A DNA stretch of 45,118 nt from Chlorobiaceae bacterium (GTDB taxonomy: Bacteria; Bacteroidota; Chlorobiia; Chlorobiales; Chlorobiaceae): positions 6,673 through 51,790 of the forward strand of contig JAAXWL010000005.1 of assembly GCA_013334975.1 (NCBI GenBank), in the 5' to 3' direction. The stretch's first letter is position 1; the number at the start of each line of letters is the position of its first letter. The notes under the pieces were generated by a model. It worked only from the letters and a program-made list of their open reading frames with translations. It searched no databases and was not told where the DNA came from. The translations under genes were made by a program, and so were the position numbers. Below, one piece after another: positions 1-45,118 of the stretch.

Positions 1-94
1 ATTACTGCAACCACAACATGAAATGAGCTGACCACGATCATGAAAAGGTGATCATGTATGACACTATAACTTCCTCAAGCCAATAGTTTAGTAT

Positions 95-345
95 CAATGG
101 TAAATAGTCGTAAAATCTATTATCATCGAAATCGGTATCCAAATCGGTATCGGTATCGAGTTTCACTTAAAAGAAGCTGATATAACTCACCGGGTATTGT
201 GGTTCATTGTGATAAATAGTTAATAATTAAAAAGATACAGATATGCGCAGTATTTTTTTTAGAATATAAATCGATTTTGATACCGATACCGATTTCGATC
301 TGGATAAATCAATGCACCTAACTACACGCCATTATAAGTTTGACG
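95..345. repeat. Palindromic dispersed repeat, copy A
   Basis: The left arm (about 126-158) is built of ATCGGTAT units and the right arm (about 271-300) carries the complementary ATACCGAT units. The whole could therefore fold as a long hairpin around a ~110-base AT-rich centre. Outer flanks (upstream CAATGGTAAATAGTC, downstream ACGCC...TATAA) are shared with copies B and C, so the repeated unit is larger than the arms. No open reading frame is carried. Confidence 0.75.
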
Positions 346-476
346 CGACAGTAGATCGAATCGATAAACTGTTGTGATCATAATTACTGCAACCACAACA
401 TGAAATGAGCTGACCACGATCATGAAAAGGTGATCATGTATGACACTATAACTTCCTCAAGCCAATAGTTTAGTAT

Positions 477-735
477 CAATGGTAAATAGTCGTAAAATCT
501 ATTATCATCTAAATCGGTATCCAAATCGCTATCGGTATCGAACTACACTTAATGAGGCTTAAAAAATACTCACCATGAATTGTGGTTTATTGCTATAACG
601 ATCTGATATTTAAACTGATATAGCCAGAACCCGGTTATCTGTTTACACACAACAAATCGATTTCGATATCGACACCGATTTCGATCTGGTTAAGTTCAAT
701 GGTAGTTTAATATACGCCAGTATAAATATGATATG
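477..735. repeat. Palindromic dispersed repeat, copy B
   Basis: Same organisation as copy A: left arm 509-541, right arm about 653-687. The centre contains ACTCACCATGAATTGTGG and AGCCAGAACCCGGTTATC, both of which recur in copy C at 26.2-26.4 kb. The left half is nearly identical to copy A because of the 382-base direct duplication, while the centre is closer to copy C. This suggests recombination between copies. Confidence 0.75.
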
Positions 736-1236
736 ACAATAGTTCCGTATAACATTACTATTCTACTTAAGATTTAGAACCAGATAACGATACAGATACA
801 GATGATTAATTGAAATACATAAATATTACTTTTCTATTTGACAAAGCAGACATTAACATTATAGCTGTTCTTGAAAAGCGGATATCAGTGATGATTCGAT
901 AAAATATCATTTAACCCGTTTGACAGAATCTGTCATGAATCCTCTTAATTTGAAATTCATGAGTGTAGATGTAAAAAAACAGAAAAAAACAAGGTTCGGG
1001 TTTCTTTTCGACAATTCGTCAGGATTATTTTTGCGTAAAAGCAGTTTGTTCAGATGTCCATAATCCACTGGTGCTGAACACCCGCGCCGGCGACTTCTTT
1101 CGGCACTGATTCAGCAACGCTGTGTCGTTTTCATAATCGGCTTTCGGTATCAGATTCTTCACCTTTTTTTTCTCTTAAGGATTGTGTACACTACCTGACA
1201 ATCTTGCGTGATTAATGATAATCTTAATCTTAATCT

Positions 1237-1920
1237 ATGAAGGCAGTACTTCTGGTTAGCGGAGGTATGGACAGTCTGGTGGTGACCGCTCTGGCTCACA
1301 AAGAGCGTCTTGAACTCGCTGCCATGCATGTTAACTACGGACAGCGAACGTGGCACAAAGAACTCGAATGCTTCCGGAAAATATGCGACCATTACGGCAT
1401 CGAACATCGCCTTGAGGTGGATGCCCTTTTTCTTAGTTCTATCGGCGGTTCATCGCTCACAGATTTGGCCATACCTGTTTGTCCTGCAGATCTCAATGGT
1501 TCTGAGATTCCCACCAGTTATGTACCTTTCAGGAATGCCAATTTCCTGTCAATGGCGGTGAGCTGGTCGGAGGTCATCGGGGCGAACATGATTTACATCG
1601 GTGCTGTTGAGGAAGATTCATCAGGTTATCCCGATTGCAGGAAAGTATTTTATGACGCTTTTAACCAGATGATACGGCTCGGTACGCGACCAGAGACCAG
1701 AATCGAGATTATGACACCACTGATCACCATGAGCAAAGGGGAGATCGTCAAGAAAGGTCTGGAACTTGATGCGCCGTTTCATTTTAGCTGGTCGTGCTAC
1801 AAGAGCGAGGGTAAGGCGTGCGGTGTATGCGACAGTTGCGCCCGGCGTCTCAGAGCGTTTGAAATGGCAAGCATCACGGATCCGGCAGGATACGAAAGCC
1901 GCCCCAACTATTTGCAATAA
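1237..1920 (+). CDS. queC: 7-cyano-7-deazaguanine synthase QueC
   Basis: This cytoplasmic enzyme converts 7-carboxy-7-deazaguanine to preQ0 with ATP and ammonia, a step toward queuosine in tRNA. The 227-residue protein has the ATP-pyrophosphatase P-loop SGGMDS at residues 8-13. Near its C-terminus it has the zinc-binding cysteine set ([15 protein letters not shown]) typical of QueC, and the length is normal for the family. The start is the first ATG after an AT-rich leader; no strong ribosome-binding site is visible. It is followed by a CPBP protease gene and trpA on the same strand with short gaps, so the three are probably co-transcribed. No other queuosine gene is present. Confidence 0.95.
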
Positions 1921-1951
1921 ACATCAATCATAAAGTAATTCCTGTATCATC

Positions 1952-2638
1952 ATGGAAAAGGCAAACGCAATTCCTTCCGCTTCCTCTTCGCTTAACGAGC
2001 GTTTCAATCTTGCTTTTGGTCTGACAGCCCTGATCTGGATCACTGGCCTGGTTGGCCATTTCACCCCGCTGCTGGAGTGGCCAGCGCTGGCGCTCTATGT
2101 TATCGGCAGCATATCCGTGGTCGTCTGGCGTGGCAGAAGCAAAGGGGAGTGGGTGGAGATGTATCTTGCCGGCGGTGATTTGAATAAGTCACTCAAATGG
2201 GGTGGTATTGCTGGCGGGATCCTGTTCGTGATGGACATTGTCAACACGGTGATCTATTATTCAAAAGGTGCTCCGCCGATGACTGACATGCTCGGCATCC
2301 TGATCAACAAAAATTTTCTCTTCTTTTTCCCGGTACTGGTGCTTGCTGAAGAGTTCCTGTGGCGTGGTCTTATGCTCTCAGCCATGGTTGAAAAGGGCTT
2401 GAACGCGCATCTGAGTGTTTTTGTGACTGCAGTTTGCTATGTACTGAACCACTACGCCGTGGCGCCGGTCGGGATGTATGAACGGGGACTTATGGCGATG
2501 ATGGCTTTTCCGATTGGCATGCTTGGCGGTTATATTGCGCTTAGATCGAAAAATGTCTGGGGCAGTGTGCTGGTGCACATGATTACCATGATTTCCATGG
2601 TTCTCGATATTTTCGTTATACCCAATCTCGTGCACTGA
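1952..2638 (+). CDS. CPBP-family intramembrane glutamic endopeptidase
   Basis: A 228-residue membrane protein with about six hydrophobic segments. It carries the CPBP (Abi/Rce1-like) signature EExxxR at residues 133-138 (AEEFLWRG), a histidine in LNHY at about 167, and a second C-terminal histidine in SVLVHM. Family members are intramembrane proteases or prenyl-protein endopeptidases; bacterial substrates are mostly unknown. It lies 31 bases after queC and 21 bases before trpA on the same strand, so it is probably co-transcribed, but neither neighbour suggests a substrate. The family call is firm; the biological role is open. Confidence 0.85.
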   Translation: MEKANAIPSASSSLNERFNLAFGLTALIWITGLVGHFTPLLEWPALALYVIGSISVVVWRGRSKGEWVEMYLAGGDLNKSLKWGGIAGGILFVMDIVNTVIYYSKGAPPMTDMLGILINKNFLFFFPVLVLAEEFLWRGLMLSAMVEKGLNAHLSVFVTAVCYVLNHYAVAPVGMYERGLMAMMAFPIGMLGGYIALRSKNVWGSVLVHMITMISMVLDIFVIPNLVH

Positions 2639-2659
2639 TACCATTTCACTTGCTCTTCT

Positions 2660-3463
2660 ATGAAAGAAAACCGAATTACCCGGCTTCTGAAGCAGGATAA
2701 AAAGCTGCTTCTGGCCTACTATATGCCCGAATTTCCTGTGCCGGGGGCGACGCTTCCCGTGCTTGAAGCTTTGCAGGAGAGTGGGGCTGACCTCATCGAG
2801 CTCGGTATGCCTTACTCTGATCCGATTGGTGACGGTCCGGTGATTCAGGATGCTGCGCACAAAGCTATCAGTCACGGGGTGACCGTCAGCAGCATTTTTG
2901 ATCTGGTCAAAAGAGCACGTAATGGTGAAGGGTGCACTAAGATCACTACTCCCATTCTGCTGATGGGTTACAGCAATCCACTTATCGCCTATGGTGGCGA
3001 CTGCTTTATGGCCGATGCGGTTAAAGCTGGTGTGGACGGGCTTCTGATTCCCGATCTTCCCCCCGAGGAGTCGGAGGATTTCCTCGAACGCGCCCGGAAT
3101 TTCGGCCTTTCGGTGATCTATCTCATCTCGCCGGTTACGCCGCCCGAAAGGATCGCGCTCATCGACAGCCGCTCCACCGATTTCTCTTACTGCATCGCGG
3201 TCAACGCCACCACCGGCACGGGCAAGCTCGACAGCGCTGACATGGACGAGAAGATCGCCGAGTACCTGAAGCGCGTGCGGCAACACGCGAAGAAGAAGTT
3301 CGTGGTCGGCTTCGGCATCAAGGATCGCGAGCGCGTGCGCAAGATGTGGGAGCTGGCCGATGGTGCCGTGGTCGGCTCGGCTCTTCTGCAGCATGTCGCC
3401 GGAGCCAGCACACCCGAAGAGACGGCCTCATTGGCCGCAGGTTTCTGGAAAACTTTGCGGTGA
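2660..3463 (+). CDS. trpA: Tryptophan synthase alpha chain
   Basis: The alpha subunit cleaves indole-3-glycerol phosphate to indole and glyceraldehyde 3-phosphate and channels indole to TrpB. The 267-residue TIM barrel contains the family signature LIELGMPYSDPIGDGPVIQ with the catalytic Asp in the PYSDP segment. It also has the conserved GLLIPDLPPEE loop, and the phosphate-binding GFGIKD and GAVVGSALL segments near the C-terminus. Length is typical. trpB is not beside it, so tryptophan genes are dispersed here. It probably shares a transcript with queC and the CPBP gene. Confidence 0.97.
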   Translation: MKENRITRLLKQDKKLLLAYYMPEFPVPGATLPVLEALQESGADLIELGMPYSDPIGDGPVIQDAAHKAISHGVTVSSIFDLVKRARNGEGCTKITTPILLMGYSNPLIAYGGDCFMADAVKAGVDGLLIPDLPPEESEDFLERARNFGLSVIYLISPVTPPERIALIDSRSTDFSYCIAVNATTGTGKLDSADMDEKIAEYLKRVRQHAKKKFVVGFGIKDRERVRKMWELADGAVVGSALLQHVAGASTPEETASLAAGFWKTLR

Positions 3464-3526
3464 AACTCCTGAGGGAGCTTTGTTTCCGGGACTTCTTCAT
3501 AATCAGTCATTCCGATTGTCCTGATC

Positions 3527-4552
3527 ATGCAAGCATCGAGCAATGACATGCCGGTGGTGACGGTTATCATACCGCATCTCAGGAACCGCCCGATGCTCGA
3601 CTCCTGCCTTGATGCACTTGGCTGGAGCATCTTTACTGACTTTACCATTCTTGTGGTTGATAACGGAGGTGAACGCTCTGACCTTTCTGGTATAGAACGT
3701 GAGCGACCGGATATTCACGTACTTCACCTGCCCGAAAACGCAGGTTATGCCGGCGGCTGCAACCAGGGTCTCATGGTCGCCACTTCGCCCTATGTGGTAT
3801 TTCTCAACGATGACACTCTGGTTGACCCCGACTGGCTTGGCTTTCTGGTCAATACGGCTGAAGCTGATCAGATGATTGGCGCGTTGCAACCCAAAATTCT
3901 CTCACTTCAAGGGCGTCGTGAGGGACAACGTATATTCGACCATGCCGGAGCTGCGGGCGGGCTACTTGACCGGATGGGCTATCCCTATTGCCTCGGCAGG
4001 AGTTTTCGTAAGAGGGAGGTTGATCTGGGGCAGTATGACCAGCAACAGGAGATATTCTGGGCATCAGGTGTCGCCCTGTTTGCCCGACGTGAGGTGCTTC
4101 TGAAACTTGGTGGATTTGAAGCAGGCTTTTTCATGCACATGGAGGAGATTGATCTCTGCTGGCGTATGAAGCTTCTGGGTTACCATGTCCGCTCCGTGCC
4201 GCAATCGGTTGTCTGGCATGAAGGCGGCGTCTCGCTTCCGGTGGGATCTCCGATGAAGGTATTTTACAACCATCGCAATGCCATACTCATGCTGCTGCGT
4301 AACCGTAGCACAGGGGCACTGCTTCTGCTTCTGCCGTTTCGCATGATGCTTGAGGTGCTTGCCATGTTTTTCTATCTTGCCGGAGGAGCGGATGGGGGGA
4401 GGAGGGCATTGCAGGTGATCAGGGCATTTTCATGCGTACCGGGAAGGGTTCCTGAAACACTTCGTCAGCGAAGGATCATCCAGCGGATGAGAACAAAGAG
4501 TGACCGGGAGCTGTTCCGTGGAGTGCCGCTTTCCATGTTTCTGCTGCGTTGA
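3527..4552 (+). CDS. Family 2 glycosyltransferase (rhamnosyltransferase-like)
   Basis: A 341-residue GT-A fold glycosyltransferase. The N-terminus VTVIIPHLRNR, the nucleotide-binding LVVDNGG, the metal-binding LNDDT (DxD-like) and the acceptor-side MEEIDLCWRMK motif place it with GT2 enzymes that build cell-surface polysaccharide, often annotated as rhamnosyltransferases. A hydrophobic segment near residues 260-285 suggests membrane association. The first ATG is used; a second at codon 8 (MPVVTVII) is equally possible because neither has a good ribosome-binding site. It converges on the SRPBCC gene, with 8 bases between them. The sugar donor and acceptor cannot be read from sequence. Confidence 0.85.
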   Translation: MQASSNDMPVVTVIIPHLRNRPMLDSCLDALGWSIFTDFTILVVDNGGERSDLSGIERERPDIHVLHLPENAGYAGGCNQGLMVATSPYVVFLNDDTLVDPDWLGFLVNTAEADQMIGALQPKILSLQGRREGQRIFDHAGAAGGLLDRMGYPYCLGRSFRKREVDLGQYDQQQEIFWASGVALFARREVLLKLGGFEAGFFMHMEEIDLCWRMKLLGYHVRSVPQSVVWHEGGVSLPVGSPMKVFYNHRNAILMLLRNRSTGALLLLLPFRMMLEVLAMFFYLAGGADGGRRALQVIRAFSCVPGRVPETLRQRRIIQRMRTKSDRELFRGVPLSMFLLR

Positions 4553-4560
4553 AATCCGGT

Positions 4561-5094
4561 TCAGCTTTTGGCTCGTGACTCGCAGTAGCGTCGGATCGCT
4601 TTCAGTATCGTCGGAAGATCCTGACTCTGCACGTAGCTCACCAGAAACTGTGGTGCGAAGAACTCCGGTTTGATCTCCGCCTGGTAGGTCAAGAGGGTTC
4701 CCGTCTCATTTTTCCCATCAGCTGCCTCCAGCCGCCACTCACCCTCGTACACTTGAAAATCGCCTCCAACCTGCGAAAAGTAAAGGTGTTCGGGGAAGAC
4801 CTCCACCACCTTGAGGGTGAAATGAACGCTTTTCTCAAAGATGAAGATGCCTGACTTGCCAGATTGAGCGATGATTTTGCTCTGGTTGTTCTCTTCAAGC
4901 AACCGGCTCGAAGCGATCTTTGGCATGGTTTCATTGAGGTGGTTGTAATCGGTCAGCATCTGCCACACGATCGAAGGGTCTGCCTCGATAAAAACGCTGC
5001 CATTCGCCCCGATCACCCCATCCGGTAGCCAGTCGAGATCGATAAGAATCTCGCCCTGCAAAATCCTCGCACGTTTTTCCGGAGAGAGTGCCAT
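4561..5094 (-). CDS. SRPBCC/START-like family protein
   Basis: A 177-residue soluble protein with the SRPBCC (polyketide cyclase/START-like) layout. After a short N-terminal leader comes the strand-helix VFIEADPSIVWQMLTDYNHL, then a series of beta strands, and a C-terminal helix (LPTILKAIRRYCES) that would close the hydrophobic cavity. Family members bind lipids or pigments; in phototrophs related proteins have been linked to lipid or pigment handling, but nothing here shows the ligand. It stands alone on the minus strand, convergent with the glycosyltransferase. The fold call is good; the role is unknown. Confidence 0.75.
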   Translation of the reverse strand: MALSPEKRARILQGEILIDLDWLPDGVIGANGSVFIEADPSIVWQMLTDYNHLNETMPKIASSRLLEENNQSKIIAQSGKSGIFIFEKSVHFTLKVVEVFPEHLYFSQVGGDFQVYEGEWRLEAADGKNETGTLLTYQAEIKPEFFAPQFLVSYVQSQDLPTILKAIRRYCESRAKS

Positions 5095-5387
5095 GGCTGA
5101 AAGGGTTTGGTTGCGATGCCTTTTCTCTCAATGTATCTCTCTGACCATCCTGCTGCAAAGTTTTGGCACTATTCCTCAGGCGCATTTTGATGACACGAGG
5201 ATTATTTCGCAGTGCAGCATTGCCCTCATAGCATCGGCTATATGAACCGGATAGTTGACTCAAATGGATTCTGCCTCCAGAGTTTCGGCAACTTCGCTTA
5301 TGGATACCCGTTCATGTGTATCGATTCGCGAACGTAACCATCGAAATCGAAGGGATGTTTTGATGCAGGATAGATGGATCGACAATA

Positions 5388-6776
5388 TTAATCCTGCGCA
5401 TTGACCGGTTCGGCGTGAACGATGATTCTGGCGGTTTCGGGGAGGGCTTTGTAGAGCAATCCTTCGAGACGGCTGGTGAGGGTGTGGACGTTGGCCAGAA
5501 CAGTGTTGTCGTCGAAGCTACAGTGCAGGGTAATGCAGAATTTCCTGTGACCTGAAACGTGGATATTGACGGCATGGACATCACGGATGGCAGGTATGGT
5601 ACTGGCGGCCTCACGGATGACGGTGTTGAGTCTTGTTTCGTCTTCAGGATCGACAGGGCTTGCGTTGCGCTCTTCATTGTTGAGCGGGTCGAGATGGATG
5701 CAGACGTCGATGTCGCCGTTGAATTCGCGGTGAAGCTCTTGTTCAAGTTCCGAGACCGAGTCGTGTGCTGCTCTGATGGTCAGGCTGCTGTCTACCTCGA
5801 CGTCAAAGGTGATCTGTTTTTTTTCGGCAGTGAGTGAAGTGACGATGTTATGGGCGTGAAGATTGTGGTTCAGGCCGATGGCATGAATCCGTTCGGTGAC
5901 CGTTTCGCTGTTGAGAACGACAGGTCTGGCGTTCACCGTAATATCGCTGTCGGGAATCTCGCCTTTAATTTTCTGCTCCACCGAAGCGCATATTGCCAGC
6001 ACCTTTTCCTGTGGAAGCGTGCGACTGACGGTGATGGTCAGGTCGATGAAGACGAACGGGCCAGCCGGTTTGACCCTCATTTTGTTGATGGCAACTACAC
6101 CGGGTACCTTTTCTACAATCGTTTCGATCTGTTCACTCAATCCGTCAGGTGCTGCGTCTACCAGGACATCGATGGTTTTTCTGCCCAGTTCCCATGCGGC
6201 GCGACTGACCAGCACGGCCACGATAATACCTGCCAGTGCATCTGCCCAATGAATGCCAAACGCGACAAATCCAAGGCCCACAAGGACCACGGCAGACGAT
6301 AAAATGTCTGAACTGAAGTGCAGTGCATCGGCTTCGAGTGCCTGGCTTCTGGTTTCCCTGGCAACTTTTTTCAGGGCTATTGAACGGGATATATCGACCA
6401 GGATCGAAATCACAATGACCGCAATGGCGTACCAGGTAACCTCGATCTCCGCATTGCCGGTTATCAGTCGTTCGACGGCGGCGTAGATGATCCAGAAGGA
6501 GGTGAGAAACAGGAGGCCGGTTTCGATGAGGGCGCTGACACTTTCGATTTTGGTATGGCCGTAGTGGTGTTTTTTGTCAGCCGGCTGGTCACTGATTCTG
6601 ACAGCGAACCAGGTCAGTGCTGCGGCTCCGAAATCCATCGCAGAGTGTGCCGCTTCTGACAGGATGCCGATACTGCCGGTCATGAGGCCAACGACGATTT
6701 TCATAGTGGTCAGGAGGAGACTTGCTGTCACCGAGCTGAGCGCGACGCTCTGCTTTTTTTGCTTTTGGGTACTCAT
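5388..6776 (-). CDS. Cation diffusion facilitator metal exporter
   Basis: A 462-residue CDF-family transporter that exports divalent metal ions (Zn, Fe, Mn or Co type) in exchange for protons. Six membrane helices span roughly residues 10-205. The paired metal-site motifs are visible: SEAAHSAMDF (HxxxD) in the second helix and DALHFSSDI (HxxxD) in the fifth. A KHHYGHTK loop lies between helices 2 and 3. The C-terminal cytoplasmic part is longer than usual and appears to contain two or more tandem dimerisation (ZT-dimer) domains (VVAINKMRVKPAG, HNLHAHNIVT and DVHAVNIHVSGH). Family members of ~300 residues have only one. Metal specificity cannot be settled from sequence. Confidence 0.92.
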   Translation of the reverse strand: MSTQKQKKQSVALSSVTASLLLTTMKIVVGLMTGSIGILSEAAHSAMDFGAAALTWFAVRISDQPADKKHHYGHTKIESVSALIETGLLFLTSFWIIYAAVERLITGNAEIEVTWYAIAVIVISILVDISRSIALKKVARETRSQALEADALHFSSDILSSAVVLVGLGFVAFGIHWADALAGIIVAVLVSRAAWELGRKTIDVLVDAAPDGLSEQIETIVEKVPGVVAINKMRVKPAGPFVFIDLTITVSRTLPQEKVLAICASVEQKIKGEIPDSDITVNARPVVLNSETVTERIHAIGLNHNLHAHNIVTSLTAEKKQITFDVEVDSSLTIRAAHDSVSELEQELHREFNGDIDVCIHLDPLNNEERNASPVDPEDETRLNTVIREAASTIPAIRDVHAVNIHVSGHRKFCITLHCSFDDNTVLANVHTLTSRLEGLLYKALPETARIIVHAEPVNAQD

Positions 6777-6853
6777 GGAGTTGTCGTCAGAGAGCCGGAT
6801 CGGGAGTTATGAACGTTGAGTTTCATCGTGTCTGAATGTAACGAATTACCGGG

Positions 6854-6893
6854 AAAAAACGGGTGTCAGGTGTTTGGTCATACCCCTGTCACC
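6854..6893 (-). terminator. Rho-independent terminator downstream of the MAT gene
   Basis: Read on the minus strand, GGTGACAGG pairs with CCTGACACC (one A-A mismatch) around a ~14-base loop and is followed by CGTTTTTT. It lies after the stop of the MAT gene (7064) and before the CDF exporter gene, so it probably separates the two. Confidence 0.6.
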
Positions 6894-7063
6894 TCACCGT
6901 GATGAGTGCGGAGTGAAGATGAAGTGGACTTGGTGGCCGAAGTGGACAATGTGAGAAAAGAGAGCGAAGAGGGTGGGGAAGTAACGAGTGAATTCAGGAT
7001 GAATCGACTTCAATTCTTCTTCAGCGACCTATAAGACCTATTCGACCTGTGTTCATGGGGCGT

Positions 7064-8278
7064 TCAGCAGATGGGGTATTTTCCCTCAGCGAGTTGTCGG
7101 GTGAAGGTTTTGATTGCTTCGAGTTCGCGATCGATGATTACGGCTGCCTTGTTTTTCAACATTCCGAAATCGGCGTCTGGGGCTGGCTCAAGTTGTACCG
7201 ACGCTATCAGCGGACGATCGATGGGTTGACCGATCTGGCTGCAGAGAGAGACGACTGCCAATTGCACGCCTGATAATTCGCGCCAGATTTTACCGGCGAT
7301 TTCATGGCTCAGGATGTTGTAGATTTTGCCGACATGGTTGACCGGGTTTTTTCCGGCTGCGGCTTCAGTGGTTTGCGGGCGATTGAAAGGGATGATGCCG
7401 TTCACCCGGTTGCCCCGCCCGACCTGTCCGCCGTCGCCGCCTTCAGCCGAGGTGCCGAGTACAGTGATATAGATCCCGTTTTCGCCGCGTGACGGATCGT
7501 CAAGTGTGTTGATGTCGAGAGTGACTTGGTCAAAGCTGTGATGCCGATTTTCGATGAACTTGAGTAGTTCGTCGTGCAGGGCTGCTTTGCGGTCGAAATA
7601 GTGAGCCGGGTTGCTGATGAAACGATCGACAAAAGCGACGGCTACGGTGAGCGTTAGGTGGCGACCGAACCGGTAACCCATGATTTTGATGTCTTCACCT
7701 GTTTCCGGACATCGGTTTTTCAATTCCGGAGAGTTGAGGAACCGTTCAGTGTCGAGCACCAGCCGTTCGGTTTCACTCATCGGAGCATAGCCAACGCCAA
7801 CCGAGGTGTCGTTGGCTCCAATGACCGTTCTGGCGAAAGCATCGGTCAGCTCAGGGGAGCCGGGCTTGATTTCGTTCTGGAAGAGCAGATGCTTGTCGGG
7901 ATCGACGAAACGAAGGTTTTTTCTGATCCATTGTTTCGCTGAGTTCTCGGCGATGTCGCCGATAGGGATGCGTTGCCCATGGTACGAGTAGGTAGCCCGG
8001 TCGCCGAAAATCAGCTTCATCGGCTCGACAAGCACTCCTCCGCCTGTTTTCGGAAGGCTCCGGCCTGCTACGAGCAACCCTTTGTCGATGTTGTGATGAC
8101 AGATGTTGCCGAAATGCTGGACATAATAGCGGCAGAGGTCAATGCAGACCGCCTCCATGATCGAATCGCAGATCGTATCGGGATGGCCGGTACCTTTCCG
8201 TTCGACCAGCTCGATCTGCTGTTCGTTTACCGACCTGCAGGTGGCCCTTTCAACACTTATGTTTCTTGAAACTGTCAT
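7064..8278 (-). CDS. mat: S-adenosylmethionine synthetase, archaeal type
   Basis: This enzyme makes S-adenosylmethionine from methionine and ATP. The 404-residue sequence belongs to the archaeal-type MAT family, not bacterial MetK. It has the N-terminal ERKGTGHPDTICDSIMEAV segment, a GRSLPKTGGGV loop, the GVGYAPMSETERLVLDTE block, and the glycine-rich SAEGGDGGQVGRGNRVNG segment. Length is typical (~400). It is a stand-alone minus-strand gene with its own terminator. Archaeal-type MAT is known in some bacteria, including green sulfur bacteria as I recall, so it supports the taxonomic call. It also links to the methionine genes later in the window by pathway. Confidence 0.93.
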   Translation of the reverse strand: MTVSRNISVERATCRSVNEQQIELVERKGTGHPDTICDSIMEAVCIDLCRYYVQHFGNICHHNIDKGLLVAGRSLPKTGGGVLVEPMKLIFGDRATYSYHGQRIPIGDIAENSAKQWIRKNLRFVDPDKHLLFQNEIKPGSPELTDAFARTVIGANDTSVGVGYAPMSETERLVLDTERFLNSPELKNRCPETGEDIKIMGYRFGRHLTLTVAVAFVDRFISNPAHYFDRKAALHDELLKFIENRHHSFDQVTLDINTLDDPSRGENGIYITVLGTSAEGGDGGQVGRGNRVNGIIPFNRPQTTEAAAGKNPVNHVGKIYNILSHEIAGKIWRELSGVQLAVVSLCSQIGQPIDRPLIASVQLEPAPDADFGMLKNKAAVIIDRELEAIKTFTRQLAEGKYPIC

Positions 8279-8406
8279 TCCTGATGGCCTCCTTGAGTCG
8301 TTCGATCAGTCCTGAAACAGGATTTACCTGTCAAAGAAAATGTACTGAAATCTTTTGTGCATGGCAAAGGCAGGGCTTCGTTCCACCCGCTCGTTCAGCT
8401 TCCGGT

Positions 8407-9717
8407 TTATGTGCTCTCTTCCTTCGGCTTCGGCTCTTCTATTTTCGTTGCAAGTACCTTGTCGATGCGCTTGCTGTCCATATCGACCACTTCAAGATGC
8501 CAGTTTTCCCATTGCATGATGTCCCCGGTTTCGGGCATCCGCCCAAGAATCCACATGATCATGCCGCTCAGGGTGTGATAGACCCCTTTCTCCTCTTCAG
8601 GCACAGCCTTGAGATCGAGAGTATCCTTCAGTTCAGGGACCGGGATCAGGCCGTCGAGCAGCCAGGATCCATCTTGACGCTCCACGGCCCATGAGTCTTC
8701 GAGGTTGCGCGGCACAAACTCGCCGGTGACCGCCTCGAGCATGTCCTGCAAGGTGACTAATCCCTGTATTTCTCCATACTCGTCGACCACGAACACCATC
8801 TGTGTGCCCGAGGTTCTGAAATGGTCGAGCAGTTCCATGCCGGTCAGGGTTTCGGGCACAAAAACGCAGGGCTGGAGATTGTCGGCAAAGCTGCTGATTC
8901 CGCCTTTGATGGTCTGGGCAAGCAACTGCTTGGAATTGACCACGCCGAGCAGTGATTGCAAGTCTCCATGGCAGACGGGAAAGCGCGAATGTTCCGATTC
9001 GGCTACCCGCTTCATATTCTCTTCGAGTGGCAGGGAGGTATCGAGAGAGACAATATCTGCACGGGGTACCATGAGCGAGCCAAGCTGCCGGTCGTCAAGG
9101 CGGAACACGTTGCGCACCATCTCATGCTCCTGCTGTTCGATGATGCCAGCCTCCGAGCCCTCTTCGAGCAGCGCGTGAATCTCCTCCTCGGTGACGCTTG
9201 GCTGGGCCTGGTCATACTTGCCCATCAGACGGAGAAGTGCATCGGTTGAAGCCGTAAGCAGGCGGACGAATGGTCGGGTCGAAGAGGCCAGAATCTGCAT
9301 GGGGCGAGCGACCATGCAGGCGATGCTTTCGGGATTGGACTGGCCGATTCGTTTGGGCACCAGTTCGCCGATGACGATCGTTACATAGGTAATGACGATG
9401 ACCACCAGCACGGTCGAAACGATATGGCTGGTTTTTGCATTCAGTCCATATGATTCAAACAGGGCTGAAAGAATCGGTGCGAATGACGATTCACCGATGA
9501 AACCGTTGAGTACTCCGATGATGGTCAGGCCGATCTGGACCGTGGAAAGAAAACGGGTTGGCTCCTGCCCAAGCTTGATGGCAACCTCCGCAGCCTTTTC
9601 ACCATCCTCTGCCAGTTTGGCGAGGCGTGATCGTTTGGCGGTAATCAAAGCCATCTCCGACATGGCGAACAGACCATTGAGGAGAATCAGCAGAAAGAAA
9701 AGAATAAAAATTTCCAT
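8407..9717 (-). CDS. CNNM/CorC-family membrane protein with CBS pair
   Basis: A 436-residue protein with the HlyC/CorC (CNNM, DUF21) layout. An N-terminal membrane domain of three to four helices (residues 1-190) includes the LNGLFAMSEMALITAKRSRL signature. Two CBS domains follow (about 205-330; MVPRADIVSLD and VFVVDEYGEIQGLVTLQDMLE). The C-terminal CorC_HlyC domain (about 345-425) carries DGSWLLDGLIPVPEL. Homologues take part in magnesium or cobalt transport or efflux; the old name haemolysin is misleading. It is monocistronic on the minus strand. Confidence 0.92.
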   Translation of the reverse strand: MEIFILFFLLILLNGLFAMSEMALITAKRSRLAKLAEDGEKAAEVAIKLGQEPTRFLSTVQIGLTIIGVLNGFIGESSFAPILSALFESYGLNAKTSHIVSTVLVVIVITYVTIVIGELVPKRIGQSNPESIACMVARPMQILASSTRPFVRLLTASTDALLRLMGKYDQAQPSVTEEEIHALLEEGSEAGIIEQQEHEMVRNVFRLDDRQLGSLMVPRADIVSLDTSLPLEENMKRVAESEHSRFPVCHGDLQSLLGVVNSKQLLAQTIKGGISSFADNLQPCVFVPETLTGMELLDHFRTSGTQMVFVVDEYGEIQGLVTLQDMLEAVTGEFVPRNLEDSWAVERQDGSWLLDGLIPVPELKDTLDLKAVPEEEKGVYHTLSGMIMWILGRMPETGDIMQWENWHLEVVDMDSKRIDKVLATKIEEPKPKEEST

Positions 9718-10344
9718 ACAGTTGAATAAGGTGCGCGAACCGTATCAGTTCCTGAAAAAACTGACACACATACCGCATAATACGTTATCGGTAGCACATT
9801 GTAAAAAAGGGAGCTTTCTGGCGATCATGTTTCTTTTGAAAAGGATTCTAAGCTTATGGTATTTATGGATTAAAGCGCTTGCTGACAATGGGCGGGTTGT
9901 GACCATAAAGAGAAAAATAACCGACCGGGAGATTTCTTTATTCCATGTCTGATCGCCTCTGCGGTTTTCAGTGTGCTTATCGGTAAAATGACCATGAGGT
10001 ACTGCGATTGATCGTGTGGATTATTTCCCTGATCGGGGGTCTTCAATGAAGAAAAGTGAACGGGAGGTGATTGATCCTCCAAGCTCACGCAATGCTTTTT
10101 CTTTCAGACTAAACTCCGTATCTTTGTCGTATTGATGTCTGCCCAGCACTCTTTTCTTAAAGCCTGCTTTCCGGATATGGCTCTTCCCGGAGAGGAGCAA
10201 GGCCGGATTGGGGAACAGGATTTCAGCACCGGATGACCGGGCTCTTGTTTCAGTTTTCGTTGCATCAGGTTATCAATAGAGGGGATGGCGTGTTCCGGAG
10301 ATTTTGCCTGTACGGTATTCAGGAATTCATTCAGGAGAAGAACG
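9718..10344. other. Intergenic region, no gene seen
   Basis: This 627-base stretch separates two divergently transcribed genes. I see no coding frame with family features, no RNA fold I can defend and no repeat shared with the rest of the window. It presumably contains both promoters. Confidence 0.5.
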
Positions 10345-10902
10345 GTGAAAGAGAATCGAAACGCGGTGTGCCCGGTAGAGCTTGCCGGTAGCCTTGATTC
10401 ACGGATTCGACGGTGGCTCCAGAATCCCCGAAAAATGCTTGAACCTTACGTTCGGGAGGGTATGGCGGTCCTCGATTTTGGCTGTGGGCCAGGGTTCTTC
10501 ACCGTTGAAATGGCATCTCTTGTTGGGGCAACCGGTCATGTTATTGCCGCCGACCTGCAAAACGGAATGCTTGAGAAGGTGCGCGCCAAAGTTGCAGGAA
10601 CAGTTTTTGAGAAGCGGGTGGAGCTGCATCAGTGTCAGTCTCACGGAATCGGGCTTTCCCGTAGGCTTGACTTCGTGCTTGCGTTTTATGTTGTTCACGA
10701 ACTGCCCGACGCTTTCGGATTCTTCAGTGAAGTTCGTCAGCTTCTGCAACGAGGCGGCCAGATGCTTGTCGTTGAACCTCCCATTCATGTTTCAAAGACA
10801 GCATTCGAAAAGACGTTGTCAAATGCCCGCCGTGCTGGCTTCACGGTTGCAGCCCGGCCGCGAATGATTGCCAACAAAGCAGTAGTGTTTCAACCATGCT
10901 GA
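10345..10902 (+). CDS. Class I SAM-dependent methyltransferase
   Basis: A 185-residue Rossmann-fold methyltransferase. The SAM-binding motif I VLDFGCGPGFFTVEMA lies near residues 43-58, the acidic post-I strand is VIAADLQNGML, and the motif IV-like segment LDFVLAFYVVHELPD is followed by LLQRGGQMLVVEP. The GTG start at 10345 is chosen because an AGGAG box ends 7 bases upstream; an ATG 60 bases further up has no such site. The substrate is unknown. Related small proteins act on quinones, metals or small molecules. It converges on the PsiE-like gene, with 4 bases between them. Confidence 0.82.
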   Translation: MKENRNAVCPVELAGSLDSRIRRWLQNPRKMLEPYVREGMAVLDFGCGPGFFTVEMASLVGATGHVIAADLQNGMLEKVRAKVAGTVFEKRVELHQCQSHGIGLSRRLDFVLAFYVVHELPDAFGFFSEVRQLLQRGGQMLVVEPPIHVSKTAFEKTLSNARRAGFTVAARPRMIANKAVVFQPC

Positions 10903-10906
10903 CAGG

Positions 10907-11419
10907 TCAGCTATTTGGCCAGGATTCAGTTTTGACCGATGCATTTTGATCAGGCTCACGTTTTGGCTTGGGTTCGGCGGTTGCCACAATTTTGTGCAGA
11001 ATGCCGATAACCAGCAGGGAAAGCAAGAGCAGACCATAATGCAGGGGGTTGAATAACTCCTCGTAATTCTGTGTTGTGCTTGCAGCGGCCGCTATTTTTA
11101 CCGGTTCAACGATCAACTGGCGAAGCAGGCTGATCATGGCCACTTCGATGATGACCAGCAGGTGAAAAACGCCTGTCTGGACATAGTTGATTTCGGCATT
11201 GATGAGGCTGGAGAGCGTCCAGACGATGAACAGGGTGCCCAGTGATTGCAGGAAGCCGTGAGCCAGGTCATTGATTCTGACAGAATGCACAACCAAAGCA
11301 ATGAATTCCCACAACACCATAATGCTTGCCAGCATCAGTACGATGGCAAGAAACACATGAAGAATATGGCTGAAAGAGCGCAACCAGCCCAAGAGGCGCA
11401 TTTCGAATGATTGCTTCAT
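10907..11419 (-). CDS. PsiE-like phosphate-starvation membrane protein
   Basis: A 170-residue protein with four hydrophobic helices (about 20-45, 58-75, 80-100 and 122-142). A short conserved EVAMISLLRQLIVEP loop leads to a polar tail. This matches the PsiE family, named for a phosphate-starvation-inducible gene; the molecular function is not established. Its start overlaps by 4 bases (ATGA) the stop of an upstream reading frame. That upstream frame now looks like only the tail of a larger gene, so psiE may have lost its original operon partner. Confidence 0.75.
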   Translation of the reverse strand: MKQSFEMRLLGWLRSFSHILHVFLAIVLMLASIMVLWEFIALVVHSVRINDLAHGFLQSLGTLFIVWTLSSLINAEINYVQTGVFHLLVIIEVAMISLLRQLIVEPVKIAAAASTTQNYEELFNPLHYGLLLLSLLVIGILHKIVATAEPKPKREPDQNASVKTESWPNS

Positions 11420-11600
11420 GAAGCTGTTCCGGTAATAATTTCCTGTTCCATCCAGGCATAAACCTGTTGACTATAAAGTAACAGCATTCTCTCATCAAAG
11501 CCAAGCCTTTCTGCCGGGATGATGCGCAGAATCGAGCCTGAAGCTGCTTTTTTACAGAGCCGAATTTGACGGGAGAGTTGCCGGGGAGTGCGGCATCTCG
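11416..11600 (-). pseudogene. C-terminal remnant of an unknown gene upstream of psiE
   Basis: A minus-strand frame of about 60 convincing residues (ending RIIPAERLGFDERMLLLYSQ plus a short tail) terminates in an ATGA overlap with the PsiE-like gene, the usual sign of translational coupling. Upstream of about 11600 the frame becomes arginine-rich and unconvincing, and it runs into the antisense of an XRE-regulator remnant. I do not recognise the family. I read it as the surviving tail of a gene whose front was lost when accessory DNA moved in, but it could be a short real protein. Confidence 0.35.
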
Positions 11601-11656
11601 CTGCCCAGGACAGGAGGCCGCGCTGGACTTCACTTTTTCTCCGATGCTTGCTTTTT

Positions 11657-11884
11657 ATGTATGCTCTGATCCGGGAGCTGCTTGAAGCGCGAAAGAACTC
11701 CGGTATGACACAGGAAAAAAGGGGGCAGTCCCGACCGTTAGGGATCGGCCTCTGTTCAAGAGAAAGGGGAGGGGGGCAGCCAACATTCTCCATCCATCGC
11801 CACATTGCGGAAATACGCCGAAGCGGTTGGCTGTACTCTGGTTAACAGGCTGGAACCCAAACGCAAATCCGCAGACGCCTGGGT
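11657..11884 (+). pseudogene. XRE-family antitoxin/regulator remnant, copy 1
   Basis: The first frame from ATG 11657 reads MYALIRELLEARKNSGMTQEK, the N-terminus of a small XRE helix-turn-helix antitoxin. After an A6G5 tract the match continues in another frame with SVQEKGEGG, then SIATLRKYAEAVGC and RLEPKRKSADA, the typical C-terminus of the same family. The normal stop after SADA is lost (TGG). The helix-turn-helix core between the two parts is missing or scrambled. Bases 11728-11881 recur at 17100-17253, so there are two related remnants in the window. Confidence 0.7.
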
Positions 11885-12098
11885 CGTTGCTCGCCATAAC
11901 AAAACAATGTGTTCATCCCGTTCAGGAGAGTTGTTCAGAACAACTGATCAGAATCCAGAATAATCGGAATTACAATCCATAATTTACGGACATTAAATCC
12001 GGATCACCCGTATCCTTGCCATGCGATGAGAAGAAGATGCGGGAGCGCTTCCCAATACAGAATATGGTCAGCATCGCTCTTCGACTGATACAGCACTT

Positions 12099-15000
12099 TC
12101 AGAAAATCATGTCACTTTTCAAAAGAGTGCTGACACCGGTCAACTGAATGGTAAACTCCGCAGTCAGGAGATTGTTGTCCGTGTTGCCGTACAACATACC
12201 TGTCGCACCGTCAAACCGCAATTGGCCTGCTGCGGTAAACGGATTCGTCGCCGATATGATCGTGCTGTCGAAAACCTGATTTCCGTTTATCCGGGCGTTC
12301 GCATCAATGGCCGACAAATCGAGTCTGTCCTGACCTGACACAAAATCGGTAATAATGTCATGACTTGTGGCAACCACTCCGCTCTCCGTCGTCGCCAGAT
12401 AATCAAAGACGAACAGATCATTTCCATCTCCTCCGGTCATCACATCGGCTCCGGTACCACCGTTGATTGTATCGTTTCCACCGACACCCAGAATCGTGTC
12501 ATTCCCGGTTGCACCGCTCAGTACATTGGCCCCATCGTTTCCGTTGATGACGTTGTCGAGCACATTGCCCTTGCCGTTGATTGCGCCACTTCCAGTGAGT
12601 GTCAGGTTCTCGACATTGGCTACCAGAGTGAAGGTGATGCTGGCCTCTACTGAGTCCGTGCCTTTTCCTGCTGTTTCCTTCACCACGTCGCCCGGGTTGT
12701 CCACCACGTACATATCATTGCCAGCGCCCCCCTCCATTCTGTCCGCATCGGTTCCACCATCCAGCAGATCGTTGCCTCCATTGCCCATCAGCGTGTCGTT
12801 GCCCGCTTCTCCATACATCTGGTCATCTCCTGCAGCACCATTCTGCTGGTCATTACCAGTCGAGCCAACCATGGATGCCAACACGTCAACCTTCACCTGC
12901 ACCGGCGTTGCTGACTCTATACCTGCGTTATCTTTCGCCACCGTCGTAAAGGCATCGAGGAGGCCATACGTGTCAAGCGACGGTGTCCAGAAGGCCTGAT
13001 GCAAGGCATCGACGGTGTTGTTGGTCGTCGTATTAAACGACGTCGCACTTGCCGCATCGGCGCCGATCAGAAGGGTGCCACTCGTCACACTCTCAATCAC
13101 CATGGCATCAACCGTGCCATCGGCGTCAGCCTCATCACCCTTGGCAAGCAGTTCGGCCAGTGAAATGGCCTCCTGCTTGTTGCGCGTGGTCTGATCGACC
13201 GGATCACTGAAGCTAGTCAGTGTTGGCGCGTCGTTGCTGCCGGAAATGGTTATGGCAATGGTTTGATCGGCGTAGGCTCCGAACTCGTCTGTTACTCTGG
13301 CAGTGTAACTCTGCAAGACGGATTCGCCAGCCTTGAGTGCCTGTGTTACGGTGTCGTTGTTATCGAGCGTATAGTCCCAGACTCCGCTGGTGGCATCGAT
13401 GGTAATGCCGCCACATGCGTTTTCCGGAGTTGAGCCGACGATGCTCCATGTTTTCGTTGCACCGGCATCGACATCACTCGCCGTCAGGGTTCCTGTTGCT
13501 GAAGCCGAACCGGCAACTCCGAATCCGGATTCGGTTACTGAACCTTGCCTCGCTTCGACTGAGTTGGTTACAACAGGCGTATCGTTTTTACCATTGATCG
13601 TTATGGTGGCTGTCGTGGTCGGATAACCACTGATGGCAGTCGAGGTGTTTTTCAGTACCGATACCGTATTGCTGTAATAGTTGGCAACAATGATGTCTGA
13701 TTTACCATCGCCGGTCACATCTGCGCTGATCACTGAATTTGGAAGTAACCCTGTCGCAAAGTCAACCCTGGCGGCAAAGGTACCATCTCCTTTGTTTCTC
13801 AGCACCGATACTGTATTACTGCCATTGTTTGCGACAATCAGATCAGACTTGCCATCGCCATTGACATCTGCGCTGATTACTGAATCCGGAAACGAACCCG
13901 TCGAATAGTCTACTTTGGCGGCAAAGATACCATCTCCTTTGTTTCTCAGCACCGATACGGTATTGCTGTTACGATTAGCGACAATCAGATCTGCCTTGCC
14001 ATCACCATTCACATATGCGCTGGTCACTGAAGCTGGAAACGAACCCGTCGAATAGTCTACTTTTGCGGCAAAGGTACCATCTCCATTATTGCTCAGTACC
14101 GATACTGTATTGCTCCATTTGTTTGCAACAATCAGATCTGCCTTGCCATCGCCATTGACATCTGCGCTGGTCACTGAATCCGGAAACGAACCCGTCGAAT
14201 AGTCTGCTTTTGCGGCAAAGGTGCCATCTCCACTATTTCTCAGCACCGATACCGTATTGCTCCAATTGTTTGCAACAATCAGATCAGCCTTGCCATCGCC
14301 ATTGACATCTGCGCTGGTTACTGAATCTGGAAACGAACCCGTCGAATAGTCTACTTTTGCGGCAAAGGTACCATCTCCATTATTGCTCAGCACTGATACC
14401 GTATTGCTCCAATTGTTTGCAACAATCAGATCAGACTTACCATCGCCATTGACATCTGCGCTGGTCACTGAAGCTGGAAACGAACCCGTCGAATAGTCTA
14501 CTTTTGCGGCAAAGGTACCATCTCCATTATTGCTCAGTACCGATACTGTATTGCTCCAATTGTTTGCAACAATCAGATCAGACTTACCATCGCCATTGAT
14601 ATCTGCGCTGGTCACTGAATCCGGAAACGAACCCGTCGAATAGTCTGCTTTTGCGGCAAACGAGATTGTTCCACTTGCGGCACGGTCAAGCACCTGGTAG
14701 GTGGCGACGAGGATTTTCGATTGGCCGGGCGCCAGCGAATTAAATACCGTGTTGGCGGGATCGACGGTAAGGGTTTTGCCATTCAGCGTAAATCCCGTCG
14801 GCAAAATCGATGACACGCCATTGACGGTGTAGCTGACAGGGCCAAGATAGAGTTTGTCTCCAGCATCAGGGTCATTGGCATTGGCAAACAGGTTCAGGCT
14901 TGCTGACGAAGCACCTTCCGCTACCTTTTTCACAAGCGGAGCGGATACGGTGGGAATGGTGTTTGCAAGCAGATTGTCATAGGCCGGAACATCGATCGTC

Positions 15001-15467
15001 ATCGATTGCCCGACCGGTCCGCTCTGCACCTCCAGCACCCAGTCACCGCCCGCTGAGGCGCCGCCGGTAGCATCATCCGAAGCTGCGACATCGGCTCCGG
15101 TCAGTCGCGAAAGTGTTTGGATAAACTGCTGTCCCGCCTCTCCGGCAGCGACATTGCAACCATAGAGCAGCAGGTCTCCCGATTCAGTCAGGGCATTACC
15201 GATAAGCGCAAGTTCGCCTGCGTATCGATCGAGGAGGGTACTGTTCAGCTCGCTCGAACCCAGGGTAATCGAACCGGATGATCCGTGTGAAATGATCTGG
15301 ATGGAATCATAGTCGCTTTGGCCTGAGAGAGCAGCGACGATCTGGCCGATACCATCAAGGTTTTCATCGAGCACCAGATACTCGGTTCCGGGAGCTGATT
15401 GTGCAATCAGAAATGCCGTGTCATTGACACGACTATCGATAAATACCCGGGATTTTGCCATAATCAT
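12099..15467 (-). CDS. Giant secreted RTX/FG-GAP repeat protein with DUF4347
   Basis: A 1122-residue protein, probably a type I secretion substrate and adhesin-like. Domains in order: an N-terminal DUF4347 domain (about 5-160; LYGCNVAAGEAGQQFIQ); a linker; seven near-identical 49-residue FG-GAP/VCBS repeats (DYSTGSFPDSVTSADVNGDG type, about 270-615) with calcium-binding DVNGDGKADL loops; VCBS/cadherin-like domains (about 625-850); then glycine-rich RTX nonapeptide calcium repeats (GNDTLMGNGGNDLLDGG) and a C-terminal RTX-like secretion region. No N-terminal signal peptide is seen, consistent with a C-terminal type I signal. No ABC exporter or membrane-fusion protein is nearby. The FG-GAP repeats are highly alike at the DNA level, so assembly errors in copy number are possible. 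Confidence 0.88.
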   Translation of the reverse strand: MIMAKSRVFIDSRVNDTAFLIAQSAPGTEYLVLDENLDGIGQIVAALSGQSDYDSIQIISHGSSGSITLGSSELNSTLLDRYAGELALIGNALTESGDLLLYGCNVAAGEAGQQFIQTLSRLTGADVAASDDATGGASAGGDWVLEVQSGPVGQSMTIDVPAYDNLLANTIPTVSAPLVKKVAEGASSASLNLFANANDPDAGDKLYLGPVSYTVNGVSSILPTGFTLNGKTLTVDPANTVFNSLAPGQSKILVATYQVLDRAASGTISFAAKADYSTGSFPDSVTSADINGDGKSDLIVANNWSNTVSVLSNNGDGTFAAKVDYSTGSFPASVTSADVNGDGKSDLIVANNWSNTVSVLSNNGDGTFAAKVDYSTGSFPDSVTSADVNGDGKADLIVANNWSNTVSVLRNSGDGTFAAKADYSTGSFPDSVTSADVNGDGKADLIVANKWSNTVSVLSNNGDGTFAAKVDYSTGSFPASVTSAYVNGDGKADLIVANRNSNTVSVLRNKGDGIFAAKVDYSTGSFPDSVISADVNGDGKSDLIVANNGSNTVSVLRNKGDGTFAARVDFATGLLPNSVISADVTGDGKSDIIVANYYSNTVSVLKNTSTAISGYPTTTATITINGKNDTPVVTNSVEARQGSVTESGFGVAGSASATGTLTASDVDAGATKTWSIVGSTPENACGGITIDATSGVWDYTLDNNDTVTQALKAGESVLQSYTARVTDEFGAYADQTIAITISGSNDAPTLTSFSDPVDQTTRNKQEAISLAELLAKGDEADADGTVDAMVIESVTSGTLLIGADAASATSFNTTTNNTVDALHQAFWTPSLDTYGLLDAFTTVAKDNAGIESATPVQVKVDVLASMVGSTGNDQQNGAAGDDQMYGEAGNDTLMGNGGNDLLDGGTDADRMEGGAGNDMYVVDNPGDVVKETAGKGTDSVEASITFTLVANVENLTLTGSGAINGKGNVLDNVINGNDGANVLSGATGNDTILGVGGNDTINGGTGADVMTGGDGNDLFVFDYLATTESGVVATSHDIITDFVSGQDRLDLSAIDANARINGNQVFDSTIISATNPFTAAGQLRFDGATGMLYGNTDNNLLTAEFTIQLTGVSTLLKSDMIF
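13690..14660 (-). repeat. 147-bp in-frame tandem repeats (FG-GAP units)
   Basis: Seven tandem units of 147 bases (49 codons) are visible inside the large secreted protein. The marker CGAATAGTC recurs exactly 147 bases apart (13902, 14049). The central units differ by only a few bases each, while the unit at the protein C-terminal side (forward 13690-13780) is the most diverged. Such arrays expand and contract by recombination. Confidence 0.85.
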
Positions 15468-16100
15468 TGCTGATTAAAGTGTAGAAGTGTTGTGTCACAA
15501 TTTGTCTGTCTTAGAACGAAGGTCACATTCGCTCAAAACGAAGATGACGTGTCTGTTTTCGATACAGCAAAAAAATCCAGGAAAATGTTGTGCAGAGCAT
15601 CAGAAAATACTGGACCTGGGTGTACAACTCAATTCGGGGTACTACAAAATCAAGAAGCGTCAATCACTTATCGGCAGAATTTTATTATGCAGTGTGATAA
15701 AGTGATCTAATATTGAAATATATTTATTGTGACCAGAAGAAAAAAGAAGCATTTAAAAAAGCGAACAGAAAAAAGGCAAAGAAAAATAAAGCGATTTTAA
15801 TGTAAATAACGATAAAATAATAAGTTAAAATCGGGCCTCTGTTTGAACTTATGTATATTTTCTTAGTGCCGGTAATCCGTCTCCAGAAAAATGAATGCTA
15901 TAAATGTATTGAAGAAAATATATAATTTTGTTGGTTTGCTATATAGTTGGTTTGTGCAATTCGCTATGAAACAAGCGGTTGACAGAAGGGATAATGTGTT
16001 AAATTTCAATAAGAAATCTCGAAAATTATTATTTATAGTAAATACAACCCGGAAAGAAAAGAGTATAAAATGGGAAAAAAGAAAGGCAAATCAGTGCTTT
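15468..16100. other. AT-rich intergenic region, no supported gene
   Basis: Very AT-rich DNA upstream of the large RTX-protein gene, which reads away from it. Short frames exist (for example plus-strand 15891-16103, 70 codons, lysine- and asparagine-rich) but none has a recognisable domain or ribosome-binding site. The segment just left of 15490 must contain the RTX gene promoter. Confidence 0.5.
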
Positions 16101-16559
16101 TGAACCGACTAAGAGAATGGCGGTTCCGACGGGTCGTTACCGACTTGCGTTGAAGAGAAAGGGGGGCGCTGATGCTGGTCGGTACCGTCATTACATACGA
16201 ATTCAATTGGCAGGAGGGAAAAATCCTTATCCCGCAGAGGAAACTGGCACGGTTTTATCCCGTCGAATTCGACGGGATTACCCATAATTGCGATCAGCCA
16301 ATTGGCGCCGCTGGCAGGCGACAATTGGGCAGAATCAAAGACAATGGTGATTCCCCGGCGAATTCACCACAAATACAAGCCAGGCAGCGCAAAACATTAA
16401 TGATAGTCTTGAGGCGACCGTCAAGGAATCTTTGACAGTTCCAGTACAAAGTGAACTGGACCCGAATTCAGTTGTCCGGATTTTTCCGACAACTGTCACC
16501 GACAGCAAAGGGAACGTTGGCCATCACATTCTGCGCACAGTCGTATTAACCGATAATCG

Positions 16560-17093
16560 ACCGACGATTTTAACGACTCGGCCAATTAGGCGATGCAAAA
16601 ACGCAGGGCATCCTGAACCCGAAATCAGGCTTGACGGTGGATTCTGGGTACTGACGATCAGAAGAAAAAAAAGGGTCAGAGGCCCAGTCAAGGGCTCAAG
16701 TCAGTACCAGGGCACCGGACAAGTCGCCCAACAGCCAGAGTCGCGGCACCAATTACGGCACCAGTGGGGGAATATGTCACTCGTCTCCTTCTTTTACTGG
16801 CAGATCGTTGTGCCCTTTCAAACGCCAATATTCTTGAAGCCTTCGGCCTCAAGAGTCGCAGACGCCTTCGTGAAACGTATATCGACCCATCCCTTGCCCA
16901 CGGACTGGTGGAGTCTACAATTCCTGATAAATCTACAAGTCGTCTTCAGAAGTACCGGCTCACAGAAAAAGGCCACAGATTGCTGGAAGAGTTCGGCAAA
17001 GAAGGAGGACGGTCAAGAGCAATCTTGAAAGGGGGGTGGACGAACGGAGGGGGGACATTTCAGTCGGCCATTGTATTCGTTTTGATTCCTTGA
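16560..17093 (+). pseudogene. Remnant of AlbA_2/RecG-like ATP-binding protein C-terminus
   Basis: Two matching pieces lie in different frames. The first (about 16585-16670) reads IRRCKNAGHPEPEIRLDGG followed by FWVLTIRRK, the end of the ATP-binding part of AlbA_2-type proteins (often annotated as putative DNA-binding or RecG-like transcriptional regulators). The second (16764-17093) contains LLLLADRCALSNANILEAFG and STIPDKSTSRLQKYRLTEKG, the winged-helix tail of the same family. Between them the frame changes and a low-complexity linker is scrambled. The N-terminal half is absent. Such genes are common in accessory islands, often beside toxin-antitoxin or defence genes. Confidence 0.65.
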
Positions 17094-17099
17094 ATGGCT

Positions 17100-17254
17100 G
17101 TCCCGACCGTTAGTGATCGGCCTCCGTTCAAGAGAAAGGGGAGAGCGGCAGCCAATATGCGCCATCCATCGCTACGCTGAGAAAATACGCTGAAGCTGTC
17201 GGGTGTGATCTGGTTATCCGGTTGGAACCGAAACGCAAATCCGCCGATGCCTGA
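17100..17254 (+). pseudogene. XRE-family antitoxin/regulator remnant, copy 2
   Basis: Only the C-terminal third remains. A frame without a start reads SVQEKGESGSQYAPSIATLR, then KYAEAVGCDLVIRLEPKRKS, and stops normally after SADA. Two stop codons (TAGTGA) lie just upstream in frame. The DNA is clearly homologous to 11728-11881, including the non-coding lead-in GTCCCGACCGTTAG. The two remnants therefore come from one duplicated or repeatedly inserted ancestor. Confidence 0.7.
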
Positions 17255-17441
17255 AATGTTTTTTTTGTGGTGAGCAATATTATCCGGGACATCGATTCTG
17301 CTTTTTGCCGGGTTTCATCGGCTGCGTTCTTTGCTGAATGCGCACTATTTCGGTATCTTCTCCGTAGTCGCCTAATCAATACCTCTCCCTTTTTTCACTC
17401 AAATACATTTAGACCCTATTCACTTCCTTCTTATTGCCGTT

Positions 17442-17921
17442 TTGTCCTCGGCAGGATTATTGATTCTTGCTGAATCATTCATTCATTCAGCATATGAGGC
17501 AGCACAATACATTGATTCTCGTGACTCTGCAATGAAGGTTGGGCATTTCCCCTGGACTCTCTCTAAATATGATAATAGAAGGTTTGGTAAATGGATAACT
17601 ACGTTGTTTCGATTGTTTCTCTGTGCTCACTCCCTCATATATACCTATTTTTTCTATACTCTTTATCTTGCAAAAGGTATATATCCTGTAATTATTGATA
17701 TGAATTATATCGGTATGCTTGTATTTTTCGGATCAGCTTTGCTCATATATCTCATTACCATCATTTACAGCGTTCGCATTTTCTGGCTTTCTCAGAAATT
17801 CCAGAAACCCATCCTTTTTGATCCTCAAACCGAGCGTAATCGGAAGAGCGAAGCCGCTATTCTCAATGAAAAAATCACGGAACTAATCGACATCCTCAAA
17901 CCTAAAAATTCCGCTTCATAG
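17442..17921 (+). CDS. Hypothetical membrane protein
   Basis: A 159-residue frame with three likely membrane helices (about 1-20, 50-78 and 87-112) and a polar C-terminal tail ending ITELIDILKPKN, which looks like a helical or coiled segment. The only usable start is TTG at 17442, with no ribosome-binding site. The open frame extends upstream to 17376 with protein-like sequence, so the true N-terminus may have been lost or shifted. I do not recognise a family. AT-rich codon use differs from the neighbouring sulfur genes and fits the accessory nature of 15.5-18 kb. Confidence 0.4.
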   Translation: MSSAGLLILAESFIHSAYEAAQYIDSRDSAMKVGHFPWTLSKYDNRRFGKWITTLFRLFLCAHSLIYTYFFYTLYLAKGIYPVIIDMNYIGMLVFFGSALLIYLITIIYSVRIFWLSQKFQKPILFDPQTERNRKSEAAILNEKITELIDILKPKNSAS

Positions 17922-18115
17922 CGTGTTATCTTTCCTATCATCCCATCAATAAAATCCAGCATTTCCCGACCGCTTCCCCAATAATCCCCACCCAGCCCAT
18001 CTCCCCCTTCCCCCGTACCGTGTTTACGGTATTTGTATGGTATATAGCATCCCTTCAGCTCTCTTTAGTGTTTTATTAGGCTTACTGATCGTGCCTGCTG
18101 GCGCGATTCAATCAG

Positions 18116-18191
18116 GGCGACGTGGGTGAGCGGTTGAAACCAGGGTCTGCAAAACCTTCCACAGGCGCAAGTTCGAATCTTGCCGTCGCCG
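18116..18191 (+). tRNA. tRNA-Cys(GCA)-like gene in sulfite-reductase operon leader
   Basis: A cloverleaf folds by eye. The 7-bp acceptor stem is 116-122/184-190 (GGCGACG/CGTCGCC), the D arm is GGT/ACC with loop containing A14, G18 and G19, and the anticodon stem is 142-146/154-158 with loop CTGCAAA. The anticodon GCA (Cys) is at 18149-18151, and the T stem is GCAAG/CTTGC with loop TTCGAAT. U8, U33, T54-T55-C56, A58 and C61 are all present. It departs from normal tRNA-Cys in several ways: base 26 appears absent, the variable region has 8 bases, the D stem has 3 pairs, the discriminator is G (CysRS normally needs U73) and no CCA is encoded. It ends 46 bases before the sulfite reductase start, on the same strand. 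It may be a decayed tRNA, a specialised tRNA or a regulatory RNA. Confidence 0.7.
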
Positions 18192-18236
18192 CGATTCTGA
18201 AAACATGCAACAATGAACCGAAACGAGAGTAATGCT

Positions 18237-19151
18237 ATGACTGTAAAAGAAAATAATGTGAAACAGCCGGTTTCTGACCGGATCGGGATGATGAAGCAGA
18301 CGCAGCCTGACTTGTACGTCATGCGTCTCAAGGCGCTTGCCGGTGATCTCTCCTCCCTTCAGCTTGCCGCGATAGCCGAGGTTGCCGAGCGGTACGGACA
18401 AGGGGTGGTTCACCTCTCTGTGCGTCAGGGGGTTGAAATCCACCATGTGCACAAGGATGATCTCGAAGAGGCGCGTCTGGCGCTTGGCGAAGCGGGTGTT
18501 GAAATGGGCGCTTGTGGGCCGCGTGTGCGGGGCATCGTGGCCTGTCCCGGATCGGAGAGCTGCAAGTGGGGAGTGATCGACACCAAGCAGCTTGCCCGTG
18601 AACTCGACGAACGCCATTTCAAGCGGGAAACACCATCGAAGTTCAAGATCGCCGTTACGGGGTGCGCCCATAACTGCACGAAGGCCAACGAGAATGACAT
18701 CGGTATTCGCGGGGCGATAGAGCCGCGCTGGCAGTCCGAAGCATGTACCGATTGCGGCCATTGCCTCTCCTTCTGCCCGGTTGGCGTCATCGAGCGCCGG
18801 GTGGACGAGCAGCATGAGGCTGGATTCCGTTACGAGCTGGACGAGGCGCGTTGTATCAATTGCAGCGTCTGCACCTCGCTTTGCCCGACGGGCTCATGGG
18901 TTGCCGGAAAGCAAGGTTATACGGTGCTGATCGGGGGCACGATGGGCAAGATTCCCCGTTTCGCCTCGGAGCTGAAGCGCTTTGCCGAAACGGAAGCCGA
19001 GGCGCTGGCCCTTGTTGAGAGCGCGATTGCCTTTTACTGCGAGCATGGACGGAAAAAAGAGCGCTTCGGTCACATGATCGACCGGATCGGACTCGACGAG
19101 GTGAAGGAGGAGATTCTTGAAGCCGCATTGCAACGCGTCGAAAAGGAGTGA
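18237..19151 (+). CDS. Assimilatory siroheme sulfite reductase with ferredoxin domain
   Basis: This protein reduces sulfite to sulfide in the cytoplasm. Its 304 residues carry a ferredoxin-like N-terminal half-domain (20-85) and the siroheme/[4Fe-4S] ligand set C103-x5-C109 and C143-x3-C147 (CPGSESC, CAHNC). An inserted 2x[4Fe-4S] ferredoxin module follows, with cysteines 170/173/176/180 and 206/209/212/216. This is the compact type related to clostridial AsrC and Dsr-like assimilatory enzymes, not the larger CysI. ATG 18237 is chosen because GAGAG lies 7 bases upstream; an in-frame ATG at 18213 lacks such a site. It is first in the operon with cysH and cysD and directly follows the tRNA-Cys-like gene. 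The electron donor is probably ferredoxin. Confidence 0.88.
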   Translation: MTVKENNVKQPVSDRIGMMKQTQPDLYVMRLKALAGDLSSLQLAAIAEVAERYGQGVVHLSVRQGVEIHHVHKDDLEEARLALGEAGVEMGACGPRVRGIVACPGSESCKWGVIDTKQLARELDERHFKRETPSKFKIAVTGCAHNCTKANENDIGIRGAIEPRWQSEACTDCGHCLSFCPVGVIERRVDEQHEAGFRYELDEARCINCSVCTSLCPTGSWVAGKQGYTVLIGGTMGKIPRFASELKRFAETEAEALALVESAIAFYCEHGRKKERFGHMIDRIGLDEVKEEILEAALQRVEKE

Positions 19152-19227
19152 GGCGGCCAAGCGGCGGCCATTGCCGTGGGGAAAAACTGAAGAACATTAC
19201 CTATAAATCATAAACAGAACCATCACG

Positions 19228-19950
19228 ATGAGCATAGAAACCGCAAGCACCCTGAATGCAGCCTGGAGCGGGGCATCACCCGCAGAGGCGATCAGCCTCG
19301 CGCTTGACTATTTCGGCGAAGAGAAAATCACATTTTCAACCAGTCTCGGCGCGGAAGACCAGGTCATTACCGACATTCTCTGGCGTCAGAACCTCAGGGT
19401 GCCTGTCTTCACCCTCGATACGGGAAGGCTTCCCGAAGAGACCTATCGTCTGCTCGATGAGACGAGGCTGCGCTATGGAATCAAGGTCGAGGTGATTTTT
19501 CCGGAAGCTGAATCGGTGCAGAAGATGCAGACTGCGCACGGACCGAACCTCTTTTACAATAGCATCGAAAACAGGCGGGAGTGCTGCCGCATACGCAAGG
19601 TGGAACCCCTTTCCCGAAAGCTTTCGTCTTTCTCGGCATGGATTTGCGGACTGCGCCGGAGCCAGTCGGTCACCCGGAATCAGCTCGATCTGGTTCAATG
19701 GGATGAAGCCTTTGGTCTCTACAAGATCAATCCGCTGGTCGATGCGACCGAAGCGTGGGTATGGGAGTATATCAGGAGTCACAACGTTCCCTACAACGCC
19801 TTGCATGATAAGGGCTATCCGAGCATTGGTTGCGCCCCCTGCACGAGAGCGATAGAGCCGGGCGAGGATATCCGGGCCGGTCGCTGGTGGTGGGAACAGC
19901 CTGAACTCAAGGAGTGCGGATTGCATGGCGCTCACGCTCATCAACGGTAA
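19228..19950 (+). CDS. cysH: Adenylylsulfate (APS) reductase CysH
   Basis: Reduces activated sulfate to sulfite with thioredoxin-type electrons. The 240-residue protein has the PP-loop-like [11 protein letters not shown] segment at 36-46 and the [10 protein letters not shown] block. The cysteine pairs C119-C120 and C202/C205 ligate a [4Fe-4S] cluster, and the catalytic cysteine is C230 in ECGLH. The two cysteine pairs indicate the APS-using type, not the cluster-free PAPS type. This agrees with the decayed APS-kinase domain on CysN downstream. It lies 76 bases after the sulfite reductase gene and its end abuts the cysD start. No thioredoxin gene is nearby. Confidence 0.93.
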
Positions 19951-19960
19951 AGCTTTGTCT

Positions 19961-20839
19961 ATGAACCATCTCGACAAACTCGAAGCGCAGAGCGTTTACA
20001 TCCTGAGGGAGGCGTACCGTGAGTTTAAAAGCCTTTGCATGTTGTGGTCAATCGGCAAGGACAGCACGGTGCTCCTGTGGCTCGCCCGAAAAGCATTTTT
20101 CGGTCATGTGCCGATTCCGCTCGTGCACATCGACACGCACTACAAGATTCCTGAGATGATCGACTATCGCGACCGGATAGCGCTTGAATGGAATCTGAAC
20201 ATGATTTACGGGGAGAACCGGGCGGCGCTCGATGCGCGCCAAACATTTCCCGACGGCAATACCGACCGGATCGTCTGCTGCCGCCACCTGAAAAGCGAGG
20301 CTCTGAAGCGCACGCTTTCGGGTGAGTGGCCGCGCTACCGGATGAACCATGAGCTGAAGCGCTATGAGGTTGACGAAAAGCGCGACCCGTTCACGGGTGT
20401 CATTGTCGGCGTTCGTGCCGACGAGGAGGGGAGCCGGTCGAAGGAACGCTACTTCTCGCCGCGAGACAGCTCGAACTCGTGGGATGTCGGCGACCAGCCG
20501 CCCGAGTTCTGGAATCAGTTCAAGACCGATTTCGCTCCGGGTACGCACGTCAGGATTCATCCGCTGCTCGACTGGACAGAGTTGAACATCTGGGAGTACA
20601 TTGAGCGGGAGAATATCCCGATCGTTTCGCTCTATTTCAACCAGGGCAGAGGCACCAGGTATCGCTCTCTCGGGTGTGGCCCCTGTACCAATCCGATCGA
20701 TTCGCCGTCACGCACCATACGCGAGATCATCGAAGAACTCGAAAGCGGCCAGCTCTCCAATGTCGCCGAACGCTCCGGCAGGGCGCAGGACAAAGAAGAC
20801 GGCGGCCTTGAGACGCTCCGCCGCGACGGCTACATGTGA
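19961..20839 (+). CDS. cysD: Sulfate adenylyltransferase subunit 2 (CysD)
   Basis: CysD is the catalytic ATP-pyrophosphatase subunit that makes APS from ATP and sulfate, driven by the GTPase CysN. The 292-residue protein starts [20 protein letters not shown] as is usual for CysD. It has the PP-loop [15 protein letters not shown] and the conserved [21 protein letters not shown] segment near residues 155-176. The ATG at 19961, 10 bases after the cysH stop, is chosen over an in-frame ATG 36 bases earlier, because that one overlaps cysH and adds residues foreign to the family. The gene is separated from cysN by a 240-base gap containing a palindromic repeat. Confidence 0.94.
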
Positions 20840-20882
20840 GTTGCGGGTTTTTATCAAGCCGGAAATTGAAGCTGTCATTTTT

Positions 20883-21004
20883 CTGTCATTCTGAGCGAAG
20901 CGAAGAATCCAGAAAACTCTCGTATCGTCTAATATATTATCCACTTAAGGGCGATCTCGGGAAACTGGATTCTTCATTACGCTACGCTTCATTCAGAATG
21001 ACAG
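20883..21004. repeat. Palindromic repeat with TGTCATTCTGAG termini, copy 1
   Basis: The left arm 20883-20912 begins CTGTCATTCTGAGCGAAGCG and the right arm 20965-21004 ends TTCAGAATGACAG. They are imperfect inverted repeats around a ~50-base centre and could form a long hairpin in RNA or DNA. It sits between cysD and cysN, splitting the operon. A related copy lies at 28326-28418. Confidence 0.7.
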
Positions 21005-21079
21005 ACTATTCTCCGGCTTTTCATCACGTTTTCTCCCCCGAGCATATCAATATGAATTTTTGAAGGTTAAACATTTCAG

Positions 21080-22903
21080 ATGAGTACGGAACCCATAGAA
21101 AAGTCAGCATCACGATCGCGGATGAACATCGTTATCGTCGGCCACGTCGATCATGGCAAAAGCACGGTGATCGGGCGTCTGCTCGCCGATACCGGTTCGT
21201 TGCCCGAAGGTAAGCTCGAATCGGTCAAGGAGAGTTGCCGGCGCAACTCGCGACCTTTTGAATACGCCTTTCTGCTCGATGCGCTCAAGGATGAGCAGGC
21301 ACAGGGCATCACCATTGATACGGCCCGCTGTTTTTTCAAGACGGCGTCGAGGGACTATATCATCATTGATGCTCCGGGACACATCGAGTTTCTGAAAAAC
21401 ATGATCAGCGGTGCGTCGCGAGCCGAAGCGGCGCTGCTGGTGATCGACGCTCATGAAGGCATCCGGGAAAACTCAAAGCGGCACGGCCACATGGTTGCGA
21501 TGCTTGGCGTGCGGCAGGTGACCGTGCTGGTCAACAAGATGGATCTCGCCGGTTACAGCGAGGAGACCTTCGAGAGCCTGAAAGCGGGATACACTGATTA
21601 CCTCCGGCAGATCGACGTCGAACCGGTCAGCTTTATTCCCGTCAGCGCCCGTGAAGGCGACAATATCGCGGAGCGTTCTGCGTTGATGCCGTGGTATGAC
21701 GGTCCGACCGTGCTCGGCCAGCTCGATCTCTTTTCGAGCGGACGGGAGCTGCATGAAAAACCGTTCCGCCTGCCCGTGCAGGATGTCTACAAGTTCACCA
21801 ACTCCGGCGATGACCGCAGGATTGTGGCCGGAACCATCGAGGCAGGTCAGGTGCGGAAGGGCGAGGAGGTGCTCTTTCTGCCCTCCGGCAAGCGGTCGCA
21901 CATCGATTCGGTCGAGTCCTTCAATACTCCCCGCAAGGAGTGGGTGGCGGCGGGCGAGGCGACTGGCTTCACCCTTTCGACGCAGATTTACATCCGGCCC
22001 GGCGAAATCATGGTGCGCCCCGGCGATCTCCTGCCCGAGGTTGGCACCCGGTTCAGGGCGAACATCTTCTGGGTGGGGCGCGTGCCGATGTCGAGGGAGA
22101 AGGAGTACAAGCTGAAACTCGGTACGGCCCGCACAACGGTCAGGCTGGCAGGAATCGTCAGCACCCTCGATGCTGCCGAGTTGAATCTCAGCCGAGGCAA
22201 ACAGCAGCTCGATTGCCGCGACGTGGGGGAGTGCATTCTTGAAACGACGCGCCCCATTGCCTTTGATCTCGCCTCCCGGAACGAAACCACAGGCCGGTTC
22301 GTCATTGTCGATAACTACGAAATCGCCGGTGGCGGCATCGTGCTCGAAAACCTCTCTGGCGGAGAAACCCTTCTGGAGCGCCATATCAGGGAGCGCGAGA
22401 GCCATTGGGAGACCGGCTCCCTGCCGGCTGCCGAACGGGAGCGCCGTAACCGGCACCGTTCCAAGTTCATCGTCATCACCGGCCCTCCGGGCACAGGAAA
22501 GCGTGCGCTCTCAAGGGAGCTTGAAACCATGCTCTTCAGAAACGGGTGCAGCACCTACTACCTCGGTCTGGCCGCCATCGAGCACGGACTCGATGCCGAC
22601 CTGCGTTTGAACGAGAAAAATGTCGAAGAGCGCCTCCGCCGCCTCGGAGAGCTTGCCCGTATCATGACCGATGCCGGCATGATCTTCATCACCGCGATCG
22701 ACGACGCCGACGACTACGACATCGGGATGCTCAAGTTGCTCAACGACCCGAACGAAATACTCGTTGTCACCGTCGGACGCAACGACTTCGAGCACACACG
22801 GCCCGATCTGCAACTCGAAGAGATCTCGGACATCGCCGAAGCACTCGAAGTCATCGCCGACACGCTCACCTCAAGGGAGATCATCGAAGATTTCCAGATA
22901 TGA
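21080..22903 (+). CDS. cysN: Sulfate adenylyltransferase subunit 1 with degenerate APS-kinase domain
   Basis: A 607-residue fusion. Residues 15-445 are a CysN GTPase: P-loop GHVDHGKS 21-28, DAPGH 98-101, NKMD 152-155 and EF-Tu-like beta-barrel domains. It drives APS synthesis by CysD. Residues 460-607 correspond to APS kinase (CysC) but lack its working parts. The P-loop reads GPPGTGKR with arginine where serine or threonine should follow lysine, the DGDNxR motif has become GLAAIEHGL, and the FISP segment is AIDDAD. The domain is therefore unlikely to make PAPS, which an APS-type CysH would not need. It may be structural or sense nucleotides. It is the last gene of the plus-strand sulfur operon. 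Confidence 0.9.
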
Positions 22904-23164
22904 ATAGGCAAGCTGTCCGCAGATATAAATCCGGCATTCAAACAGGTGACTTTTTTTATCTATAAATTCAAGCCCTATTAAGCTATGCAGCATAGGCTCC
23001 GACACCAGTCATGTATATCTTTGCTGGCTTAAACTCCCTCTCCACATAGCCCCGGACTTCAGTCCGGGGATGGGGAAAACGGCCCCCCAATAATCCCGGG
23101 CTTCAGCCCAACCTCCTGGCTCTGGACGAGTATTGTTGGTTAGATTTATTCTGTTGTTATCGGT
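22904..23164. other. Intergenic region with two repeat families
   Basis: No gene. It contains a ~48-base repeat (22982-23029) whose inverted copy is at 28531-28576. A perfect hairpin CCCCGGACT-TC-AGTCCGGGG lies at 23050-23069, followed by a half-site CCCGGGCTTCAGCCC at 23095-23109. Such CCCGG-CTTCAG-CCGGG hairpins are common bacterial intergenic palindromes. They may also stop transcription from cysN or the minus-strand XRE gene, although no T-tract follows. Confidence 0.6.
22982..23029 (+). repeat. Dispersed repeat R3, copy 1
   Basis: The reverse complement contains ATACATGACTGGTGTCGG and GCATA blocks that recur in direct form at 28531-28576. Within the aligned part only a few positions differ. 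The two copies are in opposite orientation and bracket the arsM/toxin-antitoxin/Sel1 segment, so recombination between them could invert about 5.5 kb. Confidence 0.65.
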
Positions 23165-23701
23165 TCAGGATGAACTGTTTTTTTGCTGCTTTTTTTCGAT
23201 ACGTTTTGATTCGGTTATTGTATGAATCGTTTGATGGCTGTCTTTGTATCTGATCAGGAAATTCAGTAACACTTCGCCATAAAATATTTTAATTTTTTCG
23301 ATGATCTCATCATTATTTATTTCTTTTGCTGTTTTGGCAAGAGCATCAAGCTGGTCATGAATGGCATAAACATGGTTTTTTATTTTTTCTGCTGCGGGAA
23401 GATATTTGTCTTCAAAGAGGAATTTTATATCAACATCGAGAGCGGATAAAAAATTTTTTATATCTCCGATTTTCAGATTGAGGTCATTGCCGCTTTCCAT
23501 TCTCGATATTTTGCTTGGATCGCAGCCCATAAGATTTGCCAGCTCTTTTTGCGAGATGTTTTTCGATATTCTTGTTTGAAGAAGTTGGTAAGAAATCTGG
23601 TTTTGTGAAATTTCTTCATCAACAAGATTTTTAAATTTATCATCCCCTGCATAAAATGCTGCGGCCTCAGATGCGGAATCGAATGTCTTGTTATCAGCCA
23701 T
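23165..23701 (-). CDS. XRE-family antitoxin (HigA-like), probably intact
   Basis: A 178-residue soluble protein. The HTH is at about residues 42-72: TRISKNISQKELANLMGCDP followed by SKISRMESG, the typical XRE helix-turn-helix. The C-terminal half is lysine-rich and helical. It follows a broken HigB/Gp49-type toxin gene by 32 bases on the same strand, the toxin-first order usual for higBA. It is therefore the antitoxin and likely autorepressor of a dead module. It is longer than most HigA antitoxins (~100 residues). It could survive as a free regulator. Confidence 0.72.
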   Translation of the reverse strand: MADNKTFDSASEAAAFYAGDDKFKNLVDEEISQNQISYQLLQTRISKNISQKELANLMGCDPSKISRMESGNDLNLKIGDIKNFLSALDVDIKFLFEDKYLPAAEKIKNHVYAIHDQLDALAKTAKEINNDEIIEKIKIFYGEVLLNFLIRYKDSHQTIHTITESKRIEKKQQKNSSS

Positions 23702-23733
23702 AGATGTAATTTTATTGGTTTTGCAGTCTGATG

Positions 23734-24106
23734 TTATATTCGGTTATCTTTTTTTATTTCATTGATGGCATTTTTCGCTGAATTTATGTCGTTTTGTTGT
23801 GTCTCTTTCGTGCCAATGGAGAGTATGTGTATGGTTTTTTCTTCTTCATTCGGATAAACATATAAGCGAGTTTCCTTTGCTGCTTTTACATGCTTTGACC
23901 TATCCTGAATAACCCGTGTCCTCTGATCTGAAAAAAGGGCACTGGTTTACTACTGTTTGCAGCTTAAATCCGGAATTGAGCAAACTGATAATGCGGTGAA
24001 GGTTGACGAAGCATGACACGTACTCTTTTTCATGATTACTTGAAAACCGCTTAAACCTGGACGGTAGATCATTTGGAGCCGGAGCTGCTTTCCACTCGTC
24101 TTGCAT
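23734..24106 (-). pseudogene. Broken HigB/Gp49-type toxin gene
   Basis: Three frames together spell one toxin. From ATG 24106 it reads MQDEWKAAPAPNDLPSRFKR and onward through SCFVNLHRIISLLNSGF to FRSEDTG. It then shifts frame to GLFRIGQS, then again to VKAAKETRLYVYPNEEEKTI and IGTKETQQNDINSAKN, ending at TAA 23734. This order of motifs (FRSE, RIGQ, ETRLYVYP, IGTKxxQ) matches phage-derived Gp49/HigB-type toxins that pair with XRE antitoxins. Two indels near 23880-23910 abolish the protein. The antitoxin downstream is intact, as expected when the toxin decays first. Confidence 0.75.
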
Positions 24107-24450
24107 AAAAACGATCTTAATTGAAACATGGTTGCAATAATTACAAGAAAAATAGGAAAAGAACGGTAATGTAACAAGAATTTATGCGATTGGGTCGATG
24201 AATGTCATCTCTTACGAGCCTCCTGTATTCGGCGCGATACCTCACACGGACATTGAACGAAGTACGCAACAGTAATGGATCGCCACATCCCGACAGGTCG
24301 GGACTCGCGATCACGGAGTTCGGGTTCAGGGACGGAAAAATGACGATTTCGATTTCGGTAATGTGGGGAAAGAGGGTCGACATTCACCCGATTAACTTGC
24401 GGCTCAGTCAGTGAATCAGGTAAATGTCTTCCCTTACGACTGAAGCTGAT
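24107..24450. other. Intergenic region with minor repeats
   Basis: No gene recognised. The stretch has short frames without family features. It contains a segment (about 24372-24396, AAAGAGGGTCGACATTCACC type) that recurs in similar form at about 28499-28523, and a palindrome CCCGACAGGTCGGG at 24289-24302. Confidence 0.4.
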
Positions 24451-25275
24451 TCAGCTCGCCTGTTTTGTTGCTGAAATTTTGAGGCTGCTCACTTTTTTTG
24501 CGAGTTCGGCAAGTTCATCCACAGGAATGTTCATTTTTTCGATGATCTCCTTCAGGTCAGGGTGTGCAAGGAGCAGTTCTGTCGGAAAATGGCTCTCCGC
24601 GATGACCGAAATCCCGTCGAACCCTGCAGCACCAAGCGCTTCGAGATACTCCTTTTTTTGTATGGCTCCAGCGATGCACAGCACGTAGGCCTCGACCGAT
24701 TCAAGCACATGAGCAGGGAGTTCTCCGTTCAGCACGATGTCTGATACCATCAGGGTGCCACCCGGTTTCAGGACACGAAACGCCTCTCTGAACACGGCGG
24801 GCTTGTCCACCGAGAGGTTGATGACGCAGTTCGAGGTGACCAGATCGATGCTTTCGTCTGACACGGGCAACTCTTCGATCCGTCCGAGTCGGAACTCGAC
24901 ATTGTTATACCCATTGTTTGTGGCATTTTTTCGGGCCCGTTCGATCATCTCAGGGGTCATATCGACACCGATAACTCGCCCCTCACTGCCAACCAGACCG
25001 GAAGCGAGAAAACAGTCGATGCCAGCGCCCGAGCCGAGGTCAAGCACGGTATCTCCCTTATTTACCGTGGCCAGTGCAATCGGGTTGCCACACCCCAGGC
25101 CGAGATTGGCCTCCTCGGGAATGCTGTTCAGCTCCTGCACTGTATAGCCATGCATCTGGCTCGCATTCCGGGTGGAGAGGCCCGAGCAGCATCCTTTCGA
25201 TGATTTTGGTTTCAGGGTCGAAGCGTACTGCTCCCGGATAGCATCCTGTATCCCGTTGTCTGATCTGTTGTCCAT
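24451..25275 (-). CDS. arsM: Arsenite methyltransferase ArsM
   Basis: Methylates arsenite using SAM and thiols, a cytoplasmic detoxification step. The 274-residue protein has the ArsM N-terminus with a cysteine pair in GCCSG and the YTVQELNSIPEEANLGLGCG signature. Motif I is VLDLGSGAGIDCFLAS, followed by VIGVDMTPEMIERAR and the SNCVINLSVDKPAVFREAFR block containing the arsenic-binding cysteine. The ATG at 25275 has AAGGAG 5-7 bases upstream and is preferred over one 30 bases further up. It is divergent from a TetR gene 166 bases away, a layout suggesting control by that regulator. No arsR or arsB is seen here. Confidence 0.93.
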   Translation of the reverse strand: MDNRSDNGIQDAIREQYASTLKPKSSKGCCSGLSTRNASQMHGYTVQELNSIPEEANLGLGCGNPIALATVNKGDTVLDLGSGAGIDCFLASGLVGSEGRVIGVDMTPEMIERARKNATNNGYNNVEFRLGRIEELPVSDESIDLVTSNCVINLSVDKPAVFREAFRVLKPGGTLMVSDIVLNGELPAHVLESVEAYVLCIAGAIQKKEYLEALGAAGFDGISVIAESHFPTELLLAHPDLKEIIEKMNIPVDELAELAKKVSSLKISATKQAS

Positions 25276-25441
25276 GGTCAGCTCCTTTTTTATTATTATG
25301 AACATGATGTAAGAAAAAGTACATAGTGTTTGAAAATAAAATAGGTACCATACAGAGCTGAATCAACAGGCAATGTTGGGCGTCTTGTACGTTTCCGGAC
25401 AGAACGGGCGGATTTGTCAGGCAAAAAAGGAGATTATTTTT
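25276..25441. promoter_or_regulatory. Divergent arsM/tetR control region
   Basis: 166 bases lie between two divergent starts. Both genes have good ribosome-binding sites at the edges (GGAGC before arsM, AAGGAG before tetR). A near-repeat ACATGATGT ... ACATAGTGT at about 25303-25330 could be an operator. No perfect TetR palindrome is evident by eye. Confidence 0.35.
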
Positions 25442-26143
25442 ATGGGGGAAAAGAAAGAGGATCGTCGGGTCGGCAGGACGCGGCGGCTGATGCAGGAAGC
25501 GCTCATGGCGCTGGTCGAAGAGAAGGGGTACGAGCGGATCACGGTTCAGGATATTCTCGATTGGGCTGATGTGGGGCGTTCGACCTTTTATGCTCACTTC
25601 CGTGACAAAGATGAACTGCTGCTCTCGTGGTTCGAGCATCTGCGCACCCTGTTCGAACAGCAACAGCAGGCGTTGTTAACGGCAAGGCGCACTGGCAATG
25701 CTCCCGAGGTCAACATCGTGCTCGATCTTTTTCGCTATACCGGCAAGCATCATAAGCTCTACAAAGCCATCTCGGGCAGGGAAAGCGGAGAGATGATCAG
25801 GAAGTACCTGCATCGTTATCTGAGCGGGCTGCTGCAACCGGTACTTGAAGGGCTGAGGGTGTCGCGACGCACGCTGCCCGTACCCGTCGAAGTGACCACC
25901 CATCAATTGGTCAGCTCACTGCTTTCCCTGATGACCTGGTGGCTTGACCACAACATGCCCTATCCGCCGGAAAAGATGGAGGAGATGTTCAGGATCCTTA
26001 CCCGCCCGTCAATCGAAGCCGCGCTCGGCAAAGGCGCCGCCCGCCCGAAGGAAGAGGCCGCAGTGAACCCGAAAGGGAACGACGACAGCGCCACCAGCTT
26101 CTACAACCTCTTCATCGACCCCTTCTGCTGTCCTGGCCGGTAG
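25442..26143 (+). CDS. TetR-family transcriptional regulator
   Basis: A 233-residue TetR repressor. The DNA-binding N-terminus spans 10-58 (RRVGRTRRLMQEALMALVEE, then TVQDILDWADVGRSTFYAHF). The larger ligand-binding part (60-205) resembles the TetR_C family found with RDKDELLLSWFEHLR-type proteins. ATG 25442 follows AAGGAG; an earlier in-frame ATG at 25373 has no site. Its divergent placement suggests it regulates arsM and itself. The inducer is unknown: it lacks an obvious ArsR-like cysteine site, although the far C-terminus ends in FCCPGR, where a vicinal cysteine pair could bind a soft metal. Confidence 0.85.
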   Translation: MGEKKEDRRVGRTRRLMQEALMALVEEKGYERITVQDILDWADVGRSTFYAHFRDKDELLLSWFEHLRTLFEQQQQALLTARRTGNAPEVNIVLDLFRYTGKHHKLYKAISGRESGEMIRKYLHRYLSGLLQPVLEGLRVSRRTLPVPVEVTTHQLVSSLLSLMTWWLDHNMPYPPEKMEEMFRILTRPSIEAALGKGAARPKEEAAVNPKGNDDSATSFYNLFIDPFCCPGR

Positions 26144-26167
26144 TATCGATCAGTAAGCTACTGTTAT

Positions 26168-26430
26168 GTCAATGGTATATAGTCGGAAATTCTATGATCA
26201 TCTAAATCGGTATCCAAATCGGTATCGGTATCGATCTCCACTTGAAGAGGCTTAAACAAAACTCACCATGAATTGTTGTTTATTGCCATAACAATTTTAT
26301 AAATAAAATGATACAGCCAGAACCCGGTTATCTGTTTTCAAACAAATAATCGATTTCGATACCGATACCGATTTCGATCTGGATAAGTTCAATAGCACTT
26401 TAAAATACGCCAGTTTAAATTTGATGTGAA
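26168..26430. repeat. Palindromic dispersed repeat, copy C
   Basis: The clearest full copy: left arm 26203-26235 (ATCGGTAT units), centre with ACTCACCATGAATTGTTG and AGCCAGAACCCGGTTATC, right arm 26350-26380 (ATACCGAT units). The downstream tail ACGCCAGTTTAAATTTGA is shared with copy B and, in part, A. No open frame. The rest of 26144-26708 shows no gene. Confidence 0.78.
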
Positions 26431-26708
26431 ACTCCCGTTATTCTACGAGCACGAGAGCCGGTCAGTCGTCAAGGGATTTTGAGCTGGTTTTGTCTTTGAT
26501 ACTCAGTGCAAAGCTGCCTGGCCCTGATCTCCTCCTATCCCCTGACAACGATTCCGTTTCGGTATACTTTTCAATGCTGTTTGAACTTGATGGGGATTTT
26601 CGGGCTCAGGTCACTCCACCAAAGAACGTTTTACCACATAAAATGCTTTAAATATTCACATTCTTGATCCAGATGCCCTTTGTCAGATAACAAGCAAACA
26701 ACATACAT

Positions 26709-27467
26709 ATGAAACGGTATATGAAAGGCATTCTGGCATCACTGTTGATGGCGGCACCAATGACATGGAGTTGTCTTGATGTTTTTTCGAATGTGCCGAC
26801 GTCTGAACAGGTTACCCAATGGAAACGAGATGCCGCGCGAGGCGATGCGGGCGGACAATACAACACCGCGTTGATTCATTACTATGGCTATGTGGGAACA
26901 TGTGACTATCCCGAAGCGATGAGATGGTTCAAGCTATCCGCTGCACAAGGCAACAGCGATGCCCAAAACATGATCGGGTATATGTACCAGCTCGGGTGGG
27001 GAGTGACTCAGGACTACGCTGAGGCTATGCAATGGTATAGACTGTCGGCAGCGCAAGACAATAGCAATGGCCAAAACATGATCGGGTATATGTATCAGCA
27101 TGGGTGGGGGGTGACCCGGGATTATGCCGAGGCGATGAAATGGTACAGACTATCAGTCGAGAAAGACAATCACGCGGCAAAAGACAACATAGGTGTTATC
27201 TACGAGCATGGTCAGGGGGTGATACAGGACTATGTCGAGGCGATGAAATGGTACAGGTTAGCTGCTGCCAAAGGCAATGAAGAGGCGGAACTGAACATAG
27301 GGAATTTGTACCAGCACGGTTTGGGTGTAAACCGGGATGATGTCGAGGCGATGAAATGGTACAGGTTGGCTGCTGCCAAAGGCAATGAAGAGGCGATCAA
27401 AAACATCCAGGATATGAATGAGCACTCTCTTGGGGGTACGCAGAAAAACAGGGATGACCGCAATTAG
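26709..27467 (+). CDS. Exported Sel1-like repeat protein
   Basis: A 252-residue protein. Residues 1-22 form a signal peptide (basic start, hydrophobic core LASLLMAAPM, then WSC, a poor lipobox). From about residue 40 there are five full Sel1-like repeats of 36 residues (A-x-GN-A-x-Y-x-LG-x-Y-x-G-GV-x-DY-x-EAM-KWYRLAA pattern) and a partial sixth. Sel1 repeats are TPR-like helical pairs that act as protein-binding scaffolds; partners are unknown. The last two repeats are nearly identical in DNA, pointing to recent duplication. It sits alone among decayed toxin-antitoxin pieces and truncates one of them. Confidence 0.85.
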   Translation: MKRYMKGILASLLMAAPMTWSCLDVFSNVPTSEQVTQWKRDAARGDAGGQYNTALIHYYGYVGTCDYPEAMRWFKLSAAQGNSDAQNMIGYMYQLGWGVTQDYAEAMQWYRLSAAQDNSNGQNMIGYMYQHGWGVTRDYAEAMKWYRLSVEKDNHAAKDNIGVIYEHGQGVIQDYVEAMKWYRLAAAKGNEEAELNIGNLYQHGLGVNRDDVEAMKWYRLAAAKGNEEAIKNIQDMNEHSLGGTQKNRDDRN

Positions 27468-27471
27468 TGTA

Positions 27472-27600
27472 TCGTTCGGTCAATTCTTTTAGAATGCCGA
27501 TATTTGCTGCAACCGCTTTTTGAGACAACCCGAGGGGTTCAATAAACTCTTTCAGTAATATCACGTAAGGGTGGGTTGCCACTTTGTTGGATGGGGTCAT
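27472..27600 (-). pseudogene. HigA antitoxin N-terminal remnant
   Basis: From ATG 27600 on the minus strand the sequence reads MTPSNKVATHPYVILLKEFI and EPLGLSQKAVAANIG, the standard beginning of HigA (VapI-type) XRE antitoxins (HPGEILLEEFLEPLGLSQ in relatives). After about 40 codons similarity stops and the frame runs into the antisense of the Sel1 gene, so the helix-turn-helix is incomplete. It lies directly after the HigB remnant, keeping the higB-higA order. Confidence 0.65.
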
Positions 27601-27601
27601 G

Positions 27602-27708
27602 TTTCTGTCTCCGAAATGTGCTCATGGTAATCAATAATCTGAACATCATGAGCGCCTGTCTGGCTACCTGAACATGATGCGTTATTGATCGTTGGTACGA
27701 ATACTCAA
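27602..27708 (-). pseudogene. HigB toxin C-terminal remnant
   Basis: On the minus strand a broken frame reads SIRTNDQ-stop-RIMFR-stop-PDR, then after a shift GAHDVQIIDYHEH and a stop two bases before the HigA remnant. Relatives read SIRINDQWRICFRW and DVEIVDYH at the end of HigB. The two stops fall exactly where the family has tryptophan. The N-terminal half is gone. Confidence 0.6.
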
Positions 27709-27887
27709 AAGTCAGGTAAATTTTTGGGAACGCTATCCTCAGCCTGCTTAAACAGGAGTAGGTATAGAGATGACTCTGCCTGATTTACCCCGAAGTTTTA
27801 CCTGTCAATATCGTTTGAACGATACTGGGAGAAAAATTCTGGAGAATAAATCATGAAGTAGTCGAAGTGAGGCGGTCGCCGAGGCCT

Positions 27888-28052
27888 TCACCGGCAGTAA
27901 CCTGTTTCTTGCGAATACTTTCCGGATACCGCCTTTTGATGATACTCAATAACAGCCCCATCCTTCCATACGGCGATACCTGCTCCAACCTGCTGGACTT
28001 TTTGCCGTGCTTTTGCATCTGCGCGTTTCATAGCCTTTTCGGTACCCACCAT
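27888..28052 (-). pseudogene. Small partner gene of zeta-like toxin, frameshifted
   Basis: A 54-codon frame from ATG 28052 reads MVGTEKAMKRADAKARQKVQ, then AGIAVWKDGAVIEYHQ. It resembles the short basic protein often encoded after zeta-toxin-like AAA kinases. The expected in-family lead IPEKNQKKRDPD lies just upstream in the same frame. The original start is probably the ATG at 28108, which overlaps the toxin remnant's stop (ATGA) but is in another frame. One indel near 28090 therefore appears to have separated start and body. Confidence 0.5.
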
Positions 28053-28103
28053 ATCCGGATCCCGTTTTTTTTGGTTCTTTTCGGGAATCTGCTGTTTCTT
28101 CAG

Positions 28104-28310
28104 TCATACGTTCACTCCTTCTTCAATTAATAAAGGCTCATTCCCCGAATTGTCATACAGAGTCCATTCATTGACCAGAGGCTTGTAGAGACTCTCAAAG
28201 TTCAATATAGCCGCATCAAAGCGACGCCGGATAACTGTTTACGGAATATTGAGGCCATCTTCCAGCACTCGCTGCCGTACTTTTGCCACTGCAATTTCTG
28301 GAGAAACCAG
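28104..28310 (-). pseudogene. Zeta-toxin-like kinase C-terminal remnant
   Basis: On the minus strand the frame reads PEIAVAKVRQRVLEDGLNIP, a stop codon where relatives have glutamate, then TVIRRRFDAAILNFESLYKP and LVNEWTLYDNSGNEPLLI to a stop at 28104. This matches the C-terminal third of zeta-toxin-like (AAA, P-loop) kinases, including the conserved RRRF and WxLYDNS motifs. The front of the gene is missing: it is cut off by the palindromic repeat at 28326-28418. A 4-base ATGA overlap with the next small frame shows it was once an operon. Confidence 0.65.
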
Positions 28311-28325
28311 ACATTGGTTACGTTA

Positions 28326-28418
28326 TTGTCATGCTGATCCCGACTTATCCGGATCAGCATCCATGAGTGTTTCGTGGAGTCTCAGTGGCTGGATCCTTCA
28401 CTGCGCTCAGGATGACAG
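28326..28418. repeat. Palindromic repeat with TGTCAT termini, copy 2
   Basis: Begins TTGTCATGCTGATCCCGACT and ends GGATCCTTCACTGCGCTCAGGATGACAG in two blocks. The outer ends are inverted repeats of each other, and the inner GCTGATCC...GGATCAGC makes a second hairpin. It is related to the element between cysD and cysN (20883-21004). It abuts the truncated end of the zeta-like toxin remnant. Confidence 0.6.
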
Positions 28419-28530
28419 GAGGGGGCATTAGGACGATTATCTTGATTGCAAATCGGAATAACTATCCCGCTGCCATGACGGAATCATCCCTGCATGAAAA
28501 AGAGGGACGATATTCACCCGATTATTAATC

Positions 28531-28576
28531 TGGCAAGCATATACATGACTGGTGTCGGGGCTTATGCAGCATACTT
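28531..28576 (+). repeat. Dispersed repeat R3, copy 2 (inverted)
   Basis: Contains ATACATGACTGGTGTCGG followed by a GCTTATGCAGCATA block, matching the reverse complement of 22982-23029. It lies about 30 bases left of the ISL3 left end. Confidence 0.65.
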
Positions 28577-28604
28577 GATGGGGCTTGAGTGATAGATAAA
28601 AAGT

Positions 28605-29858
28605 GGCTCCTTGCTATTAAGAGTGGGTAAAGGTATGAGAAGCGTATATTATTGGGCCTTGAAACACCATGGCATGTATCGTCGTCATCGTTCGAGGTCG
28701 AAAAAAAGCGGCTGGACATAAAAATTGACTTTTTTTACCGGGAAGTGTCTTCTGTTGCCCTCAATGCGGTCGAGAAGGCGTGAAGGCCTACGACACCTCA
28801 GAGATAACCTGGCGCCATCTCAACTTCTTTCAACATGAAGCATACCTGACGGCCCGAGTCCCTTGTGTATCCTGCCCTGATTGCGGTATCATCAAGCTGA
28901 AGTCATTTCCCTGGTCTCACCGTGAGAGTGGTTTCACCCTGTTGTTTGAGGCGATGATCATGCTCATGGCCAAGTCAATGCCAGTCAAGTCTATTGCTGA
29001 GATGGTCGGTGAGCATGATACTCGTATCTGGCGTATCATTCATCACTATGTCGACCAGGCCCGTGCGCAGGAGAACTACTCGGCAGTCAAAACGGTGGGT
29101 GTTGATGAACCCTCAAGCAAGCGAGGCCATCACTATGTGACGCTGTTTGTTGACCTTAAAATTCCGAAAGTGATTTTTGTCACTGAGGGTAAAGACGCAT
29201 CAACGGTTCAGCGATTCAATGAAGACCTTGTTGCTCATAAGGGTGATCCGGCATCGATCACCGAATTCTGTAGCGACATGTCACCAGCTTTTATCAAAGG
29301 CGTTGCCGATAATTTTGTCAATGCTCAACTGACCTTTGATAAATTCCATATTATGCAGGTCATTAACAAGGGTGTAGACGAAGTGCGACGTCAAGAGCAC
29401 AAAGAGCGACCTGAACTGATCAGAAGCCGTTACATCTGGTTGAAAAACCAGGAAAACCTCAAGGAGTCACAACGTAACCGCTTTTCTGAATTATCGTTAA
29501 CTACATTGAATCTGAAAACAGCACGCGCATACCGGATACGTCTTTCATTCCAGGATTTTTTTAATCAGCCAACAGCTTTGGCAGAGTCGTACCTGAAGAA
29601 GTGGTATTACTGGGCAACCCATAGCAAATTGGAGCCAATAAAAGAGGCTGCTTATACCATTAAACGACACTGGGATGGCATATTGCGATGGTTTACTTCC
29701 CGAATCGCCAATGGAACGCTTGAGGGTATCAACAGCCTCGTTCAAGCTGCTAAAGCACGTGCACGGGTTTACCGTACCATCAAAAATCTCACCAGTATGA
29801 TTTACCTGATCAGCGGTAAACTGAATTTTGATCTACCCACTTAAAACAGCGAGGAGCC
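28605..29858 (+). mobile_element. ISL3-family insertion sequence
   Basis: A 1254-base element bounded by 25-base imperfect inverted repeats at 28605-28629 and 29834-29858. Both start GGCTCCT and end AGTGGGTA, with about 20 of 25 positions matching. One transposase gene fills it. The 8 bases on the left (TAAAAAGT) and right (TGTTTTCA) do not match, so no target duplication is seen. The right flank is the right half of the palindromic dispersed repeat, but the left half is missing from the other side. This suggests a deletion or recombination after insertion. Confidence 0.85.
28646..29844 (+). pseudogene. ISL3-family transposase, N-terminus frameshifted
   Basis: The main frame (from GTG 28780, 354 residues) contains an ISL3 DDE catalytic domain with D109 (VGVDEPSS), D166 (CSDMSPAF) and E315 (NGTLEGINS). 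It begins inside the N-terminal zinc-binding region. The missing start lies upstream in another frame: LLGLETPWHV, then FEVEKKRLDIKIDF. After a T7 run (28730-28736) the main frame resumes with PGSVFCCPQCGREG. One more T (or two fewer) would join them. A second shift separates ATG 28635 from this frame. The element is therefore probably inactive, unless slippage on the T run or an internal start gives a working protein. Confidence 0.8.
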
Positions 29859-29864
29859 TGTTTT

Positions 29865-29935
29865 CACATAAAAATCGATACCGATACCGATTTGGATTTG
29901 GATAAATCAATGGCTTAGCAACATCCGTTAGATTA
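29865..29935. repeat. Palindromic dispersed repeat, right half only (copy D)
   Basis: Starts at the ISL3 right end with TGTTTTCACATAAAAATCGA, then ATACCGAT units, GATTTGGATTTGGATAAATC and a tail ending TTAAGCTTGATATGAGAC. This aligns with the right half of copy C (26331-26430). No left half is found beyond the IS left end. Confidence 0.7.
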
Positions 29936-29977
29936 AGCTTGATATGAGACCATGTCCGCTGTGGTTGGTAAGCACTC

Positions 29978-31051
29978 TCATATCTCGTAATCTCCGGTGA
30001 AGACCTTGACCTTGTCGAGGGTGATGAATACTTCGTCGCCACGATCGAGACCGAGGTTGCTCCAGGTTTCACGGGGGATTTCGACTTCGATCGGGTGTTC
30101 GAATCCGGCGCTTTCGAGTTCGAGGCCGATCTGGCTGCCCATGAGGCGGATGTCGCGGATGATGCCCGGCATGTCGTTATCGCTGCTTCGTATCCTGCTG
30201 ACGCCTATTTCGTGCGGACGGATGAAGGCCTGACCCGTTTTCTCCTCATGGCCGTTCAGCTTCTCCTGAGCTTCGATGTGATGCCCGCCGACCATCACCT
30301 TGCCGTCGCGGATCCTTCCGTGGAAGACGTTGACGTTGCCGAGGAAGTTGTAGACGAAGGTGTTGGCAGGATGGTCGTAGACCTCCTGGGGCGTTCCCTG
30401 CTGTTCGATTCTGCCTTTGTTGATCACCACGATCCTGTCGGCGAGTTCCAGCGCCTCCTCCTGGTCGTGAGTGACGAAGATGCTGGTGACATGGATTTCG
30501 TCGTGCAGTTTTCTGAGCCATCGTCGCAGTTCAAGGCGAACCTTTGCGTCGAGTGCCGAGAATGGCTCGTCGAGCAGCAGCACTTTCGGGTTCACGGCAA
30601 GCGCCCTGGCCAGGGCGACACGTTGACGCTGGCCTCCCGAGAGCTGCGAAGGGTAGCGGTCGATCGACCACTCCATCTGCACGAGTCCAAGCAGGTGCAG
30701 GACGCGCTCACGGATCTCTTTTTTTCTGGGTCGGCTTGAGCGAGGCAGGACGTTGAGCCCGAAGGCAACGTTTTCGAAGACGTTCAGCCGCCGGAACAGT
30801 GCGTAGTGCTGGAAGACGAAGCCGACCTTTTTCTCCCTTGCAGGGAGATTCGTCGTGTCCCGATCTTCGAGGATGATGCTGCCGGCATCGGCGGTTTCAA
30901 GACCTGCGATGATTCTCAGAAGGGTTGTTTTGCCGCAGCCCGAGGGGCCGAGCAGGGCGACCAGTTCGCCCGTTCCCACCTTGAGGCTGATACCCGCGAG
31001 GGCCGTATAGCCGGGAAAGCGTTTGGTGATGTTGCGTATGTCGATGCTCAT
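29978..31051 (-). CDS. cysA: Sulfate ABC transporter ATP-binding protein CysA
   Basis: The ATPase subunit that powers sulfate/thiosulfate import. The 357-residue protein has Walker [10 protein letters not shown], the Q-loop in VFQHYALF, the LSGGQRQR signature, Walker [13 protein letters not shown] and the switch histidine in [11 protein letters not shown]-terminal TOBE-like regulatory region (about 240-350) follows. Length and the [15 protein letters not shown] block are typical of CysA. Its start overlaps the cysW stop by 4 bases, so the genes are translationally coupled. It is the last gene of the sbp-cysT-cysW-cysA operon. Confidence 0.94.
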
Positions 31052-31926
31052 GTCAGGTCGGCTTGTGCTGGTTGACGTTGTTGTATCTGGTGTTCAAGAA
31101 GTGCTTTTGCCACGATGGTGAAGATGGCAAGAAAGACCAGTATAGATGCTACGGCGAAAGAGGCTGTGTAGTTGTATTCGCTGTAGAGTATCTCTACGTG
31201 CAGTGGAACGGTGTTGGTCATGCCCCGGATGTGGCCGGAAACCACCGATACCGCTCCGAATTCACCAATCGAACGGGCCATGCAGAGGATCATGCCGTAG
31301 AGCAGGCCCCAGCGGATGTTCGGCAGGGTGACGATCCGGAACATCTGCCATCCTTTTGCGCCGAGGGTGACGGCAGCCTCTTCCTCTTCCCGTCCCTGCG
31401 ACTCCATAAGCGGGATAAGCTCTCTGGCGACGAATGGAAAGGTGACGAAGAGGGTGGCGATGACGATGCCCGGCGTGGAGAAGATGATCCTGATGCCGTG
31501 CTCTCCAAGCCATGAGCCGAACGGCGTGCGGCTTCCGAGCAGGAGCACGAAGATCAGGCCGGCAATCACCGGCGAGACCGCGAAAGGCAGGTCGAGAAGG
31601 CTGACCAGCAGCGTCTTGCCCCTGAAGGAGAATTTAGAAACTGCCCATGCGGCAGCGACACCGAATACCGCATTGAGCGGTACGACGATAGCTGCGGTCA
31701 GGAGGGTGAGTTTCAGCGCAGCGATGGCAAACGGCTCCCTGATGGAGTCGATGTAGAGCTGCCAACCTTTTCCGAGGGCTTGCGAAAAGACCAGGGCGAG
31801 CGGCATGAAGACGAAGCTCGCGAAGAAAGCGAAGGTGAGGAGGATGAGCAGCACCTGCACCGGAATTGGATCGTTCTTTCCGGTTTTCTGGATGTTTCGT
31901 TGCTCTTGGGTTACAGGTGTTGGCAT
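31048..31926 (-). CDS. cysW: Sulfate ABC transporter permease CysW
   Basis: An inner-membrane permease, 292 residues, with six to seven helices. It has the EAA loop [19 protein letters not shown] near 185-205, which contacts CysA, and the conserved [17 protein letters not shown] motif. ATG 31926 is chosen because it gives the family-like N-terminus; the same frame runs on upstream through antisense-like, arginine-rich sequence overlapping cysT, which I reject. The start lies 18 bases after cysT and its stop overlaps cysA. No strong ribosome-binding site is seen, fitting coupling to cysT. Confidence 0.92.
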
Positions 31927-31943
31927 GATGGTTTGGGTCAGGG

Positions 31944-32795
31944 TTAATGGCTTGCTTTCTCCTGCCAGCGCTGGACAGCGTTGAGCATGAGGAGCATCGT
32001 GAACGAGGCGATCAGGAGCATGAAGGCGACCGCTGAGGCTCCATCGTAGTCGAACTGGTCGAGCTTGCTCATGATCATCAGGGGGGCGATTTCGGTTTTG
32101 TACGGCAGGTTGCCGGCGATGAAGATAACCGAGCCATATTCGCCGATTCCCCGTGCGAAAGAGAGCGTCGCCCCTGTCAGGAGCGAGGGGAAGAGGTGCG
32201 GGAACAAAACCCTTCGGAAGGTCTGCCATCTTGTGGCGCCGAGACTGCGTGCGGACTCCTCGATTTCGGGCTCCAGTTCCGAAAGCACTGGCTGGAGGGT
32301 TCTGACCACGAACGGGAACCCGATGAAGATCAGGGCGATGACGATGCCTGTTGGTGTATTGATCAGTTGGATACCCTTTGCTGCCAGGAGTTGACCAATC
32401 CAGCCGACCGGTGAATAGAGCGTCGCAAAGCAGATGCCGGCTACGGCTGTTGGCAGGGCGAAGGGGATATCGACGAGCGCATCGAGTATTTTCCTGCCCG
32501 GAAACCGGTAGCGGACAAGCGTCCAGGCTGCCAGGAATCCGAATACCGAGTCGCACAGTGCGGCAAGGAGCGCTGTGGTGAGGCTCAGTCGGCAGGATGC
32601 GAGCACTCTCGGAGCGGTGACTGTGCCGATGAATGCCTGCGGATCCATTCTGAAGGTTCCGATCACGATGGTGGCCAGCGGGACGATAACGATAGCCGAG
32701 AGGTAGAACACCGTGTAGCCCATCGAGAGGCCGAAACCGGGCAGGATATGTTTTCTGTTCGTGCTGAATGGTGGCATGGCTGTTGTTTCCTGCAC
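31944..32795 (-). CDS. cysT: Sulfate ABC transporter permease CysT
   Basis: An inner-membrane permease partner of CysW, 283 residues, about six helices. The EAA-loop region reads ARSLGATRWQTFRRVLFPHL, followed by FARGIGEYGSVIFIAGNLP, a motif characteristic of CysT (CysU). The FPGRKILDALVDIPFALPTA segment is also typical. It lies 81 bases after sbp and 17 before cysW in the minus-strand transporter operon. Confidence 0.93.
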   Translation of the reverse strand: MQETTAMPPFSTNRKHILPGFGLSMGYTVFYLSAIVIVPLATIVIGTFRMDPQAFIGTVTAPRVLASCRLSLTTALLAALCDSVFGFLAAWTLVRYRFPGRKILDALVDIPFALPTAVAGICFATLYSPVGWIGQLLAAKGIQLINTPTGIVIALIFIGFPFVVRTLQPVLSELEPEIEESARSLGATRWQTFRRVLFPHLFPSLLTGATLSFARGIGEYGSVIFIAGNLPYKTEIAPLMIMSKLDQFDYDGASAVAFMLLIASFTMLLMLNAVQRWQEKASH

Positions 32796-32876
32796 AATCG
32801 CCGGCGAAAACGGGACTTTTCAGAAGATCCCGGTTCACGCCGGCGAATGCTCTATGCTTGGGCGGTTTACTTCTTG

Positions 32877-33905
32877 TCAGGGCGCGGTGATCTGGTCGAA
32901 GGTGCCGCCATCGCTGAAGTGCGCTTTCTGCGCCTGGCGCCAGGTGCCAAACAGCTCTCCCAGGGTGAAGAGCCTGATGTTCGGGAAAGATGCGGCATAT
33001 TTTTTCAGAATGGCGGCGTTACGCGGACGGTAGGAGTTGCGCGCGATGATCTCCTGTGCTTCCGGTGAGTAGAGGAAGGTCAGATAGGCTTCGGCTACTT
33101 TTCTTGTGCCGTGTTTCCCGACGTTTTTATCGATCACTGCTACGGGAGGTTCGGCCAGAATGCTGACCGGGGGAGCAATGATGTCGAACTTGTCTTCCCC
33201 GAACTCCTTCCTGATCAGATGTGCTTCATTTTCCCAGGTGATAAGCACATCGCCGATGCCCCGCTGGGTAAAGGTCAGCGTCGAGCCTCGGGCTCCGGTA
33301 TCGAGCACCGGTACGTTTTTGAAGAGCGCCTTGACGAATGCTTTTGCCTGTACCGCCGAGCCGGTCTGCTTCTGCTTGTAGCCCCAGGCGGCTAGGTAGT
33401 TCCATCGGGCGCCGCCGGAGGTCTTTGGATTGGGCGTGATCACCGAAACGCCAGGCTTGACTAAGTCATCCCAGTTTCTGATCCCTTTCGGGTTTCCTTT
33501 GCGCACGACGAAGACGACGGTCGAGGTGTAGGGGGTACTGTTCTGGGGGAGACGCTGCTGCCAGTTGAGGTCAAGCAGCTTGCTGTCGGCGATGGCATCG
33601 ATGTCGTAGGCAAGGGCAAGGGTGACGACATCAGCTTCGAGGCCGTCGATAACGGCTCGCGCCTGTTTACCCGACCCACCGTGCGACTGGTTGATGGTGA
33701 CCGTCTGGCCCGTTTTTTTCAGCCAGTAGCTCGCGAACGATGTGTTTTCGCTCTGATAGAGTTCCCTGGTCGGGTCATAGGAGACGTTGAGCAGGGTGAC
33801 GTTTCCGGGAGCCGGGGGTGTGGCGTGTGCTCCGGTTGCATGAAAGCCGGAAAAGAGCAGGAGCGCCAGGGTTAGCTTGAGTTTTACCGATTGTGCGATA
33901 TTCAT
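32877..33905 (-). CDS. sbp: Periplasmic sulfate-binding protein
   Basis: Captures sulfate in the periplasm for CysTWA. The 342-residue protein has a signal peptide (residues 1-28, core [10 protein letters not shown], cleavage near AHA). The family motifs are [55 protein letters not shown] and [19 protein letters not shown]. The start is supported by GGAGG about 10 bases upstream. It is the first gene of the operon, preceded by a ~170-base leader with two hairpins that may control it. Sbp and CysP cannot be separated by eye. Confidence 0.93.
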
Positions 33906-33949
33906 GGTATTGATTCCTCCGTTTGCAGGGTATTATTTTTGAAACAGAT

Positions 33950-33988
33950 AAAAAAAAAGCCGGTTTGCTGATTGTAGCAGTAACCGGC
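33950..33988 (-). terminator. Terminator-like hairpin in sbp leader (attenuator candidate)
   Basis: On the minus strand a GCCGGTT/AACCGGC stem (33982-33988 with 33959-33965), with further GCT/AGC pairing inside, is followed at once by nine U (A run 33950-33958 on the plus strand). It lies 45 bases before the sbp start codon and has no gene immediately upstream on that strand. It is therefore more likely an attenuator in the sbp leader than the end of another gene. A CCGGC segment at about 34026-34030 could pair with the first arm as an anti-terminator. Confidence 0.6.
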
Positions 33989-34042
33989 GAATGGAAAAGA
34001 GTCTTTACAGGACTTATTCGCGTCTGCCGGGTATATTGTTTA

Positions 34043-34061
34043 TGTCGGTAAAGAACCGACA
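34043..34061 (-). promoter_or_regulatory. Leader hairpin upstream of sbp
   Basis: A perfect 7-bp stem TGTCGGT/ACCGACA with a 5-base loop lies about 55 bases upstream of the terminator-like hairpin in the same minus-strand leader. It could be part of a sensing domain or simply stabilise the RNA. I recognise no known riboswitch class. Confidence 0.4.
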
Positions 34062-34820
34062 CAGTGATGCGCAGATCGTTATCTTTTTTCTATCCGGCAG
34101 TTGACTTTCGATCATGTAATGCATGGCGTTTATCTTGAAATGCTGCTGGTTCATAGTGCTCTTTGTCTTGTTTCAGGTAAGAAAGATGCCCGGATGCTTT
34201 TGCCCGAACTCTTTGATAATCTTCTCCTCTGTGGTCTCTGGAGTCTCGGCAGAGCTGTGGCTGCGGATTCTTGTGACAAGTTGTGACAACCATTTTACGC
34301 TGTTCGTTATTGTTCTGAGCCGAAGTGGCTTGATGATGCTTTCAGTCGATCCAGCGGTAACTGGACTGAAAAGTTGTTGTTCGGTAGCTGATGACATAGT
34401 GATCGAGACTTGAATGATCGTTTTCTTCATGGGTTCAAGATCATTAAAAAAACCGCCCCATTCAATCCCGCCTATCCGGTATATTATCTACCGCAAATGG
34501 GTTAGCCGTCAATTCCGATGTGTTTTCTGCCAGAAAGAGGGGTAAGTCAGTCAGTAAAGAAACCCGAACAGCCAGAGGGGAATGGTATTGCGAGAGCCGA
34601 TTCCCAACTCGTCAGGAGATGAAAATATGGGTCGATGGATTTATAAAACTGGTTTTACAATAACAGCCAAATATTGTCACGCGCAGGGTACGTTTTGCGT
34701 CCCGTTGTGGCAATCTTGTCAGCCCTGATGCGAAGGGTTGTTGGGGACTCCCGATCATGTGCGTATATTCAGGCATGAAAAATGGTCTGAATTCAGGTCT
34801 GAATTAAATCTCTGCGTATC
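34062..34820. other. Intergenic region, no supported gene
   Basis: Between the divergent sbp operon and the YefM gene. Short frames exist on both strands (such as minus-strand 34173-34430, 85 codons) but show no domain, ribosome-binding site or coherent composition. It must contain the sbp promoter, and at the right end a YefM operator candidate. Confidence 0.45.
34780..34806. promoter_or_regulatory. Candidate autoregulatory operator of the YefM-toxin pair
   Basis: TCTGAATT occurs twice with 4 bases between, and CTGAATTCAG at 34787-34796 is a perfect palindrome. It ends about 15 bases before the antitoxin start. Antitoxins of the YefM/Phd family usually repress their own promoter through such sites. 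Confidence 0.45.
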
Positions 34821-35111
34821 ATGAAAAGCATTCGGATTTCAAGCGATATTATCCCGTTGGGTGAGTTCAAGACGGGCATTTCAACGTGTCTGAAAAAAGT
34901 TCAGGCAACGGGGCATCCTCTGATTATTACCCAGAACGGCAGACCTGCCGGCGTTTTGCTGTCGCCCGAGGAGTATGACAATCTTGTTTACAGCAAACAA
35001 TTTACAGAATCCGTAGAGCAAGGACTGAAGGCGGAAGCGGCCGGGGAGGTGTACAGTACCGAGGAGGTTCGAACGAAGCTTGCGGAAAAAAGAGCTTCCA
35101 GAAAGCCATGA
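34821..35111 (+). CDS. YefM/Phd-family antitoxin
   Basis: A 96-residue antitoxin. Its N-terminal Phd/YefM domain (residues 8-60) has IPLGEFKTGISTCLKKVQAT, the strand PLIITQNGRPAGVLLSPEEY and the following DNLV. The C-terminal tail (65-96) is the charged toxin-binding part. It would bind and neutralise a RelE/ParE-type toxin and repress the operon. It overlaps the next gene by 4 bases (ATGA), the usual antitoxin-first order. The partner toxin is broken, so this is an antitoxin without a functional local partner. Confidence 0.85.
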   Translation: MKSIRISSDIIPLGEFKTGISTCLKKVQATGHPLIITQNGRPAGVLLSPEEYDNLVYSKQFTESVEQGLKAEAAGEVYSTEEVRTKLAEKRASRKP

Positions 35112-35404
35112 AGGTCGTCTGATAATCTCAAGCTCTCGGAAAGCTGGATCAAATCGAGCGCTTTATCGCGCAGGACAATCCTGAGCGGGCTTCCGCTTTT
35201 ATTGAGTTGATTCTGGAAAAAGGGGATTCGATTGCGTCGTTTCCTGAAATGGGAAGAGTGGTTCCCGAGTTTTCACGGACTGACATCCGGGAGATACTTG
35301 TCGGGAATTACCGGATAGTGTACAGAGTTAACCCGACGCAGGTTGTCATTCTCACTGTTTTTGAGGGGCACCGGGCACTGCGTTCCGAAGAGTTTGATCT
35401 GTGA
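35108..35404 (+). pseudogene. ParE/RelE-family toxin inactivated by two stop codons
   Basis: From the coupled ATG 35108 the frame reads MKVV, then TGA TAA, then continues without further stops as LGKLDQIERFIAQDNPERAS, GRVVPEF and REILVGNYRIVYRVN to a normal end. Relatives begin MKVVWSPxALxKLDQI, so the stops fall at the tryptophan and next position. The rest (about 90 residues) is a well-preserved ParE fold. Only the first few codons are damaged, which suggests recent inactivation. A downstream ATG at 35207 could give only the C-terminal half. Confidence 0.85.
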
Positions 35405-35522
35405 CAATCGATCAGCTCTCATTTTTTTTGCTTCCGCTACGATGGAATTGTCGATACCCGGCGATCTCTGTCACGATTATCGCCGGGTTCTCGAAAGATA
35501 ATGCTTCCCAACTATCCTTTTC

Positions 35523-36824
35523 TCACACCCCTGCCAGCGCATCGTCGAGCGCTGCGATGAGGTCGTCCGGGTGCTCCAGTCCTACCGAAAGGCGGATGAG
35601 GTCGGACGACAGGCCGCTGGCGATGCGCTGCTCCTCGGTGAGCTGGCTGTGCGAAGTGCTGGCCGGGTGCAGGATCAGGCTTTTGGCGTCGCCGACGTTG
35701 GCAAGGTGCGAGAAGAGGTCGATGGTGTCGATGATCTTTACCGCCGCGTCGTAGCCGCCTTTCACGCCGAACACCACCATGCCGCCGAAACCGTGCATCA
35801 GGTCGCGCGAGGCGAGGGCGTGCGACGGGTCGTCCTCCAAACCGGGGTAGCGCACCCAGGCGACTTTCGGGTGGTTTTTCAGGTGCTCGGCTACCTTCAG
35901 CGCGTTTTCCGAGTGGCGCACGATGCGAACCGGCAGGGTTTCGACGCCCTGGATGAAAATCCACGAGTTGTCGGGCGAGATCGCCGCGCCGAGGTTCCTG
36001 AGCGGCACGGTGCGCACGCGGAGCGCGAAGGCGATTGGCGCGAGCGGCTCCGGCAGATCGATTGCCCAGCGCAGGCCGTGGTAGTTGGCGTCCGGCTCGG
36101 TAAAGAGCGGATGGCGTCCGGCTTTCCAGTCGAAGCGCCCGGCGTCGGTGATGATGCCGCCGATACCCGCGCCGTGGCCGCCGATCCACTTGGTGAGCGA
36201 GTTGACGACGATGTCCGCGCCGAGGTCGATGGTGCGGAGCAGGTAGGGTGTGGTGAAGGTGGCGTCCACGATGAGCGGCAGCCCGTTGCGGTGGGCGACC
36301 TCTGCTACGGCGCGAACGTCGGTGTAGTCGAGCACCGGATTGCCGATGGTTTCGATGAAGATGGCGCGTGTTTTCTCGTCGATCGCCTTTTCGAAGTTCG
36401 ACGGCTCTTTGGGGTCGACAAATTTCACATCGATGCCGAGTTTGGGCAAAATGGCGTCGAACTGGGTGTAGGTGCCGCCGTAGAGGTTGTTGGCTGAGAC
36501 GATGTTGTCTCCCGCTTCGGCGAGGGTGATGACGGCATAGAAGATGGCCGAGGTGCCAGAGGCGACGGCGACCGAGGCGGCTCCACCTTCAAGCTGTGTG
36601 ATGCGCTGTTCGAGCACGTCGGTGGTCGGGTTCATCAGGCGCGTATAGATGTTGCCCAGCTCTTTCAGGGCAAAGAGATTGGCCGCATGTTCGGTGTTTC
36701 GGAAGAGGTAGGAGCTGGTTCGGTAGACCGGCACGCCGCGTGACATGGTCGGGTCGATCGTCTGCCCTGCGTGCAGCGCAAGGGTTTCCGGGTGGTAATT
36801 TTTCTGATTTGCCATGGTGATCAT
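35523..36824 (-). CDS. metY: O-acetylhomoserine sulfhydrylase (MetY-type)
   Basis: A PLP enzyme that joins sulfide with O-acetylhomoserine to give homocysteine. The 433-residue length fits the MetY/Met17 branch and exceeds that of cystathionine synthases (~380-400). Key parts: YTRLMNPTTDVLEQR, the SGTSAIFYAV region, IVDATFTTPYLLRT, and the PLP lysine K212 in SLTKWIGGHG. An ATG at codon 4 (MANQKNYHPE) is a possible true start. It follows cysK by 30 bases on the same strand, so the two sulfide-fixing enzymes share an operon. Confidence 0.92.
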   Translation of the reverse strand: MITMANQKNYHPETLALHAGQTIDPTMSRGVPVYRTSSYLFRNTEHAANLFALKELGNIYTRLMNPTTDVLEQRITQLEGGAASVAVASGTSAIFYAVITLAEAGDNIVSANNLYGGTYTQFDAILPKLGIDVKFVDPKEPSNFEKAIDEKTRAIFIETIGNPVLDYTDVRAVAEVAHRNGLPLIVDATFTTPYLLRTIDLGADIVVNSLTKWIGGHGAGIGGIITDAGRFDWKAGRHPLFTEPDANYHGLRWAIDLPEPLAPIAFALRVRTVPLRNLGAAISPDNSWIFIQGVETLPVRIVRHSENALKVAEHLKNHPKVAWVRYPGLEDDPSHALASRDLMHGFGGMVVFGVKGGYDAAVKIIDTIDLFSHLANVGDAKSLILHPASTSHSQLTEEQRIASGLSSDLIRLSVGLEHPDDLIAALDDALAGV

Positions 36825-36854
36825 TGATGATGTGGTCAGAAGACACTGAGTTTT

Positions 36855-37808
36855 TCAGATGGTGACCGGTTCGTTTTCGAACTGGTACAAAAGGGTCGAG
36901 AGGTAGCGTTCGCCGGTATCGGGCAGGATGACCACGATGCGCTTGCCTTCATTCTCCGGGCGTTGAGCCAGTTGCAGTGCTGCGTATGCGGCCGCTCCCG
37001 ACGAGATGCCGATAACCAGCCCTTCGGTACGGGCGAGTTTCTGGCCGGTGCGGAAGGCATCTTCATTGCTCACGGTGATTACTTCGTCGATGACACCTTT
37101 GTTCAGGATCTCCGGAATGAAGCCAGCGCCGATGCCCTGAATCTTGTGCGGGCCGGGTTTGCCGCCGGAGATGACCGGGGAATCGGCTGGCTCGACCGCC
37201 ACGATTCTGATCTCGGGATTCCGCTGTTTGAGCACCTCACCAACACCGGTGATGGTGCCTCCGGTGCCGATACCGCTGACGAAGAGGTCAACCTGGCCGT
37301 CGGTATCGTTCCATATCTCCTCAGCGGTTGTTCTGCGGTGAATCTCAGGATTTGCCGGGTTTTTAAATTGTTGAAGGATGATCGATTTCGGCAGGCTCTC
37401 TTTCAGTGCTTCAGCCTTGCGGATGGCGCCACCCATCCCTTCCGGGCCGGGGGTCAGCACCAGCTCTGCGCCAAGTGCCCGGAGCAGGTTTCGCCGCTCG
37501 ATACTCATGGTTTCGGGCATGGTCAGGATGAGCTTGTAGCCTCGGGCGGCAGCGATGAAGGCGAGCGCGATGCCCGTGTTGCCGCTGGTCGGTTCGATGA
37601 TGACCGTGTCGGCGTCGAGAAGCCCGGCCTGTTCGGCGTCTTCGATCATGGCGTATCCGATGCGATCCTTGACGCTGCCGCCCGGGTTGAAGTATTCGAG
37701 CTTGGCGATAATGGCGCCAAGGGCCTGGCTTTCACGTCCGAAGTTCTCCAGCTCCAGAAGCGGAGTATTGCCGATCAGGTCGGTGAGTTTTTTTGCGATT
37801 CGTGCCAT
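36855..37808 (-). CDS. cysK: Cysteine synthase (O-acetylserine sulfhydrylase)
   Basis: Makes cysteine from O-acetylserine and sulfide. The 317-residue PLP enzyme has the lysine K47 in GGSVKDRIG, the substrate loop PTSGNTG at 73-79, the [13 protein letters not shown] phosphate-binding loop, and the [12 protein letters not shown] segment. It is of normal length and first in the cysK-metY operon. It is the natural acceptor for sulfide made by the sulfite reductase at 18.2 kb. No serine acetyltransferase gene is in the window. Confidence 0.96.
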
Positions 37809-37919
37809 TGGTGCAAGTGATTAATTGTACGATAGTTGTTTGATGTCAAGATCGTTAACTCCCCTCAACCGGGAAATCCCGTTAAACCGGTATTTTGCAT
37901 ACCATAAAAATGGTATCCC

Positions 37920-38040
37920 CCTCATCATCTTTCATCGGTATCGGTATCGAAATCGCTTTCGGTATCGAACGGAGGGGGTTCCCTGGTATAAACAGTTTTT
38001 CTGACAAGAATCAATTTGGATTGGAATAAGTCATTTGTCG
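37920..38040. repeat. Degenerate palindromic dispersed repeat (copy E)
   Basis: ATCGGTATCGGTATCGAAAT and a further TCGGTATCGAA arm at 37935-37970 are followed by AATCAATTTGGATTGGAATA, similar to the right-end tail of the ~260-bp repeat family. The centre is mostly missing and the right arm is weak. It lies between cysK and the response regulator gene. Confidence 0.5.
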
Positions 38041-38062
38041 GTTATCCGGATATTTGATAGCC

Positions 38063-38815
38063 TCAGATATGGTATTCGATATTGTCGATGAGGCCGGCCT
38101 TTATAGCGAACATCATCAGCTCGGGACTGCTGGAAACACCGAGTTTGCGGAAGATGTTTTTTCGATGGGTCATTACTGTATGAAAGCTGATATGTTTTTT
38201 CGAGGCAATCTCTTTGGTGGAGAGTCCGGAAGATATCAGCCTCACAATTTCTATTTCGGAGCTGGTCAGAAGGCAGGCATCCTGCGCAGGACCATCCTGT
38301 CGGAGCAGGATGTCGAGAACGCTGCCGGAATAGGCTTTTTTCTTTTTCAGTGCTGACGCTACGGCCTGGAGAAGTTCAGCCTGGTCATCGGTCTTGAGGG
38401 CGATGTTTTTGATACCGGCGAGATTGAGTTCGCGAATCTGCATCGTGTTTATGGAGTTGCTGAGCACCATTGTCGGGATTTCCGGGTTGCCAGCGATGAT
38501 CTCCCTGAAATCGTTGATTGACCGGTAATCGAACAGGATGTAATCCGTGATGATCAGCGATATGGCATGACTCTTGAGTTTGCCGATCAGCTCCTGTCGG
38601 CAAAGAGCAGACAGGACGGAGTATCCACGCTCTCGGAGCAATGAGGTCAGAGCAACCGTCGTGAGATATTGCGTATCGGCAATCAGGATCGTTTTGCTTT
38701 CTGAGTCAGGGCTACGGTCTGGCAATGGGTCTTCTTGTTGTGCTGGGGTCTGGCCGTGCATGGCTGGGTTTCGAAGTGAATTGTCAGTGGGCGTCGTATC
38801 GGAGACAGGATACAT
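38063..38815 (-). CDS. NarL/LuxR-type response regulator
   Basis: A 250-residue two-domain regulator. After a ~40-residue polar leader, a receiver domain (about 42-160) has the acidic strand ILIADTQY, the phosphoacceptor aspartate in LIITDYILFD, the threonine/serine position in MVLSNS and the lysine in ALKTDD. A LuxR-type helix-turn-helix follows (about 182-240; LTSSEIEIVRLISSGLSTKE, then HTVMTHRKNIFRKL). No sensor kinase is adjacent. Its target is unknown; it could control flanking sulfur genes but no evidence ties them. It may start further in, as the leader is not conserved-looking. Confidence 0.85.
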   Translation of the reverse strand: MYPVSDTTPTDNSLRNPAMHGQTPAQQEDPLPDRSPDSESKTILIADTQYLTTVALTSLLRERGYSVLSALCRQELIGKLKSHAISLIITDYILFDYRSINDFREIIAGNPEIPTMVLSNSINTMQIRELNLAGIKNIALKTDDQAELLQAVASALKKKKAYSGSVLDILLRQDGPAQDACLLTSSEIEIVRLISSGLSTKEIASKKHISFHTVMTHRKNIFRKLGVSSSPELMMFAIKAGLIDNIEYHI

Positions 38816-38918
38816 CTGAATTGGCGGAGATATTTAAACAGGGTGCACATTTTTTATACACCACTTAATGGCGGGTTGGAAAACCCGCCCCCCCTTTAAA
38901 GATCGACCTTTCTGTCAC

Positions 38919-39398
38919 TCAATGCTCTACCTGCAAGGTGCCGGTACTGTTTTTACCGCCGAACAGCTTGTATCGCTGAAGATTGAACTGGAAAAAAAGG
39001 AAGCAGCCGAAGCAGAATCCGCAGAGAGCAACAAAGGCTGCTATGGCGACGATGCCGGAAAATACCCAACCGGTTGTTGTTGCTCCAAACAGAAAGGCGA
39101 CCTGGGCCATGCCGAGCATGATGACCGCGATCGAGTTGTTGAAGCGCATGAGTATAGGACTTTCCGTAGGTGAGGAGTCGTTCATTTTCCTGAAAAGGTG
39201 TGAGCCGATCAGGTGAATGAGGCTTGCTTTCTGGCCCCAGAGCACGGCGGGAAGAACGATCAGGAAGAGCGCCGTCGTGAACAGCGGTTGCTGCAGGATG
39301 AAACCGAGAACGATTCCGGAAAAGAGCAGGCTTCGGTTGAGCCGGACGATGGGCATTGGAATACCTTTGATGGGAACAGGTGTTGACATGGGTATCAT
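38919..39398 (-). CDS. DUF4395-family membrane protein
   Basis: A 159-residue membrane protein with four hydrophobic segments. It begins with the paired VPIKGIPMPIVRLNRSLLF motif and ends with a cysteine-rich last helix (LCGFCFGCFLFFQFNL). This matches DUF4395, often found beside rhodanese or sulfur-related genes. The last-helix cysteines suggest a possible role in thiol or sulfur handling, but that is inference. A second in-frame ATG (MSTPVPIKG) could be the true start. It is divergent from the MetB-like gene 371 bases away. Confidence 0.7.
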   Translation of the reverse strand: MIPMSTPVPIKGIPMPIVRLNRSLLFSGIVLGFILQQPLFTTALFLIVLPAVLWGQKASLIHLIGSHLFRKMNDSSPTESPILMRFNNSIAVIMLGMAQVAFLFGATTTGWVFSGIVAIAAFVALCGFCFGCFLFFQFNLQRYKLFGGKNSTGTLQVEH

Positions 39399-39769
39399 GA
39401 TTCAGTGTTCAGGCGACGAATGTTTCGCCTATGGTTCGAAAAATCTGGCAGAGAGATCGTGACGGCTGCCGGAGTGCACGGATCGTCGTTCGGCAAGGAG
39501 CCGGTTCCGGTGGTTCATATTTTCTGTTGTCGTTCCTTTTCATGGCAAAAGAGAGATCTCTGTTGATTTCTGCCTTTTGAATTTAACAATCGTTAATTAT
39601 TTTCCAAAAGTTCAGAGAGAACACCATTTTTTTTAAAAAGAGAGATATGGGTTCTTTATTCCGCTACGGTAACCGTTTTCTTGAGTCTCACCGGATGAAA
39701 AACCGGATTTTCAGGATGAACCGTCATTTCCGTGGCTATAAAACGATCAATCGTAAAGGACATTCCTGC

Positions 39770-40906
39770 ATGAGTTTTCAGACCGATACCATCCATGCCG
39801 GTGTAGCACCCGACAAGGCCTATGGCGCCATTATGACCCCCATCTACCAGAGTTCGACCTTTGTGTTCGAGGATGTGGGCAAGCACCGTGGCTTCGATTA
39901 TACCAGAAGCGGCAATCCGACCAGAAAAGCCCTTGAAGACAATCTTGCTGCGCTTGAAGGGTGCTCCTGTGCCGTGGCGGTGACCACCGGTATGTCGGCT
40001 GTGGCTACCGTGATGCATCTGTTCCAGAGTGGCGACGAGGTCATCTGCACCGATGATTGCTATGGAGGTACGGCAAGGCTGCTCAGTACGATCGAGGAGC
40101 ACTTCAATATCCGTATTCACTTCATCAGCCTGCGTGATGCGGATGGTATCAAAGCTCATATCAATGAAAAGACAAAAGCGGTCTGGATTGAGACGCCATC
40201 AAATCCACTTCTGAACCTCATCGATATCGCCGCCGTGACGGCCATCGCCAGAGAGCACCAACTGTTGTCTATTGTGGATAACACCTTTTTGTCGCCCTAT
40301 TTTCAGCAGCCGTTCAGGCTTGGCGCCGATATCGTGGTTCATTCGACCACCAAATACCTGAACGGCCATTCCGATGTGGTGGGTGGAGCGATTCTGTCCA
40401 ACGAGCCGGGCCTCGACCAGCGTCTGAAGTATCTGGTCAATGCTCTTGGTACCTGCGCCCAGCCTTTCGATTGCTGGTTAGTGCTGCGTGGCATCAAGAC
40501 GCTGGTGCCGAGGATGAAGGAGCATGAGCGGAATGCCCGCATTGTTGCGGATTTTCTGGATGGCCACCCGCGGGTAAGACGGGTTTTCTATCCCGGTCTT
40601 GCAACACACCCGCAGCATGAACTTGCAAAACGCCAGCAGCGCGGTTTCGGCGGCATGGTGTCGTTCGAGCTTGACGGTGGGGGTGCTGAGATCGAGCACC
40701 TCTTGCGCAGCACGCGCCTGTTTGCCCTGGCTGAAAGTCTCGGAGGTGTTGAATCGCTCATCGAGCATCCGGCAACCATGAGTCATGCTTCGATGGACAG
40801 AGAGCACCGGTTGGCCGCAGGGATCAACGACTCAGTGATCCGTCTTTCGGTTGGCATTGAAGACCCTGATGATCTTGTCGCCGATCTGCGCCAGGCTCTC
40901 GCCTGA
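39770..40906 (+). CDS. Cystathionine gamma-synthase/gamma-lyase family PLP enzyme
   Basis: A 378-residue trans-sulfuration enzyme. The start at 39770 follows AAAGGA by 9 bases and gives the family N-terminus MSFQTDTIHAG; an in-frame ATG 123 bases upstream adds a basic, non-conserved leader. Conserved parts: YTRSGNPTRKALE, the SNPLLNLID block, IVDNTFLSPYFQQP, and the PLP lysine K195 in HSTTKYLNGHSD. It could make cystathionine from an acylhomoserine and cysteine (MetB) or cleave it to cysteine (gamma-lyase). Sequence alone does not decide. It is monocistronic and near cysK-metY, fitting cysteine-homocysteine interconversion. Confidence 0.88.
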   Translation: MSFQTDTIHAGVAPDKAYGAIMTPIYQSSTFVFEDVGKHRGFDYTRSGNPTRKALEDNLAALEGCSCAVAVTTGMSAVATVMHLFQSGDEVICTDDCYGGTARLLSTIEEHFNIRIHFISLRDADGIKAHINEKTKAVWIETPSNPLLNLIDIAAVTAIAREHQLLSIVDNTFLSPYFQQPFRLGADIVVHSTTKYLNGHSDVVGGAILSNEPGLDQRLKYLVNALGTCAQPFDCWLVLRGIKTLVPRMKEHERNARIVADFLDGHPRVRRVFYPGLATHPQHELAKRQQRGFGGMVSFELDGGGAEIEHLLRSTRLFALAESLGGVESLIEHPATMSHASMDREHRLAAGINDSVIRLSVGIEDPDDLVADLRQALA

Positions 40907-41092
40907 CCACTTTTTTTCCCGGGTATCCCCGTTCAAGCCCTTCCCTGTGCAATGCAGGATTCAGAGGCTTTACCTTACGGTTTCGTCCGGAGGAGAGCCC
41001 TGAATGCAGGGGATATCCGCTTTTTTTATTCCAGCGAACTGTCTATAATCCGGGGTTGTTTCTTCAGGTTCATCAAACCGGATTTGTCCTGT

Positions 41093-41845
41093 ATGCCCAC
41101 CCGCTCATTCATAACCAACACTGTCGGCATTGCCTATACGCTCAGGGTAAGCAGCCGGGCAAAATATGTCCGTCTGAAAATGTCGCCTTACGAAGGGCTG
41201 GTGGTCGTTGTGCCTCAAGGGTACGACAAGACGCTGGTGCCTTCGCTGGTTGAAAGCCGGAAGGCGTGGGTGCTGAAGGTGCAGCGATCGTTTGAAAAAC
41301 AGCGGAAAGAATCCTCCGTTCCGGCAGCATCCGCCCTTCCCGACGTGATCGGGCTTGCCGGTATCGGTGAGTCGTGGCGGATTTCGTATCGCCATGAACC
41401 TCGCCCGGGCATTCAGGTCAGGGAGTGTGATGGTTGTGTGCTGGAGCTGGCCGGGTCGGTTGACGATCGGGCCTGGTGCATGGCCTCGATTGAGGGATGG
41501 CTGAAAAGGCGTGCGCAGAGCAGACTGGCGCCAGAGCTCATAAGACTTGCTGCCGAACATGGTTTTACCGTCTCCGGAGTGACGGTCAGGAAACAGAAGA
41601 GCCGTTGGGGTAGCTGTTCTTCACGGGGCAACATCAACCTGAATCTCAAGCTGCTTTTTCTGCCGCCGCTGCTTGTCCGTTACATCATGATTCATGAATT
41701 GTGCCATACCCTCCACATGAACCACTCCTCCCGGTACTGGAACACGGTTGCGCGGTACGATCCCGATCATGAGGAGCATGATCGCCTGATGCGCCATGCG
41801 TGGCGTCATGTGCCAGCATGGCTGGCAAGAGCTGAACCAGCGTGA
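41093..41845 (+). CDS. YgjP-like zinc metallopeptidase (DUF45)
   Basis: A 250-residue protein of the YgjP/DUF45 (SprT-like, M48-related) family. The N-terminal VSSRAKYVRLKMSPYEGLVV region is the usual beta domain, and KQKSRWGSCSSRGNINLNLK is the family signature. The zinc site is H201-E-L-C-H205 plus H211 in MNHSSRYW. The start at 41093 gives the family N-terminus; the upstream 47 codons look unrelated. The cellular substrate is unknown. It converges on a small minus-strand membrane-protein gene 8 bases away. Confidence 0.88.
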   Translation: MPTRSFITNTVGIAYTLRVSSRAKYVRLKMSPYEGLVVVVPQGYDKTLVPSLVESRKAWVLKVQRSFEKQRKESSVPAASALPDVIGLAGIGESWRISYRHEPRPGIQVRECDGCVLELAGSVDDRAWCMASIEGWLKRRAQSRLAPELIRLAAEHGFTVSGVTVRKQKSRWGSCSSRGNINLNLKLLFLPPLLVRYIMIHELCHTLHMNHSSRYWNTVARYDPDHEEHDRLMRHAWRHVPAWLARAEPA

Positions 41846-41853
41846 AGGTAGCG

Positions 41854-42132
41854 TCAGCGCTCTTCGAAGCGCTGGTTCGGCATAGACCTGATGCCCGAAA
41901 GTACAAGCGATCCGCCGAGGAGAAGCATTCCAAGAAGAGCTGAAATCACTGTGGTTACTCCTGCCGGCAGAAGACCAAAGCGTAACAGGGTCGCCGTGCA
42001 GCCGACCAGCCAGAGCGAGAGAATAACAAGCGCCCTTGTTTTGTCGATCGATCGCAGGAACGCAGGACTCGAAGCGATTGCCACGCAACCGCCGGTAAGC
42101 ATCCACCAGATCGGCTCATACAGGAAATCCAT
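41854..42132 (-). CDS. Small hypothetical membrane protein
   Basis: A 92-residue protein with three hydrophobic segments (about 5-25, 33-52 and 57-80) and a charged C-terminus. I recognise no family. The frame is clean and bounded by neighbours on both sides, and composition resembles the neighbouring genes, so it is probably real. Confidence 0.55.
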   Translation of the reverse strand: MDFLYEPIWWMLTGGCVAIASSPAFLRSIDKTRALVILSLWLVGCTATLLRFGLLPAGVTTVISALLGMLLLGGSLVLSGIRSMPNQRFEER

Positions 42133-42152
42133 CAGTTCAGTTGGTTAAAGGA

Positions 42153-42218
42153 AAAAAGGCACGGACGAACAAGGACGAACAAGGACAGGCACGGACGAGC
42201 ACGGACGAACACAGACAA
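42153..42218. repeat. Degenerate ~12-base tandem repeat
   Basis: Units of the form GCACGGACGAACAAGGACGA are repeated with variation (GGCACGGACGAGCACGGACG and so on) between two minus-strand genes. No coding potential is apparent. Confidence 0.6.
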
Positions 42219-42260
42219 TACAAAATAAACTTAACGACACTGCAATTTTACCCTATCTTT

Positions 42261-42306
42261 CACTCAGCACTCAGCACTCAGCACTCAGCACTCAGCACTC
42301 AGCACT
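42261..42306. repeat. Heptanucleotide tandem repeat CACTCAG x6
   Basis: Six perfect copies of CACTCAG (42261-42302) plus a partial seventh lie immediately downstream of the stop codon of the PPC-domain gene. Perfect short tandem repeats of this sort change length by slippage. Confidence 0.9.
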
Positions 42307-42309
42307 ATC

Positions 42310-42753
42310 TTACGGTACCAGCAGCTTGAAGCCGGTTGCTTTGTCGGGTCGTCTTTGGGCTTCGGAACCCAGGAGTTCGATCAGGATTACTTCCATGACA
42401 TGCCAGACCTGCACGCCGTTGCGCACACAGCCGGTGACGGTGTTTTCTTCGCGACCGCACGCCATGTGCAGATGCACGACCGGATTTCCCTCATCATCGG
42501 GGAAAAGGGTGCCGGTTCCCACGATCTCATGGGCATCGTAGAGCTCGTGCTCCATTGGGTTTACGGGATAGGTGCGGCTCTCTTCAGGGCCAACTACCAG
42601 ACGGCTGCCCTTGTCAGCTCCACCAACAACGCTGAGGTAGCCTCGCTCGACCCCTTTTTCCCTGGCGAAATTTTCAATCTCTTCATGAAAGATGTCGCCA
42701 TCTTCGAGCCTGATGATAAACACCCGGCCCTGTGTAGCTTCAGAGTACTTCAT
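42310..42753 (-). CDS. PPC-domain (DUF296) protein
   Basis: A 147-residue single-domain protein of the PPC/DUF296 family. The features are FIIRLEDGDIFHEEIENFAR, the HLHMACG metal-binding histidine pair at about 94-96, and the closing FKLLVP strand. In plants this domain accompanies AT-hooks; bacterial stand-alone forms are trimeric with unclear function and may bind nucleotides or DNA. A perfect heptamer repeat follows its stop within a few bases. Upstream is a strong hairpin that separates it from an outer-membrane protein gene. Confidence 0.82.
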   Translation of the reverse strand: MKYSEATQGRVFIIRLEDGDIFHEEIENFAREKGVERGYLSVVGGADKGSRLVVGPEESRTYPVNPMEHELYDAHEIVGTGTLFPDDEGNPVVHLHMACGREENTVTGCVRNGVQVWHVMEVILIELLGSEAQRRPDKATGFKLLVP

Positions 42754-42787
42754 GGGTTACTGCTTACCGCCGATGTCCTGATTTATC

Positions 42788-42819
42788 ATCCGGCCGGGAT
42801 CGTTATTTCCCGGCCGGAT
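42788..42819. terminator. Strong GC hairpin between two minus-strand genes
   Basis: ATCCGGCCGGGA pairs perfectly with TCCCGGCCGGAT around an 8-base loop. It lies just after the stop of the outer-membrane protein gene (42837) and before the PPC gene. There is no long T run on the minus strand, so it may terminate weakly or protect the 3' end. Confidence 0.5.
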
Positions 42820-42836
42820 AATGATATTGTTATTAT

Positions 42837-43322
42837 TTAATTGAAAAAATAGCGAAGACCAATTGCAACACCTAAATCCAAATTGATTTTTGGCGCAACA
42901 TCGACTATCGGAGCGATTTCGGCAAAGACATCGAGCGGGGATTTGGCGAAAAGATAATCGATTCCGAGTGGGGCGCGAATACCGAAATGGGTGTTGTCAT
43001 TTTTAAGCAACAACCGGGCGCCGACACCGTAATACCAGAGGGTGGAGCCTTTGATTTCCGAGTTGTTCATTAATGACGAATCGTGAACAAGGTAATCGGC
43101 ATGGATCTGGAATCTGTGGTCATCGACAATTGAAAATGCTATGGCGCAATCGATGGCGTGAGTCTGATCGGTCCATTTTTTAATGCTGATGCCGGTTGGT
43201 TCACCGACGATAAGGCCGACGTAGAGACCTTCATCGTGCAAGGTGGCGGAGGCGTTGGTGGCAGCGATAAATATTGATGTTGTCGAAGTCAGCAAAGCGA
43301 TGATTTTTCGTGTAGTTTTCAT
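42837..43322 (-). CDS. Putative outer-membrane beta-barrel protein
   Basis: A 161-residue protein. A signal peptide (1-26, core IIALLTSTTSIFIAA, cleavage near ASA) precedes a chain of alternating-hydrophobic segments (LYVGLIVGEPTGISIKKW, FQIHADYLVHD, THFGIRAPLGIDYLF). The C-terminus ends in aromatic residues (LRYFFN), as in small outer-membrane barrels. No named family is certain. The segment GEPTGISIKKW is reminiscent of short bacterial porin-like proteins of unknown function. A hairpin follows its stop. Confidence 0.65.
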   Translation of the reverse strand: MKTTRKIIALLTSTTSIFIAATNASATLHDEGLYVGLIVGEPTGISIKKWTDQTHAIDCAIAFSIVDDHRFQIHADYLVHDSSLMNNSEIKGSTLWYYGVGARLLLKNDNTHFGIRAPLGIDYLFAKSPLDVFAEIAPIVDVAPKINLDLGVAIGLRYFFN

Positions 43323-43520
43323 TTGGCCGGTTTTTTTATCTATTGGTTATCATATATGCAGCAATATATAACCTGAGGTTAATTACAGCTCTCAGGGTAT
43401 AAGATTCTTTTATGTTGCATAGGCAATGTAGCTATTCCCGCACTTCATGCAATAGCATGAATATAGATCATCTGAAATCAGGAGTGTTGCCGAAAACCAA
43501 TTCGCATCGGTTGTGCTGTC

Positions 43521-43829
43521 TCAGCCATGAAAAGTTATCCGGAGGTTGTCATCTTTGCTTTCATCCATGGTGTAGGTGCCTTTCGGCTGGATGTCAAGTC
43601 CCGATGCAGGGGCTGCTTCAAGAATTTTCGAGGAGATGCTTTCGGCTTCTTCAGCAGAGCATTCGGTGTTGATGAAAAGGTCGAGCGAGTGCGACTTCTG
43701 GCCGAACTGCAGCAGGAAGTGGTTGTGATCGACGAAGACCAGGTCTTCGTAAGCGTAGGTGACTTCGTGGCCGATCGACTCGATCAGCTCCATGACGGTG
43801 CCCAGGGGGCGTAGCTGTGCTGTTTCCAT
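43521..43829 (-). CDS. Conserved-looking hypothetical protein
   Basis: A 102-residue soluble acidic protein with no cysteine motif beyond a single cysteine and no membrane segment. The order beta-helix-beta (VMELIESIGHEVTYAYEDLV, FLLQFGQKSHSLDLFINTEC, AEEAESISSKILEAA) suggests a small alpha/beta domain. I do not recognise a family. Codon use resembles the neighbours and the frame is clean. It is divergent from the 84-residue gene at 44012. Confidence 0.6.
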   Translation of the reverse strand: METAQLRPLGTVMELIESIGHEVTYAYEDLVFVDHNHFLLQFGQKSHSLDLFINTECSAEEAESISSKILEAAPASGLDIQPKGTYTMDESKDDNLRITFHG

Positions 43830-43960
43830 GATTCGTGATTTTCCGGCAGACTTGCCCTGCCTTTCGTTTATGATTACCAGCCTTCGTTCTCTGCGGTTAA
43901 TGCTGACTTGTTGTTTTTGATTGTTTGCAAAATTAAAATAATAAGATTATTTAGATTTAT

Positions 43961-43980
43961 TGCCTAAAAAAATTAGGTAA
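43961..43980. promoter_or_regulatory. Short palindrome upstream of the 44012 gene
   Basis: CCTAA and TTAGG flank an A run (43964-43978) about 33 bases before the 84-residue gene, in an AT-rich divergent promoter region. It could be an operator or a weak hairpin. Confidence 0.3.
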
Positions 43981-44011
43981 TTTTGCAATAACGTAATAAA
44001 AGGAGAGAGTT

Positions 44012-44266
44012 ATGGCAGCCAGCGCTTTGCAGACATGGGAAAAGGTGCTCGAATATGCATCGGTTCCGTTGCATGGAACCATGTCGAGAAAGATCAGGAA
44101 AGGGGTCAAACTGCAGATCAACGAAGGGAAGGTGTACGGAGACGCAGTGCTCTTTATGAGTGACCTTTTCCTGCGAGTGACCGAGGATTCTGATGGTGAG
44201 TCGGTTAACACCTACTACGACATCGATTCGATCGCAAGCATAAGAACCTACAGCAACAAGGAGTAG
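44012..44266 (+). CDS. Small hypothetical protein
   Basis: An 84-residue soluble protein with an excellent ribosome-binding site (AAAGGAGAG 5 bases before ATG), so translation is very likely. It starts with a helix (LQTWEKVLEYASVPL), then a basic segment (SRKIRKGVKLQINEGK), then short strands ending in SIASIRTYSNKE. No family is recognised. It is followed by the convergent SulP-type transporter gene. Confidence 0.65.
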   Translation: MAASALQTWEKVLEYASVPLHGTMSRKIRKGVKLQINEGKVYGDAVLFMSDLFLRVTEDSDGESVNTYYDIDSIASIRTYSNKE

Positions 44267-44360
44267 GGAGAAGGGTTGTTTCTTAGGGAAGCTGATGGGA
44301 CTGATGGGATTTATCAGTCCTGTCATTCCCATCAGACCAGTCTGGCTTGACTCCTGTTTT

Positions 44361-45118
44361 TCACTTGTCGGTGTTTTTCTCCCTTTTTACGCTTGGTACG
44401 AAATCTTCAGGACGGCCCTGCAAGGGTTGGCCGAGCAGGCGTCGTGCGTGGTCGAGGGCGTCGTCGATGTTGCCGAACATGTTCTCTTCACCGATTTCGT
44501 CTGCAAGGCCGTACTGTTGCAGGGCAAAGATTGGCTGGGCATGAACACCGGAAAGAATGAGTTTCGTGTTCGTTTTCCGGCAGTCAGAGACCAACTCCTT
44601 GATCATGTTCAGGCCAGTGGCATCGATGCTCATGACTTTGCGCATCCTGATGATACGGATAGCGGGGGCTTTGCCTACCACATGCATGGCATCCTTGAAT
44701 TTGGAGGCTGCTCCAAAGAAGAAGGGGCCGCTGATTTCGAAAACATCCACCCCTGCCGGGATTTTTCTCGAGATGATGGCGTTGGGATCCGAAGTGTCGT
44801 CTTCATCTTTGAGTTCTCCGGTGATGATACCCACATTGCTCATACTGGCCATGCGTTGCATGAAGAGGATGACCGAAAGGAGCATGCCGACTTCGATCGC
44901 AATGGTCAGGTCGAAGATGACGGTCAGACCGAAAGTGGTCAACAGAACGCTTATATCGCTTTTCGGGCTTTTGAGGAGCTGGCGGAACACATGGTGTTCG
45001 CTCATGTTCCATGCAACGATGATGAGGATTGCGGCAAGGGTCGGCATCGGGATCAGCTTGGCCCATGAACCGAAGAGGAGCATGATGGCAAGCAGCGTGA
45101 TGGCATGCACGATACCGG
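44361..45118 (-). CDS. SulP-family anion transporter, C-terminal part (truncated by window)
   Basis: The visible 252 residues are the end of a SulP permease (sulfate, bicarbonate or other anion). Three last membrane helices (about 1-90; [34 protein letters not shown]) are followed by a cytoplasmic STAS domain (about 130-230; [34 protein letters not shown]). The gene runs off the right end of the window, so its start is not seen. The STAS serine/aspartate-loop region IDATGL is intact. It may be a second sulfate route beside the ABC importer, but many SulP proteins carry bicarbonate and specificity is open. Confidence 0.88.

What the first reader, a model, noticed from the sequence alone, without database searches (positions are those of the whole stretch)
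18101..18240. A non-standard tRNA-Cys(GCA)-like gene in the leader of a sulfite-reductase operon
The sequence shows a foldable cloverleaf with a perfect 7-bp acceptor stem, GCA anticodon and all main tertiary bases (U8, A14, G18-G19, U33, TTC, A58, C61). It lacks base 26, has an 8-base variable region, a 3-bp D stem, a G discriminator and no CCA. Decay would be expected to damage stems first, yet stems are intact, which argues for selection on an unusual RNA. Its position in front of the enzyme that makes the sulfide for cysteine is hard to dismiss. Possible roles: a leader RNA sensing cysteinyl-tRNA synthetase or charging level; a specialised tRNA whose cysteine takes part in sulfur transfer or sulfite reduction; or a mimic that titrates CysRS. 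GCGATTC occurs as a direct repeat on both sides (18103-18109, 18191-18197), which might mark insertion.
Basis: partly seen in the sequence, partly recalled or inferred. Interest (0 to 1): 0.9.

Follow-up and report, generated by a model that had tools for sequence, protein, structure and literature searches.

The report
Second tRNA-Cys controlled by sulfur genes
Green sulfur bacteria carry a second, altered copy of the RNA that brings cysteine to the ribosome, and they keep it inside gene clusters for sulfur uptake and cysteine making, so it looks like a part of the protein-making machinery that the cell adjusts to its sulfur supply.

Summary
In detail: 18116-18191 is a tRNA-Cys(GCA)-like gene (ARAGORN; Rfam tRNA 49.2 bits), with its 3' end 45 nt before the start of a sulfite reductase (SiR)-cysH-cysD-cysNC operon. 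The genome has a separate normal U73 tRNA-Cys. The gene is not decaying. Two related variants occur in 57 of 86 Chlorobiaceae genomes and in none of 308 other sampled genomes of the phylum. Type A is the window's kind: G73 and a shortened anticodon stem in all 24 distinct sequences, with a long, variable extra loop. Type B has U73 and normal architecture. All 29 type A copies lie in front of SiR, in front of metY, or alone beside a metB-cysK cluster; type B mostly follows a porin of the same regulon, often with SiR behind it. A palindromic operator at 18016-18042 recurs at sulfate-binding-protein, SiR, porin and metY genes. Two SiR-less genomes keep an identical tRNA behind this operator, in one case followed by a terminator-like hairpin. 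This argues for a trans-acting tRNA, not a cis leader. Best reading: a tRNA(GCA) expressed with sulfate assimilation. Type A lost a major CysRS determinant, so its cargo is open. I found no published account. Expression and charging are untested.

The parts
18016..18042 (+). Palindromic operator/promoter-like site TACCGTGTTTACGGTATTTGTATGGTA of the sulfate-assimilation regulon
   Evidence: Only match in the window, none expected in 100 shuffles; 1-3 sites in each of six genomes tested, at SiR, porin, DUF4395-metY and sulfate-binding-protein genes
18116..18191 (+). Type A tRNA-Cys(GCA)-like gene, positions 1-73, G73 discriminator
   Evidence: ARAGORN, Rfam RF00005 49.2 bits, 24 distinct type A sequences in relatives
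18149..18151 (+). GCA anticodon
   Evidence: ARAGORN anticodon at position 34 of the gene; kept in 23 of 24 distinct type A sequences
18192..18192 (+). Encoded C74; C75 and A76 are not encoded
   Evidence: C74 in 69 of 69 type A/B copies and in 42 of 42 distinct tRNAs of this genome
18225..18229 (+). Shine-Dalgarno-like GAGAG before the sulfite reductase start codon
   Evidence: Sequence; AGAGAGC is conserved before the matching start codon in L092, L121 and L132
18237..19151 (+). Small siroheme sulfite reductase with ferredoxin domain
   Evidence: Pfam NIR_SIR 4.5e-34 and NIR_SIR_ferr 2.2e-17
19228..19950 (+). cysH, APS/PAPS reductase
   Evidence: NCBIfam TIGR02055 above cut-off, 257 bits
19925..20839 (+). 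cysD, sulfate adenylyltransferase small subunit
   Evidence: NCBIfam NF003587 above cut-off, 342.7 bits
21080..22903 (+). cysNC, sulfate adenylyltransferase large subunit with APS kinase domain
   Evidence: TIGR02034 above cut-off; APS_kinase domain

Best explanation
The gene is a lineage-specific second tRNA(GCA) of Chlorobiaceae that belongs to the sulfate-assimilation (sulfur-starvation) regulon and acts in trans. Proposed course: the operator-controlled promoter at about 18016-18042 fires when sulfate has to be assimilated; the tRNA is transcribed as the 5' part of the SiR-cysH-cysD-cysNC transcript, cut out by the ordinary tRNA-processing enzymes, and completed with CA. This leaves an mRNA with a short leader and a tRNA pool that rises with the sulfur operon. 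Type B keeps all bacterial CysRS determinants and should be a normal conditional tRNA-Cys. Type A, the window's form, keeps the GCA anticodon, G2-C71 and C3-G70 but has G73 and a weakened anticodon stem, so it should be a poor CysRS substrate. Its most likely role is a conditional tRNA with low or altered charging that reads or competes for cysteine codons while sulfur is scarce. Shown here: structure, conservation, regulon membership, family restriction, persistence without SiR. Inferred: transcription, processing, charging state, physiological effect.
For: A separate U73 tRNA-Cys exists. 57 of 86 family genomes carry type A or B; none of 308 other genomes of the phylum sample matches, and all 60 contigs hit in the GTDB collection are Chlorobiota, nearly all labelled Chlorobiaceae or its genera. 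All 29 type A copies found lie before SiR (12), in DUF4395-metY operons (15) or alone beside divergent metB-cysK (2). A or B is present in 46 of 51 SiR-positive and 11 of 35 SiR-negative genomes, Fisher 1.8e-8, not corrected for phylogeny. Stems are kept with two-sided changes between types: 6:67 C-G/U-A, 7:66 G-C/A-U, 49:65 G-C/A-U. C74 is encoded in 69 of 69 copies while the next two bases drift. In SiR-less G052 and G101 the tRNA is 77/77 identical while the 100 bases upstream are 89% identical and the downstream DNA is unrelated; in G052 a terminator-like hairpin follows. The operator is shared with sulfate-binding-protein, porin and DUF4395-metY genes.
Against: No expression, processing or charging data. 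metY-linked type A copies have no recognisable operator upstream, so control by this operator is shown only for part of the family. Unpaired 27:43 in 7 of 24 and 28:42 in 5 of 24 type A sequences, an altered anticodon loop in G120, a deleted anticodon arm in G145 and a mostly deleted copy in G108 show that the RNA is dispensable in some lineages. Thermodynamic folding of the unmodified window sequence does not favour the cloverleaf. Five SiR-positive genomes lack A and B.
Confidence: 0.6

Rival explanations
1. Cis-acting leader: the tRNA-like domain in the SiR mRNA binds free CysRS (like ThrRS at the thrS operator). When cysteine is plentiful CysRS is free and blocks translation or changes mRNA stability; when uncharged tRNA-Cys builds up, CysRS leaves. 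G73 would stop the decoy being charged.
For: Type A is 45-102 nt upstream of SiR in 12 loci; GCA kept and U73 lost.
Against: Tandem upstream B copies lack GCA. G052/G101 keep the tRNA with no SiR behind it. Type B loci have terminator-like hairpins between tRNA and SiR. No terminator or SD-masking fold stands out in the window leader.
Confidence: 0.13
2. Ordinary extra tRNA-Cys gene that happens to share transcripts with sulfur genes; position is historical and function is plain decoding.
For: Type B has normal architecture and all listed CysRS determinants (PMC9976931).
Against: Repeated placement at different loci of one regulon; G73 in every distinct type A sequence.
Confidence: 0.17
3. Type A is an uncharged decoy in trans that ties up CysRS or enters the ribosomal A site, slowing cysteine use when sulfur is scarce.
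For: G73 should cripple cysteinylation while the anticodon remains; sulfur-regulon control.
Against: Type B, in the same family and regulon, keeps U73; a decoy needs high levels, which are unknown.
Confidence: 0.1

Closest known systems
selC* tRNA-Cys and allo-tRNAs (Mukai, Soll and co-workers; reviewed in PMC7609411)
   Same: Non-canonical extra tRNAs, some with a GCA anticodon and Cys identity, limited to certain lineages and linked to particular operons
   Different: selC* has an 8/4 acceptor/T architecture, long variable arm and U73; type A has a 7/5 architecture, G73, a short or medium variable region and sits in sulfate-assimilation operons
tRNA-Cys genes in SepRS/SepCysS operons (PMC5424206, PMC8762117)
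   Same: tRNA-Cys gene next to genes of cysteine or sulfur metabolism
   Different: Those tRNAs serve RNA-dependent cysteine synthesis. Here one full-length CysRS is present in the genome and the neighbours are SiR, cysHDN and metY
thrS operator of E. coli (from memory)
   Same: tRNA-like RNA in an mRNA leader
   Different: thrS is a partial mimic at the ribosome-binding site; here the tRNA is complete, lies 45-102 nt upstream and persists without the downstream gene
S. aureus non-proteinogenic tRNA-Gly for cell-wall synthesis (from memory)
   Same: Duplicate tRNA of a normal isoacceptor dedicated to a side task
   Different: No tRNA-dependent ligase was seen next to these genes; G18-G19 are kept

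Membership tests
tRNA (RF00005) | Matches the tRNA covariance model above the gathering score | tested here: met
   49.2 bits against a cut-off of 29
tRNA (RF00005) | 5-bp anticodon stem with base 26 | tested here: not met
   All 24 distinct type A sequences lack one nucleotide between D and anticodon stems; 27:43 unpaired in 7, 28:42 in 5. Type B meets it
Bacterial tRNA-Cys (CysRS identity set in PMC9976931) | G34 C35 A36 anticodon | tested here: met
   CTGCAAA loop in 23 of 24 distinct type A sequences; search without the anticodon in the pattern
Bacterial tRNA-Cys (CysRS identity set in PMC9976931) | U73 discriminator | tested here: not met
   G73 in all 24 distinct type A sequences including the window; U73 in 18 of 19 type B
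Bacterial tRNA-Cys (CysRS identity set in PMC9976931) | G2-C71 and C3-G70 | tested here: met
   Both pairs in the window and in 23 of 24 type A sequences
Bacterial tRNA-Cys | Aminoacylated with cysteine by CysRS | not testable with these tools
   Needs in vitro charging
selC* tRNA-Cys | 8-bp acceptor stem, 4-bp T stem with bulge, long variable arm | tested here: not met
   7-bp acceptor, 5-bp T stem, 5-9-nt variable region
Bacterial tRNA-Ser identity (PMC9976931) | G73, C72, G2-C71, R4-Y69, G30-C40 | tested here: met
   All present in the window sequence
Bacterial tRNA-Ser identity (PMC9976931) | Large variable region and C11-G24 | tested here: not met
   Variable region 5-9 nt; pair 11:24 is G-C
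T-box or other known cis-regulatory RNA | Rfam match in the leader | tested here: not met
   Only tRNA matched in the window; no known regulatory family at type B or metY loci
thrS-type synthetase operator | CysRS binds the leader and represses translation | not testable with these tools
   Needs binding and reporter assays

The most novel reading that the evidence does not exclude
Type A is an adaptive mistranslator: a sulfur-starvation tRNA with a cysteine anticodon that is charged with another amino acid. Serine is the candidate: type A has G73 and most of the other bacterial tRNA-Ser acceptor determinants, and its D arm resembles that of tRNA-Ser(GCU) in other Bacteroidota. Cysteine codons would then be partly read as serine when sulfur is scarce.
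Probability: 0.08. Interest if true: 0.95.

Novelty: new variant of a known kind. Interest (0 to 1): 0.7.

Why it matters
It would be a case where the supply of one tRNA is wired into the nutrient regulon that makes its amino acid, in a whole bacterial family, with one branch of the tRNA having lost a major synthetase determinant. It gives a concrete, testable system for asking whether bacteria adjust decoding of cysteine codons when sulfur runs short. A cultured species, Chlorobium ferrooxidans DSM 13031, carries type B.

Tried and rejected
Insertion marked by the GCGATTC repeat: rejected, the repeat is not conserved. Decay: rejected for most lineages, because acceptor, D and T arms are near invariant across 24 distinct sequences; real decay exists only in G108, G145 and perhaps G120. 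'No CCA' as an oddity: rejected, normal for this genome. SepRS-type or selC* system: not supported; one full-length CysRS match only, wrong architecture. SepRS itself was not searched for. Known riboswitch or T-box: none. Leader attenuator: the only terminator-like hit is the operator palindrome itself. Operator upstream of the metY-linked copies: searched with a weight matrix, not found. Papers: seven searches gave no report of this tRNA; most subscription papers are not in the library. One script that tried to count encoded CCA gave misaligned ends and was replaced; a first parse of the variants failed and was replaced; a first folding script crashed. A MAFFT alignment that included normal tRNA-Cys put the gap of type A in the wrong column, so pairs were counted on a position-wise parse instead. 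No tree of the tRNA was built; 76 nt would give weak support.

Full report
Check of the observation. Two points are weaker than stated. Lack of CCA is normal here: 11 of 42 distinct tRNAs of the genome encode CCA, while all 42 encode C74, as this gene does. The missing base 26 can also be read as a 4-bp anticodon stem. The flanking 7-base repeat is chance, since relatives do not have it. One full-length CysRS match is present; a second match is below the family cut-off.

Relatives. A BLAST search of 99 genomes of the phylum, an IUPAC scan of the GTDB contigs (60 loci, all Chlorobiota, nearly all labelled Chlorobiaceae or its genera) and searches of 86 family genomes with the T arm plus 3' acceptor, which leave the anticodon free, gave two classes. 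Type A (29 genomes, 24 distinct sequences) has G73, lacks one nucleotide between D and anticodon stems and has a hypervariable 5-9-nt extra region, nearly always ending in C48. Type B (39 genomes, 19 distinct sequences) has U73 in 18 of 19, base 26 and a 5-nt variable region. A small intermediate group has the type A acceptor stem with U73 (L097, L109, L122). The pattern is absent from 308 sampled genomes outside the family. The GTDB scan required the GCA loop, so it cannot show anticodon conservation; the searches can, and there 23 of 24 distinct type A sequences keep CTGCAAA.

Selection. Acceptor, D and T stems are almost invariant, and changes between types are two-sided: 6:67, 7:66 and 49:65. 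C74 is encoded in 69 of 69 copies while positions 75-76 drift. This is the pattern of a tRNA-processing substrate and the same rule as in the genome's other tRNAs. Change is confined to loop positions, the variable region and, in type A, pairs 27:43 and 28:42.

Context. Type A is 45-102 nt upstream of SiR in 12 genomes, between DUF4395 and metY in 15, and alone beside a divergent metB-cysK cluster in G052 and G101. Type B mostly starts about 105 nt after a porin gene, and SiR follows within 1 kb in 18 of 50 matches. Carrying A or B goes with SiR: 46 of 51 against 11 of 35 genomes, Fisher 1.8e-8; shared ancestry is not corrected for.

Regulon. A 27-bp palindromic site lies at 18016-18042, 73 nt before the tRNA, with no chance match in shuffles. 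Searches of six genomes give 1-3 such sites each. They lie before SiR (through the tRNA in type A and intermediate loci), before the porin, before a protein with the features of the sulfate-binding protein (recognised by sequence, not by a family search) and, in the window's own genome, before DUF4395-metY. Variants of the site also stand between tRNA and SiR in type B loci and before cysK in metY operons. So the site marks a sulfate-assimilation regulon. Its regulator is unknown. The metY-linked type A copies have no such site upstream.

Cis or trans. G052 and G101 lack SiR yet keep operator and tRNA. The tRNA is identical at all 77 positions, including the otherwise hypervariable region, while the 100 bases upstream are 89% identical and the downstream sequences are unrelated. 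In G052 a GC-rich hairpin with a T run follows the tRNA directly. If the tRNA drifted like its flank, no change in 77 positions would have a probability of about 1e-4 (0.89 to the 77th power). This is one species pair, so it is supportive rather than conclusive. With the type B copies that stand without SiR, it favours a product that works in trans.

Charging. Bacterial CysRS determinants are U73, G2-C71, C3-G70 and GCA (PMC9976931). Type B meets all of these. Type A meets all but U73, which is a major one. Type A also has G73, C72, G2-C71, R4-Y69 and G30-C40 of the bacterial serine set, but not the large variable arm or C11-G24. Its 5' half matches tRNA-Ser(GCU) of other Bacteroidota. From this I infer poor cysteinylation of type A. 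Serylation is possible but unlikely without the long arm.

Mechanism. I commit to a second tRNA(GCA) in the sulfate-assimilation regulon, made from the 5' end of the SiR transcript and acting in trans. Type B is probably a working conditional tRNA-Cys. Type A is probably a conditional tRNA of low or altered charging. The cis-leader, plain-duplicate and decoy readings remain open at lower weight.

Limits. Most genomes are MAGs; no RNA or protein data were available; the energy model alone does not fold the window tRNA as a cloverleaf; several lineages have lost or damaged the gene (G108, G120, G145). The search of papers found nothing on this gene, but the library omits most subscription journals.

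Noticed in passing
L117, L119, L124, L130, L139, L141, L143, L146: Type B tRNAs in tandem, period 191-195 nt. In six of the eight the upstream copy has an 8-9-nt anticodon loop without GCA (CTCTAAAA, read by ARAGORN as CTA; CTCAAAAA; CTGAAAAAA; TTCACAAA); acceptor pair 7:66 changed on both sides in some.
   Followed up: partly
Type B loci, e.g. L101 between porin and tRNA, and after the tRNA: Two conserved hairpins with T runs flank type B tRNAs: T1 (~90 nt, invariant GTGTGTGCATC, 5 pairs with two-sided changes) and T2 (fold z -5.0). Neither region matches Rfam; a candidate new RNA element of Chlorobiaceae.
   Followed up: partly
L040 / L083:3688-3761: Third tRNA-Cys(GCA) in the window's genome with A73, encoded CCA, and acceptor and T-stem mismatches; looks like a decayed copy.
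   Followed up: no
L102 and L176 (G156): A single type B tRNA with G73 instead of U73, beside cysK/cysE, an independent appearance of the type A discriminator.
   Followed up: no
G123, G145, G157 SiR genes (L203, L204): SiR matches report one TGA inside the matched stretch; the open frames end near the match end, so probably a shifted stop codon, but not checked.
   Followed up: no
L239 (G108): SiR leader with a mostly deleted type A tRNA, outer acceptor halves kept: a natural loss case.
   Followed up: partly
12099-15467 (-): 1122-aa protein with many near-identical repeats of about 37 aa (SADVNGDGKSDLIVANN...), which looks like a large repeat surface protein.
   Followed up: no
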